Assembly: GCF_004360155.1 (NCBI RefSeq)
Contig: NZ_SAIS01000016.1
Location: 1 to 64,000 of the forward strand
Source of the DNA: Paraglaciecola marina
GTDB lineage: Bacteria; Pseudomonadota; Gammaproteobacteria; Enterobacterales; Alteromonadaceae
Reading direction: 5' to 3'
Length of the DNA: 64,000 nt
The notes below the pieces were generated by a model that did not search any database, was not told the DNA's origin, and saw nothing but the letters and a program-made list of their open reading frames with translations. The translations under genes were made by a program, and so were the position numbers. This document shows positions 1 through 64,000 of this stretch, one piece after another; the stretch's first letter is position 1; each line of letters opens with the position of its first letter.

Positions 1-6
1 TAAACG

Positions 7-369
7 TTAAAATGCAATCTTTTGATGACCGCCCATTTCTGCAGGCGAGATAGTAGAGCCTGAGGCTAGCTTGAGCATTTCTACTACGCTGGGGGCAACT
101 GCCCACATTTCAGCTGATTTTAGTTCAAAGCGCATCATCAGTAATGAGCGGTCATCTCGACCTTTCTCATACCATGCTTCAACAGGTTTTGACCAATAGC
201 GGTTAATAACCTCTTGGTTGGTTTATTTAACCAGTAAGCCAGAAATACAAGCAAAAAAGTTATGGTCTAAGCTAGAGAACTGCGCCTCCTTCAGCAATTC
301 TCCTATCGTTTTTGGTGTAAAAAATTGACGCCCTAAAGGATGATTTACAAATGAAAGCCCTTTATTGAC
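7..369 (-). pseudogene. Decayed general stress protein, pyridoxamine-phosphate-oxidase-like flavin-binding family
   Basis: On the minus strand one frame reads, after a stop at 370-372, through 'SSLDHNFFACISG', then an in-frame TAA at 223-225, then 'NRYWSKPVEAWY', 'RDDRSLLMMRF' and 'SAEMWAV', ending at a TAA at 7-9. These match, from memory, the C-terminal two-thirds of the small flavin-binding general stress proteins related to pyridoxamine 5'-phosphate oxidase. The frame has no usable start codon, the part before 'SSLDHNFFACISG' does not look like the family, and the internal stop splits the conserved region. I therefore call it a broken gene. Readthrough or a sequencing error at 223-225 cannot be excluded from this window. 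Confidence 0.55.
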
Positions 370-566
370 TCAGTACCTGACATCAAAATTAGTTCTTACA
401 TTGATAACGCTAGAGTAACTTTATTACGACCCCAATTGATTCAAAAGTGACGTTGTCACAATTGTTGTGAGCGAAGCGAATGCTCATTGCCGTAGCGATG
501 CCTTTCTTTGAGTTTTAAGCTTTTCGTCATGAAATGACATTTTTTAGGCTAGAACCTAAATAAACC
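370..566. other. Intergenic stretch before the rpsF promoter
   Basis: No gene is visible here. The only structure seen is a short hairpin, GTCAT at 526-530 with ATGAC at 534-538, followed by a run of T. It could be a weak terminator reading towards rpsF, but the stem is only 5 bp. Confidence 0.4.
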
Positions 567-595
567 TTGTGCCTAGCGCCCAGTTTATATACAAT
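567..595 (+). promoter_or_regulatory. Putative sigma-70 promoter of the rpsF operon
   Basis: TTGTGC at 567-572 and TACAAT at 590-595 are separated by 17 bases, the optimal sigma-70 spacing. The -10 box is followed directly by a GC-rich discriminator, CCGCGCCGC at 596-604. GC-rich discriminators are a known mark of stringently controlled (ppGpp/DksA) ribosomal promoters. The same arrangement recurs before rplU and rapA in this window. Confidence 0.55.
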
Positions 596-632
596 CCGCG
601 CCGCTTAAAACAGTCACTAACTTTAGTTCCTT

Positions 633-686
633 GTCTCTATATAGCTTGGCTGTGCTATCGAGACTACAACCGTGAGGAGCAATATG
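633..686 (+). promoter_or_regulatory. rpsF leader hairpin, candidate S6:S18 autoregulatory element
   Basis: The leader folds by eye into a two-part stem: GTCTC at 633-637 pairs with GAGAC at 660-664, and ATAGC at 641-645 pairs with GCTAT at 654-658. An unpaired 'CCG' and the Shine-Dalgarno GAGGAG at 674-679 follow. Known rpsF leaders of many bacteria carry an RNA that binds the S6:S18 complex and has an exposed CCG. Position and content fit, but the match was not tested with a covariance model. Confidence 0.4.
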
Positions 687-1100
687 ATGCGTCATTACGA
701 AATCGTATTCATGGTTCACCCTGACCAGAGTGAACAAGTTCCAGGTATGATCGAGCGTTATACCGGAATTCTTACCCAAGAGGGTGGTCAAATTCATCGT
801 TTAGAAGATTGGGGCCGTCGCCAGTTGGCTTACCCTATCGATAAACTTCATAAAGCACACTATGTTTTGATCAATGCTGAAGCAACTGCTGAAGCTGTTG
901 AAGAACTAGAGACTGCTTTCCGTTTTAATGATGTTGTTTTGCGTAACCTTGTTATGCGTACCAAAGCTGCTGTTACTGAACAGTCGCCTATGGCTAAAGA
1001 AGAACGTCGTGAAAAGCGTGAAGAAAAATCATATGACAAACCTGCTGCCGCTGCTCCTGCTACAGAAGCTCCAGCTGCAGAAGAAAAAGGAGACGCATAA
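687..1100 (+). CDS. rpsF: 30S ribosomal protein S6
   Basis: This 137-residue protein is the small-subunit protein S6, which binds 16S rRNA as a partner of S18. The sequence starts [20 protein letters not shown] and contains '[13 protein letters not shown]' and 'KLHKAHYVL', near-identical to E. coli S6. The C-terminus is a low-complexity Lys/Glu then Ala/Pro/Glu tail, as is common in the family. I chose the second ATG of the tandem pair (684 and 687) because it gives the conserved N-terminus and sits 7 bases after GAGGAG; a GTG at 672 would include the Shine-Dalgarno in the coding region. The stop overlaps the rpsR start by one base (TAATG), so translation of S6 and S18 is probably coupled. 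Confidence 0.97.
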
Positions 1101-1327
1101 TGGCTCGTTTTTTTAGACGTCGTAAGTTTTGTCGTTTTTCTGCAGAAGGTGCTGCTGAAATCGATTATAAAGACATCGCTATGTTAAAAAATTACATCAC
1201 TGAAAGTGGTAAAATTGTACCTAGCCGTATCACTGGAACTAGCGCGAAATATCAGCGTCAGTTGTCAACTGCTATTAAGCGTGCGCGCTTCTTGGCGTTG
1301 CTTCCATATACTGATTCTCACAAGTAA
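1100..1327 (+). CDS. rpsR: 30S ribosomal protein S18
   Basis: The 75-residue product is ribosomal protein S18, with '[10 protein letters not shown]' at the N-terminus and '[19 protein letters not shown]' in the middle, both diagnostic. Length equals the usual 75 residues. It begins on the last base of the rpsF stop codon. In E. coli and several other Gammaproteobacteria priB (primosomal protein N) lies between rpsF and rpsR; here there is no room for it. S18 works in the 30S platform and pairs with S6. Confidence 0.98.
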
Positions 1328-1342
1328 TCGTAGGTAGCAGAG

Positions 1343-1795
1343 ATGGATATTATACTATTAGACAAGATCGCTAACCTAGGCGGCTTGGGTGACAAAGTCA
1401 CTGTAAAATCAGGTTACGCGCGTAACTTCTTGTTCCCACAAGGTAAAGCAGTTCCCGCTACTAAAGTAAATGTAGAGAAATTTGAACAGCGCCGTGCTGA
1501 GTTGGAAGCGAAAATCGCTGAACAACACGCTACAGCACAAGCTCGTGCAGATAAAATCGCTGCTTTAGGTGAAGTGACTATCGCTTCTCCAGCTGGTGAT
1601 GAAGGTAAATTGTTTGGTTCTGTCGGTACTCGCGACATTGCTGATGCAATTACTGCTGCTGGTGTTGAAGTAACTAAGTCTGAAGTTAAATTACCTGTAG
1701 GTACTTTACGTGAAACTGGCGAATTCGAAATCGATTTGCAAATTCACACAGACGTTACTGCCACTATCAAGTTGGTTATCATTCAAGAAGCTTAA
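1343..1795 (+). CDS. rplI: 50S ribosomal protein L9
   Basis: The 150-residue protein matches L9: N-terminal domain with '[19 protein letters not shown]' and '[13 protein letters not shown]', then a long helix rich in Ala/Glu/Lys, then a C-terminal domain with '[15 protein letters not shown]'. It binds 23S rRNA at the base of the L1 stalk. It is the last gene of the rpsF operon, 15 bases after rpsR, and is followed by a strong intrinsic terminator. Confidence 0.98.
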
Positions 1796-1820
1796 TTGCT
1801 ACTTGTTGTAACGTATATAA

Positions 1821-1850
1821 AAACACCGCTAATTTAGCGGTGTTTTTTTA
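1821..1850 (+). terminator. Intrinsic terminator of the rpsF-rpsR-rplI operon
   Basis: AAACACCGCTAA at 1821-1832 pairs with TTAGCGGTGTTT at 1834-1845, followed by T residues to 1849. It lies 25 bases after the rplI stop. It may also serve the convergent MOSC gene that ends at 1861, because the stem is flanked by an A-run on the other side. Confidence 0.85.
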
Positions 1851-1860
1851 TGTCTAATAT

Positions 1861-2499
1861 TTAGGAGTTGGTTGCTTTTCTTTGTAGAGTTTCTTGCCAT
1901 TCGGGATCTAACCCCTCGGCTTTACTGGCATTTTGTAAAGCATCTTTGGGAGCGGTTTTACCCCTGGCTAGTTTTAAAAAATCTGCAATGGTCAAGGTAG
2001 GATTTGGCCGAGAAATTAAAGCAACTTGGTCGTCAATTGCAAAGCTGCCTTCTGTTAGTATGCGGTAATACCAACCATGAATTCCGTGCTTAGCTATAAA
2101 CTTGTCTAGGCCCGGTGTACTAAATTTTTCAGAGATTTTGAAACAGGGCATTCTTGGTCCAGAAACCTGAACTACGACCTTACCGATTTCATAGGTATCT
2201 CCAATACAAACATTCGACTCGTTCATTGTGCCAACACTAATATTCTCACCCATAGAGCCTATCTTGGCCTTTCTGTAAAGCAAAGGATAAGCTTTTATAA
2301 TTTTTTCATAACTGCTCAGGGAATATTGATGAAGGGCTCTCTCTGGCCCACCGTGATATCGTTTGTCTACTTGAATATCGCCAACTATACCTAGCTTGTC
2401 GACTGTTGCTGTATTGGTGGGGTATTTGTAGATACCTGTTAATTCGCTTTTAGGGCCGATTCTTTTAAGCTGAGCTTTGTATAAACCAATAACCTTCAT
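1861..2499 (-). CDS. MOSC domain protein, YiiM-like
   Basis: A 212-residue cytoplasmic protein of the MOSC family (molybdenum cofactor sulfurase C-terminal-like), closest in feel to YiiM. Visible family marks are 'GDIQVDKRYHGGPERALHQY', 'GSMGENISV' and 'VSGPRMPCFK', the last holding the conserved cysteine thought to bind sulfur or the cofactor. The C-terminal 40-50 residues look like the helical extension of YiiM proteins. E. coli YiiM takes part in molybdenum-dependent reduction of N-hydroxylated bases; the substrate here is inferred only. It is convergent with rplI and followed upstream by another minus-strand gene. Confidence 0.85.
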   Translation of the reverse strand: MKVIGLYKAQLKRIGPKSELTGIYKYPTNTATVDKLGIVGDIQVDKRYHGGPERALHQYSLSSYEKIIKAYPLLYRKAKIGSMGENISVGTMNESNVCIGDTYEIGKVVVQVSGPRMPCFKISEKFSTPGLDKFIAKHGIHGWYYRILTEGSFAIDDQVALISRPNPTLTIADFLKLARGKTAPKDALQNASKAEGLDPEWQETLQRKATNS

Positions 2500-2544
2500 T
2501 ACTATCCTTTTTCAATCATTAAAGTTTACGTTTTGGAAGAGGGT

Positions 2545-3075
2545 TTATTTAGCCTCTAGATAGGCTTCTTTAAGCCAGTTTAATAATTCGCTATCTATTT
2601 GTTCTGGTTGGGTTATTTGAACCCTATGTGTGCACATAGCGCCAAATGGCCCGGACGTTTCTAATCTTTGAGTGTTGGCTTTGTCATTAAATTTCAAACC
2701 TATATCAATCCGAGTTTTGGTGCTGGGTTGAATTAAAGCAAATTGGCGCTTTACTTTGTAGCTAACCGCAGATTTTTTTGGGGTGACTATAACGTCAGAG
2801 CCGAGTAATTTTATGTGTTGGTCGAGCTCGTTGAAAATATCTTTTAGGTTTTCTTTCTTTAAGTATTGGTTTGCAATTAGGTCTTCATTACTAAAGGATG
2901 CTGCATCGGCTTCACGAAACTTTAAGGTGATAAAATTCGCAAACCCATGGGTTACATTATGCTCTTTCTTTAAAAAGGTCATGTATTCCCCATGTTTATT
3001 GAAGGTTTGTTTGGCTAGTAATTGCTTCCACTCTTCTAAGGTTTTACCGGTCTTTTCTAATAGATTCTGTTCCAT
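2545..3075 (-). CDS. DUF4287 / DUF5655 domain protein
   Basis: A 176-residue soluble protein. The first third ('KTLEEWKQLL', 'KHGEYMTFLKKEHNVTHGFA') matches the short DUF4287 domain. The remainder ('KKSAVSYKVKRQFALIQPST', 'RIDIGLKF', 'HRVQI') matches DUF5655, a domain often found alone or after DUF4287 in proteins of unknown function. No signal peptide or membrane segment is visible. It lies 45 bases upstream of the MOSC gene on the same strand and may be cotranscribed. The biochemical role is not known. Confidence 0.75.
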   Translation of the reverse strand: MEQNLLEKTGKTLEEWKQLLAKQTFNKHGEYMTFLKKEHNVTHGFANFITLKFREADAASFSNEDLIANQYLKKENLKDIFNELDQHIKLLGSDVIVTPKKSAVSYKVKRQFALIQPSTKTRIDIGLKFNDKANTQRLETSGPFGAMCTHRVQITQPEQIDSELLNWLKEAYLEAK

Positions 3076-3235
3076 TATTTCACCTGTGGTTGTTTTTCCA
3101 GATACATAATTGGCTGGTTCATTAGTTGGTTCTATTTATATGAAATTTTAGTGTATTCTTTTTTACCTCGCCCTTTAAACTTTTACAACTTAGGCTGCGA
3201 CTAATCTTTTAACCAAACAAGAGTAAACCTTTACA

Positions 3236-3802
3236 TTGAATACACATGGAAACGTTGTTGCCGCTGAACATAAGTTTGCTACAAAAAGTGAGCTGGACTT
3301 AATTAAAGCAGTGCAGGGCGGAGATAAACAGGCTTATAACACTTTATATCACCAATATATTGGGCAGGTGTATGGGCTTTGTTATCGATTAACCGGTGAA
3401 AAAGCATTAGCTGAAGATGCAGCTCAAGAAGTGTTTATACAGTTATGGCGAAAAATCGGCAACTTTAGAGGGCAAAGTAAGTTTTCTACTTGGTTACACA
3501 CAGTTACGTCTAATGTCACTATCTCTTATATTCGTAAGCAAAAGGGCTGGGTACAGAAAATGTTTAACATTGAAGATTCGGCTGCGATGAATGAAGAGGC
3601 TGATGCATCAAGTAGTAGTGTAGACCTCGAAAGTTATGTAGTTAGACTCCCTGAGAGAGCGAGAATAGTCTTTGTGTTGCACGCCATTGAAGGGTATCGC
3701 CACGAAGAAATCGCCACAATGACAAATATGGCAGTTGGTTCTAGTAAATCACAATTTCATAGAGCGAAACAACTGCTAGAGGAGTGGATGAAAGATGAGT
3801 AA
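3236..3802 (+). CDS. ECF-type RNA polymerase sigma factor
   Basis: A 188-residue sigma-70 family protein of ECF size. Region 2 is seen in 'DKQAYNTLYHQYIGQVYGLC' through 'AEDAAQEVFIQLWRKIGNF' and 'FSTWLHTVTSNVTISYIRKQ'. Region 4 is seen in 'LPERARIVFVLHAIEGYRHE' and the helix-turn-helix 'EIATMTNMAVGSSKSQFHRA'. No ATG precedes region 2, so a TTG at 3236 is the most likely start; Shine-Dalgarno support is weak (AAGAG about 12 bases before). It overlaps the next gene by 8 bases, the usual sigma/anti-sigma arrangement. It is expected to transcribe its own operon and other targets when released. Confidence 0.88.
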   Translation: MNTHGNVVAAEHKFATKSELDLIKAVQGGDKQAYNTLYHQYIGQVYGLCYRLTGEKALAEDAAQEVFIQLWRKIGNFRGQSKFSTWLHTVTSNVTISYIRKQKGWVQKMFNIEDSAAMNEEADASSSSVDLESYVVRLPERARIVFVLHAIEGYRHEEIATMTNMAVGSSKSQFHRAKQLLEEWMKDE

Positions 3803-4292
3803 GGCCAGAATTGAAGCCTCCCTTAATGAAAAAATTGCAGAGCTTAAAAAAGATAAACAACCTGAAAGAGATTTATGGCCGGGTATAGAGTTGGCCATTT
3901 CTAAAGAAGATTTTTCAGGACTACAGCATTCAAGGGTAGAGAGGCGTAAGAAATATTTAGCGGTAGCAGCGGTTGTCATGTTTGGTTTTATTGGGTGGTT
4001 CACCATTAGTCCGCAATTTGTGCTGTTAACTGGGGATGATTTGGTTGCTTCGTTAAGCGCACAACACGAAGCACAAAAACATGAGTTGTTGGTTAAGTTA
4101 CGAAGCCAGCCAGCATTAACAGAGAATTGGCAAGACCAACTTGCAGAGTTAGATGATGCCGCAAATGCGATTAAATTGGCTTTAGAAAACGACCCAAATA
4201 ATATGGCGCTATTAAAGATGTTACAAAGCGTGCATCAACAACAAATTAGTATTATTGAGCGAGTACATTCGCCCAAATGGTCACAAATTTAA
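3795..4292 (+). CDS. Putative anti-sigma factor, single-pass membrane protein
   Basis: A 165-residue protein with an N-terminal cytoplasmic part of about 50 residues, one hydrophobic segment 'YLAVAAVVMFGFIGWF' and a periplasmic helical region rich in Glu, Gln and Leu. No zinc-binding HxxxCxxC motif is seen, so it is not a ZAS-type anti-sigma. Topology, the 8-base overlap with the upstream sigma gene and the short gap to the next gene all argue for a membrane anti-sigma that holds the ECF factor. The signal it senses is unknown. Confidence 0.65.
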   Translation: MSKARIEASLNEKIAELKKDKQPERDLWPGIELAISKEDFSGLQHSRVERRKKYLAVAAVVMFGFIGWFTISPQFVLLTGDDLVASLSAQHEAQKHELLVKLRSQPALTENWQDQLAELDDAANAIKLALENDPNNMALLKMLQSVHQQQISIIERVHSPKWSQI

Positions 4293-4316
4293 GCTGTAAA
4301 GTTTAAGGAGTAATAA

Positions 4317-5267
4317 ATGAATAAATTAGTTATAGGTGTAGTGGTCTATTGCTTAAGCATAACTGCTTGGGCTTCTGAGCAGGTAGACCGTATTGCAGAT
4401 GTAGATGAAGATGCATTTATAAAAATTGAGCATGTTAATGGTGAGGCAATTATAAAAGCTTGGGATAAAAAGCAAGTAAGAGTAGTTGGCAAATTAGGCG
4501 ATAACACTAAAGAATTTATATTTAGACATGACAGTGATGAAGTTTTGATTGAGGTTAAAGTAAAACAAAACTCAAAGTGGTCAAATTGGGGCGATGATCA
4601 GGGGGATGATTTAGAAATATATGTGCCACGGCAAAGTAAAGTTTATTACAGTGCTATAAATGCGGATGTTGCAGTTGAAGGTTTTCAAGGTGGAGCAAGT
4701 ATTGATACGGTAAACGGAAGTATTAACAGTAGAGAATTAGCCGGGCGCATTCACTTAGAGTCAGTCAATGGTGATATTACCGCTAAAGAGCTTGAAGGCG
4801 ATGTAAAAATAGAAACGGTAAATGGTGATATAAACTCCTTTAATTCTGGTGGGAATGGAGATAGTTACGATTCTGTGAACGGTGACATTAAAGTGACAAG
4901 TAATAGTCAAGAAATTAATGTTGGGACAGTTAATGGCGATATTGATTTAAAGCTTGGTGAGATTTCTCAACTTAATGTAAGTACTGTCAATGGTGACATT
5001 GACGCTAGTCTTAGTCTGAAAAAGAGCGGGGATATTGATGCCTATTCAGTTGATGGTGCTATTAATTTAAATTTCCAAAAGAAAGTATCAGCTCGATTTG
5101 ATATTCAAGCGCATGCTGGTGGATCAATTAAGAATTTGCTGTCAGATGATAAAATGCAGAAAGCTAAGTATGGTCCAAGTCGTTGGCTAGAGTTTGCTGT
5201 TAATGGTGGCCATGCTGAAGTGGATATTTCTACAGTGAGTGGCAGAGTAAAACTAAGTACAAAGTAA
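4317..5267 (+). CDS. DUF4097 beta-strand-repeat secreted protein
   Basis: A 316-residue protein with a signal peptide (hydrophobic 'LVIGVVVYCLSITAWA'). It then carries a run of repeats spaced about 17-25 residues, each centred on V-N-G-(D/E/S)-(I/A): 'EHVNGEAI', 'DTVNGSIN', 'ESVNGDIT', 'ETVNGDIN', 'DSVNGDIK', 'GTVNGDID', 'STVNGDID', then weaker 'YSVDGAIN' and 'STVSGRVK'. This is the DUF4097 pattern, predicted to form a right-handed stack of beta strands. It follows the anti-sigma gene by 24 bases and is probably the effector of that envelope-stress operon. DUF4097 proteins are often encoded next to sigma/anti-sigma or sensor genes, but the molecular function is not established. Confidence 0.85.
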   Translation: MNKLVIGVVVYCLSITAWASEQVDRIADVDEDAFIKIEHVNGEAIIKAWDKKQVRVVGKLGDNTKEFIFRHDSDEVLIEVKVKQNSKWSNWGDDQGDDLEIYVPRQSKVYYSAINADVAVEGFQGGASIDTVNGSINSRELAGRIHLESVNGDITAKELEGDVKIETVNGDINSFNSGGNGDSYDSVNGDIKVTSNSQEINVGTVNGDIDLKLGEISQLNVSTVNGDIDASLSLKKSGDIDAYSVDGAINLNFQKKVSARFDIQAHAGGSIKNLLSDDKMQKAKYGPSRWLEFAVNGGHAEVDISTVSGRVKLSTK

Positions 5268-5311
5268 CTTAATAGACTAATTAGGAGTGAGTGATTAGCG
5301 GTGAGCTGTTG

Positions 5312-6283
5312 TTAAGCTGACCGCTGCACAGAGATTTTAGCTAAGCCTATTAAAGCATCTTTATAGTTAGAATCTGGTACGGGTTGTAACGCATTAATAG
5401 CTTGTTCTGATGCTTCAACGGCTAACTGTTTAGTATATTCTAAAGAGCCAGCTTGTTTCATTGCTGCCATTATTTCGTCAAAGTGTTGCATACCATCACC
5501 TGTTTCAATGGCTTGCTTTATCATAGTGGCTTGAGCATCGTTGCCATTCCACATTGCGTGTAACAGTGGCAAGGTTGGTTTACCTTCTGCTAGGTCATCA
5601 CCCACATTTTTACCCATTTCTTCGGGGTCGGCGTCATAATCTAGTACATCATCTATAAGTTGAAAGGCAGTACCTAAGTATTTGCCATAGTTTTGCATAG
5701 CAATTTCAATTTCTTTGGGTTGGTCAGCTAGTACTGCGGCCAATAAAGTCGCCGCTTCAAATAAGCGTGCCGTTTTACTATATATAACCTGCATGTAACT
5801 TTCTTCCGTGGTGTCTGGATCATTGCAGTTCATTAACTGTAATACTTCACCTTCAGATATCACATTAGTGGCATCGGATAAAATTTCCATTACTCGAATT
5901 CTTTTTAGACTGACCATCATCTGAAAAGAGCGGGTGTATAAAAAGTCTCCTACAAGCACACTGGCTTGATTACCAAACACTGCATTGGCGGTTTCTTTAC
6001 CACGGCGCATAGTGGATTCATCAACCACATCATCATGGAGTAAAGTTGCAGTGTGAATAAACTCGATTATTGTCGCTAACGTATGATGTTGTTGATTGGG
6101 AATGTTAACCGCATTTGCTGCAAGTACCGTTATCAATGGCCGTAAGCGTTTTCCACCACTATTAACTATATAAAAACCGAGTTGATTGATCAGTGAAACA
6201 TCAGAGTTGACTTGCTGTTGAATTAACTCATTTACAGCCATCATATCTTGATGCGCTAGGTTATTGATGTCTTCTAGTTTCAT
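5312..6283 (-). CDS. ispB: Octaprenyl diphosphate synthase
   Basis: A 323-residue trans-prenyltransferase that builds the ubiquinone side chain from farnesyl and isopentenyl diphosphates. The first aspartate-rich motif is 'LLHDDVVDES' (Asp84, Asp85, Asp88) and the second is 'QLIDDVLDYDAD' near residue 210. 'GGKRLRP' near residue 45 binds isopentenyl diphosphate. It is divergent from rplU, as in E. coli, with 248 bases between the start codons, and the strand/position combination supports ispB rather than ispA. Confidence 0.95.
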   Translation of the reverse strand: MKLEDINNLAHQDMMAVNELIQQQVNSDVSLINQLGFYIVNSGGKRLRPLITVLAANAVNIPNQQHHTLATIIEFIHTATLLHDDVVDESTMRRGKETANAVFGNQASVLVGDFLYTRSFQMMVSLKRIRVMEILSDATNVISEGEVLQLMNCNDPDTTEESYMQVIYSKTARLFEAATLLAAVLADQPKEIEIAMQNYGKYLGTAFQLIDDVLDYDADPEEMGKNVGDDLAEGKPTLPLLHAMWNGNDAQATMIKQAIETGDGMQHFDEIMAAMKQAGSLEYTKQLAVEASEQAINALQPVPDSNYKDALIGLAKISVQRSA

Positions 6284-6448
6284 GCCTTCACTTTTTTGAT
6301 TAAGCTTAAGTATTCATACTGTTAAATTCGCAAACGGATTCTACAGAATTTTAGTAGGGTATCCAGTCACACTTAAACATATATGTCACAATAATGCAGG
6401 GGAAACGTAAAACGATTGTTATTTAATCAAATTAATTAAAAAATGGAC

Positions 6449-6477
6449 TTGCTTGGTGATATAGCTTCACGTACAAT
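6449..6477 (+). promoter_or_regulatory. Putative sigma-70 promoter of rplU-rpmA
   Basis: TTGCTT at 6449-6454 and TACAAT at 6472-6477 are 17 bases apart. The -10 box is followed by TCGCGCCCT at 6478-6486, a GC-rich discriminator almost the same as that before rpsF. This gives a leader of about 45-50 bases before the rplU start. Confidence 0.6.
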
Positions 6478-6531
6478 TCGCGCCCTGTTTTTGAATATAT
6501 AGTGTCAAGAGACACAGAGCGGAGTTTAATT

Positions 6532-6843
6532 ATGTACGCGGTTTTCCAAAGTGGTGGCAAACAACACCGTGTGGCTGAAGGCCAAACCGTTCGCCTAGAA
6601 AAAATCGAAGTGGCTCCTGGTGAGTCAGTTGAATTCGATGATATTTTAATGGTGAGCAATGGTGACGATATTAAGATTGGTACACCTTTTGTTAATGGTG
6701 GAAAGGTTACTGCTGAAGTAGTAACTCATGGACGTGGCGAAAAAGTAAAAATCGTTAAGTTCCGTCGTCGTAAGCATTCACGTACCCAAATGGGTCACCG
6801 TCAGTGGTTCACAGAAGTGAAAATCACTGGCATTAGCGCTTAA
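6532..6843 (+). CDS. rplU: 50S ribosomal protein L21
   Basis: A 103-residue protein identical in length and pattern to L21: '[14 protein letters not shown]', '[16 protein letters not shown]' and '[14 protein letters not shown]'. The ATG at 6532 is chosen because it gives the conserved N-terminus and follows GGAG at 6521-6524; a longer reading from 6502 is not supported. L21 binds 23S rRNA. It is the first gene of rplU-rpmA. Confidence 0.98.
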
Positions 6844-6858
6844 TAGGAGTAATTACAA

Positions 6859-7116
6859 ATGGCACATAAAAAAGCTGGTGGTAGTACTAACAACGGCCGT
6901 GATTCAGAAAGCAAACGTTTAGGTGTTAAGCGTTACGGTGGTGAGTCTGTATTAGCTGGTAACATTATTGTTCGTCAACGTGGTACTAAATTCCACGCTG
7001 GTAATAATATGGGTATCGGTAAAGACCATACTTTATTTGCTTTATCTGATGGTAAAGTTCAATTTGAAGTTAAAGGTCCGAAAAATCGCAAATTTGTGAG
7101 CATTGTTGCTGAATAA
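6859..7116 (+). CDS. rpmA: 50S ribosomal protein L27
   Basis: An 85-residue protein beginning '[20 protein letters not shown]', the conserved N-terminus of L27 that reaches the peptidyl-transferase centre. '[13 protein letters not shown]' and 'GKDHTLFAL' are also diagnostic. It is 15 bases after rplU and followed by an intrinsic terminator, so obgE probably has its own promoter. Confidence 0.98.
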
Positions 7117-7136
7117 GTAATAAGTGTATTATATTT

Positions 7137-7165
7137 AAAAGCCCCGCTTTATGCGGGGCTTTTTG
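7137..7165 (+). terminator. Intrinsic terminator after rpmA
   Basis: AAAAGCCCCGC at 7137-7147 pairs with GCGGGGCTTTT at 7153-7163, with a TTTAT loop and further T residues. The stem is GC-rich and is a confident Rho-independent terminator. Confidence 0.9.
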
Positions 7166-7253
7166 TTTAACCCGTATAAATTATGTGCTACTTGTTTTAA
7201 AGTTTTACACTCTATACTGGTTTAAGTCGTTTTATTATCAAGGTGTTAAGTAA

Positions 7254-8426
<1,173 letters not shown>

Positions 8427-8512
8427 CTCCTACCGAGTCCTTTAAGCAAAAGGGTTAGTTTATGTATAAATTAGCCCTTATATCCTGATAAATTCAAAAG
8501 TGTAAAATACTC

Positions 8513-9040
8513 ATGATACAAGTTTCAATGATTGCCGCTATGGCTAATGATAGAGTGATAGGCTTTAATAATACTATGCCTTGGCACCTTCCCGCCGATC
8601 TTAAGCATTTCAAAAAAGTGACGCTAGGCAAACCTATAGTAATGGGTAGAAAAACTTATGAGTCGATTGGAAAAGCATTACCAGGGCGTTTGAATATTGT
8701 GGTGAGTTCAGATCCTGTTTTTACTTTACCCGACGCTACTGTCGTAAATAGTTGTGAGCAAGCTATAGAAGAGGCAAAGGGTCATAGTCAAGCTGAGGGA
8801 GTAACCAACCCAGAAGTCATGATTATAGGTGGCGGTACCATTTATCAGCATTTTTTACCTTTATGCCATCGCCTTTACTTAACCCATATTGATTTAGAGG
8901 TCGCAGGAGATACTTATTTCCCAGACTATAAAGCTAATTACTCATGGGTTGAGGAAAGTACAGAATCGTTCGACAGTGATGATAAAAATCTTTATTCATA
9001 TCATTTCATTAATCTTGTGAAACAGGCTGAACTGGTTTAG
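8513..9040 (+). CDS. folA: Dihydrofolate reductase
   Basis: A 175-residue enzyme that reduces dihydrofolate with NADPH. Diagnostic parts are 'MIAAMANDRVIGFNNTMPWH', 'LPADLKHFKKVTLGKPIVMG' with the catalytic Asp, 'GRKTYESIGKALPGR' and 'MIIGGGTIYQHFL'. Length is slightly above the 159 of E. coli. Its 3' end overlaps the convergent membrane-protein gene by 32 bases. thyA, which produces its substrate, lies 20 kb away on the same strand. Confidence 0.96.
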   Translation: MIQVSMIAAMANDRVIGFNNTMPWHLPADLKHFKKVTLGKPIVMGRKTYESIGKALPGRLNIVVSSDPVFTLPDATVVNSCEQAIEEAKGHSQAEGVTNPEVMIIGGGTIYQHFLPLCHRLYLTHIDLEVAGDTYFPDYKANYSWVEESTESFDSDDKNLYSYHFINLVKQAELV

Positions 9041-9539
9041 ATAGCAATAACGTAAACGTGTAAATATAACCATAGATAGCTGTAATGATTATACTAGGCG
9101 CCACTGTTAGCCATAAATTAGGTGTTTGGTTGACTATATTTACAGTAATAGCAATTGCACCTTGAATTCCTATGGGTAGTAATGGTGCGAAAGCTGCACC
9201 TGGTAAAGAATTATTGCTTAAATAGGTTGCCGACTTATCTAATATATTTTTGAATGTTTTAAATATAGCTACATTCTGTTTTGTTTTTGAATGGACAGTA
9301 CAGATTATTGGAACGATAAAAACTAAAGAAACATAACTCTTTTCAAATTTCCCTACCGTTTTTTCTAAAATAAACGTAAAAAGTATCGTAATAGTGGCGC
9401 TGAGAGAGCCTTGAACAACTGCAGATCTTAAGAGTATCGCTACATTGTCGGTTACTAAACTATTTGCCCAGTATGACCATGAAAAATAAAATACAAAAGA
9501 TATAATGGCTGAAAGCGCTAATCGGACATTTGACGACAT
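9009..9539 (-). CDS. Small multi-pass membrane protein of unknown function
   Basis: I do not recognise this 176-residue protein. It has four or so hydrophobic segments, near residues 8-28 ('LALSAIISFVFYFSWSYWA'), 38-60, 70-85 and 148-166, and few charged residues, so it is an inner-membrane protein. Base composition is like its neighbours. The gene runs convergently into folA and overlaps its last 32 bases. The reading frame is open, has a sensible topology and lacks a competing frame, which supports it being real. Confidence 0.6.
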   Translation of the reverse strand: MSSNVRLALSAIISFVFYFSWSYWANSLVTDNVAILLRSAVVQGSLSATITILFTFILEKTVGKFEKSYVSLVFIVPIICTVHSKTKQNVAIFKTFKNILDKSATYLSNNSLPGAAFAPLLPIGIQGAIAITVNIVNQTPNLWLTVAPSIIITAIYGYIYTFTLLLSKPVQPVSQD

Positions 9540-9660
9540 TAATGTATTGCCTTTTATTCGAAGTAAGTGAGTATCTTACAATGGAAAATTGTGAACTAAT
9601 ACGATACATGACTGCATTTTGCGTTACACTTTTTGCTCATAATAAACTTGGAGTGTCTAA

Positions 9661-10155
9661 ATGGCTAATGTGACTTTAAAAGGTAATGTTTTTCAAACTG
9701 TTGGTGAGCTGCCTTTAGTGGGGGAGCAAGCCCCTAATTTTACTTTGGTAGAAACTGATTTATCAGAAACATGCTTAGCAGATTATGCAGGTTCAAAATT
9801 GATTTTAAACATTTTTCCCTCTGTAGATACGGGGGTTTGCGCCACATCAATTCGCACATTTAATGAAAAGGCGACTGAGTTAGATGGCACTAAGGTGCTG
9901 TGTGTTTCTGCTGATTTACCGTTTGCTGGAGCAAGATTTTGCGGAGCTGAAGGTATTGAAAATGTTGCTACAGTTTCTAGCTTTAGAAGCGATTTTGGTA
10001 CTGATTATGGAGTGACTTTTACTACTGGCCCATTAAGTGGTTTGTTATCTCGTAGTGTTGTTGTGATAGATGAGGAAGGTAAGGTTTTATATACCGAGCA
10101 GGTTGCTGAAACTACTGAAGAGCCAAATTACGAAGCTGCCATAGCTGTTCTATAG
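9661..10155 (+). CDS. tpx: Thiol peroxidase, atypical 2-Cys peroxiredoxin
   Basis: A 164-residue peroxidase that reduces lipid and other hydroperoxides with thioredoxin. The peroxidatic cysteine is Cys60 in 'PSVDTGVCATS' and the resolving cysteine is Cys94 in 'PFAGARFCGAEG', spaced as in Tpx. 'GNVFQTVG' and 'LPLVGEQAPNFTLV' are typical N-terminal signatures. It is a single gene closed by a terminator shared with rpoS. Confidence 0.96.
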   Translation: MANVTLKGNVFQTVGELPLVGEQAPNFTLVETDLSETCLADYAGSKLILNIFPSVDTGVCATSIRTFNEKATELDGTKVLCVSADLPFAGARFCGAEGIENVATVSSFRSDFGTDYGVTFTTGPLSGLLSRSVVVIDEEGKVLYTEQVAETTEEPNYEAAIAVL

Positions 10156-10170
10156 CTTTTTACAGTTATA

Positions 10171-10197
10171 AAAAAGCCTCATTTGAGGCTTTTTTAT
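10171..10197. terminator. Bidirectional terminator between tpx and rpoS
   Basis: AAAAAGCCTCA at 10171-10181 pairs with TGAGGCTTTTT at 10184-10194. Runs of A and T flank both sides, so it can stop transcription from tpx (plus) and from rpoS (minus, ending at 10208). Confidence 0.88.
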
Positions 10198-10207
10198 TGT
10201 CTTTTTG

Positions 10208-11179
10208 TTACGTCAGCTTGTTAAATATAGCTTCTAAGTTTAAACCTTGATGGCCCAGCATATCTTTTAGTCTTCGCAATGCTTCTACTTGAATTTGACG
10301 CACCCTTTCTCTTGTTAGGCCAATTTCTAATCCGACATTTTCTAAGGTAGATGGCTCATACCCTAATAATCCAAATCGCCTAGCTAGAACTTCTCTTTGT
10401 TTAGGGTTAAGTTCTTGCAACCATTTTACTATGTTTAGTTTCATTCCTGAATCTTGCAGACACTCTTCTGGCCCATCTGCTTTTTCATCTGCTATGAGAT
10501 CGAGTAAAGCCTTGTCATTTTCCCCACCAATGGGTGAGTCGACAGAAGTAATCCTTTCATTTAAGCGCAGCATTTTTGTGACATCTTTGACTGGTTTATC
10601 TAGCGCTTCTGCGATTTCCTCAGCGGTAGGCTCATGATCTAATTTTTGGGATAACTCTCGAGCGGCTCTTAAGTAAACATTGAGTTCTTTGACAATGTGA
10701 ATGGGTAATCGAATTGTTCTAGTTTGATTCATAATAGCCCGTTCAATTGTTTGTCTAATCCACCAAGTAGCATAAGTTGAAAACCTAAACCCTCTTTCTG
10801 GATCAAACTTCTCCACGGCACGTATTAGACCAAGGTTACCTTCTTCAACAAGATCGAGCAGAGCTAAGCCTCTATTGTTATAACGTCTTGAAATTTTTAC
10901 TACTAATCGTAAATTACTGACTATCATACGTTTTCGAGCTGCTTCATCCCCTTTCAAGGCTCTCCTTGAAAAGTATACTTCTTCTTCAGCTGATAATAAT
11001 GGTGAGAAACCAATTTCACCTAAATATAGCTGGGTAGCATCTAGGTTTTTTGGGGTATCTTCTAGGTTAACTAGTTCTTCTTGGACTTGCCCTTTACTAC
11101 TTTTATGATTATCGGGTAGTTCGAGCTCTATATCAGCAACTGCATTTTCTTCAGCAGTATCTATTTGATCTTGTTTCAT
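10208..11179 (-). CDS. rpoS: Stationary-phase sigma factor RpoS
   Basis: A 323-residue sigma-70 family protein with the RpoS layout: region 1.2 '[20 protein letters not shown]', region 2 '[20 protein letters not shown]' and '[20 protein letters not shown]', and region 4 '[20 protein letters not shown]' with the helix-turn-helix '[17 protein letters not shown]'. It is downstream of nlpD with a 62-base gap, as in other Gammaproteobacteria, where the main rpoS promoter lies inside nlpD. It controls stationary-phase and general stress genes. Confidence 0.96.
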
Positions 11180-11241
11180 AATGTTGAATCCTCAATATTG
11201 TGTTTTGGTCTCCTTTTCTCAATTATTATTATTTATAGTTA

Positions 11242-12093
11242 TTATCTCTTGGGTAGGTAACGCAAAGGATTAACAGATTTTCCTTTGTATCTCACTTCAA
11301 AATGAAGTTTGACCTTATCGGTCCCGCTCTTACCCATAGTGGCGATTTTATCGCCTAATTTTATCCATTGCTGTTCTTTAACCAAAATTGTGTCGTTGTG
11401 CGCATAGGCTGTTAAATAAGCTTCAGAGTGTTTAATTATGACTAACTTTCCGAAACCTCGTAAAGCATCGCCAGTGTAAACAACTTTTCCATCAGCTGCG
11501 GCTAAAATAGAAGCGCCATGCTTGCCATCAAAGTCTAAGCCTTTATTGCCTTCATCTTTAGATGAGAAACCTCTAGAGATAATACCTTTAGTTGGCCAAG
11601 ACCAATTTTTCACTTGGTCAGGAAATTTACCGGCTAAAGATTGTGCTGAACTTCCGTTAACAATTTCTTCACTTTTACCATACGCTTGCTTTTTAGGTGG
11701 GTCAATAGCTTGTTTCTTAATTTTTTGTGGGGAAGTAGTCGTTATTTTATTAGTTTTGACTGGGTTTGTTTTTTTACCTTCGGTCAACAGTAAACGTTGG
11801 CCTGGATATATATTGTAGGGAGAGCTGATTTTATTTAGTTTAGCTAGATCTCTATAATCTTGGCCGCTATACCAAGCGATAGAGAATAGGGTGTCACCAG
11901 TTTGTACTTTGTAATATTTGCCTTCATACCCCTGTTTTTCAAAGTCTTTGTAGGTTTTACCTTGATATAACTCTACAACAGGTGCGGGTGTTTTTCTGCT
12001 ACTACAGCCCCAAAGAAAAATACTACTAAAAAGCAATAGAGACCCCAGATTTGCATAACTGTATGTACGACGTTTAGTGGGAGTTTTTTTCAT
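11242..12093 (-). CDS. nlpD: Murein hydrolase activator NlpD
   Basis: A 283-residue outer-membrane lipoprotein that activates cell-division amidases. There is a lipobox, 'SSIFLWGCSS', then a LysM domain ('YYKVQTGDTLFSIA' to 'PYNIYPGQRLL') and a C-terminal LytM/M23 domain. In the M23 domain the first catalytic His is replaced and the final HxH reads 'KLHFEVR', so the fold is catalytically degenerate, as known for NlpD. The neighbours (pcm upstream, rpoS downstream) fit the conserved locus, except that a DUF368 gene is inserted between pcm and nlpD. Confidence 0.94.
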   Translation of the reverse strand: MKKTPTKRRTYSYANLGSLLLFSSIFLWGCSSRKTPAPVVELYQGKTYKDFEKQGYEGKYYKVQTGDTLFSIAWYSGQDYRDLAKLNKISSPYNIYPGQRLLLTEGKKTNPVKTNKITTTSPQKIKKQAIDPPKKQAYGKSEEIVNGSSAQSLAGKFPDQVKNWSWPTKGIISRGFSSKDEGNKGLDFDGKHGASILAAADGKVVYTGDALRGFGKLVIIKHSEAYLTAYAHNDTILVKEQQWIKLGDKIATMGKSGTDKVKLHFEVRYKGKSVNPLRYLPKR

Positions 12094-12096
12094 CGC

Positions 12097-13035
12097 TTAA
12101 TCGTTATCTGGAGAGCCTATTTTTTCTAATAGAATGACTAAAAACATTCCAAACAGTGATAATACTATTGCATACCATAGGTAAGAAGGTTGACTATTTA
12201 ATGATTCAAAGGCGATAGGTGAAATATTTTCTTGGACTAGCGGTACTTCTTTACCGTGGCGGTCAATTATAGATTCTATTGTTTCTTTCCAAGGCCATAC
12301 TTTATTTAAGGAACCTAGCATAAATCCACCAAGCAGGGCTAAAGTCGTAGTTTTGTGGTGCTTAAACATCCAACTCAAAACATGTGAAAAACTAATAAGC
12401 CCAGTAGCACAGCCTGTCGCGAATATTGCTAAAGTGAAAAATTGAAGCTCTTTTATTGCCGTTAACATAGGCGCGTACATGCCCAAAAGAAGTAAAATAA
12501 AGCTCCCAGAAATCCCAGGGAGTATCATTGCACAAATGGCAATCATTCCTGATATAAAAATAATGAGTGGTGTAGATTCAATGCTGGTAGGGCTCATTAT
12601 AGTAATATAGTAAGCACTTACTGCACCTGTGATGAATGTTGCAATAATAGACAAATTCCATTTTTTAATATGCCGTATCAATGACCATACAGCTGCTAAA
12701 ATTAATCCAAAAAAGAAGGACCATAATAGTATTGGGTGATTATCTAAAAGGTACAGAACAACCCGTGAAACAGTTAATAGGCTTAGTAAAATACCACCAA
12801 AAACTGCTAATAAAAAATTGCCATTGATGTGCAGCCAAGTCGCTTTTATGCCTTGCTTAAAAAGCATTTGAAGAGCCGAAAGCCCACACTGCTTAAGTGA
12901 AAATATTAATTCTTCGTAGATACCTGTCATGAATGCAATGGTACCACCAGATACACCTGGCACAGCATCTGCTGCACCCATTAACATTCCTTTTAGGGTA
13001 AGTCCAACATAAGCTTTTGAATTTTTGGGTTTCAA
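12097..13035 (-). CDS. DUF368 membrane protein, candidate undecaprenyl-phosphate translocase (PopT-type)
   Basis: A 312-residue protein with about eight to ten membrane segments and the DUF368 signature '[20 protein letters not shown]' near the N-terminus, repeated in weaker form as '[17 protein letters not shown]' in the middle. DUF368 proteins have been shown in other bacteria to recycle the lipid carrier undecaprenyl phosphate across the inner membrane. It overlaps pcm by 4 bases and stands 3 bases before nlpD, so it is in that operon. Coupling to NlpD would place two cell-wall genes together, but this is an inference. Confidence 0.88.
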
Positions 13036-13670
13036 ATTATATCTCCAGCCACTAGTGGCACAAACCGTACTGCTTCTATAATCGATGAAGTAAACTCATC
13101 TTGTTGGCGTGTAATGCAATGTAATTGTTGGTTAGACTCTCCAACTGGAATAATTAATCTACCCCCATCGTTTAATTGTTGGTATAGCTTTTCAGGAACC
13201 GAGCTGGCGGCCGCTGTAACAATTATTGCATCGTAAGGTCCTTTGCTAGACCAACCTTGCCACCCATCACCATGTTTCATTTTAACATTGTGTAAATCCA
13301 ATTGGTTCATACGACGCTTAGCTTGAAACTGTAGAGTTTTAATTCTTTCTACAGAGAAGACCTGTTTAAATAGTTGTGCCAAAACGGCCGTTTGATAACC
13401 AGAACCTGTGCCTATTTCTAATACATTTTCGGCATTGTTGTCAGATTCAAGTAATAACTCTGTCATTTTAGCCACTATGTAAGGTTGTGAAATGGTTTGG
13501 CCTTGCCCTATTGGTAAGGCTGTATTTTGATAAGCTTTATGTTTTAGTGCATCTGGCAGGAATATTTCTCTGGGGATGTTAGCGATAGCAGTCAATACTT
13601 TGGAGTTTATTATGCCTTCCTGATGTAAAAGTTGAGCTAGGTTTTCACCTTTGCGTGAGGTTGCTCTCAT
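13032..13670 (-). CDS. pcm: Protein-L-isoaspartate O-methyltransferase
   Basis: A 212-residue enzyme that methylates isoaspartyl residues in damaged proteins using S-adenosylmethionine. Seen are '[20 protein letters not shown]', '[15 protein letters not shown]' and the SAM-binding '[18 protein letters not shown]'. In E. coli surE precedes pcm and overlaps it; here the 145 bases upstream hold no surE. The gene starts the pcm-DUF368-nlpD group. Confidence 0.95.
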
Positions 13671-13815
13671 AACTTACCTATTTTTATTAATATATGGTTT
13701 TAATATTGTTCTTGTTTGTTTCCGCACATGTCTTAATTGCTGGTAAGCAAGTTACTTAATAGATATCGCGTCTAATTTATCATATCAATGACATGTTTTA
13801 ATGTGCTAGCAAAAT

Positions 13816-14868
13816 TTAACTTGTAACACTGTTTTTTTGGATATTAAGTAACTCACGAACTACTGAGGTAGCAAAAGCACCAGAAGGTAGAGAAAAATCA
13901 AGGGTTAAGTTGTTATTATTTATTGACCAATGCAAATCAGCTGGATACAAGTGAACAGTCCTTCTCTCCTGTTTTAATCCGATATTTTCAAGGGTTTCGG
14001 TTATATTTTTGTGCTTTGATGCGATGGCCTCCTCAAATTCTAATACTTTATGTTTGCTTGATAAGTGACCTGAGCCCCACATTGGCGCAGAAATAAATAT
14101 ATCTCTTTGTTTTAATCTGGTACTTAGATTGTTATCTATATCATCAACACAGAAAAAGCTATTACTTCCCGCAAGTTGCATCACGTCACCTAGTTGTGGT
14201 GTGTCTAGGGTATTGTTTTGGACTTTATGGTGGACCACCTCGTTAAAGAACCAGGAGCGTAACGCTGAAATTGCCATTGAGCGTTTATTACGATTACGAA
14301 TTTCTTCACCTGCTATCATCTTTTCAGCTAGGACTAGATTGCCCCCCCTTGGATCGTATCGTGTATCGCCAAAACGTTGTTCACCAAAGTAATTTGGTAC
14401 TCCTAGTGAAGCAATCTGCCGCAATCTATTATCCAAGCCAACCGTTGAACTAAGGTCTCTAATGGTAATTTTAAATTGATTAGCTTTAAGTACACCCGTT
14501 CTAAGTTTTTTATTATGACGAATTGAATTAAGTATTTCAGCGCCTTGCACTGCAAAATTGGACCAGTCTATGTCTTCTTTACCTGGCAAGTGTACACCAA
14601 ACCATTGTTCAGTCTGAGCGTGTTTGTCCTTGCGGCCAGCATAGGTTACGGCGCGTAAAGGAAGTTTTGCATATTTAGCAATTTGCTCTGCTAGAAAAGC
14701 GGTATTCAATCCGGTTTTGCGTACCCATAAATATATGTGCTCACCTTCGCCAATTGGCGCATAGCCCAATAATTCTTTAACCTGAAAATCCTCGGGTATA
14801 CTTTTAAATATCCCATCGATATTAAGCTTAGGGTATTGATAGCTCCAATGTTGTATTTGCATTAGCAA
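13816..14868 (-). CDS. truD: tRNA pseudouridine(13) synthase
   Basis: A 350-residue pseudouridine synthase for position 13 of tRNA-Glu. The catalytic motif is '[17 protein letters not shown]' with the nucleophilic Asp. 'FKITIRDL' and '[12 protein letters not shown]' are conserved TruD features. It overlaps ispF by 7 bases and lies in the ispD-ispF-truD order known from E. coli. Confidence 0.96.
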
Positions 14869-15353
14869 CTAGCTTTTATTGCTGTCAATAATACTACCGC
14901 ATGAGCTGCAATCCCTTCTTTTCGCCCGGCAAAGCCTAATTTTTCGGTTGTGGTTGCCTTTACATTTACTTGATTAATGTTTACCGATAGATCAGCCGCT
15001 ATTCTCTCTCTCATTTCAAGGATATGAGGTGCCATTTTGGGAGCTTGTGCAATTATAGTCATGTCTAAGTTTGCTAAGTGATAGCCTTCTGCCGCAACTA
15101 ATTTTTTAACATGCCTAAGTAGCTCTCTACTATCGACACCTGAAAGACTAGGGTCGGTATCTGGAAAGTGTTTACCAATGTCTCCTAAAGCGACGGCACC
15201 AAGTAATGCATCACACAATGCATGTATGGCCACATCTCCATCAGAGTGAGCTATCAGCCCTAATTCGTAATCAATGTTAACTCCAGCTATAACAATTGGG
15301 CCTTCTCCGCCAAATTTATGGACATCATAGCCATGACCAATACGCATATTCAT
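14862..15353 (-). CDS. ispF: 2-C-methyl-D-erythritol 2,4-cyclodiphosphate synthase
   Basis: A 163-residue enzyme of the non-mevalonate isoprenoid pathway. Zinc ligands lie in '[12 protein letters not shown]' (the D-x-H pair) and a His in '[20 protein letters not shown]'. '[11 protein letters not shown]' and '[20 protein letters not shown]' complete the signature. It sits 24 bases downstream of ispD and feeds the same pathway, which ends in part at ispB in this window. Confidence 0.97.
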
Positions 15354-15377
15354 TAAATGATCCTTGTTAATATTTGA

Positions 15378-16088
15378 TTAAGCTTTTTTTTGTGAGAGAT
15401 AGAACTCTGCTAATAATAGGTCTTCTGGCCGTGTTACTTTTATGTTGGAAGCGCTACCTTCGACTAACATAACTGTCTCTGATACATATTCAATTGCGGA
15501 AGCTTCATCTGTCACTTCAGCCCCTTCATCTATAGCCAAATTAAGAGCGTTTTTTAGTAAAGTTAATGGGAAAAATTGAGGGGTTAAGGCATGCCATAAA
15601 TTATCTCTAGATTCGGTATGTTTCACACTGCTATGTCTTTTATTGATTATAGATGAGCCTCTTTTCATCGTGTCTCGTACCGGTGCCGCTAAGATCCCGC
15701 CATCTTTACCACTTGTAGCCAGGCTGAGCAAAGCACTCAAATCTGTGTGGTCTAGACAAGGTCTAGCCGCATCATGAACCAATACCCACTGCTCTGAAGT
15801 TGATAGGTGATTCAAACCAGCTAAAACTGAATCACATCGCTCTTTTCCACCAATGACTATATCTAGTTGTGGATGTGTGGAAATGGGCAACTCTTTAAAA
15901 GTTGTATCCTCGGGGTTTAACACTACCACTATGCTTTTTATTTGAGGGTGAGACAATAAATTATCGAGTGTGTGTTCAATTATTGATTTCCCAAGAATAT
16001 GTAAATATTGCTTTGGGCAATCTGATTGCATACGTTTACCAATACCTGCGGCAGGGACAATGACTGAGTATCGAGTGGGTAATGGCAT
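15378..16088 (-). CDS. ispD: 2-C-methyl-D-erythritol 4-phosphate cytidylyltransferase
   Basis: A 236-residue nucleotidyltransferase. The N-terminal 'VIVPAAGIGKRMQSDCPKQY' binds CTP; 'VLVHDAARPC' and 'AAPVRDTMKR' are conserved active-site parts. It is 9 bases after ftsB and directly precedes ispF; the order ftsB-ispD-ispF is conserved in Gammaproteobacteria. Confidence 0.97.
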   Translation of the reverse strand: MPLPTRYSVIVPAAGIGKRMQSDCPKQYLHILGKSIIEHTLDNLLSHPQIKSIVVVLNPEDTTFKELPISTHPQLDIVIGGKERCDSVLAGLNHLSTSEQWVLVHDAARPCLDHTDLSALLSLATSGKDGGILAAPVRDTMKRGSSIINKRHSSVKHTESRDNLWHALTPQFFPLTLLKNALNLAIDEGAEVTDEASAIEYVSETVMLVEGSASNIKVTRPEDLLLAEFYLSQKKA

Positions 16089-16097
16089 TAAGCGGTA

Positions 16098-16391
16098 TTA
16101 ATTCTCTGTAGGTAAAATACGATAAAAGGTCTCACCTTCTTTGATTAAGCCGAGTTCATTCCTTGCTCTTTCTTCTGCGGCTTCTAAACCAATTTTTAAG
16201 TCATGAATATCGGCTTTAAGAAGGTTGTTTCGTTGTCGTAGATTACTATTTAAGGTGACTTGAGTGTCGACTTCTTGCTTTAGTCTCACAAAATCTGTAA
16301 TGCTGTTTTTACCAAACCATAAGCGATATTGGAGAGTAGCAAGCAATATAAGTAAAATTATGGTTACCCACTTCATTTTTCTGCTCACCAA
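16098..16391 (-). CDS. ftsB: Cell division protein FtsB
   Basis: A 97-residue single-pass membrane protein: a short cytoplasmic N-terminus, one membrane segment ('WVTIILLILLATLQYRLWFG'), then a periplasmic coiled coil ('TLNSNLRQRNNLLKADIHDL'). 'EERARNELGLIKEGETFY' is the conserved FtsB end. It forms the FtsQLB divisome complex. The enolase gene that often precedes ftsB is not here; TIGR03545 is upstream instead. Confidence 0.93.
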   Translation of the reverse strand: MVSRKMKWVTIILLILLATLQYRLWFGKNSITDFVRLKQEVDTQVTLNSNLRQRNNLLKADIHDLKIGLEAAEERARNELGLIKEGETFYRILPTEN

Positions 16392-16460
16392 AAGACTAAA
16401 AGGAGACTTATTATGCCGAGGTTTTGGCTATTCGGCTAGTCGTCCTGGCAGTTCTAGAGG

Positions 16461-18215
16461 TTAATTAAAAAGTTTATTTAAAAGTTTATCTTTAGCTTCA
16501 TCTTTTTTCTGGTCAACAAGACTATCAAGTTTAGCTTCTAGTAAACTGTCGATTGAGCTTAAATCACCATCAGCTAACTTTTCCCAGTCGAGTAGTTGTT
16601 GATATTGATCATTCCCTTCGCCTAATACTTCCGATGTTTGCAAGTTTAGCTTTTGTTTAAGCTCATCTAGTTTTTCTTGTTGTTCAGTACTGACGTTGGC
16701 CAGTAATGCACCGCCAATTTGTTGGTTTAAATCTGAACCTATAGATAAGTCTAAGTCTCCCAATGTACCGGCAATATCTGTGGTTAGGGTAAGTTCTTTT
16801 AATTGGTTCAGTGTGTCGGCCACTATGTTAGTTATTTTGTTACTGCCAGTGGCATTTATGAGTAATTGTTGTAAGTCGACTAGGCCTTTTCCTGATAATA
16901 CGTCGCCTGCTAGTGACATACTTCCTGTACTTGAAACTAAACCTGATTTGAGTTCACCACTAATTTTTTCTTGGTCTACTAAGCCTAAATCAGATAATGT
17001 TAAGCCATCTAATGCCCAAGTTTGTTGCGCTTTTGCTCCGTTAGCATCACTAAGCCAAAGCTCCCCATCAACTTTTAGTGAGTTCCACAGTTTGCTGGCA
17101 CTAGAGTCAACAACAAAGGTTGTAGCTCTGCCTATAATGTCGTGTTGATAGGTTATGTCTGTCCAATAACTACTAATGTTTTCTTCTTGCCATTTTATAG
17201 ATATTTCAGATTTGCGTATTAACAGATCTGGTAGACCTGCGTCGTTATCAAAATTTATCCATTTACCCTGGTAAGCTTGGGCCTCTTGTTCTGCTTCGCG
17301 ACTACTTTTAAGCATAGGGCCTATTATTTCAAAGGCAGCTAACGTGTATTGGCTCCATTGTCCAATTTGTTCTCCGAATACAAGAGTGGTGACATCCTCA
17401 ATTGCGTCTGCATCCCCCGCTAATAACGACTTAAGTTGCTCATAATCTTGGGTAGGCGCTGCTTTAAGGGCTGAAACTTTTGGTCCCAAATCTGCTTTGG
17501 CTGCATCAACAGAGGCCTTAAATTCTTCTAACTGTTTTTTATCTGCTTTGATTTCATCTTTTAGCTGGTCAAATTCTTCTTTAGCAGCTAAAAGTTTAGT
17601 GGCATCTTTATAGTCAGCCTCTGTTAACTTTTTAATCCGCTTTTGATAGTTTTCTAACTTTTCTTTACTGGGCAAAGCCTCGTATTGTGTTTGTAACTTG
17701 TCACTGTGTTTTTCGTAGGCGACTTCTACATCTTCAATCGCTAGTGTGGTTTTAAGGGGAGACTTAGCTAAAATTTCATCAACACTAGGGATGCCTTGGG
17801 TTTCAACAAATAGTTGTTCACTGTCAACTGTTTCGTCTTCTGCCTTCTCGTAAACATCGCCAGGGGAATCTCTAAGGGTTCCGAGCTCAACACCTGTGAT
17901 TTTTAAATCGTCGATAATGAGTTTACGTAATAATAAAGGGGGTAAATCTATTGCGGCCGACACTGTTTGTGTTTCAAGCTGATTTGTATCAGGCGCACTA
18001 GGGTCCGTCAGCTGTACACGATTTAATGTAATACTAAAAGGAGAAAAAGTATGCTCAACAGACTCAATATTGACTTCAGCGCGATTAGCTAAGCCTAACG
18101 TTTTTTCTGCCGCCAGTTTAATCCAGAAGTCTAAAAACAAAATACTAATAGCTGTGAATAATCCAACTACAACAAAGAAAGCGACTAATCCAGGCCAGCG
18201 AATAATTGATTTCAT
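16461..18215 (-). CDS. TIGR03545 family protein, AsmA-like envelope protein
   Basis: A 584-residue protein with one N-terminal membrane segment ('LVAFFVVVGLFTAISILFL') and a large periplasmic part. The first ~130 residues ('NRAEVNIESVEHTFSPFSIT') resemble the start of AsmA-like lipid-transfer proteins; the middle is a long charged helical stretch (about residues 185-250); the C-terminus ends 'LDSLVDQKKDEAKDKLLNKL'. This matches, from memory, the TIGR03545 family, which is almost always encoded next to TIGR03546. The next gene is that partner, 3 bases away. Function is not established. Confidence 0.8.
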   Translation of the reverse strand: MKSIIRWPGLVAFFVVVGLFTAISILFLDFWIKLAAEKTLGLANRAEVNIESVEHTFSPFSITLNRVQLTDPSAPDTNQLETQTVSAAIDLPPLLLRKLIIDDLKITGVELGTLRDSPGDVYEKAEDETVDSEQLFVETQGIPSVDEILAKSPLKTTLAIEDVEVAYEKHSDKLQTQYEALPSKEKLENYQKRIKKLTEADYKDATKLLAAKEEFDQLKDEIKADKKQLEEFKASVDAAKADLGPKVSALKAAPTQDYEQLKSLLAGDADAIEDVTTLVFGEQIGQWSQYTLAAFEIIGPMLKSSREAEQEAQAYQGKWINFDNDAGLPDLLIRKSEISIKWQEENISSYWTDITYQHDIIGRATTFVVDSSASKLWNSLKVDGELWLSDANGAKAQQTWALDGLTLSDLGLVDQEKISGELKSGLVSSTGSMSLAGDVLSGKGLVDLQQLLINATGSNKITNIVADTLNQLKELTLTTDIAGTLGDLDLSIGSDLNQQIGGALLANVSTEQQEKLDELKQKLNLQTSEVLGEGNDQYQQLLDWEKLADGDLSSIDSLLEAKLDSLVDQKKDEAKDKLLNKLFN

Positions 18216-18218
18216 AGC

Positions 18219-18722
18219 TTAATCCTTAATGGCTTGGTAAATTTGGAAGAATTTAGAACCTTTCAATATTTGTACGATACGCCACTGATTAACCCACTTC
18301 ATGAAACGCTCTCGATATTGTTCAACTAATTTTTTACTTAATAATAAAATAATGGGAAATAAAATAACGCAAGCTATAAGGCTCCCCAAGGTAGTTGTGT
18401 GATAAAATTGCGTTAATTGGCCGATGAATGTTCCGTACAAGCCATTCCACAATGACTCCAAGGTAGAGCTTAATAATATTGATTCACCCAACGCCGAAAA
18501 ACCATAACTGGCGGGAATTGCAATAACAGAAAACACGGTCCAAGCGATTAAAAAGCTACTAATATTGACTCGAAAAAACAGTACTGAGAAAATTAGTAAT
18601 AGTGAATGTAACCCTACAAAAGGGGTTAATCCCATTACCATTCCCAATGCAAAGCCAAAAGCAAGCTGCCATGGTGATGCATCTGAATTAAGTGCTTTAA
18701 ATAATTTTGCTAATAGGCCCAT
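18219..18722 (-). CDS. TIGR03546 family protein (DUF2062-like membrane protein)
   Basis: A 167-residue inner-membrane protein with four hydrophobic segments. 'NSDASPWQLAFGFALGMVMG' followed by 'LTPFVGLHSLLLIFSVLFFR' is typical of the TIGR03546/DUF2062 group. It precedes the TIGR03545 gene by 3 bases, so the two are surely co-translated. Members of this pair are known only as a conserved couple in marine Gammaproteobacteria; a joint envelope role is likely. Confidence 0.8.
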   Translation of the reverse strand: MGLLAKLFKALNSDASPWQLAFGFALGMVMGLTPFVGLHSLLLIFSVLFFRVNISSFLIAWTVFSVIAIPASYGFSALGESILLSSTLESLWNGLYGTFIGQLTQFYHTTTLGSLIACVILFPIILLLSKKLVEQYRERFMKWVNQWRIVQILKGSKFFQIYQAIKD

Positions 18723-18823
18723 TGTTACTTCCCGGAAATTACGTCGTGAGCTATGTCAGACAAATGTTAAAATTAAAAACCTAAACTTGGACTCAATTTA
18801 TTTAAAAATGTTCCTGTATGTGA

Positions 18824-19426
18824 TTACATCCAGTTGTCATTTCTACGACGTTTTTTAGGTAAATAGGTGATTATAATCCCTAAAATCAAACTAATTACTG
18901 CCACAATACCACCTCGGGTAAACCATTCGATTTGAGCTGTTTGATCATGCTCATTAATAGTTTGGATCAGTTCTGCATTTTCTTTTTCAGCAGAGGTAAT
19001 TTTGCTTTCTAATCTGTTGTTCTGTGACTTAATTGAAGCAAGCTCTTGCTGTAGTAGGTCAATATCACCCTGTTGCTGTTCAATTGTTTGATTAGCCTGT
19101 AACACTTGCTGCTGTAAACTTGGTACTAATTCTCTGACGCTCTGAGTTGTACTAATAAAATCAGACTCAACCCAACCTGTACGTTGTTTGCCATCGATGA
19201 CTTCCGTAAAGTCGCCATCTTCTTGAAGAACTGTTACTCGAGTTCCCGCTATAACAGACCCTAAAATTCGAAAATTTCGACCTGGTCCTGAGTGTAAATA
19301 GGTGTATAGCTCATCGGAGATATAGCGAATATCACCCTCACTATCATTCGGTTCTTGGGCACCGAGTTGAAACCCTACTGAACAACATATAACCCATAAA
19401 AAACACTGTATTAATCGATTCTTCAT
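18824..19426 (-). CDS. SH3 domain membrane protein, TIGR04211 / YgiM-like
   Basis: A 200-residue protein: signal peptide ('CFLWVICCSVGFQLGAQ'), bacterial SH3 domain ('LYTYLHSGPGRNFRILGSV' to 'RTGWVESDFIS', residues ~38-95), a coiled coil ('LQQQVLQANQTIEQQQGDID' onwards), and a C-terminal membrane segment ('GGIVAVISLILGIIITYLP') with a basic tail. This order is the TIGR04211/YgiM family. In E. coli ygiM is next to ygiF, a CYTH protein, and here too a CYTH gene is divergently adjacent. Confidence 0.85.
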   Translation of the reverse strand: MKNRLIQCFLWVICCSVGFQLGAQEPNDSEGDIRYISDELYTYLHSGPGRNFRILGSVIAGTRVTVLQEDGDFTEVIDGKQRTGWVESDFISTTQSVRELVPSLQQQVLQANQTIEQQQGDIDLLQQELASIKSQNNRLESKITSAEKENAELIQTINEHDQTAQIEWFTRGGIVAVISLILGIIITYLPKKRRRNDNWM

Positions 19427-19591
19427 ATTTGAAAACTGGCCTTAAAAATCAGCCTTAAATGGTATGGGTTGAAACAACGAAAGGCAAGTGTTGATTCAAT
19501 TGAAACAGCTTTTAAGCTAGTTCTGATAATTGATTCAGTTTGGTCATCGGGTTATGGTGATTCTGTTTACTTTATTAAAGAAGAATACATA

Positions 19592-20647
19592 GTGGAATTT
19601 GAAATTGAGCTTAAATTATTGACTAATAATGATGCCGGTGAAGTTATAGACAAAAAATTGTTGCCTAGCCTAAAAGGCAACGTCAAAAAGGAAGTAGTGA
19701 CATTAACTAACTATTATTTTGATACGCAGGATCGTTTATTGAGAAAGCATGATATAGGCTTGCGTATTCGTAGTAATAATCAATATTGTGAACAGACATT
19801 AAAAACGTCAGGACAATCTATAGGGGGCTTACATAAGCGACCAGAATATAATGTTTCCTTAGATAGCTATGATAAAAAGAATATAGAGTTCCCTAACCTG
19901 AGCTTATTTGAATCTTCAGCTTGGCCTAATAACTTCGACTTAGAAGCGGTACAGAATAACCTTGAAACTATGTTTTCAACTAATTTTACTCGTCATGTTT
20001 ATCAACTTGACAATGATACTTCTAGTATTGAATTGGTATGGGATTATGGTGAGGTGCGCTCAGGTGAGTTGACTTTACCTATCTGTGAAATAGAGCTGGA
20101 ATTAAAAAAAGGTGGAGTAAAAGATTTATTTAATTTGGCTAAACAAATATCTTCCTTAATGCCGCTAGGTATTGGTGTACACAGTAAAGCGGCCAGAGGC
20201 TATAAATTGGCAGACGATGCAAAGATATCAAGCACTGCATTGCCAAAAATCTCCAACGATTCTTTATTAAGTGCTGAACAATGTGTTGAGTTGATCAATA
20301 AGGCATTGTCACACTTTCAGTTATATTCGACATTTTTCAGCTTCAACCATCAAAGCACTCATTCTCATGGAGTGTCTGATATATCAAAGGCACTCAATTT
20401 ACTGACTTTTAGTTTGCAAAAGCTTTTTAATCTGACCTCTTGTAATGAGTTGTCTGAATTGTGTGATAAAGCTGTTAATTTAAAGTTTCATTGGTCATCA
20501 ACAATCCAAGATATCGAAACTGATAAGGTAAACAATTGGGAAAATTTAGAGCAATTATCAGTTTTTTTAACTAATTCACAAACGATCGATTTTCAACTTG
20601 ACCTAGTTCAAGTAATGTTAGAGAAGCCTTGGGTAATCCATAGTTAG
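19592..20647 (+). CDS. CYTH domain protein, putative inorganic triphosphatase (YgiF-like), short C-terminus
   Basis: I place the start at GTG 19592 because it yields 'MEFEIELKLLTNND', the conserved beginning of CYTH proteins with the E-x-E-x-K motif; an upstream TTG at 19469 would add 41 unrelated residues. AAGAAG lies about 9 bases before. The CYTH domain (residues ~1-200) also shows 'TNYYFDTQDRLLRKHDIGLR' and 'CEIELELKKG', the metal-triphosphate tunnel residues. In E. coli YgiF a complete CHAD domain follows; here the remaining ~130 residues ('QCVELINKALSHFQLYSTFF' on) are only a partial, His-poor remnant. Product is 351 residues against 433 in E. coli. Confidence 0.8.
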   Translation: MEFEIELKLLTNNDAGEVIDKKLLPSLKGNVKKEVVTLTNYYFDTQDRLLRKHDIGLRIRSNNQYCEQTLKTSGQSIGGLHKRPEYNVSLDSYDKKNIEFPNLSLFESSAWPNNFDLEAVQNNLETMFSTNFTRHVYQLDNDTSSIELVWDYGEVRSGELTLPICEIELELKKGGVKDLFNLAKQISSLMPLGIGVHSKAARGYKLADDAKISSTALPKISNDSLLSAEQCVELINKALSHFQLYSTFFSFNHQSTHSHGVSDISKALNLLTFSLQKLFNLTSCNELSELCDKAVNLKFHWSSTIQDIETDKVNNWENLEQLSVFLTNSQTIDFQLDLVQVMLEKPWVIHS

Positions 20648-20904
20648 CGGCTAAATTGCTACTTTAACTAAGACTAATATTTAATTGCTCCTGTTTTAGG
20701 CTATTTTGCGTGTTCTAATTATAAGCAATATAAAAATGATTTAGTTAATCGATTTTTTATGCTTTACCTAACCTTATAACAAAGTGGAATATATACCCAT
20801 AACAATAAAAGGATAGATTCCAATAATAAATTAAATGCTTATTGCCATTATGAGTATTCGTAACGCTTAAGTATATTAACCCTACACTACATAAAGGAGC
20901 GCAC

Positions 20905-22545
20905 ATGAAAGCGTCAGACTTATTTATCAAGGCCCTCGAAGCTGAAGGCGTTGAGTATATCTTTGGTATCCCCGGAGAAGAAAATCTAGACTTGTTAGAA
21001 TCAATGCGAGAGTCGGATATTAAACTAATTTTAACCCGTCACGAGCAAGGCGCTGGTTTTATGGCTGCTACCTATGGTCGCCTTACGGGTAAAGTTGGTG
21101 TTTGTCTTTCTACATTAGGCCCAGGTGCTACCAATTTAGTCACACCAGCAGCATATGCTCAATTGGGCGCTATGCCAATGCTAATGATTACAGGGCAAAA
21201 ACCTGTAAAAACTAGTAAGCAAGGGCGTTTTCAGGTGATAGATGCAGTAGATATGATGCGTCCTATTACTAAATATACAACTCAATTAGTGAGTGGCGAC
21301 CGCATTCCATCAGCTGTGCGTGAAGCATTCAGATTAGCTCATGATGAGCGTCCAGGTGCTACTCATATTGAATTACCAGAAGATATCGCTGCTGAAGATA
21401 CTAGTATGCAGTTGCTAACCCCTAGCATTAGTCGTCGTCCAATCGCAGAATACAAAGCAATTAATAAAGCAGTAGAAATGATTGAAGCTGCTAAGTCTCC
21501 TTTATTGTTAATTGGTGCGGCAGCTAACCGTAAATTAACCTCTAAAATGTTAAAAGAATTAGTTGATAAAACAGGTATTCCTTATGTTACTACTCAGTTA
21601 GGTAAAGGTGTGTTGGACGAGCGTGATGACTTGTTCATGGGTAATACCGCTTTGTCTTCTGGTGATTTTGTTCACCGCGTAATCGACAGTGCTGATTTGA
21701 TTATCAACGTGGGTCATGATGTTGTCGAAAAGCCGCCTTTCTTTATGAAGCATGGCGGTCGTCAAGTTATCCATGTTAACTTTGAGCCAGCTGCTGTTGA
21801 CCCAGTATATTTCCCTCAGTTAGAAGTTGTGGGTGATATTGCAAACACAATCTGGCAGGTAAAAGAACAAGTTAACTCACAAGACAATTGGGACTTCAGC
21901 TTCTTCAAAAAAGTACACCAAGCTTATCTAGATCATAAGTCAGAAAGTGAAAATGATGACCGTTTCCCAATATTGCCAGAGCGCTTCGTTAAAGATATTC
22001 GTGAAGCAATGCCAGATGACGGTATCGTAACGTTAGATAATGGCGTATACAAAATTTGGTTTGCTCGTAACTACCCGGCAGCACTTCCAAATACATTGTT
22101 GTTAGATAATGCGCTTGCCACTATGGGAGCAGGTCTACCTTCAGCTATGGCCGCAAAAATGGTTCACCCTGACAAGCCTGTGATTACCGTTTGTGGTGAT
22201 GGTGGATTCATGATGAATAGCCAAGAACTAGAAACAGCAGTGCGCCTTAACTTACATATAGTTGTCATTATTTTACGTGATGATGCTTACGGTATGATTA
22301 AGTGGAAACAAGCTAACATGGAGTTTGAGAACTTCGGGTTAGATTATGGCAACCCTGACTTCGTTAAATATGTTGAGAGTTACGGCGGCCATGGTTGGAG
22401 AGTTGACTCAGCTGAAGGGTTATTACCTCAAGTACAAAAATGTTTAGCTGAACCAGGCGTACATTTAATCGATGTTCCAGTGGACTACACTTTAAATGAC
22501 AAAACATTGAATCAAACATTGCGTATACGCAGTGAAGCAGTTTAA
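20905..22545 (+). CDS. Acetolactate synthase-like thiamine-diphosphate enzyme
   Basis: A 546-residue ThDP enzyme of the acetolactate-synthase large-subunit type. The catalytic Glu is in 'ILTRHEQGAGFMA' (near residue 48); the ThDP/Mg motif is 'GDGGFMMNSQELETAVRLNL' ending in 'DDAYGMIKW'. 'GRLTGKVGVCLSTLGPGATN' is typical. No small regulatory subunit follows, and the downstream gene, 11 bases away, is an aldehyde dehydrogenase. That pairing argues for a catabolic or fermentative role (acetoin/acetolactate or another 2-oxoacid) rather than branched-chain amino-acid synthesis. Substrate cannot be read from the sequence. AGGAG precedes the ATG. Confidence 0.85.
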   Translation: MKASDLFIKALEAEGVEYIFGIPGEENLDLLESMRESDIKLILTRHEQGAGFMAATYGRLTGKVGVCLSTLGPGATNLVTPAAYAQLGAMPMLMITGQKPVKTSKQGRFQVIDAVDMMRPITKYTTQLVSGDRIPSAVREAFRLAHDERPGATHIELPEDIAAEDTSMQLLTPSISRRPIAEYKAINKAVEMIEAAKSPLLLIGAAANRKLTSKMLKELVDKTGIPYVTTQLGKGVLDERDDLFMGNTALSSGDFVHRVIDSADLIINVGHDVVEKPPFFMKHGGRQVIHVNFEPAAVDPVYFPQLEVVGDIANTIWQVKEQVNSQDNWDFSFFKKVHQAYLDHKSESENDDRFPILPERFVKDIREAMPDDGIVTLDNGVYKIWFARNYPAALPNTLLLDNALATMGAGLPSAMAAKMVHPDKPVITVCGDGGFMMNSQELETAVRLNLHIVVIILRDDAYGMIKWKQANMEFENFGLDYGNPDFVKYVESYGGHGWRVDSAEGLLPQVQKCLAEPGVHLIDVPVDYTLNDKTLNQTLRIRSEAV

Positions 22546-22556
22546 GGAGCTATAGA

Positions 22557-23987
22557 ATGTTAGCGAAAGCTTATCCCTATTTTTTAGCAAGCGAAGCCGT
22601 ATTTGCTAATGAAGATTTAGAGATTACAAATAAGTACACCAATGAAGTGGCTACTCATGCTGCTTTGGCAGACGCTAAGGTTATTGACGAAGCGATTGCC
22701 GCTGCAGAAGCTAGTCAACCAGAATTGAATAAAATGGCGCCTTACCAGCGTCAGGATATTCTTAATTACTGTGTAAAACGTTTTGAAGAGCGCTTTGATG
22801 AGCTAGCTCATGCTTTGTGTATCGAAGCAGGTAAGCCTATTAAAGATGCCCGCGGAGAAGTAACACGTTTAATTGATACCTTCCGAATTGCTGCTGAAGA
22901 GTCTGTACGTATGCACGGTGAAGTTATCAACCTTGAGATAACTCCCAGGGCTAAAGGTTATACAGGTATGTACAAACGAGTGCCTATTGGTCCTTGTTCG
23001 TTTATTTCACCTTTTAACTTCCCATTAAACCTAGCGGCTCACAAAATTGCGCCAGCATTAGCGACAGGTTGTGCATTTGTACTCAAACCTGCTAGTCGTA
23101 CTCCCTTAGGTGCATTGATAATCGGTGAAATTCTAGCTGAAACCGATTTGCCTAAAGGATCTTTTTCTATTTTACCTTGCAGCCGTGACGGTGCTGACTT
23201 GTTTACTACAGATGACCGATTTAAGTTACTTAGCTTTACGGGCTCACCTCAAGTAGGTTGGGATCTTAAAGCTAAAGCAGGCAAAAAGCCGGTTATTTTA
23301 GAGCTAGGTGGTAACGCTGCGTGTTTAGTTGATCACGATACTGATTTAGATGATGCCATTGAGCGCATTGTTTTTGGTGCTTATTACCAATCAGGTCAAA
23401 GTTGTATCAGTGTACAGCGTGTTATTGTACATGAGTCTATCTATGCTGACTTTAAACAACGTTACACAGACCGTGTTGCTAATCTAGTACATGGTGACCC
23501 GCTCAAAGAAGATACTTTTATTGGTCCAATGATTTCAGAATCTGAAGCTTCACGTTTGGATACTTGGGTACAAGAAGCAGTATCTGCGGGTGCAACTTTA
23601 CTATGTGGTGGTAAGCGTGATGGTAATATGTTGCAAGCCACTTTACTTGAAAATGTACCTAACGATGCTGCTATCAATACAGAAGAAGCGTTTGGGCCTG
23701 TTTCTGTCCTTAGTTCATTTAGTGATTTCGACGAAGCACTAAAAGAAGTAAACAACAGCCAATTTGGTCTGCAAGCAGGTATCTTCACCCGAGATATCTA
23801 TAAAGCTCATAAAGCATGGGACGAATTAGATGTTGGTGGTGTGGTAATTGGCGACGTGCCTAGCTGGCGTGTAGATAACATGCCTTATGGCGGTGTCAAA
23901 GAGTCAGGCTTAGGCCGTGAAGGTATTACCTTTGCTATGGAAGATATGACTGAAATACGCTTAATGGTGTTACGTACACCTAGTTAA
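22557..23987 (+). CDS. NAD(P)-dependent aldehyde dehydrogenase
   Basis: A 476-residue aldehyde dehydrogenase. Visible are the cofactor region 'PIGPCSFISPFNFPLNLAAH', the general base Glu in 'VILELGGNAACLV', the catalytic Cys in 'YQSGQSCISVQRV' and the C-terminal 'MPYGGVKESGLGREG'. It overlaps no gene but stands 11 bases after the ThDP enzyme and ends at a terminator, so the two form a dedicated operon. The likely job is oxidising the aldehyde formed by, or related to, the partner enzyme. Substrate is unknown. Confidence 0.88.
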   Translation: MLAKAYPYFLASEAVFANEDLEITNKYTNEVATHAALADAKVIDEAIAAAEASQPELNKMAPYQRQDILNYCVKRFEERFDELAHALCIEAGKPIKDARGEVTRLIDTFRIAAEESVRMHGEVINLEITPRAKGYTGMYKRVPIGPCSFISPFNFPLNLAAHKIAPALATGCAFVLKPASRTPLGALIIGEILAETDLPKGSFSILPCSRDGADLFTTDDRFKLLSFTGSPQVGWDLKAKAGKKPVILELGGNAACLVDHDTDLDDAIERIVFGAYYQSGQSCISVQRVIVHESIYADFKQRYTDRVANLVHGDPLKEDTFIGPMISESEASRLDTWVQEAVSAGATLLCGGKRDGNMLQATLLENVPNDAAINTEEAFGPVSVLSSFSDFDEALKEVNNSQFGLQAGIFTRDIYKAHKAWDELDVGGVVIGDVPSWRVDNMPYGGVKESGLGREGITFAMEDMTEIRLMVLRTPS

Positions 23988-24007
23988 GTGATTAAATTAT
24001 TTACTGT

Positions 24008-24037
24008 AAAATGCCTCTCAACCGAGAGGCATTTTTG
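24008..24037 (+). terminator. Intrinsic terminator of the ThDP enzyme / ALDH operon
   Basis: AAAATGCCTCTC at 24008-24019 pairs with GAGAGGCATTTT at 24024-24035 around an AACC loop, and more T follow. It is 20 bases after the aldehyde dehydrogenase stop. Confidence 0.88.
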
Positions 24038-24100
24038 TTTTAGTCTAACTCCAAACGTAATAAAGTTCTAAATCCAAAATACCTGCTTTTGACTCAGAGT

Positions 24101-24850
24101 TTATTGATATTTAGGCGTCTCGTATTTAATAATAATGTTGTTAATTGTATTGTTGTCTTTAAGTTTTTTTGCGGATGATACTAATGCGGACATGGTTTGT
24201 TTATCTGCGATTTCTCTAGAATACATCAGATACATCCCCAGTTTATGAACCAATAAAGGTGTACTGAGGTCTTCGTGTGAATAATTTAAGTTTCTTAAGG
24301 CCCAGAAAATACTAGATTCAGGACCAAATAAAAAATCAATTCTATTACGCATTAACATTTCTATCATGTGCGTATATTTGCTACCTTCAACCTGCATAAC
24401 CTTAATATCTTTAAGTGCTTTTGTAGCAGTTGGGGTTAATCTAAGGTAACCGACTGATTTTCCGTTGATATCGTTCAGACTATCAATTTTGGTGTCTTTT
24501 GTACCAACAACAATAAAGTTAACGTCTCGGATATACTCTATTGGGATAGCAACTTTGTTGGTTATTTCATTTGGTACTAATAGGGCGACACTGACTTCCC
24601 CTGTGTCAAGGTAACGCAACACTCTACCAAACGGCATTAATGTATTTTGATAGGTAAATCCGGCATCACTTACAATACTATTCACTATTTCATAGGAGCT
24701 TCCTTGAAATTGACCGTAGTCATCTATAAAACCTCGATTACTTGTTTCAACTGTTCCAATAGTGATTTCTTTTGAAGTGGTAAAATTACTAAATAGTGAG
24801 GCTAAGATCGCCATTATGAATAATAAGTTAAGCCTTCTTTTAGTTTGCAT
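24101..24850 (-). CDS. Periplasmic substrate-binding-like protein (SBP_bac_3 type)
   Basis: A 249-residue secreted protein with an N-terminal signal peptide ('LLFIMAILASLFSNFTTS') and the layout of family 3 solute-binding proteins: 'ITIGTVETSNRGFIDDYGQF', 'YEIVNSIVSDAGF', 'NDINGKSVGYLRLTPTATKA'. No ABC permease or ATPase is nearby. Lone copies of this kind are common in Alteromonadales and often act in signalling or scavenging. Ligand unknown. It is convergent to the ALDH operon. Confidence 0.75.
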   Translation of the reverse strand: MQTKRRLNLLFIMAILASLFSNFTTSKEITIGTVETSNRGFIDDYGQFQGSSYEIVNSIVSDAGFTYQNTLMPFGRVLRYLDTGEVSVALLVPNEITNKVAIPIEYIRDVNFIVVGTKDTKIDSLNDINGKSVGYLRLTPTATKALKDIKVMQVEGSKYTHMIEMLMRNRIDFLFGPESSIFWALRNLNYSHEDLSTPLLVHKLGMYLMYSREIADKQTMSALVSSAKKLKDNNTINNIIIKYETPKYQ

Positions 24851-25019
24851 TATAAATGACCGTTTACCCTTATCTTATTGATATTTCTTGGTATAAAATT
24901 AAATCTTGCATTAAAAAAGTTTAAATGAATTTTTGGAACAGTACTATGACGATACTGTAGTTTAGGATCTTTAAAAATGATTTGATTGATTTTGATTCTC
25001 AGATAGGCTTTTTTTTAAA

Positions 25020-25700
25020 CTAAAATCTATTATCTAAAATTTGTTGGGTGAAGTCCTTTTTGAGGTAAAAACCTCTGGGGCGTGTTTGAATACTTTGTCC
25101 ATTTTTACCTACTGCAGTTGTAACAGCACTACCGTTAGCAGCTTTAGGTCGTAATTGTAGGTATTGGCCATGGCGTGCCGTTATCTCTTCAATATTTCCT
25201 AGGGCAATCATATCCATTAGCTCTTCCCAATCTTGTTGTAATTGCTTTTCTTGCTCATTGTTAAGAGCCCATAAGAAAGGTGTGCCAATAATTCGATTAG
25301 CGGGAGTTATGGTGCGCTCTCCTTGGATTGGTACCCATAATACCTGCTGAAGTTTGTTTTTTACATTGCTGTTAGACCACTCAATACCTGCTATTTGAGT
25401 TAGATGAGCGTAACAAACATAAGTTGTTTCTAGCGGGTGTCCATATTTATCTATCGGAATGGTTTTTAATTCCACTCCGATTTTTGCAAAGTCTTGTCGA
25501 GTTTTAGAGCCTGCGCTTGCGCCTAAACAGGTTTCTATAAGTTGCCCAGTCCAGCCTTTCTCACGTTTGAAGTTGCTTGGGACTTTAATATTAGCAATCT
25601 CAGCTACCTCTCCCAAAGTTAATCCCGCTAGGGTTTCAGCTCTAATTAGCAATTCATCTAGGGTATTAGGCTCTGATTTTAAAAGTTTAAATTGTTTCAT
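25020..25700 (-). CDS. mutH: DNA mismatch repair endonuclease MutH
   Basis: A 226-residue endonuclease that nicks unmethylated GATC in mismatch repair. Diagnostic pieces are 'LAGLTLGEVA', 'KGWTGQLIETCLGASAGSKT' with the catalytic Glu, 'DFAKIGVELKTIPID' with the E-x-K catalytic pair, and 'FLWALNNEQEKQLQQDWEEL'. MutH occurs only in a subset of Gammaproteobacteria with Dam methylation, which supports the taxonomic reading. It is divergent from rppH, as in E. coli. Confidence 0.96.
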   Translation of the reverse strand: MKQFKLLKSEPNTLDELLIRAETLAGLTLGEVAEIANIKVPSNFKREKGWTGQLIETCLGASAGSKTRQDFAKIGVELKTIPIDKYGHPLETTYVCYAHLTQIAGIEWSNSNVKNKLQQVLWVPIQGERTITPANRIIGTPFLWALNNEQEKQLQQDWEELMDMIALGNIEEITARHGQYLQLRPKAANGSAVTTAVGKNGQSIQTRPRGFYLKKDFTQQILDNRF

Positions 25701-25802
25701 TTAGTTTTCTATAAAGGTTCTATGCTTTTTTATTCCTTTGAATACGCATTAGTTTATGGAAGAATGCATGACATTAAAAGAATTGAGTTCTCGGGAGTCT
25801 AA

Positions 25803-26333
25803 GTGATTGATGCCGAAGGATTCCGCGCCAATGTTGGCATAGTGATTTGCAATGAGATAGGACAAGTTTTTTGGGCAAGGCGCTATGGGCAACATTCCTG
25901 GCAGTTTCCGCAAGGCGGAATCGATGAAGGTGAAACTGCCGAACAAACTATGTATCGCGAACTACATGAAGAAGTAGGTCTCAAACCAGAACATGTAAAA
26001 ATTTTGGGAGTGACTAAAAATTGGTTACGTTACAAATTACCTAAACGCCTAGTTAGACAGGGTAGTAGTCCTGTATGCATTGGGCAGAAACAGAAGTGGT
26101 TTTTGTTGCAACTGGTTTGTAAAGAACATGATGTAGACTTATTACATTCAGGTCATCCTGAGTTTGATGACTGGCGTTGGGTCAGTTATTGGTACCCAGT
26201 ACGTAATGTTGTGTCTTTTAAGCGCGATGTATATCGACGTGTAATGAAAGAGTTTTCGTTGACTGCTATGCCTGATAATGCTTTACAGAACCAAGGTAAT
26301 TCACAGAAATCAAAACGCCGTCGTAAGGCATAA
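25803..26333 (+). CDS. rppH: RNA pyrophosphohydrolase
   Basis: A 176-residue Nudix hydrolase that removes pyrophosphate from RNA 5' ends to start decay. The Nudix box runs from '[20 protein letters not shown]' into VGL. The start is GTG at 25803, which gives '[20 protein letters not shown]', matching the E. coli N-terminus, and is preceded by GGGAG. It is followed by ptsP at 43 bases, the conserved rppH-ptsP order. Confidence 0.96.
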
Positions 26334-26376
26334 CAGTGTCACCTGATGATACAAACCTGAGAGATAAATAAGCCTT

Positions 26377-28665
26377 ATGCTGACTGCCCTCAAACGTATT
26401 GTTCAAGAAGTGAATCAAATTCCAGTGCTAGATGATGCGTTAAATTGTCTAGCGGATAGGTTAAGAGAGGCTTTAAAAGTAGACTCTTGTAGTATCTATT
26501 TAGCGGATTATGAACAACAACACTTTTTGTTATTTGCTACGGAGGGGTTGGCTAAGTCTGCTGTCGGGCAGGTTAGAATAGGCTTTTCAGAAGGGCTAGT
26601 TGGGTTAACAGCGCAACGTGAAGAGCCTATTAATATTAGTGATGCACATCATCATCCTCGCTTTAAACACTTCCCAGAAGTAAAAGAAGATGACTATCAT
26701 GCTTTTCTAGGTGCGCCCATTATTCACCAAAGGAAAGTATTGGGAGTATTAACCTTACAGCAAAAGCTAAAACGACGCTTTAGTGAAGATGAAGAAGCCT
26801 TTTTGGTGACGCTTGCCATGCAGTTGGCGGTAGAAATAGCCAATGCTAAAGCAAGAGGCTCAATTAATTTATTACAGGAAAACATCCCTAAAGATTGGCA
26901 AAAAGCGGTTCAAGGTATACCTGGGTCTTCTGGGTTGGCTGTTGGTTTTGGGTATATTCAAAACTTGCTGGTTAATATTCGTAATCATCTACCCAAAAGA
27001 AGTAGTCACACTCAACAAGAAATTCAGCATTACAGACAAGCCGTTAAAAAAACCCAAGAGGATATGGCGGTATTATCAGATCGTGTACAAGGTGAAGTAC
27101 CGGATGACGTACAAGCTATTTTTCAACTGTATCACCACTTATTGGATGCTAATAGTTTAGGCAGGGATGTAGAAAAAGAAATCAAAAAAGGCTGGGATGC
27201 TCCCACGTCTTTAAAAATGGTTATAGAAAGTTTTATTCGCCAATTTCAATGTATGAATGACGCGTATATGCGCGAAAGAGCTGTTGATATAGAAGACATG
27301 GGAAACCGAGTCTTGGCCAATATAATTGGTATTAGTGCCAATGAACCTATTTCTCGGGAGCCTCACGATCAAACTATTTTAATTGCCGAAGAAGTTACGG
27401 CTGTGATGTTGGCAGAATTTCCTAGTGAAAAGTTAGTGGGGATTATCTCTATACGCGGTTCAAACAACTCTCATGCTGCTATTATGGCGAGGGCGATGGG
27501 GGTGCCAGCTGTTATGGGGTTAGATAATGTCCCTATTGCTATGCTCCGAGATAAAGAAATTCTACTCGATGGATATACAGGTGACGTAATTGTTTCTCCC
27601 AATGGCACCATTCGTCATGAATTTGACCAACTAATACTTGAAGAAAAATTACTTTCTGAGCGCATTCATTCAGAAGATACCTTACCTGCGGTAACCAAAG
27701 ACAATTGCACTATGAGTTTGCTCGTAAACTCAGGTTTATCTTTAGAAACAGAAGTAAGTACAAACCCTTTTTCTGATGGTGTAGGGCTGTTTCGAACCGA
27801 AATTCCATTTATGATGCGGCAACGCTTTCCAACAGAACAAGAGCAGGTAGAGCTATATAAAGGGCTACTAGAGTCTGAGCCCAACAAGCAATTTACTATG
27901 CGTACCTTAGATGTAGGGGGCGATAAACCTTTAGCCTATTTCCCAATTGTCGAAGAAAATCCATTTTTAGGGTGGCGAGGTATTCGATTAACTTTAGATC
28001 ACCCTGAAATTTTCTTGGTACAAATTCGTGCGATGTTAAGGGCAAGCTTCGATCTTGATAATTTGAATATTATGCTCCCCATGATTACATCGGTTAGTGA
28101 GGTAAGTGAAGCTAAGCGACTAATACGCCAGGCATTTAATGAAGTAGAAGAAGAAGCTGAAGAGAAAGGCGTAAGGCTAACTATGCCGCAAATTGGTGTG
28201 ATGTTAGAAGTGCCAGCTGTTTTGTATCAGCTACCACAGCTGGCTAAAATTGTGGATTTCTTTTCTGTAGGTAGTAATGATTTAACTCAGTATTTATTGG
28301 CAGTTGACCGAAATAATGCCCGTGTTGCTGGTTTGTATGATAGTTACCATCCAGCAGTTTTATCAGCTCTACATTCTATTGCCAAAACTTCTGATTCTTT
28401 ACAGGTACCTGTAACAGTGTGTGGTGAATTAGCGGGTGAGCCAGGAGGTGTGGTTTTATTAGTTGCTATGGGGTATCGAAAACTCAGTATGAATACTCAT
28501 AATTTATTAAAAGTGAAGTGGATCATACGTAATATCTATCAAAATGAAGCAGAGCAACTGCTCGCAAAAGTGGTTACATTGAATAATCCGGGAGACGTTC
28601 GTTCAGAAGTTAATTTGTTTCTAGAAACTTCAGGGCTAGGGGGCCTAGTAAGAGCAGGAAACTAA
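26377..28665 (+). CDS. ptsP: Phosphoenolpyruvate-protein phosphotransferase of the nitrogen PTS
   Basis: A 762-residue EI-Ntr. An N-terminal GAF domain occupies about residues 1-160 ('CSIYLADYEQQHFLLFATEG'). The phosphohistidine is His366 in 'SIRGSNNSHAAIMARAMGVP'. The PEP-binding barrel shows 'GVGLFRTEIPFMM', 'RTLDVGGDKPL', 'MLEVPAVLYQLP' and the active-site Cys in 'VPVTVCGELAGEPGG'. It phosphorylates NPr and so IIA-Ntr, linking carbon/nitrogen state with potassium and cell-envelope control. It precedes a TSUP transporter gene and thyA. Confidence 0.95.
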   Translation: MLTALKRIVQEVNQIPVLDDALNCLADRLREALKVDSCSIYLADYEQQHFLLFATEGLAKSAVGQVRIGFSEGLVGLTAQREEPINISDAHHHPRFKHFPEVKEDDYHAFLGAPIIHQRKVLGVLTLQQKLKRRFSEDEEAFLVTLAMQLAVEIANAKARGSINLLQENIPKDWQKAVQGIPGSSGLAVGFGYIQNLLVNIRNHLPKRSSHTQQEIQHYRQAVKKTQEDMAVLSDRVQGEVPDDVQAIFQLYHHLLDANSLGRDVEKEIKKGWDAPTSLKMVIESFIRQFQCMNDAYMRERAVDIEDMGNRVLANIIGISANEPISREPHDQTILIAEEVTAVMLAEFPSEKLVGIISIRGSNNSHAAIMARAMGVPAVMGLDNVPIAMLRDKEILLDGYTGDVIVSPNGTIRHEFDQLILEEKLLSERIHSEDTLPAVTKDNCTMSLLVNSGLSLETEVSTNPFSDGVGLFRTEIPFMMRQRFPTEQEQVELYKGLLESEPNKQFTMRTLDVGGDKPLAYFPIVEENPFLGWRGIRLTLDHPEIFLVQIRAMLRASFDLDNLNIMLPMITSVSEVSEAKRLIRQAFNEVEEEAEEKGVRLTMPQIGVMLEVPAVLYQLPQLAKIVDFFSVGSNDLTQYLLAVDRNNARVAGLYDSYHPAVLSALHSIAKTSDSLQVPVTVCGELAGEPGGVVLLVAMGYRKLSMNTHNLLKVKWIIRNIYQNEAEQLLAKVVTLNNPGDVRSEVNLFLETSGLGGLVRAGN

Positions 28666-28699
28666 TGTTTTTATATTTTAATTGGAGTAGTTATCCTTA

Positions 28700-29500
28700 A
28701 TGGAACCTTTTGTCGTTATATTTTTATTTTGTTTGCTTATTGGCGCTGTAGTTGGTTTTTTAGCGGGGCTTTTAGGGATTGGTGGTGGTTTAATTATTGT
28801 TCCTATTTTACTTCACTTATTAATCACTGAGCTTAGTCTAGAGTTGACTCAAGCTATGCCAATGGCAATTGCTACTTCTTTGTTTACGATTATTTTAACG
28901 GGATTTTCAGCATCACGTACCCATTATAAGTTGGGTAATGTAGATTGGTTCATTACTGGCTGGAGTGGTTTAGGAATAGCGTTAGGGGCCGTTTTAGGTG
29001 CTCAGTTGGCAAGCAATATTCCAGGACAGATGTTGAAATCTATATTTGCATTTTTAGTATTCGGCATTGCTTGTTACATGCTATTTGGTAAACGTAAAGC
29101 ATCAGAGCAAGAGGCAAGCAAATCACGGTTAACAGGAGTTGGCTTATTTGCTGGTTTTTTGTCATCTTTGATGGGGATTGGCGGAGGGTCTATCATGGTT
29201 CCGTCACTTGTATGGTTTAATATTTCAATTAAAAAAGCAATTGGTTGTGCCTCCGTTTGTGGGGTGGTTATTGCTATATTTGGTTCACTAAGTTTTGTGC
29301 AAGCAGGTTGGAATAACACTCAGTTACCGGACTATTCTTTTGGTTACGTTTATTTGCCCGCTGCCGTTGGTATTGTGATTACCTCTGTTTTAACTGCGGG
29401 GGTGGGGGCTAGAGTCAGTCAAAAATTAGATACAAGTGTGCTTAAAAAAGTATTTGCAGGGTTCTTGACTCTGGTTAGTTTGTTTATGTTATTTGGTTAA
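28700..29500 (+). CDS. TSUP family (TauE/SafE) sulfite-exporter-like membrane protein
   Basis: A 266-residue protein with about eight membrane segments in two homologous halves, each with a glycine-rich signature: 'GLLGIGGGLIIVPILLHLL' in the first and 'SLMGIGGGSIMVPSLVWF' in the second. This is the TauE/SafE (TSUP) pattern of anion transporters. Substrate is unknown. It stands 34 bases after ptsP and 23 bases before thyA. In E. coli lgt occupies the ptsP-thyA interval; here only this transporter is present. Confidence 0.88.
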   Translation: MEPFVVIFLFCLLIGAVVGFLAGLLGIGGGLIIVPILLHLLITELSLELTQAMPMAIATSLFTIILTGFSASRTHYKLGNVDWFITGWSGLGIALGAVLGAQLASNIPGQMLKSIFAFLVFGIACYMLFGKRKASEQEASKSRLTGVGLFAGFLSSLMGIGGGSIMVPSLVWFNISIKKAIGCASVCGVVIAIFGSLSFVQAGWNNTQLPDYSFGYVYLPAAVGIVITSVLTAGVGARVSQKLDTSVLKKVFAGFLTLVSLFMLFG

Positions 29501-29523
29501 TTCCAAAGTAAGAGTAATAAAAA

Positions 29524-30357
29524 ATGCAACAATATTTAGATCTAATGCGCCATGTTTTAGAAAATGGTGTGAAAAAGGAAGACCGCACGGGAACGGGTAC
29601 TATCAGTGTGTTTGGCTATCAAATGAGGTTTGATTTAAGCCAAGGATTTCCATTAGTTACGACTAAAAAATGCCATTTACGCTCTATTATTCATGAATTA
29701 TTGTGGTTTCTCAAAGGAGAGACTAATACTCGATATTTAACAGAAAATAATGTCAAAATTTGGGATGAGTGGGCAACAGACGACGGTGAGTTAGGTCCTG
29801 TATATGGAAAGCAGTGGCGGAGCTGGGAAGGTGTTGATGGTCAAATTGTTGATCAAATTAGTGAATTGGTCGACCAGATTAAAACTAACCCTGATTCTAG
29901 GCGTTTGATCGTTAGTGCTTGGAATCCTGCGGTTTTGCCCGATACTAAATTTTCTCCTAAAGAAAACGCAGCGCAAGGCAGGCAAGCACTGCCCCCGTGT
30001 CATACTATGTTCCAGTTTTATGTACTGGAAGGTAAGTTGTCTTGTCAGCTATACCAAAGAAGTGGTGATATTTTCCTTGGTGTGCCGTTTAATATCGCTA
30101 GTTACGCGTTGTTGACTATGATGTTGGCTCAAGTGTGTGATTTACAGCTTGGTGACTTTGTGCATACTTTTGGTGACGCTCATTTGTATTCAAATCATTT
30201 GGAGCAAGCTAAATTACAGCTCTCAAGGAGTCCACATGATTTGCCAAAAATGGTTATTAATCCTAGTGTTAAAGATATTTTCTCTTTTGATATAAATGAC
30301 TTTGAATTAAAAAACTATCAAGCTGACGCCCATATTAAAGCGCCTGTGGCTATTTAG
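29524..30357 (+). CDS. thyA: Thymidylate synthase
   Basis: A 277-residue enzyme that makes dTMP from dUMP with methylene-tetrahydrofolate. '[20 protein letters not shown]', '[20 protein letters not shown]', the catalytic Cys in '[13 protein letters not shown]', and '[20 protein letters not shown]' are all present. A short insert ('[14 protein letters not shown]') before the catalytic loop makes it about 13 residues longer than the E. coli enzyme. It works with FolA, encoded at 8513. Confidence 0.97.
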
Positions 30358-30395
30358 TTCTGTCTCTTTAAACAACTATTAGGTGATATGTCGAT

Positions 30396-31409
30396 ATGGC
30401 TACTCCTGTTCTAATTTGTGACGATTCAAGCTTTGCACGTAAACAGATGCAAAGAGCGATTCCTGATGGCTGGGAAGTGGACATTACCTTTGCTGAAAAC
30501 GGACTCCGAGCTTTGGAGATTATTCGTGAAGGGAAAGTAGAGGTAATGTTTTTAGATCTTAATATGCCTGTCATGGATGGTTATGAAACTATGCAAGCCA
30601 TTAAGGAAGAAGAGCTTCCTATAATGGTAATTGTCGTGTCTGGGGATGTGCAACCCGAAGCTCGAGCGCGAATGCTTAGCTTAGGGGCATTGGACTTTAT
30701 TAGAAAACCTACTGAAAACGCCAAGTTGGTTCAGGTACTGAGCCAATTTGGTTTATATTCAGGGGAAGCTTCTGCAGCTAAAAGAACTAAAGAAGTTGTA
30801 CCAGCAGCAAGTGATTCAATTAGTGATAAATTAGATGCCTACCGTGAAATGGCAAACGTTGCCATGGGACAAGCCGGTGAAAGTTTAGCTAAGTTGTTAG
30901 GTGAATTTATTGATCTACCCATTCCTAACGTTAACTTAATCACCAATACTGAACTGCATATGGCTATTGCTGATATTCAAACTAATGAAAGTGTTTCTGC
31001 GGTATCTCAGGGGTTTATTAGTGCGGGTATAAACGGTGAAGCTTTAGTTATTTTTAATGATTCTAATTTTGGGAATATGGTGAAGTTACTCAAGTACACC
31101 GATGGTGACAGTGATGCTTCCTATGAATTAGAAGCTTTAATGGATGTATCTAATATTTTGATTGGAGCTTGTTTAAGAGCACTGTCTGCGCAGCTGCATT
31201 CTGTTTTTAGTCATAATCACCCTATTATTTTAGGAAGACATTGTGATTTAGATGAAGTGTTACAAACCACATCACATCGAGAAGAAGATATGCTAGCGAT
31301 TGAGATTGCCTATTCGATTAAAAGCCAAGATATAAATTTCGACTTGTTGCTTTTATTCCCTAAAAAGTCTATTGGGCTTATGTTCGATAAGCTTGTAACA
31401 AATAATTAA
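30396..31409 (+). CDS. Response regulator with C-terminal CheC-like phosphatase domain
   Basis: A 337-residue protein. The receiver domain (residues ~1-125) has the acidic pocket 'ICDDSSFARKQM', the phosphoacceptor Asp in 'VMFLDLNMPVMDGYETM' and the conserved Lys in 'DFIRKPTEN'. The C-terminal half resembles CheC/CheX: 'REMANVAMGQAGESLAKLLG' and 'ELEALMDVSNILIGACL' carry the two helix motifs (E-x-x-N and a D-x-x-N variant) that dephosphorylate receivers in CheC-family proteins. It is 15 bases before a diguanylate cyclase, so both probably act in one c-di-GMP signalling path, with this protein setting its own phosphorylation lifetime. Confidence 0.85.
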   Translation: MATPVLICDDSSFARKQMQRAIPDGWEVDITFAENGLRALEIIREGKVEVMFLDLNMPVMDGYETMQAIKEEELPIMVIVVSGDVQPEARARMLSLGALDFIRKPTENAKLVQVLSQFGLYSGEASAAKRTKEVVPAASDSISDKLDAYREMANVAMGQAGESLAKLLGEFIDLPIPNVNLITNTELHMAIADIQTNESVSAVSQGFISAGINGEALVIFNDSNFGNMVKLLKYTDGDSDASYELEALMDVSNILIGACLRALSAQLHSVFSHNHPIILGRHCDLDEVLQTTSHREEDMLAIEIAYSIKSQDINFDLLLLFPKKSIGLMFDKLVTNN

Positions 31410-31424
31410 GAAGGGTACTGAAAA

Positions 31425-32378
31425 ATGGCAGTTGATAGTAGCTTGGCTGAAATGCATTGGAAACATGATCTTCTTGGGTCAATCGAGGTGGGGATTGTAG
31501 TTTTAGATAAAAACTACAATGTACAAGTGTGGAACCAATTTATGGAAAACCACAGCAGCATAGTGCCCGGTATGATCCAAGATAAAAATATATTTGAATA
31601 TTTCCCTGAGATTGACGAAAAATGGTTTTGTCGTAAAGCAGAGCCGGCATTTACTCTTAAAAGCCCTGTTTTTATTATTTGGGAGCAAAGACCCTATTTA
31701 TTTCGTTTTGACTGTAATCGCCCTATTACTGCTCAATCAGAAAGTATGTTTCAAAATATCACTATTTTCCCACTGGCTTCTTTAACTGGGCAAGTTGAAC
31801 AAATTTGCTTGGTTATTTATGACGTTACCGACGAAGCGTTAGGGCGTTTACGTATTGAATCCTTAAATAAACAACTCGAAAGAATGAGTCGTCTTGATGG
31901 GTTAACAGAGCTTTACAATAGGCAATATTGGGGGGAACAGTTAGCCCTTGAATATAAGCGTGACAAGCGAACAGATGTCGCATCTGCACTAATTATGATG
32001 GATATCGATTACTTTAAAAAAATTAACGATACCTATGGGCACCTAGCAGGTGATAGTGTTATTAAGTCATTTGCTAATGTAATTAGAAAAGCTACCCGAG
32101 AAACTGACTTAGCTTGTCGTTATGGGGGGGAAGAGTTTGCGATCATTTTACCTGATACCCCGATTGAAAATGTAGAGTTCGTGGCTGAGCGAATTCGCCG
32201 TTTTGCAGAAAAGAAGTTTGTTATTCATGATGGTATTGAAGTGAGTTATACCGTAAGTATAGGTGTTGCAGGCTTTAAGTCCTCTTACAAAAGCCACACA
32301 CAATGGTTAGATGCCGCAGATAAAGCACTATATAAGGCCAAGGAGTCAGGTAGAAATAAGGTTGTTTTGGCAGACTAA
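31425..32378 (+). CDS. Diguanylate cyclase with N-terminal PAS-like sensor
   Basis: A 317-residue soluble protein. The first ~130 residues look like a PAS fold ('LLGSIEVGIVVLDKNYNVQV'). The C-terminal GGDEF domain reads 'SRLDGLTELYNRQYW', then the catalytic 'RYGGEEFAIILPDTP'. The inhibitory I-site RxxD is present as 'RETD' five residues before GGEEF, so product feedback is expected. It makes cyclic di-GMP. It forms an operon with the upstream response regulator. Confidence 0.92.
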   Translation: MAVDSSLAEMHWKHDLLGSIEVGIVVLDKNYNVQVWNQFMENHSSIVPGMIQDKNIFEYFPEIDEKWFCRKAEPAFTLKSPVFIIWEQRPYLFRFDCNRPITAQSESMFQNITIFPLASLTGQVEQICLVIYDVTDEALGRLRIESLNKQLERMSRLDGLTELYNRQYWGEQLALEYKRDKRTDVASALIMMDIDYFKKINDTYGHLAGDSVIKSFANVIRKATRETDLACRYGGEEFAIILPDTPIENVEFVAERIRRFAEKKFVIHDGIEVSYTVSIGVAGFKSSYKSHTQWLDAADKALYKAKESGRNKVVLAD

Positions 32379-32428
32379 ACAAAATTATCTTTAGTCAGAA
32401 AATTAATAATAAAAAATGTGACGCAATG

Positions 32429-32439
32429 AAAAAAAAAAA
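32429..32439 (+). other. A11 homopolymer at the expected start of ampG
   Basis: An ATG at 32426 is followed directly by 11 A. Reading the codons after the tract in the frame of the downstream transporter gives 'SFKEAILNKRML', the conserved N-terminus of this AmpG group. That frame is one base off from the ATG; removing one A (10 A) would join them. So the tract is either a transcriptional slippage site, a phase-variable or mutated start, or a sequence error. Confidence 0.6.
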
Positions 32440-32468
32440 GCTTTAAAGAAGCCATTTTAAATAAACGA

Positions 32469-33683
32469 ATGCTGGTGTGTATTACTACTGGCTTTTCATC
32501 TGGTTTACCCCTTTACCTGCTTATCCAATTTATACCTGCTTGGCTAAGATCTGCTGAAATTGATTTAGCGACCATAGGTTTAATCAATTTAGTTCTCTTT
32601 CCTTACACGTGGAAGTTTCTATGGTCTCCCGTGATGGATAGATTTGTATTGCCTTTCTTCGGGCGTCGTAGGGGCTGGATGTTTGTAACCCAATTGGGGC
32701 TAATTGCGCTTATGGGGTCACTATCTCTATTTGATCCTGCGACACAGTTGCGAGACATCATCATCATAGTATCTGCAATATCTTTCTTTAGTGCCAGTCA
32801 GGACATTGTTATTGATGCATACAGACGAGAGATCTTACCCGATGATGAATTAGGGGCTGGTAATGCGTTTTATGCACAAGCTTACCGTATATCATCATTT
32901 GTACCTGGGTCTTTAGCTATGATCCTTGCTGGTTTTTTCCCATGGTCTATAGCTCATTTATCCATTGCTGCTTTTATGCTGGTGGGCTTGGTAACTACGC
33001 TGTTAATTAAAGAGTCTTCTAAACCAGGAGAAGCCCCTGAGACTCTAAAGTCAGCCGTCATTGAACCATTTAAAGAGTTTTTCGAACGTAGTGGATGGTC
33101 AAATGCATTGTGGATTTTGTTTTTTATAATTCTATACAAGTTAGGCGATAGCATGGCAACAGCGTTAGAAACCCCATTTTTTATGGATATGGGCTTTACT
33201 ACTGTAGAGATTGGATCGATAGCTAAAATATCTAAAACAATTGGTGCCACGGTTGGGACAATATTGGGTGGTTTAGCTATGGTTAAGTTAGGAATTAATC
33301 GCAGCCTCTGGGTTTTTGGTGCATTCCAAATTGTCTCTATTTTAGGATATGTTCTTCTATCAATAGTCGGTTACAACCATTTTGTTTTGGCGTTAGCGAG
33401 TGGTTTAGAATATCTTGGTGTCGGCTTGGGGTCGGTCGCATTAATAGCCTTTATGGCTAGTTCTACCAATAAACACTTTACAGCGACACAGTTTGCATTG
33501 TTATCAAGTATCGCAGTTATCCCTAGGACTTTTGTTAGTGCTACAACAGGATATATTATTGAATCTGTGGGTTATACACAGTTCTTTGTGATTTGTTTTT
33601 TTTGCGCAATACCAGGTATGCTGATGCTAGTAAAAATAGCGCCTTGGAATGAGAGTAAACTCAAATCAGAACTAGATAGCTAA
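32469..33683 (+). CDS. ampG: AmpG-family MFS transporter (muropeptide permease-like)
   Basis: A 404-residue protein with about twelve membrane segments. AmpG marks are 'TTGFSSGLPLYLL', 'NLVLFPYTWKFLWSPVMDRF', 'FFGRRRGWM' and 'SASQDIVIDAYRREILPDDE'. AmpG imports anhydro-muropeptides for cell-wall recycling and beta-lactamase control. The ATG at 32469 lacks a Shine-Dalgarno and lies after 13 conserved codons. The true start is probably ATG 32426, out of frame by one base across the A11 tract. Length without the leader is short of the usual by about 15 residues. Confidence 0.8.
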   Translation: MLVCITTGFSSGLPLYLLIQFIPAWLRSAEIDLATIGLINLVLFPYTWKFLWSPVMDRFVLPFFGRRRGWMFVTQLGLIALMGSLSLFDPATQLRDIIIIVSAISFFSASQDIVIDAYRREILPDDELGAGNAFYAQAYRISSFVPGSLAMILAGFFPWSIAHLSIAAFMLVGLVTTLLIKESSKPGEAPETLKSAVIEPFKEFFERSGWSNALWILFFIILYKLGDSMATALETPFFMDMGFTTVEIGSIAKISKTIGATVGTILGGLAMVKLGINRSLWVFGAFQIVSILGYVLLSIVGYNHFVLALASGLEYLGVGLGSVALIAFMASSTNKHFTATQFALLSSIAVIPRTFVSATTGYIIESVGYTQFFVICFFCAIPGMLMLVKIAPWNESKLKSELDS

Positions 33684-34016
33684 TTAAGGCCTAATGCCAA
33701 TGCAATCTAGTGGCAGTGGGTACTTTCCTTGATTTTCTAAACAGTCTAGACAGGTTTCGAGTTCTCCTCGTAAAAAGGGGTCTTGTAACAGTACGTCTTT
33801 AGGCCAATAGTGAACTTGATGTAAAACATGCCAGAAAACATGCTCGGTATTCTCGTAAGCTTGTTGCTTACCCTTCTTAATTTGATGCCATTCTTCCATG
33901 GTATCCCAAAAATATAGATCTAATTCTGTGTAAGGGATTTTATAATTTAAAAAGCCTCTGACAAAAAATGCCAGTTGTCTGGATTTGATTTGAACAAATG
34001 AACTGACAGTTGACAC
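33684..34016 (-). CDS. Small conserved protein of unknown function
   Basis: I do not recognise a family. The 110-residue product is rich in aromatic residues: 'TELDLYFWDTMEEWHQIKKG', 'HVFWHVLHQVHYWPKDVLLQ'. It ends with a cysteine-containing segment, 'ELETCLDCLENQGKYPLPLD', whose C-x-x-C pair could bind metal. No membrane segment is seen. The start is a GTG at 34016. The stop codon abuts the ampG stop with no gap, so the two genes converge. Codon content is like the neighbours. Confidence 0.6.
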   Translation of the reverse strand: MSTVSSFVQIKSRQLAFFVRGFLNYKIPYTELDLYFWDTMEEWHQIKKGKQQAYENTEHVFWHVLHQVHYWPKDVLLQDPFLRGELETCLDCLENQGKYPLPLDCIGIRP

Positions 34017-34148
34017 GAGTAGAGTGAGACCTTTAGTTAAGAATTATATAGACTAAGGTCTAGTATAGATAAAAAATTTGCTTTAGGGAAAAATTATGAA
34101 TTTTGCACAATATTTGCACATTTCAGTGCAGATATCTCCGAATATTTT

Positions 34149-35057
34149 TTACCATCCCATATAACTTGTCCAACCATATATTTCTTTACTTAGATAAAGA
34201 CTACTATGATTTATATTGGTAAATCCAAGCATTTTTCTTTGACGATATTGTAACTTCAAAGCCTTAATAGCAGAAACTTCTCTGTGTTTAACTGTTTGTA
34301 GTGACCACTCATTATCACTCTCACTATATAAATCTAAGACTGGCATAGGCGTTTGGGCTATCAGGGTTGGCAGTGTGTCGTTTAATTTTCTATCTGGCCA
34401 AAAAGGGCTAATCGTTACTAAAGCATCTGGTGTCTCTAATCTTTTCTCAGCATAAATTTTAGTCATCCACGCTGCTGATGTCCCTTGGGCAATAACAAGA
34501 AAAAAACCAGGGTAGTTGGCAGCTCGTGTGGCTGACTCCTGTAACAATGCAATCAACTCTTCTTCATGTTTTAAGAAAGCAGCTTTATTCAATTGGCTTT
34601 CAACTGACCTGCTCCGATTTCTTGGAGGGGGAAACTCAGCTATTTCATCCTTAGCTGAAGTTGATTCAGTAACTTCTCCACCTGCTTGCTCCGCAGATTG
34701 TGGCGAATCAGGTTTCAATGGCTCTTGTAAAGAAGGTAGAAACGCAACGTCGGGAGCTGGCATTAAAATGGTTACCCATCCCAAATCATTGAGCTGTGTA
34801 GCAAGTGGTCTAAGACCATTTTGACCTATTACTGAAGTCCCGCTCTCTGCAATCATCACGGCTACTCCCAAAGTTATGGCCGTGGTATTTTCTTGCATGA
34901 CATACAGAATATCTTGGTTATTCAAAACGAACTTTTCATATTGCTCTGAAAATAGGGTACGCTCTAAGTCCAGCCTTTTTAATAGTTGGGTATCGGGGGC
35001 GGCCTCACTAATAAATGATATAATTATCAGTGAGATAGTCGTTATATATTTGAAAAT
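34149..35057 (-). CDS. DUF3530 family secreted protein, apparent ATT start
   Basis: The C-terminal 250 residues match DUF3530, an alpha/beta-hydrolase-like family: 'SGTSVIGQNGLRPLATQLND', 'GWVTILMPAPD', 'FLVIAQGTSAAWMTKIYAEK' and a late His in 'TNINHSSLYL'. The frame is open further upstream, up to a TGA at 35067-35069. There it encodes 'FKYITTISLIIISFISEAAP', a clear signal peptide, then 'LLKRLDLERTLFSEQYEKFV'. But there is no ATG, GTG or TTG before the signal peptide; the first fitting codon is ATT at 35055-35057. The first ordinary start is TTG at 34925, which would remove the signal peptide. I list the long form: 302 residues. Confidence 0.6.
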   Translation of the reverse strand: MFKYITTISLIIISFISEAAPDTQLLKRLDLERTLFSEQYEKFVLNNQDILYVMQENTTAITLGVAVMIAESGTSVIGQNGLRPLATQLNDLGWVTILMPAPDVAFLPSLQEPLKPDSPQSAEQAGGEVTESTSAKDEIAEFPPPRNRSRSVESQLNKAAFLKHEEELIALLQESATRAANYPGFFLVIAQGTSAAWMTKIYAEKRLETPDALVTISPFWPDRKLNDTLPTLIAQTPMPVLDLYSESDNEWSLQTVKHREVSAIKALKLQYRQRKMLGFTNINHSSLYLSKEIYGWTSYMGW

Positions 35058-35117
35058 ATTGTTGACTCAGAGTTAGGTGTATATAGGTTATCGGAACGTG
35101 GCGCAAAGTTCTTTAAC

Positions 35118-35774
35118 TTAGAATGGGATAGGGGTTTTAAACTCTAGAGCTTGCTCTGTCAACGGATGCCGAAAGCTTAATGCAGCAGCATGTAAGTTAA
35201 GCCTTGGAGCCATCTTTAGAGCGTCTTTATGGGCGTACAACCTATCACCAATAATAGGATGATTCAGGCTAAGCATATGAACTCTTAATTGATGGGAGCG
35301 GCCTGTCACAGGCTTTAACTCGACACGAGTGCTTTGACTGTATCTCTCGATAACTCGCCAATGGGTAAGTGCCTTTTTCCCCCTCTCGTGATCTACCATT
35401 TGTTTAGGACGGTTTGGCCAATCACAAATGAGTGGCAAGTTAACGTCTCCTGTCTCTCCTTCAACTAGCCCGTACACTATTGCTTGATAGGTTTTTGACG
35501 TTTCTCTAAGTTCAAACTGTTTGGAAATATGACGATGGGCAGGCTTATTTAATGCCATTAACATTAAACCTGATGTTGCCATATCGAGTCGATGAACCAC
35601 AGTTGCTGTTGGAAACACTGTTTGTACGCGAGTTTGTAGTGAATCGAAATGCTCTCTCGCTTTACCAGGCACACTTAAAATTTCACTTGGCTTATTCAAA
35701 AGCACTATGTCGTCATCTTGATAGACAATATCTAGATAGGGCTTGGTTGGGGGAGAGTAATTAACTATGGCCAT
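35118..35774 (-). CDS. rluA: Dual-specificity pseudouridine synthase RluA (23S U746 / tRNA U32)
   Basis: A 218-residue pseudouridine synthase. The catalytic Asp lies in 'VVHRLDMATSGLMLMALNKP'. Other signatures are 'DIVLLNKPSEILSVPGK', 'KPVTGRSHQLRVHMLSLNHP' and 'IIGDRLYAH'. No S4 domain is present, which fits RluA rather than RluC/D. It is 10 bases after rapA on the same strand; the rluA-rapA pairing is conserved in Gammaproteobacteria. Confidence 0.93.
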   Translation of the reverse strand: MAIVNYSPPTKPYLDIVYQDDDIVLLNKPSEILSVPGKAREHFDSLQTRVQTVFPTATVVHRLDMATSGLMLMALNKPAHRHISKQFELRETSKTYQAIVYGLVEGETGDVNLPLICDWPNRPKQMVDHERGKKALTHWRVIERYSQSTRVELKPVTGRSHQLRVHMLSLNHPIIGDRLYAHKDALKMAPRLNLHAAALSFRHPLTEQALEFKTPIPF

Positions 35775-35784
35775 AAGTAATCTA

Positions 35785-38616
35785 CTAGGGGTTGTTCACA
35801 ACAAAGCGAACAGCTTCTAAATGTAACTTAGCGTTAGACATAACTTTTTCTAAGTTAATGATTTGCTTGGCAACATGCTCTATTTCATCATCACGAATGG
35901 CAGGGTTAACCTGTTGTAAGCCTTCAAGCCTTGCCAGTTCATCACTCAACAGTTCATTCATTTGAGCGATTCGCTGTGACTTTATAGCCTGCGCACTTTT
36001 TTCTGCATGCTGGTGACTATGCTCTAAACACTTTTCAAGTTGAGACTTTAGAGCATTTATGAGTTGGTTACCCATTTTAGGTAATACTGGATCTAAACGA
36101 GTGAAGTGCTTATCTGTCAGTTGTAAATTCGCATCTACACATACCTTTATCGGAGTGGGTGGTAAAAATCGTGCGAGTTGCAAGCCTTTGTCTGCTTTGG
36201 CTGAAAGTACAAACAAGCATTCTAACCAGTAACTTCCGGCTGGTTTAGATTTATCTTGGCATAAGGCGACAGCGCTTTTTCCAGTGACATCGGTTGTTAA
36301 GATATCCATTGCATGTTGGATCATTGGGTGGTCCCAACTTAAAAAGTGTACATGCTCTAATAGAGTTGCTGTAGGTCTTTCATAGGTAACTGTCATGCCT
36401 TCTTCATCTAGCCCGGGTAAAGGCCCAATCATTTTTTCGGTAGGTTTTAGCAAGTAACAGCTTTCGTCATGTTCTTCTTGAAGAATTCCTAAACTATCAA
36501 ATAACCGTGTCATAAATAACTCTAAGGTAGGCGAGTCTTCAGCGTCGCTAATTTGTGTCAAAAATTGTTCAACCCGCCCATGTCCAGAAGAGTTAAGTTC
36601 TAGTAGTTTGTCGCGGCCTTGTTCTAGACGCTTCTTTAATTCTTTATGAAGTAAGGCTGTTTGGTTTATTAGCTGAAAACACTTATCTGTATTCTCGGGA
36701 TCTTTAATACATTCATGCAACAGCTCTTGGGTTTCTTCATAGACAGTCATACCTGTTGGGCAAGTATGCTCAAAAGCCCCTAATCCTTGGTGATACCAAT
36801 CGAGTAAAACTTGCTGCGCGCTCATATCAAAATAAGGAACATGGATACACACATCATATTTTTGACCAATACGATCTAAACGTCCGATCCTTTGTTCTAA
36901 TAAATCAGGCACTAAAGGTAAATCGAATAAAATTAGATGATGGGCAAATTGAAAGTTTCTGCCTTCACTGCCAATTTCACTACAAATAAGTACCTGTGCA
37001 CCGTCATCAGATTGCGCAAAATAGTTTGCCGCTCTATCACGATCAACTATGCTCATGCCTTCGTGGAATACGGTAGAACGGGTGCCTGCTTTTATCCGTA
37101 AAGCTTCAGATAGTTGCAAAGCCGTACTCGCATTAGCGCATATAGTTAATACCTTTTTACCTTTTAATGACTTTAGCTGAGATATAAACCAGTCTACTCT
37201 TGGATCTATATCTGTCCAGATATTGACTAAGTCAGGGTGCCTTTCAGGGGCAAGCTGTAGTTGGATGTTTTCTGGTTCACTGGCAAGTAAAGTTGCATAT
37301 TCTATTGGCAACCTTAAGCCATGGCTAAAGAGTTGGCGCTTCGGGAAGCCTTTCACCCCAGCTCGGCTGTTTCTAAATAGTAAACGCCCTGTACCATGGC
37401 GGTCTAATAAGGTGTGCAACAGTTTGTTTTTTTGTTTTGTAGATGCCGTATTGATGCCTTGTAGCATGTCCTTATCTGCAAACTGAGCGATAGCTTCGAT
37501 ATCTTCATCAGACAGCGACTCACCTGACAATAATGGGTTAATCGCTTGTGCTAACTGACTGTATTGTTTCTCTTCGTTTACAAAGCTGTGATAATCGTGA
37601 AAACGAGCGGGATCAAGTAGACGTAAACGTGCAAAATGACTTTCGTGGCCAAGCTGATCAGGTGTAGCTGTGAGTAGTAGCACCCCCTTGGTAACTTTAG
37701 CTAGGTCTTCAATCACTTGATACTCTTGAGAAGGCTGTCCTTCTGACCAGGTCAAATGATGGGCTTCATCTACAACCATTAAATCCCACTGCGCTTCTAA
37801 TGCTTGCTGGTAGTAACGACTGTTGTGGGTCAGGAAATCTAAACTACAAATGATTAATTGTTCTGCTTCAAAGGGGTTGCAGGCATCTTCTGCCATGGCT
37901 TCACACCGCTCAGCATCAAACACTGAAAACGCCAAATTGACTCGGCGTAACATTTCTACTAACCACTGATGCACTAAACTTGAAGGTACAACAATTAATA
38001 CTCTTTGGGCTCGCTCTGTAAGTAATTGTTGGTGAATAATTAGGGCTGCTTCAATGGTTTTCCCCAGCCCCACTTCGTCAGCCAATAACACTCTCGGTGC
38101 ATGGCGGCGACCTATTTCGGATGCAATATGTAACTGGTGAGGGATAAGGTCGACTCTAGCACCAACAAAACCTAACAATGGCGAAGTGCTATGGTTGAAT
38201 TGATGGGTTAAACATTGCTCTCTTAAATCAAACCATTTAGGGTCGTCGAATTGACCGTTAAGTAAGCGTTGCTCTGGTTGATTAAGTTGAAAATGATGAT
38301 CTATGAAGGTTTCTTTTAGAATCGCCGCTTCTTGATTATCGGTGCGCTGGCCAACGTAAATAAGTTGTCCGTCGATTTCTTCAACATGCTCAACTACTAA
38401 TTCCCAGCCTTCATGACTCTTTACTGTGTCATCAACAGCAAATTTTATACGGGTGAGTGGCGCGGTTTGTGAAGCATAAACACGACTTTCTCCAGTTGCT
38501 GGAAACAACACTGTCACAGTACGTGTCTCTATTAATACAATGGTCCCTAAGCCTAACTCAGCCTCAGTATCACTGAGCCATCTTTGTCCCAGTGCCAAAT
38601 TATCTTGTTTTGCCAT
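35785..38616 (-). CDS. rapA: RNA polymerase-associated ATPase RapA
   Basis: A 943-residue SWI/SNF-type ATPase that recycles stalled RNA polymerase. N-terminal Tudor-like regions start at 'LGQRWLSDTEAELGLGTIVL'. The ATPase has Walker A 'LADEVGLGKTIEAALI', Walker B 'VVDEAHHLTW', and the helicase C part 'SEIGSEGRNFQFAHHLILFD' and 'LEQRIGRLDRIGQ'. I use the ATG at 38616 because GAGGAT stands 6 bases before it and it leads into the conserved N-terminus; the GTG at 38628 is part of that ribosome site. It is cotranscribed with rluA. Confidence 0.95.
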   Translation of the reverse strand: MAKQDNLALGQRWLSDTEAELGLGTIVLIETRTVTVLFPATGESRVYASQTAPLTRIKFAVDDTVKSHEGWELVVEHVEEIDGQLIYVGQRTDNQEAAILKETFIDHHFQLNQPEQRLLNGQFDDPKWFDLREQCLTHQFNHSTSPLLGFVGARVDLIPHQLHIASEIGRRHAPRVLLADEVGLGKTIEAALIIHQQLLTERAQRVLIVVPSSLVHQWLVEMLRRVNLAFSVFDAERCEAMAEDACNPFEAEQLIICSLDFLTHNSRYYQQALEAQWDLMVVDEAHHLTWSEGQPSQEYQVIEDLAKVTKGVLLLTATPDQLGHESHFARLRLLDPARFHDYHSFVNEEKQYSQLAQAINPLLSGESLSDEDIEAIAQFADKDMLQGINTASTKQKNKLLHTLLDRHGTGRLLFRNSRAGVKGFPKRQLFSHGLRLPIEYATLLASEPENIQLQLAPERHPDLVNIWTDIDPRVDWFISQLKSLKGKKVLTICANASTALQLSEALRIKAGTRSTVFHEGMSIVDRDRAANYFAQSDDGAQVLICSEIGSEGRNFQFAHHLILFDLPLVPDLLEQRIGRLDRIGQKYDVCIHVPYFDMSAQQVLLDWYHQGLGAFEHTCPTGMTVYEETQELLHECIKDPENTDKCFQLINQTALLHKELKKRLEQGRDKLLELNSSGHGRVEQFLTQISDAEDSPTLELFMTRLFDSLGILQEEHDESCYLLKPTEKMIGPLPGLDEEGMTVTYERPTATLLEHVHFLSWDHPMIQHAMDILTTDVTGKSAVALCQDKSKPAGSYWLECLFVLSAKADKGLQLARFLPPTPIKVCVDANLQLTDKHFTRLDPVLPKMGNQLINALKSQLEKCLEHSHQHAEKSAQAIKSQRIAQMNELLSDELARLEGLQQVNPAIRDDEIEHVAKQIINLEKVMSNAKLHLEAVRFVVNNP

Positions 38617-38677
38617 TTGTATCCTCACTCGTAAATTTGTTGGCCGCTAGGACTTTTTCAACCCCCAAAGCTAAACG

Positions 38678-38689
38678 GCGCGCATTGTA
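38678..38689 (-). promoter_or_regulatory. Putative -10 box and GC-rich discriminator of rapA
   Basis: On the minus strand TACAAT (38689-38684) is followed by GCGCGCC, the same -10/discriminator combination seen before rpsF and rplU. The -35 region is poor. It lies about 70 bases upstream of the rapA start. Confidence 0.45.
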
Positions 38690-38920
38690 GCAAAAATAAA
38701 ATTTTATACTGTTTAAAAGTAGATGATTGTCAGAAGAAAGTGGTTTATTGTTGGTTTCAACTAAAGTGACAATTAGTTAGGGTGATAGCCCAATCGTAAA
38801 CCTGTAGTTAAATGTGTGTGTTTGGCATAGATAATTAAACTCAGTTGTTTACTACATCTAGTGCCAATCAAAAATACGGTTTAGCTGGCAGGCCTTTATC
38901 TGTAAATTTAGGAGCGCCGG

Positions 38921-40318
38921 ATGCAAAAAAAAGCAGCATTAGATGAAAAAATTTATGTTTTAGATACCAATATTCTCCTCCACGAACCTCTCGCCTTTTT
39001 ATCTTTTAAAGAACACGATGTTGTTGTTCCCATGACAGTCCTCGAAGAGCTCGATTACATTAAAGACAGCAAAAAAGACGTAGCCAGAGACGCTCGAGTT
39101 TCCATAAGAGCGATGGAAGACTTACTTCATGAAGCCACCCCTGAGGAGCTGATGCAAGGTGTTTCTATGAAGGGACTCGGAGCTGGCGAAACTGCCCCTA
39201 CAGGTAAATTATCTATTTTTGTTGACCACGGTATGCCTGTATCTCAGCAGGTCTTTACCAGTAATGAAAATGATAACCGTATTATTAATAGCGCCCTTTA
39301 TTTACAAAAATCACAACATCCGAAGCATATTGTTTTAGTCACTAAAGACATTAACATGAGGCTGAAAGCGAAAGGTGCCGGCCTAGCTCATGTTGAAGAT
39401 TACCGTACCGATCAACTTGTTACCGACATCAAGTATTTATCAAAGGGCTATCACGAATTCCCAGGCAGTTTTTGGGATATGGTTAAGGCAGTGGATAGCC
39501 GAACCGAAGGCCGAGATACAATTCATACTATCGAGAAAAAAATACTGCCAGAAGCATACGTTAACGAGTTTTTAATTGACGAAAATAAGAGTTTTGCAGG
39601 TGTTGTTGAGTCTATTAATGGCGATTACCTTGAAGTACTAGATTTAGGGTTCGACAGATTAATGAGTCACAAGGCTTGGGGCATACACCCTAAAAATATT
39701 GGCCAAGCCATGGGGCTACATGCCTTGCTTGATCCGCATATTGATTTAGTGGTCCTGACAGGGCCAGCGGGAAGTGGTAAAACATTGCTAGCGTTAGCCG
39801 CAGCCTTAGAAATGGTTGTTGAGAAGAACATGTACGATAAGATTATTGTTACTCGAAGTACCCCTGAAATTGCTGAGTCTATTGGTTTCTTACCGGGTAC
39901 CGAAGAGGAAAAAATGGCGCCTTGGCTCGCGGCGATTACTGATTCATTAGAGGTACTCCATAAAAATGATGAAAACACTAAAGGCTCTATGAGTTACATC
40001 ATGGAAAAAGCCAATATACAGTTTAAGTCGGTTAATTTTATGCGTGGCCGTAGTATTCAAAATGCCATTGTTATTTTGGATGAGTCACAAAACCTGACAG
40101 CATCACAGCTGAAAACCATAATTACGCGCTGCGGCGAGGGCACTAAGTTAATTTGTAGTGGTAACTTGGCACAAATCGATAGCAATTACTTAAGTGCGGT
40201 TACTTCTGGTTTAACTTATTTGGTTGAGAAATTTAAAAACTTCTCTGGTAGCGCCACGATAAATCTAGACGGAGTGGTACGTAGTCGCTTGGCAGAGTTT
40301 GCTGAAGAGCAGTTGTAA
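38921..40318 (+). CDS. PIN-PhoH fusion ATPase/ribonuclease (PhoH2 type)
   Basis: A 465-residue protein with an N-terminal PIN nuclease domain ('KIYVLDTNILLHEPLAFL', 'VLEELDYIKDS', 'NDNRIINSALYLQ') and a C-terminal PhoH ATPase domain. The ATPase has Walker A 'LTGPAGSGKTLLALAAALEM', 'GFLPGTEEEKMAPW' and Walker B-like 'AIVILDESQNLTASQLKTII'. PhoH2 proteins couple RNA unwinding with cleavage. The last 98 bases have a diverged second copy at 47635-47732; the two copies bound an accessory module, so the 3' end of this gene was probably a recombination site. Confidence 0.93.
   Translation: MQKKAALDEKIYVLDTNILLHEPLAFLSFKEHDVVVPMTVLEELDYIKDSKKDVARDARVSIRAMEDLLHEATPEELMQGVSMKGLGAGETAPTGKLSIFVDHGMPVSQQVFTSNENDNRIINSALYLQKSQHPKHIVLVTKDINMRLKAKGAGLAHVEDYRTDQLVTDIKYLSKGYHEFPGSFWDMVKAVDSRTEGRDTIHTIEKKILPEAYVNEFLIDENKSFAGVVESINGDYLEVLDLGFDRLMSHKAWGIHPKNIGQAMGLHALLDPHIDLVVLTGPAGSGKTLLALAAALEMVVEKNMYDKIIVTRSTPEIAESIGFLPGTEEEKMAPWLAAITDSLEVLHKNDENTKGSMSYIMEKANIQFKSVNFMRGRSIQNAIVILDESQNLTASQLKTIITRCGEGTKLICSGNLAQIDSNYLSAVTSGLTYLVEKFKNFSGSATINLDGVVRSRLAEFAEEQL
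40221..40318 (+). repeat. Left copy of the phoH 3'-end direct repeat
   Basis: These last 98 bases of phoH match 47635-47732 at 78 positions (my count, no gaps). The first 22 bases (40221-40242) are identical in both. Differences after that are nearly all silent: only one amino acid (Ile/Leu) differs in the last 31 residues. Confidence 0.9.
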
Positions 40319-40392
40319 TATGGGCTGTTATTAAATTATTAGTTTGTGAATATTTTGATTTTTGTGAGGTTTTAAGGATTTTTTTAATTTTA

Positions 40393-40431
40393 CTAGTCCA
40401 GAATTATTCAAATATAATTTTGGACTAATTT
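40393..40431 (+). terminator. Possible terminator after phoH
   Basis: AGTCCA at 40395-40400 pairs with TGGACT at 40421-40426, with partial inner pairing of an AATTAT/ATAATT segment, followed by AATTTTT. The stem is AT-rich and imperfect. Confidence 0.45.
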
Positions 40432-40517
40432 TTGTCGAACCGAATATAAAGTGTTGAGAGATACTCACTCTGATACTTATATCATTGAGAGCAAAATCCT
40501 TTAAACTTTATTGGTTG

Positions 40518-40541
40518 AAAATAGTGCAGTCGTACTATTTT
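40518..40541. promoter_or_regulatory. TetR-type operator, left site (O1)
   Basis: An imperfect palindrome: left half AAAATAGTGCAG (40518-40529) and right half TCGTACTATTTT (40530-40541), with outer arms AAAATAGT/ACTATTTT perfectly inverted. It matches the site at 41259-41282 in all but four positions over 26 bases, including a trailing GG. It lies downstream of the tetR 3' end (20 bases), not before any gene that reads right. Confidence 0.65.
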
Positions 40542-40560
40542 GGTGAGGAGTATTATTCTT

Positions 40561-41229
40561 TTAAGTTAAATGTGCTTCTTTGATAATGTAAATAGCCGAA
40601 GCGTAAGTCATTTTAATCGTTTTATCACAACTGCTTGCGTACTTTTTATCGTGTCCAATAAAAATAGCGTGACCTTCAATAGTAGAAGAAATAAATAAAG
40701 CTATAGAATCGGCTGTTTCCTTATCTATTTTGGGGTTTATTTGTTGCGCGATTTCTGCATAAATTTTGCGATATTCTTCGTACATATGTTGTACTAGGGC
40801 GTCAACATTTTCGTCGTGATTTGATAGAGACCACAATTCAGGAAAGAACCGAGTTGTTTCGAAAGTGGTTAAGTCCTTAACAACATATTGAATAACCTCG
40901 TAGAGGTAATCTTCAGGGCATCCTACTGTGTATTTAAGAGATTCTATTGTAAGTAAGTATTCACCAATTACACTCTTTAGCATAGCGTCAAATAATTCAT
41001 TCTTTGTGGCAAAATAGTGCTGTAAATTCCCAACGGATATACCAACTTTTTTAGCTACTTTGCGAAAAGAGAAGTTTGTATATCCCTCTTCAATAATTAG
41101 CATTCTAGTGGTATCAATTATTTTTTTTTGCTTTTCTACCCCAGCTTTATATGAGCCTCTTTTTTGGCCGTTGTTTTTGTTATCTATCATTAATTCAATT
41201 GTTATCCGGTTAATTGTTTTACTTAACAT
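40561..41229 (-). CDS. TetR/AcrR family transcriptional regulator
   Basis: A 222-residue repressor-type protein. The N-terminal DNA-binding domain (residues ~27-80) reads 'KKIIDTTRMLIIEEGYTNFS' then the helix-turn-helix 'FRKVAKKVGISVGNLQHYFA' and 'TKNELFDAML'. The C-terminal ligand domain ends 'SIALFISSTIEGHAIFIGHD'. The ATG at 41229 is preceded by AGGA. It is divergent from the TonB receptor and the aau operon and flanked by two near-identical palindromes, so it most likely controls that operon and itself. The ligand might be an aromatic amine or its aldehyde, by context only. Confidence 0.88.
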   Translation of the reverse strand: MLSKTINRITIELMIDNKNNGQKRGSYKAGVEKQKKIIDTTRMLIIEEGYTNFSFRKVAKKVGISVGNLQHYFATKNELFDAMLKSVIGEYLLTIESLKYTVGCPEDYLYEVIQYVVKDLTTFETTRFFPELWSLSNHDENVDALVQHMYEEYRKIYAEIAQQINPKIDKETADSIALFISSTIEGHAIFIGHDKKYASSCDKTIKMTYASAIYIIKEAHLT

Positions 41230-41258
41230 TTCATCCTAGTTTACAAGTCTAAATCTAT

Positions 41259-41282
41259 AAAATAGTACAGTTGTATTGTTTT
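41259..41282. promoter_or_regulatory. TetR-type operator, right site (O2), tetR-TonB intergenic
   Basis: Left half AAAATAGTACAG (41259-41270) and right half TTGTATTGTTTT (41271-41282), followed by GG. It lies between tetR (start 41229) and the TonB receptor (start 41368), where a repressor would block both promoters. Similarity to the site at 40518-40541 is 22 of 26 bases. Confidence 0.7.
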
Positions 41283-41367
41283 GGCCTAATGTTTGCTATT
41301 TGATTTGTGAAAGCGTGCAAAGCATCTTTTGGACTTCACATAAATAAACACACTTGGGGGCGACAAA

Positions 41368-43617
41368 ATGAATAAAAATAATATTGTAGCAGCTCTTAGC
41401 TTGCTTATCTCTGGGCAAAGTTTAGCACAGGCTGAACAAGAGCAAGCCTCAGAAGGTGGGGCTGATTCCGTTTTTGAAGCAATAACAGTGGTTGCGCAAA
41501 AGCGTACGCAAAGTATACAAGATGTAGGGATTGCAATTACTGCTCTTAATGGTGACCAATTAGAGGCGTTAGGTTTTGACAATGCTCAACAAGTCACAGC
41601 AATGGCGCCTGGTGTGCAAACTGTACAACCTAATGGTGAGGCCAATTATTCTATTGGTATACGGGGAGTTACTAATTCAGATTTTACCACTAATGTTGAA
41701 AGCCCGGTGGCGTTATACACTGATGAGGTATACATAAGTCAAATGTCAGGCGCAGGTTTTAGTTTGTTTGATTTAGAACGAGTAGAAATACTGCGTGGAC
41801 CTCAAGGCACTTTATTTGGTCGAAATGCCACTGGCGGTTTGGTGCATTATCTTACAAAAAAGCCAACTTTCTATCTTGATGGATATGCAAAATTAACATT
41901 AGGATCTCATAATCAGCGTACGTTAGAAGGAGCTATTAGTAACGAGATAACAGACAAATTAGCAGCTCGCGTATCTATCAACGCCAACTTTGCAGATGGT
42001 TATGTTGAAAACCGTTATACAGGTGACAAGCTGAATAACGCCAATGATAAGACTGCTAGGGTACAATTTCTTTATACCCCTACTGATGATGTTGAAGCTT
42101 TATTAAATTTTCGCTATTCAGTACAAGATATAGATACTGGTTTCTTTGAAAATGTAAGTTCAATAAGAACAGGGGAGCTAACCCCAGATGAGTTCAATCC
42201 AGTTTTAGAATACATAGATAATGACGGCGATGTGTATGCCGGTGACTATGATGACCCAGGCTTTAATGAGCTAGAAACAAACGGGGCAACTGCAACAGTA
42301 AAATGGGACATTAATGACGATCTAAAATTTGTTTCTATCACTGATGTATCAAACGTTGATCGGACTTATATTGAAGACAGTGATGCATCGCCTGTCCCCC
42401 TGTTTAATTTCTTTCTGACGACGGATGCTAAACAATTCTCTCAAGAGCTTAGGTTTGAAGGTACTGTAGATGACCTTTTATGGGTTGCCGGCGGATATTA
42501 TTTAGATTTAGATATTAATGATTCAAATGGGGCCATTAGTGAGCCCTTTATTGGTGGTGGCGGTACCACTGTAGCTGGTAGTGAAGGTGGTTTATACAAT
42601 CCCTATGTGTCTACCTTAGAGTCTACCTCTGCATTTGCTCAAATAGAATATCCGTTGAGTGAGCAACTTGAGTTAATTGCGGGCCTACGTTTTATTCGAG
42701 ATGAGAAGTCATTTGATTTTAGCGTTAATGCAGTTGAATTTTTGGATCCTTCGTCAGAACCAGGCTTTGCTAGTGCAGATAATTTAGTTTTACAGGCCGA
42801 GTTAGGTGCTTATGAAGATACCCGTGAAGATACTGAGATCGCAGGACGATTACAGTTCAACTGGAAGGTCAATGATAGCACCCTTACTTATGCTAGCTGG
42901 AATCGTGGCGTGAAAGGTGGAGGGTACAACGCACCTATCTTTCCTTTAACAGCGCCAAATGGATATGACGACGCCACCTTGTCTTATGAGCCAGAACAAT
43001 TAGACGCTTATGAGATTGGCTTGAAAATGGATGTAGCTGATTTAGGGCGTTTGAACCTTGCCGCTTATTACTATGATTATGAAGATTATCAAGTATTCAA
43101 TATCATAGGCTTGGACTCTATCACCATCAACTCCCCAGAATCAACAGCAAGTGGTTTCGAGGCTGAATTTCAAGGGCAATTAACTGAAAACTTTGGTTTG
43201 TTATTAGGTGCGGCTTATAACGATGCAGAAGCGACACTTGCTGATGGCGTCACTACAACAAGACCAGTGCAATCACCAGAGTGGAACCTTAATGGTTTAC
43301 TACGTTATGAGGTCCCTCTTAGTTCAGGTTATATCGCCATTCAAGGTGACTTTGTTTACCGAGATGACGTGAAGTTTTCACTTGTAGAAGCTGAAACTGT
43401 CCAACAACAAGCTTACACCCTGTTCAACGCCTCTATTTCTTACACCACTGATGATCAGCTTTGGCAGATAAGGGCTTTTGTTAACAACCTAACCGATGAA
43501 GAGTACATAGTTCAAGCATTTGACCTGTCTGGCACTGATGTATTTGGCATGACAGAGCAATACTACGGTAAGCCACGCTGGGCTGGTGTGTCTGTCAAAT
43601 ATAGTTTCATGGACTAA
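41368..43617 (+). CDS. TonB-dependent outer-membrane receptor
   Basis: A 749-residue receptor. A signal peptide ('IVAALSLLISGQSLAQA') is followed by a TonB box-like segment ('FEAITVVAQKR') and the plug domain ('QSIQDVGIAITALNGDQLEA', 'ILRGPQGTLFGRNATGGLVH'). The rest is a 22-strand barrel ending 'PRWAGVSVKYSFMD'. It is preceded by GGGGG and lies 56 bases before aauB in the same direction. It belongs to the large, diverse marine receptor group, not clearly to siderophore or vitamin receptors. Its place in the operon suggests it brings in the amine source, or a metal or cofactor for the enzyme; both are inferences. Confidence 0.92.
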   Translation: MNKNNIVAALSLLISGQSLAQAEQEQASEGGADSVFEAITVVAQKRTQSIQDVGIAITALNGDQLEALGFDNAQQVTAMAPGVQTVQPNGEANYSIGIRGVTNSDFTTNVESPVALYTDEVYISQMSGAGFSLFDLERVEILRGPQGTLFGRNATGGLVHYLTKKPTFYLDGYAKLTLGSHNQRTLEGAISNEITDKLAARVSINANFADGYVENRYTGDKLNNANDKTARVQFLYTPTDDVEALLNFRYSVQDIDTGFFENVSSIRTGELTPDEFNPVLEYIDNDGDVYAGDYDDPGFNELETNGATATVKWDINDDLKFVSITDVSNVDRTYIEDSDASPVPLFNFFLTTDAKQFSQELRFEGTVDDLLWVAGGYYLDLDINDSNGAISEPFIGGGGTTVAGSEGGLYNPYVSTLESTSAFAQIEYPLSEQLELIAGLRFIRDEKSFDFSVNAVEFLDPSSEPGFASADNLVLQAELGAYEDTREDTEIAGRLQFNWKVNDSTLTYASWNRGVKGGGYNAPIFPLTAPNGYDDATLSYEPEQLDAYEIGLKMDVADLGRLNLAAYYYDYEDYQVFNIIGLDSITINSPESTASGFEAEFQGQLTENFGLLLGAAYNDAEATLADGVTTTRPVQSPEWNLNGLLRYEVPLSSGYIAIQGDFVYRDDVKFSLVEAETVQQQAYTLFNASISYTTDDQLWQIRAFVNNLTDEEYIVQAFDLSGTDVFGMTEQYYGKPRWAGVSVKYSFMD

Positions 43618-43673
43618 TTAATTGTTGCGCACAAGTGTACGTGCCAACACCATTTTAAATAGGAGTGTAATAA

Positions 43674-44828
43674 ATGAATAATAGACTGCTAAAAATAGTA
43701 TCAGCGTTGGCCTTTGCGAGTTTGTCGTTGTTGGTAAATGCCGAGCTTAAACCAGAGCCTATACCGAGTGTCACTCAGTTACCTGCTGATTACCCCGATT
43801 CTTGGATTTTTGCTCACGATGCTAATTTTCATGCATTAATTTCCGGCAAAGTAGCCATTATAGATGTAGCAGCCGACACCAATGAATATAAGGGGTTTGT
43901 GGATGCGGCGATGATGGCGAGTTTTGTTGAATCAGAAAAGCGTTCAAAACTTTATGTAGGCGAAACATTTTATTCCCGTGGAACCCAAGGTGATAAAACT
44001 GATGTTTTGTCCATTTACGATAAATCCACCTTATTGAAAACCAAAGAGATTATTCTACCTAAGGCTAATCGCGGTCAGATGGTTTCAAGTAAGTATATGA
44101 TGCAGTTGGTTAATGATGAGAAGTACTTATTATTATTGGCCTTCACGCCTGCTTCTTCTGTGATTGTAATAGACACCAAAACCGAAGAGATCATAAGCGA
44201 AATTCCTATTCCGGGTTGTAATTTAATTTACCCAGCAGGTAAGTCTGGTTTTGCTTCTCTGTGTGGTAATGGTGGTCTGAAATCCGTGCAATTCGATGAG
44301 AAGGGCGAAGTAATTGTTCGCTACGATATTGATTCATTCTTCAGTGTTGACGACGATCCACTCTTTGATAAGCCGGTTTACATAGGCTCTACCGCATACT
44401 TTATGTCATACAAGAGTCGTGTTCAGCCTATCGATATGTCAAAAGATAGGCCAATATTATTACCCGCATGGTCTCTTGTGACGGATGAAGAAATGAAAGA
44501 GAACTGGCGTCCGGGTGGTTGGCATTTCGCTGCGTCTGATAACAAGCGACTTCTGTATGTAGTTATGCATAAAAATGGTTATAACGGCAGCCATAAATTT
44601 GGTGGAGAAGAAGTCTGGGTATTTAACACCACTACTCATAAAAGAGTTAAGCGTATTATCCTGAAAAACAACGCGTTTTCAATTGAAGTCACAAAATCGA
44701 AAACGCCTTTATTAGTCGTCAACAACGTATCCATGACCTTAGATGTATACAGTGTCGACGGTGAATTCCAGCGTAATATTACCGTTAGTGATACAGCTAT
44801 GCCGATTGTATTGCACAGTGGGAAATAA
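43674..44828 (+). CDS. aauB: Aromatic (aralkyl) amine dehydrogenase, heavy subunit
   Basis: A 384-residue periplasmic protein with a signal peptide ('SALAFASLSLLVNA'). The rest has beta-propeller-like repeats and matches the amine dehydrogenase large subunit family (MauB/AauB): 'PDSWIFAHDANFHALISGKV', 'AMMASFVES', 'ETFYSRGTQGDKTDVLSIYD', 'KEIILP', and the late 'WRPGGWHFAAS' and 'GGEEVWVFNTTTHKRVKRI'. The heavy chain does not carry the cofactor; it shapes the active site with the light chain. It is followed at 2 bases by aauE. AADH rather than methylamine dehydrogenase is chosen because of the light chain. Confidence 0.88.
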   Translation: MNNRLLKIVSALAFASLSLLVNAELKPEPIPSVTQLPADYPDSWIFAHDANFHALISGKVAIIDVAADTNEYKGFVDAAMMASFVESEKRSKLYVGETFYSRGTQGDKTDVLSIYDKSTLLKTKEIILPKANRGQMVSSKYMMQLVNDEKYLLLLAFTPASSVIVIDTKTEEIISEIPIPGCNLIYPAGKSGFASLCGNGGLKSVQFDEKGEVIVRYDIDSFFSVDDDPLFDKPVYIGSTAYFMSYKSRVQPIDMSKDRPILLPAWSLVTDEEMKENWRPGGWHFAASDNKRLLYVVMHKNGYNGSHKFGGEEVWVFNTTTHKRVKRIILKNNAFSIEVTKSKTPLLVVNNVSMTLDVYSVDGEFQRNITVSDTAMPIVLHSGK

Positions 44829-44830
44829 CC

Positions 44831-45394
44831 ATGGAAAACGAACTTCTAAATATTATTAACCTCGCAAGTATTAGTTTTTTACTGACATTGGTACTGGTTA
44901 CTGCAGTACACAAAATCAAGCAGCCACATAAGTTTAAAAAAATACTCCTAGACTACGAGATTTTACCGGTTCAGTTAACGTTAAAACTAGCCAAGCTAGT
45001 ACCTTTTGTTGAGTTGGGTGTAATAGCAACGACTATCATTGCTTTTGCTTTATCGCTGCCACTCGTCAGCTTTAGCGTATTACTAGTTTTATACGGCGCA
45101 TATACCGGCATCATCCTTTTTGCATGGTTGAAAAAACGCTCATTACTGGATTGTGGATGTTCGATGAGCACTTCGGTAGTGGCAGTATCTCCGAAGTACT
45201 TATTGGTGCGTAATTTAGCGTTAATGCTGCTGGTTGGGGTGTATTACGTAACGGCACAACAAACGGCTTTTACATTGGGACAATGGCTAGTAGGACTTGC
45301 CATATCCTGTTTTGTATTTATCGCATATAGCAGCCTAGAAGGGCTGGTTGAGAATCAAAGTTTAATAAATAAATTGAAGGTGAAACATGACTAA
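44831..45394 (+). CDS. aauE: MauE/AauE membrane protein for amine dehydrogenase maturation
   Basis: A 187-residue protein with about five membrane segments. A Cys-Gly-Cys (Cys108, Cys110) stands in 'RSLLDCGCSMS' at a membrane border. MauE homologues are needed, with MauD, for export or disulfide formation of the cysteine-rich light chain. It overlaps aauD by 8 bases and follows aauB by 2, so the order B-E-D-A is the same as in known mau and aau operons. Confidence 0.85.
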   Translation: MENELLNIINLASISFLLTLVLVTAVHKIKQPHKFKKILLDYEILPVQLTLKLAKLVPFVELGVIATTIIAFALSLPLVSFSVLLVLYGAYTGIILFAWLKKRSLLDCGCSMSTSVVAVSPKYLLVRNLALMLLVGVYYVTAQQTAFTLGQWLVGLAISCFVFIAYSSLEGLVENQSLINKLKVKHD

Positions 45395-45989
45395 TTTACT
45401 AATTATTTCAAATATATTGCTGTGGGTGACTGTATTAATTTTCGCTGTCATCATATTTGCTCTTATCCGTCAAATTGGCGTCCTGTATGAGCGTATTGCT
45501 CCCGCAGGTGCATTGTCTGTAAACCAACAGTTGAAAGTTGGGCAGGTCGCTCCTGAATTAGATGTTATTAATCAATTGACCCAACAAAGTCTGCATATTG
45601 CAGGGACATCGTCGCTGCGTAAAAGCCAGCTTTTATTCTTTGTATCCCCTACTTGTCCCGTTTGTAAATCACTCATTCCTATTGCTAAGTCTATTAGTAA
45701 AGATGAGCAAAGTTGGGTTGACTTAATTTTTGCCTCAGACGGAGAAGAGTCAGCCATTTCATCTTTCATCGAGCAACAAAAACTCGAGCAAGCTAACTTC
45801 GTTAACTCCGAGTTACTTGGCAAAACATATGGTGTTGCCAAGCTGCCTTATGCCGTCCTGATTGATGAAGATGGTACGTTGCAAGCAATGGGAATTGTTA
45901 ATTCTCGCGAACACATAGAAAGCTTGTTTAATGTCAAAGAGACTGGTTATGCCAGCCTTCAAGAATATATGCATAAAAACTTTGCTTAA
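45387..45989 (+). CDS. aauD: MauD/AauD thioredoxin-like protein for light-chain disulfides
   Basis: A 200-residue protein anchored by one N-terminal membrane segment ('ILLWVTVLIFAVIIFALI') with a periplasmic thioredoxin fold. The redox pair is Cys90-Pro-Val-Cys93 in 'FFVSPTCPVCKSLIP'; 'VAKLPYAVLIDEDG' holds the cis-Pro region. MauD proteins help form the many disulfides of the amine dehydrogenase light chain. It is 10 bases before aauA. Confidence 0.88.
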   Translation: MTNLLIISNILLWVTVLIFAVIIFALIRQIGVLYERIAPAGALSVNQQLKVGQVAPELDVINQLTQQSLHIAGTSSLRKSQLLFFVSPTCPVCKSLIPIAKSISKDEQSWVDLIFASDGEESAISSFIEQQKLEQANFVNSELLGKTYGVAKLPYAVLIDEDGTLQAMGIVNSREHIESLFNVKETGYASLQEYMHKNFA

Positions 45990-45999
45990 GGAGAGTTAG

Positions 46000-46548
46000 A
46001 TGAAATTTTTAGAGAAATTAATTGAGAAAAGCTCTCGAAAAGTAGCCCAGAATACATCTCGTCGGCACCTACTAACTCAGCTTTCCAAAGTCATGATTGG
46101 TGTCGCTGCGGTCCCATTATTACCTGTGGCTAGAGCAAGTGAGGGGCCTACAAATGGTTACCCTGGTGTGGGTAAACAAACTTCAGGGCTTGACGGAGAT
46201 CCGGGCGACCCAACTAGCTGTGATTATTGGCGTTACTGCGCTATTGATGGGTTTTTATGTTCATGTTGCGGTGGAAGTGCCACAAGCTGTCCACCAGGTA
46301 CAGAAATGTCGCCTATTACTTGGATAGGAACATGTCTGAATCCGGCTGACGGCAAGAACTACATCATTTCTTACAATGACTGTTGTGGTAAGACCAGTTG
46401 TGGACGCTGCTTATGTAACCGTAACGAGAACGATAAACCTATGTATCGGCCCCAAGCCAATAATGATATTAATTGGTGTTTAGGAACAAGCAGTTCTGTT
46501 TATACATGTTCTACGGGTGTCTTGTTGGGAGTTGCTGTTGATGAATAA
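46000..46548 (+). CDS. aauA: Aromatic amine dehydrogenase light subunit (TTQ-bearing)
   Basis: A 182-residue precursor. The long N-terminus has a Tat-type signal ('TSRRHLLTQLSKVMIGVAAV') ending near residue 46. The mature part has 14 cysteines, e.g. 'SCDYWRYCAIDGFLCSCCGG' and 'YNDCCGKTSCGRCLCN'. The tryptophans that form tryptophan tryptophylquinone are, by alignment from memory, Trp108 ('SPITWIGTC') and Trp159 ('NNDINWC'); the catalytic acids are Asp83 and Asp127. The pattern FLCSCCGG and DCCGKTSCGRC fits aromatic amine dehydrogenase better than methylamine dehydrogenase. The enzyme oxidises primary amines to aldehydes and ammonia in the periplasm. Its stop overlaps the next gene by 8 bases. 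Confidence 0.92.
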   Translation: MKFLEKLIEKSSRKVAQNTSRRHLLTQLSKVMIGVAAVPLLPVARASEGPTNGYPGVGKQTSGLDGDPGDPTSCDYWRYCAIDGFLCSCCGGSATSCPPGTEMSPITWIGTCLNPADGKNYIISYNDCCGKTSCGRCLCNRNENDKPMYRPQANNDINWCLGTSSSVYTCSTGVLLGVAVDE

Positions 46549-47023
46549 GTTTTGCAAGGCATTATCTGTCGTTTTGGTTAATGCACTTGTCTGTGCTTCA
46601 TTTCAATTGGCGGCACAGCCTACATCTGAGTTGGGGAAACAAACATTTAATACTTGCTCAGTTTGTCATTTACCCACTGGGGAAGGTGTGCCAGGTAGCT
46701 TTCCTACCCTAAGAAAAGTGACATTGGTTGCTGAGCAGGAAGGCGGTAAGGAATACCTGATGAGTGTAGTATTACAAGGTTTGAGTGGCCAAATTAAATC
46801 AAATGGTGCTACTTACTTTGGATACATGCAGGGGTTCGCCGCTTCTTTTACAGATAAGCAAGTTGCAGCGGTCCTTAATTATGTACTGACAGATCTTGCT
46901 GAAGAGAAACTCCAAAAAGAAGACGTTATCTCTGAGTCTGATGTAGCTATTGTCCGTAATAAAATTAAGGAAGGTCATTGGCCTAAAAGTAGTGTGCTCA
47001 GAAAAAATTTAGCCATGCCTTAA
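46541..47023 (+). CDS. Periplasmic monohaem cytochrome c, first
   Basis: A 160-residue protein with a signal peptide ('ALSVVLVNALVCASFQLAAQ') and one haem site, Cys39-x-x-Cys42-His43 in 'FNTCSVCHLPTGEG'. The probable distal ligand is Met in 'YFGYMQGFAASF'. I take the ATG at 46541 because it overlaps the aauA stop by 8 bases and leads straight into the signal peptide; a longer reading from 46517 lacks support. Amine dehydrogenases pass electrons to a small copper protein or cytochrome; no azurin or amicyanin gene is nearby, so this cytochrome may be the acceptor. Confidence 0.85.
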   Translation: MNKFCKALSVVLVNALVCASFQLAAQPTSELGKQTFNTCSVCHLPTGEGVPGSFPTLRKVTLVAEQEGGKEYLMSVVLQGLSGQIKSNGATYFGYMQGFAASFTDKQVAAVLNYVLTDLAEEKLQKEDVISESDVAIVRNKIKEGHWPKSSVLRKNLAMP

Positions 47024-47057
47024 CGGGCTGGTTATTTTCACCAAGAAGAGGTCATAA

Positions 47058-47480
47058 ATGGATAAAATGAAACTGTTTGTTTTAGTTTGGATAGTAATCA
47101 TATTAAGTTCAATCAGTGTTTGCGGTTTTAGTAACGAATATGCTGACGCGAAGACAAATTACATGCTGCAATGTCAAGGCTGTCATCAAGCAACGGGGAC
47201 AGGTATGCCTCCTGTTACTCCCGATATTAGCGAATATGGAGAGGACTTTTTAAGTTTTGAAGATGGTCGAGCCTATTGGATAAGTGTTCCTGGCGCATCA
47301 AATTCCCCTCTTTCTGATAAAGCACTAGCTGGAGTACTTAATTACATGTCTCACGAGCTACTTGGTCTTGAAAGTGCAGTACTTTTTACTGAGCTAGAGG
47401 TAGCTAAGCACAGAGCAACGAAGGTTAGGGATGTTTATGAATTACGGTTAGCGTTAATAACTCAACTTGCTAATAAGTAA
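47058..47480 (+). CDS. Periplasmic monohaem cytochrome c, second
   Basis: A 140-residue protein with a signal peptide ('LFVLVWIVIILSSISVCGFS') and one haem site, Cys39-x-x-Cys42-His43 in 'LQCQGCHQATGTGMPP'. The fold resembles the previous cytochrome ('LAGVLNYMSHEL' against 'VAAVLNYVLTDL'), so the pair probably arose by duplication. It is 34 bases downstream. Known aau clusters include a small monohaem cytochrome after aauA; two in tandem may form a relay. It is the last gene of the operon. Confidence 0.83.
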   Translation: MDKMKLFVLVWIVIILSSISVCGFSNEYADAKTNYMLQCQGCHQATGTGMPPVTPDISEYGEDFLSFEDGRAYWISVPGASNSPLSDKALAGVLNYMSHELLGLESAVLFTELEVAKHRATKVRDVYELRLALITQLANK

Positions 47481-47634
47481 ACTTTTTGTGGAGAGGTTAT
47501 ATTGTTAGGGCATATGAGTCCTGTGTAACTCGATGACGTTGGCTTTGTTAGCCTGATATAGATTTCGTGTTCTTTACTAGGTAACTGGGGGAGTGGTAGA
47601 GCATGACTTGCTGTAGCTGCCACATTATAAAAGG
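47481..47634. other. Short non-coding stretch before the phoH remnant
   Basis: After the cytochrome stop there is GGAGAGG (47490-47496) and a short reading TTG...TAA of eight codons, possibly the start of a gene cut off at the module end. No terminator is obvious. Nothing else is recognised. Confidence 0.3.
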
Positions 47635-47732
47635 TGGTTGAGAAATTTAAAAACTTTTCAGGCAGTGCCACATTGAATTTAGATGGGGTGGTAAGAAGTA
47701 GATTAGCTGAGTTTGCTGAAGAACAATTATAG
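47635..47732 (+). pseudogene. 3'-end fragment of a second phoH gene (right repeat copy)
   Basis: This stretch encodes 'VEKFKNFSGSATLNLDGVVR' and 'SRLAEFAEEQL' then a TAG at 47730-47732. It is the same tail as the complete phoH at 38921-40318, with one residue changed and about 20 silent base changes. There is no upstream phoH sequence, so it is a truncated copy. The synonymous differences say it came from a functional, related gene and not from recent duplication in place. Confidence 0.9.
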
Positions 47733-47849
47733 TTTACCCTACCAAAAATAAAGTCCGTTAACATAGCCAGCTGTGTTCTCGGGCCTTCTAATTGTCATTT
47801 TTAATTAATGACATTCACATTTACTCTGTAACGTCTTAAAGGTAATTAT

Positions 47850-48734
47850 ATGCGCTTGCGTCACATAGAAGTGTTTCATGCTATATATACAACGGGCTCC
47901 ATTACAAATGCTGCTAATTTATTAAGTGTATCGCAACCTTCTGTCAGTAAAGTTTTGACCCACGCAGAACTACAGCTTGGTTTTAATTTATTTGAAAGAG
48001 TTAAAGGTAGGCTAATTCCAACAGATGAAGCTGAGATACTATTTAACGAAGTGGATAAAATTTATAAGCAAATTCATTCCATAAGAAACTTATCTCATAA
48101 TATCAAAAAGTCTCAATTTGGTAATATCACTTTGGGCATTACTCCAGCATTGGGGTTTGATGTTATTCCTGATGTGATTGCAAATTATCACCGAGATTTT
48201 CCAAATGTAAGTTTTAACATTCAAACTATTCACAACAATGCAGTGATGCAATCTTTAGTAGAGTATAAATGCGACCTAGGAATATTATTTTCGCCGAGCA
48301 CTATGCCTTCTATTGTCACCACTCCACTAGCTCAGTCTGAGTTAGTGATTGTTTACCCAAAGCAAGTATTCCCTGATTGTCCTGATAAACTAAGCCTTGC
48401 CGATGTGAGTAATATGGAATTTATTGATATAAGGGATAGTGGCCCATTAGGTGAGATGTTTTTGGCTCGAATATTAGAAGAAGATATTGAGTTTAAGTCT
48501 TCAATTAATGTGCAAACTTATTTTATTGCCGTTCGGCTAGTGGCCCGAGGATTAGGCGTTTGTGTGGTAGACCGTTCCACTGCACAAGGCAACTTAACCG
48601 ATAACATATCTATCGCTTCATTTGACCCACCACTAACCTTCGACATTAAAGCTGTACATTTAGAAAGCCAAAACAAAACAAAATTAATCGATGAGTTTTT
48701 ACCTTATTTATTACAAGGTATTTCAAATATTTAA
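47850..48734 (+). CDS. LysR-family regulator, probable regulator of dgcN
   Basis: A 294-residue LysR protein. The N-terminal helix-turn-helix is 'AIYTTGSITNAANLLSVSQP' followed by 'SVSKVLTHAELQLGFNLFER'. The effector domain begins near residue 95 ('FGNITLGITPALGFDVIPDV'). It lies 125 bases upstream of dgcN in the same direction. In marine Alteromonadales a LysR protein (DgcR) controls D-glutamate catabolism genes; the context suggests the same job here. It is the first complete gene after the accessory module. Confidence 0.85.
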   Translation: MRLRHIEVFHAIYTTGSITNAANLLSVSQPSVSKVLTHAELQLGFNLFERVKGRLIPTDEAEILFNEVDKIYKQIHSIRNLSHNIKKSQFGNITLGITPALGFDVIPDVIANYHRDFPNVSFNIQTIHNNAVMQSLVEYKCDLGILFSPSTMPSIVTTPLAQSELVIVYPKQVFPDCPDKLSLADVSNMEFIDIRDSGPLGEMFLARILEEDIEFKSSINVQTYFIAVRLVARGLGVCVVDRSTAQGNLTDNISIASFDPPLTFDIKAVHLESQNKTKLIDEFLPYLLQGISNI

Positions 48735-48859
48735 AACGTTTAAACCCACCTATAGCCTTAAGTTATGAGCTACAAAAACTTTGTTACTTTTATTATCAAA
48801 GTGCTCCATTACACTGCATGCAAAACTTCAAGCCCTTCTCTTTTTCTTTGGACATTAAT

Positions 48860-49861
48860 ATGAAAATTGTTACTCCTTATTTACTATTCATTGGTGATGC
48901 AACCGATCAACTTGCTATAAAAATGGCTCGAGGTGTCGCTACTTGGAGGCCTGAGCTATGTATAGGTGAATTCAGTGTAAGTGGTTGCACTGTAACTACT
49001 GGCATGGAGCAAATGACAATTCAACAAGGAGCTGAAAATGGCGCTAAATCATTCATTTTGGGGTTCGCTAATAGTGGCGGAGTGCTAGATAAAAAGTGGG
49101 TGCCTTATATTTTAGAAGCCATGGACGCAGGTATGGATATTGTGTCTGGCTTACATCAAAAACTAAGTGATATTCCTGAGCTTGTTGAAAAATCACAGCT
49201 GACTAAAAGAGCACTTTTAGATATTCGTCATCCTCAACAGAACTTTGCCACTGGCACTGGTGTGAAACGTTCCGGTAAACGTCTACTTACTGTAGGGACA
49301 GACTGTTCTGTGGGAAAAATGTACACCTCGTTAAGTATCGAAAAATCAATGCAAAAATTAGGAGTTGATGTTGACTTTCGAGCTACTGGCCAATGCGGAA
49401 TCTTGATTGCCGGTCAAGGCTTAGCGGTTGATTGCGTGATTTCAGACTTTATTTCTGGCGCTTCAGAGTCACTTTCGCCAGAGAATAGTGCAGACCATTG
49501 GGATGTAATTGAAGGGCAAGGATCATTGTCTCACCCTGCTTTTGCGGGCGTAAGTTTGGGGCTGCTACATGGGTCACAACCGGATGCGTTAGTGATATGT
49601 CATGCGTTAAATCGTAGTCATATGAGAGGGCTTCCAAGTAGTCAATTCCCGAGTATTGAGACAACCATAGCATTAAACCTGCAAGCCGCTAGATTGACTA
49701 ATCCAGATGTTAAGGTGGTAGGTCTTGCGGTAAACACATCCAGCGTAAGTGAAGATGAGGGTAAACAAATATGTGCAGAGCTTAGCAAAAAGTTTGACTT
49801 ACCTTGTGTTGATCCATTACGTGATGGTGCAGATAGTATTGTGCAAGCTTTATTGGTCTAA
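48860..49861 (+). CDS. dgcN: DUF1611 protein, DgcN-like D-glutamate N-acetyltransferase
   Basis: A 333-residue protein of the DUF1611 family. 'TPYLLFIGDATDQLAIKMAR' starts the N-terminal domain; a P-loop-like motif 'TVGTDCSVGKMYTSLSIEKS' and 'DFRATGQCGILIAGQGLAVD' are characteristic. I prefer the ATG at 48860; the upstream ATG at 48818 adds 14 non-conserved residues. DgcN has been described as acetylating D-glutamate before DgcA oxidises it. Here no dgcA follows: the next gene is convergent, 4 bases away. Confidence 0.8.
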   Translation: MKIVTPYLLFIGDATDQLAIKMARGVATWRPELCIGEFSVSGCTVTTGMEQMTIQQGAENGAKSFILGFANSGGVLDKKWVPYILEAMDAGMDIVSGLHQKLSDIPELVEKSQLTKRALLDIRHPQQNFATGTGVKRSGKRLLTVGTDCSVGKMYTSLSIEKSMQKLGVDVDFRATGQCGILIAGQGLAVDCVISDFISGASESLSPENSADHWDVIEGQGSLSHPAFAGVSLGLLHGSQPDALVICHALNRSHMRGLPSSQFPSIETTIALNLQAARLTNPDVKVVGLAVNTSSVSEDEGKQICAELSKKFDLPCVDPLRDGADSIVQALLV

Positions 49862-49865
49862 GTGT

Positions 49866-50822
49866 TTAAAGTACGACTTCATGGGTGAACATACGTGACG
49901 CTAAGTCTCTAGCACTACTAGTGGATATTTCTGAAAGCGGCATATTGGCAGGTCCAGTTGGTTCCATCAAAGTGTAATCAACCCCTTCAATTTCATAGGT
50001 TTTTTCTGATGGCCTAAAGGGGAGTTTTATTCCTAGTAGTGCATGGTTGGGGAGATAAACCATTACCATTTTTATATCTGGTAATAGTGCTCGTACCAAA
50101 CTTCCCATGAGCACACTTTTGCTATCGCAATCTCCTTTATTATTCGCTATGACTGACAATGGGGGCAGGTAACCGGCTCCATTTGAAGTCATGCGGTCTT
50201 GAAGTTCGTCATAGGGAATACTTTGAACCCAGCTCAGTAACAAGCTGATGTAATCTCGTGAATCGCTATTCTCAGGCACCATTTCATAAATCGCCTGCGC
50301 AATGGGAAGTAGCGAGGCTTTATTTTCATTAATGTATCGCAAATGGTCTGGTTTAACAGCTTCTTGCCCTAAATATGACTGAAAGCGGCTGTAGTAATTA
50401 TCATTGAGATATTGGTCAAATGCTGATTCTTGGCTTTTTGCCATAGACTGACGCCACTTTCTTAACAGTTTATCAGAGCGACTTTTTACATTTACCTGAA
50501 TATCTTGACCTGTTTTTTTTATTTGAACCCGAGCCTCTCGTGGGTCAATTTTACGGGCTTCTTTATGTAATTCTATGTATACATATTGTTGTGCTAAGTC
50601 AGGAACAAAGCGTTTGTGATTCTTTACATTGAATTGTTTGGAGGCTAGCCTGAAGTTAATTTCAGAAGTTTGTTTTAATTCATCATCCCAGCGATAATGG
50701 AACAAAGTTTCAGCCCCATCTTTGGTTTTGCTAAATGCTGTTTGTTTACCATGCAAGGGCATAGAGAGAAATAATATAAGAATAAACAGGCTATTACCTA
50801 GTTTGTAAGTATCTTTACACAT
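49866..50822 (-). CDS. Secreted transglutaminase-like protein
   Basis: A 318-residue protein with a signal peptide ('LFILILFLSMPLHG') and a C-terminal transglutaminase-like fold: the nucleophile Cys is in 'NNKGDCDSKSVLMGSLVRAL', the His in 'YLPNHALLGIKL', and an acid follows in 'LMEPTGPAN'. The N-terminal half has no family I recognise. Such proteins are often periplasmic peptidases or inactive scaffolds rather than cross-linking enzymes. It is convergent with dgcN. Confidence 0.7.
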   Translation of the reverse strand: MCKDTYKLGNSLFILILFLSMPLHGKQTAFSKTKDGAETLFHYRWDDELKQTSEINFRLASKQFNVKNHKRFVPDLAQQYVYIELHKEARKIDPREARVQIKKTGQDIQVNVKSRSDKLLRKWRQSMAKSQESAFDQYLNDNYYSRFQSYLGQEAVKPDHLRYINENKASLLPIAQAIYEMVPENSDSRDYISLLLSWVQSIPYDELQDRMTSNGAGYLPPLSVIANNKGDCDSKSVLMGSLVRALLPDIKMVMVYLPNHALLGIKLPFRPSEKTYEIEGVDYTLMEPTGPANMPLSEISTSSARDLASRMFTHEVVL

Positions 50823-50974
50823 GTGTATTTTTCTTTGATTTACTGTCCTATAAATATCAGCATAGCAGCTCTCCTAAAATATGTTTGCTAGCCACCTATT
50901 AATTTAATCGTGAAAGCTGTGGTCAATTAAGTCTTTGGGGTATACTTGCTTCAACTAAGTTTGGGAGAGAAATA

Positions 50975-51412
50975 ATGCGTGTATGTGGTGTTGAGTTAAG
51001 TGGAAATGATGCAAATGTTTGTTTGTTATCATTAGTTGATGAGGTGTTTCAAATTCCCGATTGCCGTGCTCGGAAGTTTACCTTACCTAAAGATGCCATC
51101 AGTAAAGATATACGTTACTTCCAAAAATCTTTTGCACAATTAGTAACTGATTATAAAATCGATAAAATTGTCATTCGTCAGCGTCCCATGAAAGGCAAGT
51201 TTGCTGGTGGTGCAGTAGGGTTTAAATTAGAAGCGGCATTAGAGTTATTGCAAGATGTAGAAGTAGAAGTCATTAGCCCGGTGGCGATTAAAGAGTCTTT
51301 AAAACGTAACCCCGTGCATGTTCCTATGGCAGAAACGGGTTTAAAAATGTTCCAAGAGGTGGCGTTTAATACCGCTTTTGCCTACTTGATGAAAGATAAA
51401 TATGACTTATAA
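50975..51412 (+). CDS. DUF3010 family protein, RNase H-like fold
   Basis: A 145-residue protein starting 'MRVCGVELSGNDANVCLLSL', which is the beta-hairpin start of an RNase H-like fold, and 'KIDKIVIRQRPMKGKFAGGA' and 'SPVAIKESLKRNP'. DUF3010 is widely conserved in marine Gammaproteobacteria; it looks like a RuvC/Holliday-resolvase-type relative but the metal-binding acids are not all visible. Role unknown. It is a single gene, closed by a strong terminator. Confidence 0.8.
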   Translation: MRVCGVELSGNDANVCLLSLVDEVFQIPDCRARKFTLPKDAISKDIRYFQKSFAQLVTDYKIDKIVIRQRPMKGKFAGGAVGFKLEAALELLQDVEVEVISPVAIKESLKRNPVHVPMAETGLKMFQEVAFNTAFAYLMKDKYDL

Positions 51413-51435
51413 AAAGTAAGTTCAAAATAGAAAAC

Positions 51436-51474
51436 AAAAACGCCGTTATTTTTGCAAATAACGGCGTTTTTTTA
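51436..51474. terminator. Bidirectional intrinsic terminator
   Basis: CGCCGTTATTT at 51441-51451 pairs with AAATAACGGCG at 51456-51466 around TTGC, with A5 before and T7 after. It can serve the DUF3010 gene (plus) and the lipoprotein gene (minus). Confidence 0.88.
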
Positions 51475-51521
51475 TTTTATGTATGAACTAGTTCAATAAA
51501 AATAATTGCCTTGCGCCTAGC

Positions 51522-53363
51522 TTACTTTTCAGCTACTTGCCAAACAGATACAGTACCGCTAATTTCATTACCTATTATAACCAGAGCATTGCCAGTTGGG
51601 CTGGTATCAGCGTCTACAAACACCATACCTTCTGGGGCATTGTCACCAATCAAGTCGCCGCCTTCGGTAATATCTCGATTGATGACGTAATCAACAAATT
51701 CGGCATTATATGGGTTAGTTATATCGTAAACAAATATGCCTCCCATACGCTCAAGACCGATAAAGGCATAAGTTTTTTCGCCCACCACACCTATTGTTAA
51801 AGCTTCTGGTTCTGGCCCTTTGTTAGCAGACCGTGAGTCACCTTCATTTTCATCATTATTATTATTAAAAGCATCACCATGAATAGAAGCTGTGATACGT
51901 TCAAAGTCATCGCCCGAGTCAAATACAACTAAGCCATTAGCATCCCATATGGTGAAAGAACGGGCGCCGTAAGCGTATATTGCTTCGTATTCGCCATCGT
52001 CATCACTATCACCTAAAGCAGAAGTCACAGTTAAGCGTCCTAGTGGGTAACTTGTGAAGTCGTCATCTTCAGGATCATCACCTGCTATTGTTTCAAGGTT
52101 TGAACCAGGGGCATAATCTAAACGTCTAGCTTGGGTTTCATCTGTGTAAGATAAGCAACCGTCATCGTCATCAAAATCTACACCGCCAGCTGATTCACAT
52201 AGGTCTTCGTCTTGCTCACCGTCAGTGTTTAATGTGTCGAAAAAATACTCTCGTGCATCGCCTTCGTTAGCAGAAACAATGAAAGTCGCGTCTTTCCACT
52301 CAAAAGAAGCAATAGTATCTGGCATGTACATGCCATAAACATCCTCATATTGGCCAAAACTAACGGTACCATCTTCCATACCATCTAGTTGATATTGGCT
52401 CCAATCTTTAAACCCTAAACCTACAATTTCAACACTGTAATCAGATAAGTCTACTATGGCTAAACCGTTGTTTTCTTGTAAGGCTACGTAGGCAAATTCA
52501 TTTGTTGCAGTGATATATTCAGGCTCTAAATCTTGCGCAACGCTAATGTCTATTAGGGTACCGTTTATGGTTTCACCCGATGGGTTAGGGAAGTGCATGC
52601 CCTGTGCTTCAAGCGCTTCTTGTTGACCATTGAAGTCGGTGAAATCAATTGCAATTGCCGTATCTTCTGGTGTGCTATCTGTGATGGTAATGACAGAAAT
52701 TGAGCCTTCTGGATCAATGTTATAATCACCGCTAGGCTCACCTTCGTTAGCAACTACAGCTTTTGAGCCATCAGGTGTGAAAGTCACCATGTCGGGTAAG
52801 TTACCCACTTCTACAGCTTTCATAAATGCCGGGGCATTAGTGTCAAGGCCGTTATAAAACAATACAAAACCGTTGCTGGCTTTATCGTCTGCAGGCACAG
52901 CGATAGCCATTAAATCACCAGATACCGCAACGCTAGTTGGTCCATCTAAATCTATACCATCTTGTGTAGTGGGTAGCACAAGTGCATTAGAGGTCATATT
53001 GTTGGCTGTGAGAGGGTTTGAAACCGCTTCAGCTGTAATTGAAGATGCATCGATGACTTCTACTGTAGGCTCATCAGCTGCACTATTGATAGCATAGATA
53101 GTATTGGTAGCTGCGTGGTATTGAACGATTTCAGCTGCACCTTCAGGGTCGTTTTCGTTAAGCTGAATACGGCCTACTAGGCTTAATTCTATTCCGGCAT
53201 TTGCATCGGCACTGTCTGCTCCGTCTACACCATCAGCTCCTGTTTCTCCTTGGGCTCCAGCTACACCATCTGCACCATCATCGCCTTCTAGGGCGCATCC
53301 TGTCATTGATAACGTCATCGCTAAGGCGATAGCTGTTTTGCTATAAAATGTTGATATTGTCAC
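51522..53363 (-). CDS. Choice-of-anchor I family lipoprotein with collagen-like segment
   Basis: A 613-residue lipoprotein: lipobox 'LAMTLSMTGC' at the N-terminus, then a Gly-x-y collagen-like stretch ('GDDGADGVAGAQGETGADGV'), then a large beta-propeller-type domain with 'VVANEGEPSGDYNIDPEGSI', 'DTIASFEWKDATFIVSANEG', 'RSFTIWDANG' and 'AFIGLERMGGIFVYDITNPY'. This matches the choice-of-anchor I family, related to PhoX-like and mesenchyme-type glycoproteins. Acidic composition ('GDDPEDDDFTSYP') suggests calcium binding. A phosphatase role is possible but not shown. It is monocistronic. Confidence 0.8.
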   Translation of the reverse strand: MTISTFYSKTAIALAMTLSMTGCALEGDDGADGVAGAQGETGADGVDGADSADANAGIELSLVGRIQLNENDPEGAAEIVQYHAATNTIYAINSAADEPTVEVIDASSITAEAVSNPLTANNMTSNALVLPTTQDGIDLDGPTSVAVSGDLMAIAVPADDKASNGFVLFYNGLDTNAPAFMKAVEVGNLPDMVTFTPDGSKAVVANEGEPSGDYNIDPEGSISVITITDSTPEDTAIAIDFTDFNGQQEALEAQGMHFPNPSGETINGTLIDISVAQDLEPEYITATNEFAYVALQENNGLAIVDLSDYSVEIVGLGFKDWSQYQLDGMEDGTVSFGQYEDVYGMYMPDTIASFEWKDATFIVSANEGDAREYFFDTLNTDGEQDEDLCESAGGVDFDDDDGCLSYTDETQARRLDYAPGSNLETIAGDDPEDDDFTSYPLGRLTVTSALGDSDDDGEYEAIYAYGARSFTIWDANGLVVFDSGDDFERITASIHGDAFNNNNDENEGDSRSANKGPEPEALTIGVVGEKTYAFIGLERMGGIFVYDITNPYNAEFVDYVINRDITEGGDLIGDNAPEGMVFVDADTSPTGNALVIIGNEISGTVSVWQVAEK

Positions 53364-53465
53364 TGGCTGTATCCCTATTTAGTTATAAATTTTTTGGTAA
53401 GGATATGAAAGTAGGGTGACAGTAACGTGAAGCTGGGATGACGGATTTATTACAATAAAGAGGAC

Positions 53466-54209
53466 TTATAAAAATAGGTTTTGGTTTAATTTAGCCTGCA
53501 TTGCAGCAGATGGTTGATGTTCTGGATTTATAAACTCAATGAGGTGTGTGGCTCTTTCACAATATAAAATATCTAGGCTAAGGCGGTTATTACCATACAA
53601 TCCTCGATGGATCATATTGGCGGAAAACACTAACCCATCGCCATACTGTAACGGTAGTGTTTTACCCCTAGATAAGTGTTCTGCATTTGTATGGCCATTT
53701 TGTTGCAAGCGCACTTGCAACTCTTCCTCATTATCCCACTGCCTGTGGGAGCCCGGGATTAACTCAATACCAGGCTCATCTCTTAAGGGGATCCTGACGT
53801 GTAGTACTTCAGGGCCACTTAATGCGGCTTTTTGCTCTTCAGGTGATAAGTGATATTGAGGATCTCTATGCCAATAATTTGCTTGCTCAGCCGTAACTGG
53901 GTCAAAAAATAATTGTGTTCCCATAAACAAAGGGGCAGGGATAATTTGCTGCACAACATTGAGTATTGATGTATCACAAATTAGCTCGAAAAGGCTTAAC
54001 CTCATTGCATCGTTTAGATATTGCTGCGATGTTAAGCCAGAGCTATTCACAGCTTGCTTGCTGTAAAACTCATAATTGTGCATGCACCACTTATGATGAA
54101 AAACATCCACTAGCTCACGTATGGGTGAAAGCTGCCCTTCGACGAATAGCTTAGGTAAGGTTACATAACCATATTCATCAAAGTGCTGTTTATGAGCGGA
54201 TTTTATCAT
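53466..54209 (-). CDS. Phytanoyl-CoA dioxygenase (PhyH) family protein
   Basis: A 247-residue Fe(II)/2-oxoglutarate-type dioxygenase. The first iron His and Asp are in 'YWHRDPQYHLSPE', the second His in 'SANMIHRGLYGNNRLSLDI', and the Arg that binds 2-oxoglutarate follows. Substrate is unknown. The gene lies 13 bases after cydB on the same strand, so it is probably in the cyd operon, an uncommon partner for an oxidase. Confidence 0.8.
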   Translation of the reverse strand: MIKSAHKQHFDEYGYVTLPKLFVEGQLSPIRELVDVFHHKWCMHNYEFYSKQAVNSSGLTSQQYLNDAMRLSLFELICDTSILNVVQQIIPAPLFMGTQLFFDPVTAEQANYWHRDPQYHLSPEEQKAALSGPEVLHVRIPLRDEPGIELIPGSHRQWDNEEELQVRLQQNGHTNAEHLSRGKTLPLQYGDGLVFSANMIHRGLYGNNRLSLDILYCERATHLIEFINPEHQPSAAMQAKLNQNLFL

Positions 54210-54222
54210 CTGACCTTAGGGG

Positions 54223-55221
54223 TTAATGGTATCGCAATTCCTCCACTTTACCCCAAAAAATGCGGTATGAGAAAACTGTATAGGCTAAAATACAAGGTAT
54301 AACAACTAAGGCTCCGTACAGAATAAATCTAAGTGATTCAGGGGCGCTGGCCGCCTGCCATATGGTTAATTCACCTGGTACCACATAAGGATAAAAGCTG
54401 AATGCTAAGCCACAGAAACAAAATATATAGACAACCACAGTAATTAAAAAGGGTAGCCAACATGCGGTGTCATTTTCTAATGGCAACCTGTTCAGTACTA
54501 AATAACCTATCGTTAACAGGGTAAAGCAAACAAAAGGGATAAAGGCCACAAAATAAACCAAAGGTGCGCTGGTCCAACGGTCAAATACAAAGGAGTTTAT
54601 GAGGGGGTTTACGATACACACCGCTAAGATACCCACAAAGCTAATTATCCCGGTTAATTTCGCCCACTTTATGGCACGTAATTGCAGTGAATCTGTGGTT
54701 TTCAAAATTAACCAAGTACTGCCTATTAATGCATATGCACAGGTTACGCCGAGTGCACTTAACACAGAAAACAAATTAGCAGCAACTGACGACTCAAACC
54801 CCATAACAAAACTACCCAGCATATAGCCTTGACTTAAACTGGCTATAAATGAGCCAAGCTTGAATACTTGGTTCCAGCGATGTTTATTAACTTGAGCTAC
54901 TTTGGCACGAAAATCAAAGGCTACACCACGTAAAATAAGCCCAATCAACATAATTGCCGTTGGTATGTACAGGCTTTTAAGTATGGCGCTGTGTGCGGTA
55001 GGAAAGGCAATTAACAGTAATCCCACGGCCAGTACCAACCATGTTTCATTTGCATCCCAAAATGGTCCAATTGAAGCAATCATTTGATCCGCTTGCTGGT
55101 CGTTTTCTAGGGGGAGTAATATTCCAACCCCCAAATCGTATCCATCTAATATGGCATATACAATGACAGATAAAGCCATAAGTCCTGCAAAGATTATTGG
55201 CAAATTATGATCGGCAAACAT
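54223..55221 (-). CDS. cydB: Cytochrome bd-type quinol oxidase subunit II
   Basis: A 332-residue membrane protein with about eight to nine segments; 'YAILDGYDLGVGILLP' and 'GPFWDANETWLVLAVGLLLI' are the conserved CydB start. It pairs with CydA two bases upstream. No cydX-sized gene follows; the next gene is the PhyH protein. The oxidase accepts electrons from quinol at low oxygen without pumping protons. Confidence 0.94.
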   Translation of the reverse strand: MFADHNLPIIFAGLMALSVIVYAILDGYDLGVGILLPLENDQQADQMIASIGPFWDANETWLVLAVGLLLIAFPTAHSAILKSLYIPTAIMLIGLILRGVAFDFRAKVAQVNKHRWNQVFKLGSFIASLSQGYMLGSFVMGFESSVAANLFSVLSALGVTCAYALIGSTWLILKTTDSLQLRAIKWAKLTGIISFVGILAVCIVNPLINSFVFDRWTSAPLVYFVAFIPFVCFTLLTIGYLVLNRLPLENDTACWLPFLITVVVYIFCFCGLAFSFYPYVVPGELTIWQAASAPESLRFILYGALVVIPCILAYTVFSYRIFWGKVEELRYH

Positions 55222-55223
55222 AG

Positions 55224-56600
55224 TTATGCTCCTTGCTCTGCGAGTTTATTAACTGAATGATTAAACGGTGACTGTATTTCTTCATCAGGTTGCATCTCTT
55301 CAATTTCGACGGACTTTCTAGCCATTAAAAATAGGGTATGCAAATAAGCAATTAATAAAACCACATAAACCGACATGTACAGGATAAAACTAAATACCAC
55401 GTTTTCTGGAGCGATATCGGTGACCGCATCTACGGTTTTGAGTACCCCTGAAACTAGGTAAGGTTGACGTCCAATTTCTGTTACATACCAGCCAGCTAGT
55501 GTGGCTATCCAGCCAGAGAAGGTCATGGCTAATAGGGCATAAAGAGGTATTGAACTAAGTTCTTTTTTGCGGATAAGTACAATGCTGCAATACCAGGCTA
55601 CAACTAACATCAATACACCTATACCTACCATTACTCTAAATCCATAAAATACCGGAGCAACAGGTGGATGCTCACCCTTAAATTCATTTAAGCCTTTAAT
55701 CTCACCCTCTGGGTCGTGGGTTAATATAAGACTTGCCAGATTAGGGATAGGTAGTTCAAAATGATTGGTACGATTTTTCTCATCAGGAATAGCAAACAAT
55801 AGTAATGGCACGCCTTTTTCTGTGTCCCATATACCTTCCATTGCAGCTACTTTTTGAGGTTGATGTTCAAGGGTATTTAGCCCATGGGCATCACCAACAA
55901 AGATTTGTAGTGGCATCAAGATAGCTGCTGCAAACACTGCTGTTTTTAATGCAAGCCTAGGTGCTTTTTTATGGTCGCCACGTAAAATTCGGTATGCTGA
56001 CAAACCAGCAATAAGAAATGAAGCCGTTAGCCCAGAAGCAAGTAATACATGCCCTAAGCGATAAGGAAAGGATGGATTAAATACAATTGCCCACCAGTCT
56101 ACCGCATGTGCTACACCTTCACGCATTTCAAAGCCTGCTGGAGTTTGCATCCAAGAGTTCAGTACAATTATCCAAAACGCTGAAATGGTTGTCCCTAATG
56201 CCACAATTAGGATAGAAAGGGTATGCAGCCAATTAGGTACTTTGTGGATCCCAAACAACATTATGCCCAAAAAGGTGGCTTCTAAAAAGAAGGCTGTGAG
56301 CACTTCGTAACCGAGTAAGGGGCCAGCAATATTACCCACGGTTTCCATGTAGCCTGGCCAGTTAGTGCCAAACTGAAATGACATGGTAATACCGCTAACC
56401 ACGCCCATAGCAAAGGTTAAAGCAAATACCTTGACCCAAAAACGGTAGATTCGCATCCATACAGGATGGCCGCTAATGTTAAATCTGAGTTTGAAATAGA
56501 ATAAGAACCACCCCAAAGCGATACTGATGCTAGGGAATAAAATGTGAAAACTTATGTTGGCTGCAAATTGCAGGCGAGACAACAGGAAGACGTCGTCCAT
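55224..56600 (-). CDS. cydA: Cytochrome bd-type quinol oxidase subunit I, short Q-loop (CIO-like)
   Basis: A 458-residue membrane protein with nine or so segments. Conserved parts are 'LSRLQFAANISFHILFPS' with a haem-ligand His, 'FQFGTNWPGYMETVGNIAGP', 'LQIFVGDAHGLNTLEHQPQK' in the quinol loop and 'WYVTEIGRQPYLVSGVLKT'. It is shorter than E. coli CydA (522), so it lacks the long Q-loop extension and belongs to the short-loop group that includes the cyanide-insensitive oxidases. It is preceded by a regulator gene on the same strand. Confidence 0.94.
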   Translation of the reverse strand: MDDVFLLSRLQFAANISFHILFPSISIALGWFLFYFKLRFNISGHPVWMRIYRFWVKVFALTFAMGVVSGITMSFQFGTNWPGYMETVGNIAGPLLGYEVLTAFFLEATFLGIMLFGIHKVPNWLHTLSILIVALGTTISAFWIIVLNSWMQTPAGFEMREGVAHAVDWWAIVFNPSFPYRLGHVLLASGLTASFLIAGLSAYRILRGDHKKAPRLALKTAVFAAAILMPLQIFVGDAHGLNTLEHQPQKVAAMEGIWDTEKGVPLLLFAIPDEKNRTNHFELPIPNLASLILTHDPEGEIKGLNEFKGEHPPVAPVFYGFRVMVGIGVLMLVVAWYCSIVLIRKKELSSIPLYALLAMTFSGWIATLAGWYVTEIGRQPYLVSGVLKTVDAVTDIAPENVVFSFILYMSVYVVLLIAYLHTLFLMARKSVEIEEMQPDEEIQSPFNHSVNKLAEQGA

Positions 56601-56664
56601 AGGGCACCTTTGTGTTTAATGTGGATGAATTAATTTATGTATTAATACATTTGCTAAGAAACGA

Positions 56665-57216
56665 TTATTCGTTACTTCGCTTTAAGAGCTTTTCTTTGAT
56701 ATCTAGTACTTTTCCGACGCCGGATCCAAGCTTCATTAAGGTATCTAGCTTTTCAGGACTTAAACGTTGTAATTCGCTAGACCACTTTGTCACACCTTCT
56801 AGCAAGTCATGTACTTCTTGTAACTTTTCTTGGGCGTAAAGCTCGTTGTCATTGGCGGCAGTGTCGAGCAATATATCTCGTAGCAAAGAAAGTGTGGGGT
56901 CTATTTCACGCTTTCTCCGTTCTTCAAATACACGGTTGGCCATGTCCCAAATGCTGCCATTGGTTTGGTAATAATCCTTTCTGTCCCCAGCTTTATGATG
57001 AAGTTGTATAAGCTGCCATGATTGTAATTCCTTAATGCCCATACTAACGTTACCCCTTGATATACTTAGGGCTTCGGCTATTTGATTAGCGCTGACGGGA
57101 TCTTTTGTGATAACAAGTAAGGCGTATATTTGGCCAACGGTTCTGTTAAAGCCCCAACGACTACCCATTTCGCCAAAATGCATAACAAAGGTTTCTATCA
57201 TAGGAGTCATTTTCAT
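56665..57216 (-). CDS. GbsR/MarR-type transcriptional regulator of the cyd operon
   Basis: A 183-residue regulator with a winged helix-turn-helix: 'VGQIYALLVITKDPVSANQI' then 'AEALSISRGNVSMGIKELQS' and 'LIQLHHKAGDRKDYYQT'. The C-terminus is helical and probably dimerises. It lies 64 bases upstream of cydA on the same strand. A perfect 11-bp inverted repeat stands 16 bases before its start, so self-control is likely. Confidence 0.85.
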   Translation of the reverse strand: MKMTPMIETFVMHFGEMGSRWGFNRTVGQIYALLVITKDPVSANQIAEALSISRGNVSMGIKELQSWQLIQLHHKAGDRKDYYQTNGSIWDMANRVFEERRKREIDPTLSLLRDILLDTAANDNELYAQEKLQEVHDLLEGVTKWSSELQRLSPEKLDTLMKLGSGVGKVLDIKEKLLKRSNE

Positions 57217-57231
57217 AGCTTTCTCTAATTT

Positions 57232-57261
57232 CTAAAGTTTCAGTAATTATTGAAACTTTAG
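57232..57261. promoter_or_regulatory. Palindromic operator upstream of the cyd regulator
   Basis: CTAAAGTTTCA (57232-57242) and TGAAACTTTAG (57251-57261) are perfect inverted repeats separated by 8 bases. The location, just before the GbsR/MarR gene, is where autorepression would act. A further GAAACTT repeat follows at 57265-57271. Confidence 0.7.
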
Positions 57262-57269
57262 ATCGAAAC

Positions 57270-57283
57270 TTGATCTAGGTCAA
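57270..57283. promoter_or_regulatory. FNR/Anr-like box
   Basis: TTGATCTAGGTCAA matches the FNR consensus TTGAT-N4-ATCAA with one mismatch. It is 54 bases upstream of the regulator start (57216), a distance consistent with activation of the regulator-cydAB operon at low oxygen. Expected from cytochrome bd control in other Gammaproteobacteria; not tested. Confidence 0.55.
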
Positions 57284-57623
57284 GAATAATCATAGTTTTT
57301 GTGATGACAACTAGTTGGTAATTTGGTCGTTTGGGTCTTAAATATGCAACAAGTTCGCTACAAAAAGTGAATGATTTGTGATGAAAAGGATGATTGAGTT
57401 ATGTAAGAATACCCGCATAATTTGCATTACTTTGGTGTAAAGCAATGATTTATCGAATAATATGTTTGTAACATAAGTGTATTAATTTAATAAATCCTAT
57501 CCTGAATGGTCTTTTAAACAAAAGTTTAAATAGGTAATCTGGTAATGAAAGTTTTTACGATTGATCATGGTCATACCCGTGTCCGATTAAATTAATAACA
57601 AATACAAGTAAAACAGGTAGCTC
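57284..57623. other. Intergenic stretch between the cyd regulator and the DinB-like gene
   Basis: No gene is seen. A second, weaker FNR-like half (TTGATCATGGTCAT) lies near 57563-57576, upstream of the DinB-like gene. Otherwise AT-rich with no structure that I can name. Confidence 0.3.
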
Positions 57624-58145
57624 ATGCTCAACAATACAATCCCGCTAACAGGTCAAATAGAAACTGTTCAACAAGCTAAAGAGTTTTTATTAGGCATTAC
57701 TGCTGAAGGCTATCAAAAGGTATTAAAGCCCCATTTTTCTAGTAGTGCAGGTGCACACATGCGCCACATACTAGATCATTATTTGGCTTTAAAAGATGGC
57801 ATTGCATCTGGTGTTGTAAATTACAATAAACGTAATAGACATTCTAATGTTGAGTCTTGTATTACAACTGCTTTGTCTAAGTGGGCTGAAATTGAGCTTT
57901 GGTTAGAAGAGGTGAGTGAGCTTGATGCTGATCTACCTATCAGTATTATTTGTGAAACCTCTGTGAATGAGACTCAAAACACCCAAACTCAATCAACCTT
58001 AGCCAGAGAGCTAGTGTTTGTATCAAGCCATGCCATTCATCATTTTTCATTGCTTGGTGTTATAAACTCTTTACTAGGCAATGGTAGTTTATCTGGATTT
58101 GGTGTGGCGCCAAGCACGGCCTCTTATCTTAGGAAGCAGGCCTAA
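57624..58145 (+). CDS. DinB-like four-helix protein
   Basis: A 173-residue soluble protein with the histidine pattern of the DinB superfamily: 'AGAHMRHILDHYLALKDGI' near residue 50 and 'FVSSHAIHHFSLLGVINSLL' near residue 135. The His residues probably bind a divalent metal. Members act as metal-dependent thiol transferases or hydrolases, but this one has no assigned substrate. Single gene. Confidence 0.75.
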   Translation: MLNNTIPLTGQIETVQQAKEFLLGITAEGYQKVLKPHFSSSAGAHMRHILDHYLALKDGIASGVVNYNKRNRHSNVESCITTALSKWAEIELWLEEVSELDADLPISIICETSVNETQNTQTQSTLARELVFVSSHAIHHFSLLGVINSLLGNGSLSGFGVAPSTASYLRKQA

Positions 58146-58261
58146 TCATCTGTAGGTTTGATATTATTCTGTTGTTGCTACCAAGTTGTAAGGTATAGCA
58201 TTTATACCTTAAAGGGAGGATAATTAGCGTCATTATATGATTTTTTAGGATCCCCTCTACA

Positions 58262-58606
58262 ATGAGTGATTTACCAGCCTGCCCTGAATGCAATTCAACT
58301 TACACCTACGAAGACCGTGATATGTACGTTTGCCCAGAATGTGCTCACGAATGGTCTCAAGCTGGTGAGCAAGATGACGATGCAATACTCATCAAAGACG
58401 CCAATGGCGCTTTATTGTCAGATGGCGATAAAGTGACTGTGATTAAAGATTTAAAAATTAAAGGTAGCTCACAGGTTATCAAGATTGGAACTAAAGCCTT
58501 AGTCAGAAGAGTATTTGATAAAAAAGACCATGAATTAGACTGCAAAGTGGATGGCATTGGCGAAATGATGGTAACGGCTAAGTTTGTGAAAAAGCAATCC
58601 GCTTAA
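58262..58606 (+). CDS. yjdM: Zinc-ribbon protein YjdM (PhnA family)
   Basis: A 114-residue protein with an N-terminal zinc ribbon ('LPACPECNSTYTYEDRDMYV' then 'CPECAHEW') and a C-terminal SH3-like PhnA domain ('ILIKDANGALLSDGDKVTVI', 'KDLKIKGSSQVIKIGTKA'). Despite the old name PhnA it is not a phosphonoacetate hydrolase. Function remains uncertain. It ends at a strong terminator. Confidence 0.92.
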   Translation: MSDLPACPECNSTYTYEDRDMYVCPECAHEWSQAGEQDDDAILIKDANGALLSDGDKVTVIKDLKIKGSSQVIKIGTKALVRRVFDKKDHELDCKVDGIGEMMVTAKFVKKQSA

Positions 58607-58659
58607 ACCTTAGCCAAGCAGTGCGCCACTGCTAAACTCCCAAAGTAAAATATTTTTAA

Positions 58660-58708
58660 AACTCTAGGGGCTTAATGAATCAACTCGTTAAGCCCCTTGA
58701 GTTTTTTT
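58660..58708 (+). terminator. Intrinsic terminator after yjdM
   Basis: AACTC..GGGGCTTAA (58660-58675) pairs with TTAAGCCCC..GAGTT (58688-58703), with a 2-base internal mismatch, followed by seven T. Confidence 0.88.
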
Positions 58709-59116
58709 GTAAATGGACTTTTTAACATCATAAATTAAGAAATTGTTTAGCGGAGTCATAGCCACTGAACTGGGAGTGAAAGGAAGATAAGTTGCTACAT
58801 AGGTAAATCTGAAGTTTCAACTGCTCTAACCCCGCAAGTTTTCATCACTCTTAATAGAGCCAGGGGGACGTTTTTGATGAAAATGGATGAAAGAAGCAGT
58901 CCATTTTTAGCTGTGTATTTATACAAGTTTTGTGGTTTTCCTCAAAAGTCAAAAAATGAGGCAAATTGCCTCTTTTCATTACAAATTATGATTAGCGAAT
59001 AAGCCGGAGAATAACACTTGGTAAAGGCTGGATAAATTTGATACAAATGGTAGAAGGATAAAAAGAGGCAAACTTACGTAGGTTAAAAAGCTAACAAGAG
59101 ACTATGGCGTCAATAG
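58709..59116. other. Non-coding accessory stretch
   Basis: No intact gene. GAGGCAA..TTGCCTC near 58956-58970 is a short hairpin followed by TTTT. A CTAACAAG motif occurs near 59090-59098, like the starts of the attC-type sites at 59967 and 60884. I see nothing else. Confidence 0.4.
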
Positions 59117-59233
59117 TTAATTTATGGTCTTTGGCGCTTCCCACATTGTCGAATCTCGTAGCATCGAATTTAAGATAACAACCATCTTTCTAATGCAGGC
59201 AATAATAGCCACCTTTTTGGATATTCCTGCTGC
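59117..59233 (-). pseudogene. IS110-family transposase C-terminal remnant
   Basis: The minus strand encodes a 38-residue open segment, 'AAGISKKVAIIACIRKMVVI' then 'LNSMLRDSTMWEAPKTIN', ending at TAA 59117-59119 and bounded upstream by a stop at 59234-59236. The pattern K-K-V-A-x-x-A-C-x-R-K-(M/L) and L-N-(A/S)-M-(V/L)-R-D is the typical end of IS110 transposases. No other part of the element, and no ends, can be recognised. Confidence 0.7.
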
Positions 59234-59401
59234 TTAATACAGAAAAACACTCTATGGGCTTCGCCAAAAACGTTCATGTTTTCTGTTTAGCTTAGGGTTA
59301 GGTCTCCTCGAAGAAAAGTAAAAAGTACCAATTGTTTGCTGTTACTATCTCCTCAAAAAATTGAAAGAACTACAAGATAATCAGTTTTAAAGGTATTTAT
59401 C

Positions 59402-59938
59402 ATGGAACAAGAAAAAAGCGCACTTATAGTTATTGATTTACAGAATGACTTTACTCTAAAAAATGGCAAAGCTCATGCTTGTACGTCTCAAGCAGATATT
59501 ACAATTCCTAAAATTAATGAATTAATCAAAAGCTTTGAGAATAAAAATATTGAGGTAGTATATTTTAAAACAGAATGGAAGAGTCTAATTATAAAATTAC
59601 TTACAAAGAACTCCGTCAAACCAGGAAGTCATGGTGCGGAGTTAGATAAGAGATTAACTAGCTTAAAAAAAAACATATTTGTTAAGAATAATAAAAATAT
59701 TTTTTCTAACAGGGAATTTGTGGAATTTCTTAAAAAAAATAATATTAATAAATTATATTTATCTGGACTTGCAGTAGAGCATTGTATAAATACTTCATTC
59801 AAAGAAGCACAAAATCTCAACATTGACACTGATATTATTAGTGACGCTATTATTAGTTATAAATGTACAGAACTAACCCCTTTGTTAAATAAGTACTTTC
59901 CTAGTAAAAATCTAGTGATAAGTAGTAGTCTTAGTTAA
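59402..59938 (+). CDS. Isochorismatase-like cysteine hydrolase, AT-rich cassette gene
   Basis: A 178-residue protein of the isochorismatase-like fold. The catalytic Asp12 is in 'ALIVIDLQNDF', the Lys likely in 'KNIFVKNNKNIF', and the nucleophile Cys128 in 'LYLSGLAVEHCINTSFKEA'. Composition is markedly more AT-rich than the neighbours (long A and T runs, many Lys, Asn, Ile), a sign of transfer. An attC-like site begins 26 bases after the stop, so it looks like a gene cassette. Substrate unknown. Confidence 0.8.
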   Translation: MEQEKSALIVIDLQNDFTLKNGKAHACTSQADITIPKINELIKSFENKNIEVVYFKTEWKSLIIKLLTKNSVKPGSHGAELDKRLTSLKKNIFVKNNKNIFSNREFVEFLKKNNINKLYLSGLAVEHCINTSFKEAQNLNIDTDIISDAIISYKCTELTPLLNKYFPSKNLVISSSLS

Positions 59939-59963
59939 TTTAATCGCTAGTCTATATATAATA

Positions 59964-60035
59964 ACCTAACAAATTGTTGCATCGGAAAAACTACTCGCTC
60001 ACGCTCACATTTTTCCGCTGAGCAAAGTGTTATTT
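59964..60035 (+). repeat. attC-like recombination site of an integron cassette
   Basis: The site begins ACCTAAC (59964-59970, fits RYYYAAC) and ends GTTATTT (60029-60035, close to GTTRRRY). Between them CGGAAAAA (59983-59990) and TTTTTCCG (60010-60017) form a perfect inner stem, and TAACA..TTTG partly pairs with CAAAGTGTTA. This architecture is that of attC sites between chromosomal integron cassettes. No integrase gene is in the window. Confidence 0.6.
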
Positions 60036-60040
60036 AGTCA

Positions 60041-60883
60041 ATGTTTCGAGGTATGATGAAAAAAGAAATCCCAGCTCCAATTATCGCAGTTGTTTCTCAA
60101 AACCTTCCCGATATAGAAACGCACGCAAGCCTTGACAATTTGTTCTTATATGCGGATGCCCCTGGCGATCCACCAGAAGGTTCAAAAGCAGTAAAGGTCC
60201 AATCGTGGCTTAGAATAATCAATAAAGAATGTGATTATCCGTTAAAGGTACTAGGGAAATTAATTGAGACTCACATGGAGTTACCCGAGCAAGATGAACA
60301 AGACCAAATCTTGTGGGGACATAATGTAACTAATCATAAAAAAGAGTTTAAAGAAAAATTATTATCAATTTTTAAACAATGCAATCTTACGTATACTTCT
60401 GGAGGGCATTTATCCGATGGTAGTTCCGCGCCAAGTAAAGCTTTATCCGAACTTATTAAAGGACGTGATATTCCATCAATTGATGCTGAATTTAATAGAG
60501 CATTGGCTAACGTTAATTCTGAACCAAGAGAAGCCGTTTCAGCTGCATGTAATATATTAGAGTCAATGTTTAAAGTTTACATAGCTGATGAAGGGCTAAG
60601 TAAACCACAAAAACAAGACCTACAAAATGTCTGGAAAATCGTCCGCGGTGATTTAGGTTTCGATACTAAATTAGTTCAAGATGATGACCTTAAAAGAGTT
60701 CTAAGTGGGATTATGTCAATAGTCGATGGAATTGGTGCATTCCGCACGCATGCAAGTTCTGCTCATGGTGAAGGTCGTAAAGTTTATAACCTTAAGCCAA
60801 GGCATGCTCGTTTAGCGATCAACTCCGCGCATACCGTTGCTCTCTTTGTTCTAGAAACTTGGGATGAACGGTGTAAAAAATAG
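60041..60883 (+). CDS. Abortive-infection-type protein, Abi_C / HEPN-like C-terminus
   Basis: A 280-residue cytoplasmic protein. The N-terminal ~130 residues have no family I can name. The C-terminal half ('AALN'-like helices, 'EAVSAACNILESMFKVYIAD' and 'LKRVLSGIMSIVDGIGAFRT') carries R-x6-H (Arg235, His242) in 'AFRTHASSAHGEGRKV', then 'LKPRHARLAINSAHTVALFV'. This matches the Abi_C domain and the HEPN RNase motif. A phage-defence RNase role is likely but unproven. It lies between an attC-like site and a partial copy of one, so it is probably a cassette gene. An alternative start is ATG 60056. Confidence 0.72.
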   Translation: MFRGMMKKEIPAPIIAVVSQNLPDIETHASLDNLFLYADAPGDPPEGSKAVKVQSWLRIINKECDYPLKVLGKLIETHMELPEQDEQDQILWGHNVTNHKKEFKEKLLSIFKQCNLTYTSGGHLSDGSSAPSKALSELIKGRDIPSIDAEFNRALANVNSEPREAVSAACNILESMFKVYIADEGLSKPQKQDLQNVWKIVRGDLGFDTKLVQDDDLKRVLSGIMSIVDGIGAFRTHASSAHGEGRKVYNLKPRHARLAINSAHTVALFVLETWDERCKK

Positions 60884-61218
60884 CTAACAAGTTTAAAAAG
60901 GGTCAGATCCAATTTAAATGGAATGTGTCATTTTCCCCGTCTACTTAGCCAAGGTATTCAGTACACTTTGGGCTGAAAACTTACCTTAATCCAGACTCTC
61001 AGATAATTCTAATATGTCTGCCAATCGTTCACCTAGTGTGCAAGCCTTCACTTAGTTTTAATAGCCAGAGGACACAGGTACTCATCTTTCAGCCAAGCCG
61101 TCATGTCTTTTCTTTGTGTTCTCTGTAAAATATAAGCTCAGCATTTCCTTGCTGTTCACAGAGTCGTTTAATTTAGAGCTCAATTAGTCAGCTAGATACA
61201 ATCTTTTAAGAGGTAATA
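60884..61218. other. Intergenic stretch with truncated attC-like start
   Basis: CTAACAA at 60884-60890 directly follows the abi stop, like the first attC-type site, but no second half or stem follows. GGGTCAGATCC at 60900-60910 is a sequence often seen at scars of Y1-type insertion sequences. The rest shows no gene. It probably marks a broken cassette end. Confidence 0.35.
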
Positions 61219-62571
61219 ATGGCCGTTGGTTTTGATTTCGGTACCGCCACATGTTCCGTTGCACACATAGTTAATAATAAGGTTCAGTCCATCCCATTAA
61301 ATGACGGTGAGGTGTTACTTTCATCTACCTTGTGTGCGCCTAATAGAGAATCTGTCACTGAATATCTATATCGACACCTAAACATTTTACCTATCAGTAA
61401 TGTGGGTAAAACCTTGCTACAAAGTTCGATTAATACCAATAAAAGAGAAGGCATAGATTTGGTGCCTGATGATATTCGTTTTGGGAAGCAAGCCACGGCT
61501 TTGTATTTAGAGGACCCAACTGATTATTACTATGTGAAATCACCAAAGTCATTTTTAGGCTTGTTGGGCTTAGATGAAATTCGTTACACCATATTTGAAG
61601 ATATTGTGTGTGCCATGATGGCCAATATAAAGCAAAAAGTTGAAGCGTCATTAAATAAACAGGTAGATGAAACGGTAATAGGCCGGCCAATTAATTTCCA
61701 TAATAAAGGTGGCGAGCAAGCTAACATTCAGGCTGAGGATATTTTACGCCGAGCCGCCACCAGAGCTGGGTTTAAGCATATCGAATTTCAGTTTGAGCCA
61801 GTGGCTGCAGGGTTAGAATATGAAGCGAGTCTAACTTCTGACAAAAATGTACTGGTGGTGGATATTGGTGGCGGTACCTCAGATTGCTCTCTTATACGCA
61901 TGGGGCCTAGTTGGGTAGGCAAAGAGCAACGTGCGGAATCTTTGTTAGGACATGCAGGCAGTTTTGTTGGTGGGAATGACTTAGATATCCACCTAGCTAG
62001 CAAAAGCTTTATGCAAGAATTTGGTAAAGACACCGAGGCTAAATCTGGCTTACCTATGCCCAATATGCCATTTTGGGAATGTATTGCTATTAACGATGTG
62101 ATTGCCCAAAAAACCTTTTATTCACGGGCTAATTATCGAGAGCTGAAGAGTATGCAGTCTTCGGCTAAGCAGCCAGATAAGCTAGCTAGATTGATAGAGG
62201 TGTACGACAATACCCTAGGTCACAGCATTGTAGCTGAGGCAGAAAGAACAAAAGTTGCCTTGTCTAGCAAGGATAGTTTTACCGCGAATTTGCAGCTTGC
62301 TTCTGAGAATATCGCTATTCCGGTTTCTGCCCAGCAGCTAGAAAAATCCATATACCGCCCAGTGCTTAAAATCCAAAAACTAGTGCAAGAGACTCTCGCT
62401 CAAACGCATGTACAGCCGGATGAGATATTTATCACAGGTGGTTCTGCCCGTTCCCCGCTTTTAAGAGCAGCGATAAAATCTGTGGTGGGTAACATACCTA
62501 TTGCCAATGGGGATTACGAAGGGTCGGTTACCTCTGGTTTAGCAAGATGGGCTGATTTGTGTTTTAAGTGA
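61219..62571 (+). CDS. yegD: Hsp70-family chaperone YegD
   Basis: A 450-residue actin-like ATPase. 'MAVGFDFGTATCSVAHIVNN' is the phosphate-1 loop, 'VLVVDIGGGTSDCSLIRMGP' phosphate-2, and 'DEIFITGGSARSPLLRAAIK' the adenosine motif. It lacks the DnaK-type substrate-binding domain; length equals the YegD group. It probably has a chaperone or scaffold role. It is transcribed towards eutB but with a 177-base gap. Confidence 0.93.
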   Translation: MAVGFDFGTATCSVAHIVNNKVQSIPLNDGEVLLSSTLCAPNRESVTEYLYRHLNILPISNVGKTLLQSSINTNKREGIDLVPDDIRFGKQATALYLEDPTDYYYVKSPKSFLGLLGLDEIRYTIFEDIVCAMMANIKQKVEASLNKQVDETVIGRPINFHNKGGEQANIQAEDILRRAATRAGFKHIEFQFEPVAAGLEYEASLTSDKNVLVVDIGGGTSDCSLIRMGPSWVGKEQRAESLLGHAGSFVGGNDLDIHLASKSFMQEFGKDTEAKSGLPMPNMPFWECIAINDVIAQKTFYSRANYRELKSMQSSAKQPDKLARLIEVYDNTLGHSIVAEAERTKVALSSKDSFTANLQLASENIAIPVSAQQLEKSIYRPVLKIQKLVQETLAQTHVQPDEIFITGGSARSPLLRAAIKSVVGNIPIANGDYEGSVTSGLARWADLCFK

Positions 62572-62748
62572 TGCACCACATTTTATATGGGTACCTAATG
62601 AGCTTTGCTATGGCCTATGAAGTGGTGGCGTAAACTCATTAGCATTAAAGGTGGGACAAGGCCAGTACACCTAGCTGTAATGAAACTTAAATCCTTATGT
62701 GTTAAAAACAAGTAGGGTTTTTGATTTTACTCATTCTTGGAAAGTACT

Positions 62749-64000
62749 ATGCCTGCCACTTACCAACATATTTTAGGTAGCAAAGTCTATCACTTCAAAA
62801 GTTTAGCTGAGTTGATGGCAAAGGCGACACCTGCTCGCTCTGGAGACCGTTTAGCTGGTGTGGCAGCGGCTACCGACGAAGAGCGTGTTGTTGCGCAAAT
62901 GACATTAGCTGAGGTACCACTCAAGACATTCTTAAATGATGTTTTAGTACCCTATGAGCTAGATGAGGTGACTCGTTTGATTATTGACGAGCATGACAGC
63001 GTGGCTTTTCAGGCTATCTCACACTTAACTGTCGGCGACTTTCGTAATTGGCTACTTAGCGATAATGTAGGTACTGCTGAGTTACGTAATGTATCCCAAG
63101 GTATTACTCCCGAAATGGCAGCAGCGGTGAGTAAAATCATGCGTAACCAAGATCTCATCTTAGTGGCTAAAAAATGCCAAGTTACCAGTGCTTTTCGAAA
63201 CACTATCGGTCTATCAGGTAGGTTATCAACCCGCCTGCAGCCCAATCACCCTACTGATGACATCAACGGTATTGCTGCGAGTATTTTAGACGGCTTGTTG
63301 TATGGTAGCGGTGATGCGGTAATGGGTATAAACCCCGCCACCGATAATGTGCAGCAAGCCATTAAGTTAATGCATTTAATGGATGAGGTGATCCAGAAAT
63401 ACCAAATACCTACCCAGTCTTGTGTTTTAACTCATGTCACGAATACCATTGAAGCCATAGAGGCCGGCGCTCCTGTTGATTTAGTGTTCCAATCTATTGG
63501 TGGCACTCAAGCTACTAATACTAGTTTTGGCGTGGATTTATCGCTACTTGCTGAAGCGCAGCAGGCAGCCCTGTCGTTAGATCGTGGCACTGTTGGGCAA
63601 AATGTTATGTATTTTGAAACCGGGCAGGGCAGCGCTTTATCTGCCAATGCTCATTTTGGAATAGACCAACAAAGCTGCGAAGCCCGTGCTTATGCTGTAG
63701 CAAGAAAGTTTAATCCTTTATTGGTCAATACAGTGGTGGGGTTTATAGGGCCTGAGTATTTGTTTGATGGCAAAGAGATTATTCGTGCAGGTTTAGAAGA
63801 CCACTTTTGCGGTAAATTGTTAGGTTTACCTATGGGCTGTGATGTGTGTTACACCAATCATGCTGAAGCCGATCAAAATGATATGGATAATCTATTAACC
63901 TTACTTGGGGTCGCGGGTTGTTCGTTTATTATGGGGGTCCCCGGTGCTGATGACATCATGCTTAACTACCAAACCACCTCTTTTCATGATGCTTTGTATG
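62749..64000 (+). CDS. eutB: Ethanolamine ammonia-lyase large subunit, 5' part
   Basis: The window ends inside this gene; 417 codons are present. It begins 'MPATYQHILGSKVYHFKSLA' and has 'TPARSGDRLAGVAAATDEER', 'QSIGGTQATNTSFGVDLSLL', 'MYFETGQGSALSANAHFGID' and 'GLPMGCDVCYTNHAEADQND', all diagnostic of EutB. The B12-dependent enzyme splits ethanolamine to acetaldehyde and ammonia. EutC should follow outside the window. No microcompartment genes are seen here. Confidence 0.95.
   Translation, partial: MPATYQHILGSKVYHFKSLAELMAKATPARSGDRLAGVAAATDEERVVAQMTLAEVPLKTFLNDVLVPYELDEVTRLIIDEHDSVAFQAISHLTVGDFRNWLLSDNVGTAELRNVSQGITPEMAAAVSKIMRNQDLILVAKKCQVTSAFRNTIGLSGRLSTRLQPNHPTDDINGIAASILDGLLYGSGDAVMGINPATDNVQQAIKLMHLMDEVIQKYQIPTQSCVLTHVTNTIEAIEAGAPVDLVFQSIGGTQATNTSFGVDLSLLAEAQQAALSLDRGTVGQNVMYFETGQGSALSANAHFGIDQQSCEARAYAVARKFNPLLVNTVVGFIGPEYLFDGKEIIRAGLEDHFCGKLLGLPMGCDVCYTNHAEADQNDMDNLLTLLGVAGCSFIMGVPGADDIMLNYQTTSFHDALY

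Follow-up and report, generated by a model that had tools for sequence, protein, structure and literature searches.

The second copy of the phoH 3′ end in Paraglaciecola marina probably marks the place where imported amine-dehydrogenase genes are joined to the chromosome. The window, a 64,000-nt stretch of this genome, contains an intact phoH (38921–40318, + strand) encoding a 465-residue protein with a PIN domain and a PhoH ATPase domain (PF13638, PF02562). The last 98 bases of the gene (40221–40318, + strand), located by a longest-repeat search and alignment, are present again at 47635–47732 as 32 codons and a stop, on the same strand and 7,414 bp away, in a copy that we read as displaced. 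Segments 40221–40317 and 47635–47731 are 80% identical and form the longest direct repeat between positions 38500 and 49500. The two tails share 78 of 98 aligned bases, comprising all of the first 22 and 56 of the following 76, in agreement with the coordinates and the 20 differences given in the original prediction. The differences are nearly all silent, as also predicted: they fall 4, 0 and 16 times at the first, second and third codon positions, and the 17 altered codons (of 32) include a single non-synonymous change (Ile to Leu). As third positions account for 16 of the 20 differences and a single residue is changed, both tails were recently under selection as phoH ends, and one of them came from another lineage.

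A chance repeat is ruled out by the E-value of the second copy in the 4.64-Mb genome (2.4e-19), by its rank as the longest repeat and by the silent divergence. No third copy is found in the genome at E up to 1. The left edge of the right tail (47635) is sharp: similarity to phoH ends at once upstream and is not above chance in the preceding 12–60 nt (P 0.15–0.69). An extension of the tail to codon 424, one of the recurrent break sites described below, was considered and set aside (P 0.15 at 33 nt, chance level). A stop just upstream in the phoH frame shows that the right tail does not terminate another forward gene, a case that had been named as contrary to the prediction; a mechanically called 100-residue frame on the reverse strand (47462–47764) overlaps the tail. 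By eye, the 22-bp block at the start of the repeat shows an imperfect inverted repeat. The block is conserved in the genus, with relatives agreeing with the right tail at 16–20 of its 22 positions, and complete identity is shared by 3 of 148 pairs of relatives whose tails have diverged to a similar extent (50–60 of 76). Given this conservation, the 22-nt identity appears only mildly unusual. Over the remaining 76 bases, the left tail is closest to that of L051 (66 of 76) and the right tail to those of L042, L040 and L044 (61 of 76), with the values of other relatives overlapping in both cases. A mosaic test, which has little power without a closer relative, gives −2.9 for the left tail and +2.2 for the right, with 14 relatives spanning −4.6 to +6.9.

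The DNA between the tails begins with a TetR-family regulator (40561–41229, − strand; PF00440) and a TonB-dependent receptor (41368–43617, + strand; PF00593, PF07715). These are followed by aauBEDA (43674–46548, + strand; PF06433, PF07291, PF02975), encoding the amine dehydrogenase heavy chain, MauE, a thioredoxin-like protein that scores just under the PF13905 cutoff, and the light chain. The module ends with two small genes (46541–47480, + strand) that had been described as two cytochromes; the first is a cytochrome c (PF00034), whereas the second has no Pfam match. Two other genomes, G118 and G013, carry the aau module in the same gene order, including tetR and both small genes, at a location away from phoH. 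A pair of 24-nt inverted repeats (40518–40541 and 41259–41282) flanks tetR, each arm containing a AGTNNNANT-type palindrome, and this pair is a possible candidate for a TetR operator. To the right of the second tail are LysR and dgcN (47850–49861, + strand; DUF1611, assigned by Pfam) and a conserved gene with no Pfam match at 0.001 (49866–50822, − strand) that closes the variable interval. The predicted lack of an integrase is borne out by a Pfam scan of the 10 proteins between phoH and the conserved gene, which returns no recombinase (one protein has no match of any kind). Comparison with proteins from the island loci described below also yields no recombinase in this interval, the matches being weak and confined to the TonB receptor. 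No island ends were recognised by eye in the window.

The phoH locus was compared in 22 genomes of the genus, the window genome and 21 relatives. The gene is full-length or nearly so in 19 of the relatives and broken in two, one of which (G006) is seen only to the contig end. Upstream, the distance from rapA to phoH could be measured in 19 of 20 loci (18 relatives and the window) and is 208–514 bp in these. Downstream, the conserved gene follows in 16 of the 19 relatives with intact phoH, at a distance of about 50 bp to 7.1 kb; five relatives are alike, with an interval of ~0.9 kb. In two others the conserved gene was not found over 13.6 and 15.1 kb, and the contig of the remaining one ends ~0.4 kb after phoH. 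The stretches downstream of phoH in the 19 relatives (0.4 to ~17 kb) contain no match to the aau, cytochrome or dgcN proteins, and three of them contain weak matches to the TonB receptor (27%) and LysR (21%). The comparison of the phoH-to-LysR interval that had been proposed thus confirms a variable interval but finds neither LysR-dgcN nor a second phoH tail in the relatives' stretches, some of them short. The contrary case of close relatives all sharing the same genes at this locus is likewise not observed, for aau or for LysR-dgcN.

The amine-dehydrogenase genes, found at phoH in none of the 19 relatives with an intact gene, are imported as predicted. LysR-dgcN had been taken as the native flank and is instead peculiar to the window genome here: dgcN is present in 8 of the 21 relatives, always elsewhere and never adjoining phoH, with LysR adjoining it in five of the six loci inspected. 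We read LysR-dgcN as a second import at the same place. Because aau and dgcN are not beside phoH in the relatives and are present elsewhere, the segment 40319–49865 contains two imports with the second phoH tail between them.

Our preferred reading, to which we assign a probability of about 0.5, is that the module came joined to the 3′ end of a relative's phoH and that recombination anchored in phoH brought it in, with the older tail left on its far side. The amine-dehydrogenase module would have arrived attached to the 3′ part of the donor gene. On one side, homologous recombination within phoH would have kept the gene whole and given it a new 3′ end; on the other side, the incoming DNA would have been joined near codon 434 of the old phoH copy. 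The last 98 nt of the older gene would thereby remain beyond the import, next to the DNA already downstream (LysR-dgcN and the conserved gene). What is seen directly is the repeat with its sharp edge and silent divergence, the variability of the place, and other genomes in which a detached phoH end accompanies a whole phoH; from this we infer a joint arrival of the module and the left tail, a greater age of the right tail and an illegitimate right join. The original prediction had the right tail as the foreign copy. The data do not support this assignment: in G212 and probably in G350 (described below) it is the right-hand tail that was displaced, and the clade test gives overlapping values.

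The import reading is favoured by the detached tails of the window and of other genomes, which start at different codons, as illegitimate joins would. Against it, the 22 identical bases fit a crossover at that position better than an illegitimate join. Moreover, no donor was found: phoH was not seen beside aauB in the 13 other genomes with aauB among 295 searched, and three intergenic stretches, each searched against 295 genomes, have no good match (for the left stretch only short matches of 29–49 nt in 10 other genomes, for the two others none). Illegitimate recombination anchored by homology is also rare, and the non-homologous join usually involves 3–10 bp of microhomology, according to the available text of PMC3240628.

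The foremost alternative, which we consider possible but unlikely, is site-specific integration. The phoH 3′ end would be the attachment site of a non-autonomous element, with the crossover in the 22-bp block; the gene would be restored with the tail carried by the element, and the recombinase would act in trans or have been lost. Attachment at the 3′ end of a protein gene is a likeness to SGI1 at trmE. Islands such as SGI1 keep the target gene whole. In the available descriptions these islands use an integrase, whereas the window has none among the 10 proteins scanned and no end recognised by eye, and its two tails have diverged. Site-specific integration would account for the full match of the first 22 bases (shared by 3 of 148 comparable pairs) and for the inverted repeat seen there by eye, and in the family phoH is struck at several further positions by islands with tyrosine recombinases. 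However, a phoH break at codon 434 is present in no other genome among the 49 re-searched genomes and 47 loci described below, and islands inserted elsewhere in phoH carry a second PhoH (36 of 37 genomes, among the matches listed) and do not restore the gene. Viral contigs contain no close phoH tail; seven loci were found there, all 38–49% identical.

The predicted role of phoH as an insertion hot spot is supported and extends to several points inside the gene, where the elements of relatives carry recombinases. A 52-residue phoH tail was searched against 395 genomes of the family and is present in 376, mostly as one match each among the matches listed. A set of 49 genomes, chosen for extra, short-framed or weak tail matches, was re-searched with the whole protein, and at least 37 of them have a phoH that lacks part of its 3′ side (G006 at a contig end). 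As these come from a chosen subset, 37 of 395 is a lower bound for split phoH. Among the matches listed, 36 of the 37 split-phoH genomes have a second full PhoH (38–42% identical) on the same contig, within 0.5 kb in 34 of the 36; a shorter PhoH paralogue used as a control keeps an open frame of at least 334 residues in 35 of 35. The island PhoH proteins of 10 other islands are 70–94% identical to that of the G322 island, as if brought to replace the split gene. This similarity holds across different sites and recombinase modules (L076:1989–3386 and other islands). A scan of named genomes with the island PhoH identified 53 loci, of which 30 are of Colwellia, Glaciecola or Pseudoalteromonas type; Shewanella, Idiomarina, Ferrimonas and Vibrio are also represented. 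After four distant and two partial loci were dropped, 47 remained, some in genomes that overlap the 49-genome set. A phoH piece lies upstream of the island PhoH in 34 of the 47 (two pieces are short), ending at codon 288 in 16, at codon 385–386 in seven and at codon 425 in three; the other 13 have no such piece within reach. A literature search judged by titles and abstract openings returned no report of phoH as an integration site.

The cut points recur within the phoH ATPase domain at codon 288 (site A), ~codon 327 (site B), codon 386 (site C) and codon 424–425 (site D), with a fifth right-hand start near codon 412 in G150 and G047. Sites A and C correspond to what we take to be the Walker A and Walker B motifs, respectively. 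The islands split the target and have inverted ends with a shared core of ~5–6 bp, as judged by eye. These ends are alike at each site, with some variation between genomes: GGTATTA...TAATACC at site A, CAACCCCGAATTG...CAATTCGGGG at site C and TACCCCATTC...GAATGGGGTA at site D. At most sites, recombinase genes are located at the right island end, beside the displaced tail. Module A consists of c8, c12 and c7, of which c8 and c7 reach the PF00589 cutoff and c12 has no Pfam match. It is found wholly or partly at seven of nine site-C ends (c8-c12-c7 in six, c8 alone at the seventh, which is cut by a contig end), at three of four site-D ends and at both ends near codon 412. Module B, with two large proteins, a RecD2-like helicase and a protein whose Phage_int_SAM_1 match stays under the Pfam cutoff, is found at eight of nine site-A ends, in seven of them within 0.2 kb of the tail. 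Neither module occurs within ~20 kb of the site-B right ends (four of four genomes) or in G212. Cargo genes c2 and c4, common among the islands, were considered as restriction genes and rejected as such; in the one island scanned, that of G322, they are two metal-efflux-type genes encoding CusB-like and AcrB-family proteins.

Eight of nine site-A ends carry, near the phoH tail, a six-gene terminal module (L079:6761–17100, L081) encoding proteins of 1090, 789, 234, 147, 743 (RecD2-like) and 467 residues. The 147-residue protein weakly matches the VPA1267 family and the 789-residue protein has an H..R pattern followed by GH..Y; the module is possibly an undescribed tyrosine-recombinase system.

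An older island scar is a somewhat less likely explanation of the window than site-specific integration. An island at one of the known sites would have displaced the tail, phoH would have been repaired with the allele of a relative, the island would have been lost or replaced by the amine-dehydrogenase genes, and the tail would have been trimmed to codon 434. The best reading of G212 is a history of this kind. This genome has a whole phoH and, 54 kb further along, a tail of 137 codons that agrees with it at 409 of 411 nt. Immediately before this tail stands a sequence that closely resembles the right end of site B in six other genomes; the tail would have been displaced by an island and the gene later made whole by recombination. 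G350 probably has the same history, with an island at site C. It has a whole phoH that looks mosaic (the body nearest L183, the tail nearest L175) and, on another contig, an 83-codon tail (224 of 249 nt) that lies ~3 kb before the conserved gene and starts at site C with part of a site-C end, read by eye. The genus also includes the two species with a broken phoH mentioned above. The window tail, on the other hand, starts at no known site, the 60 nt upstream of it match neither phoH nor, by eye, the island ends, and no island gene remains in the window. Because the tails of G212 and G350 begin at island sites, they support displacement as such and not the way of joining proposed for the window.

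Other detached gene ends accompany phoH in this family. G064 has a decayed phoH tail 413 bp downstream of a whole phoH. In G047, where phoH is split by an island, a 57-nt identical copy of the gene end lies beyond a 1.44-kb insert (L160:6675–8173) with one 378-residue frame and no integrase seen, a small case resembling the window. G095 was set aside as a further two-tail case, as its second tail is at a contig end.

A broader reading, which we hold as doubtful and rank below the island scar, is that phoH is a many-site landing place for unrelated recombinase systems and that the window is a recombinase-free cassette exchanged at codon 434. It would apply to marine Alteromonadales and their neighbours, with island PhoH copies and repeated allelic repair keeping phoH alive; the cassette would bring its own phoH end and be moved in trans by the recombinases of phoH islands. 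In-place tandem duplication followed by divergence, to which the shared strand and gene end would conform, is very improbable, as the 20 differences are nearly all silent with the frame intact and unrelated DNA separates the copies; the original prediction had also discounted it.

The import reading has a counterpart at T6SS effector and Rhs loci, where homology-facilitated illegitimate recombination is the proposed route by which old 3′ parts come to lie behind an import anchored in the conserved 5′ side (PMC5361080, in its available portions). On the import reading, the window would share the conserved upstream anchor, the new 3′ end and the old 3′ part downstream; it also has no integrase. 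It differs in that the phoH product is hardly changed, the cargo is metabolic and there is one displaced tail and not an array.

The available portions of PMC10214605 and PMC5385486 describe SE and GInt elements with a four-gene terminal set that includes tyrosine recombinases, a split attB, inverted ends and a 6-bp spacer, with Tfp and Srap or GinC and GinD among their characteristic proteins; the main texts of the two papers contain no occurrence of phoH. The phoH islands of relatives resemble these elements, as far as described there, in that one end carries tyrosine-recombinase genes, the ends are inverted and a short core, read by eye, is shared; module A resembles them in plan. The islands likewise have four terminal genes, c8, c12 and c7 together with a small fourth gene, c36 or c30; the similarity of c36 to c30 is the sole signal in a comparison of recombinase-family profiles, in which the alignments are shallow. 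An H..R pattern with a later H and Y is conserved in the third island gene and not in the second, and this H..R..H..Y arrangement hints at the SE order. The phoH islands differ from the SE and GInt elements described in bringing a second PhoH gene, and the window has none of the genes of these elements and no recognised ends.

Known kinds of recombination most likely left the scar seen in the window; more surprising is its setting, in which islands cut a conserved gene at several motifs and carry a further copy of that gene. The 98-bp repeat is a likely marker of a foreign operon that entered the chromosome without an integrase of its own. Elsewhere in the family, at least two recombinase systems cut phoH at conserved ATPase motifs and bring a further copy of it, which raises the questions of what makes PhoH a target and whether losing it does harm; both are testable. 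The comparison also suggests caution where a gene end is duplicated next to imported DNA, as the copy may be a remnant of allelic repair and not an attachment site.

Two further features were observed at the island junctions. Some loci have the left junction at one site and the right junction at another, A and C in L033 and L034 (G008) and C and codon 412 in L075 (G150), a pattern suggestive of recombination between islands inserted at different points of phoH. In three site-C islands (L076:640–2007, L072 and L073), the truncated host phoH reads into ~68–70 island codons and its frame overlaps the start of the second phoH, an arrangement that suggests translational coupling.
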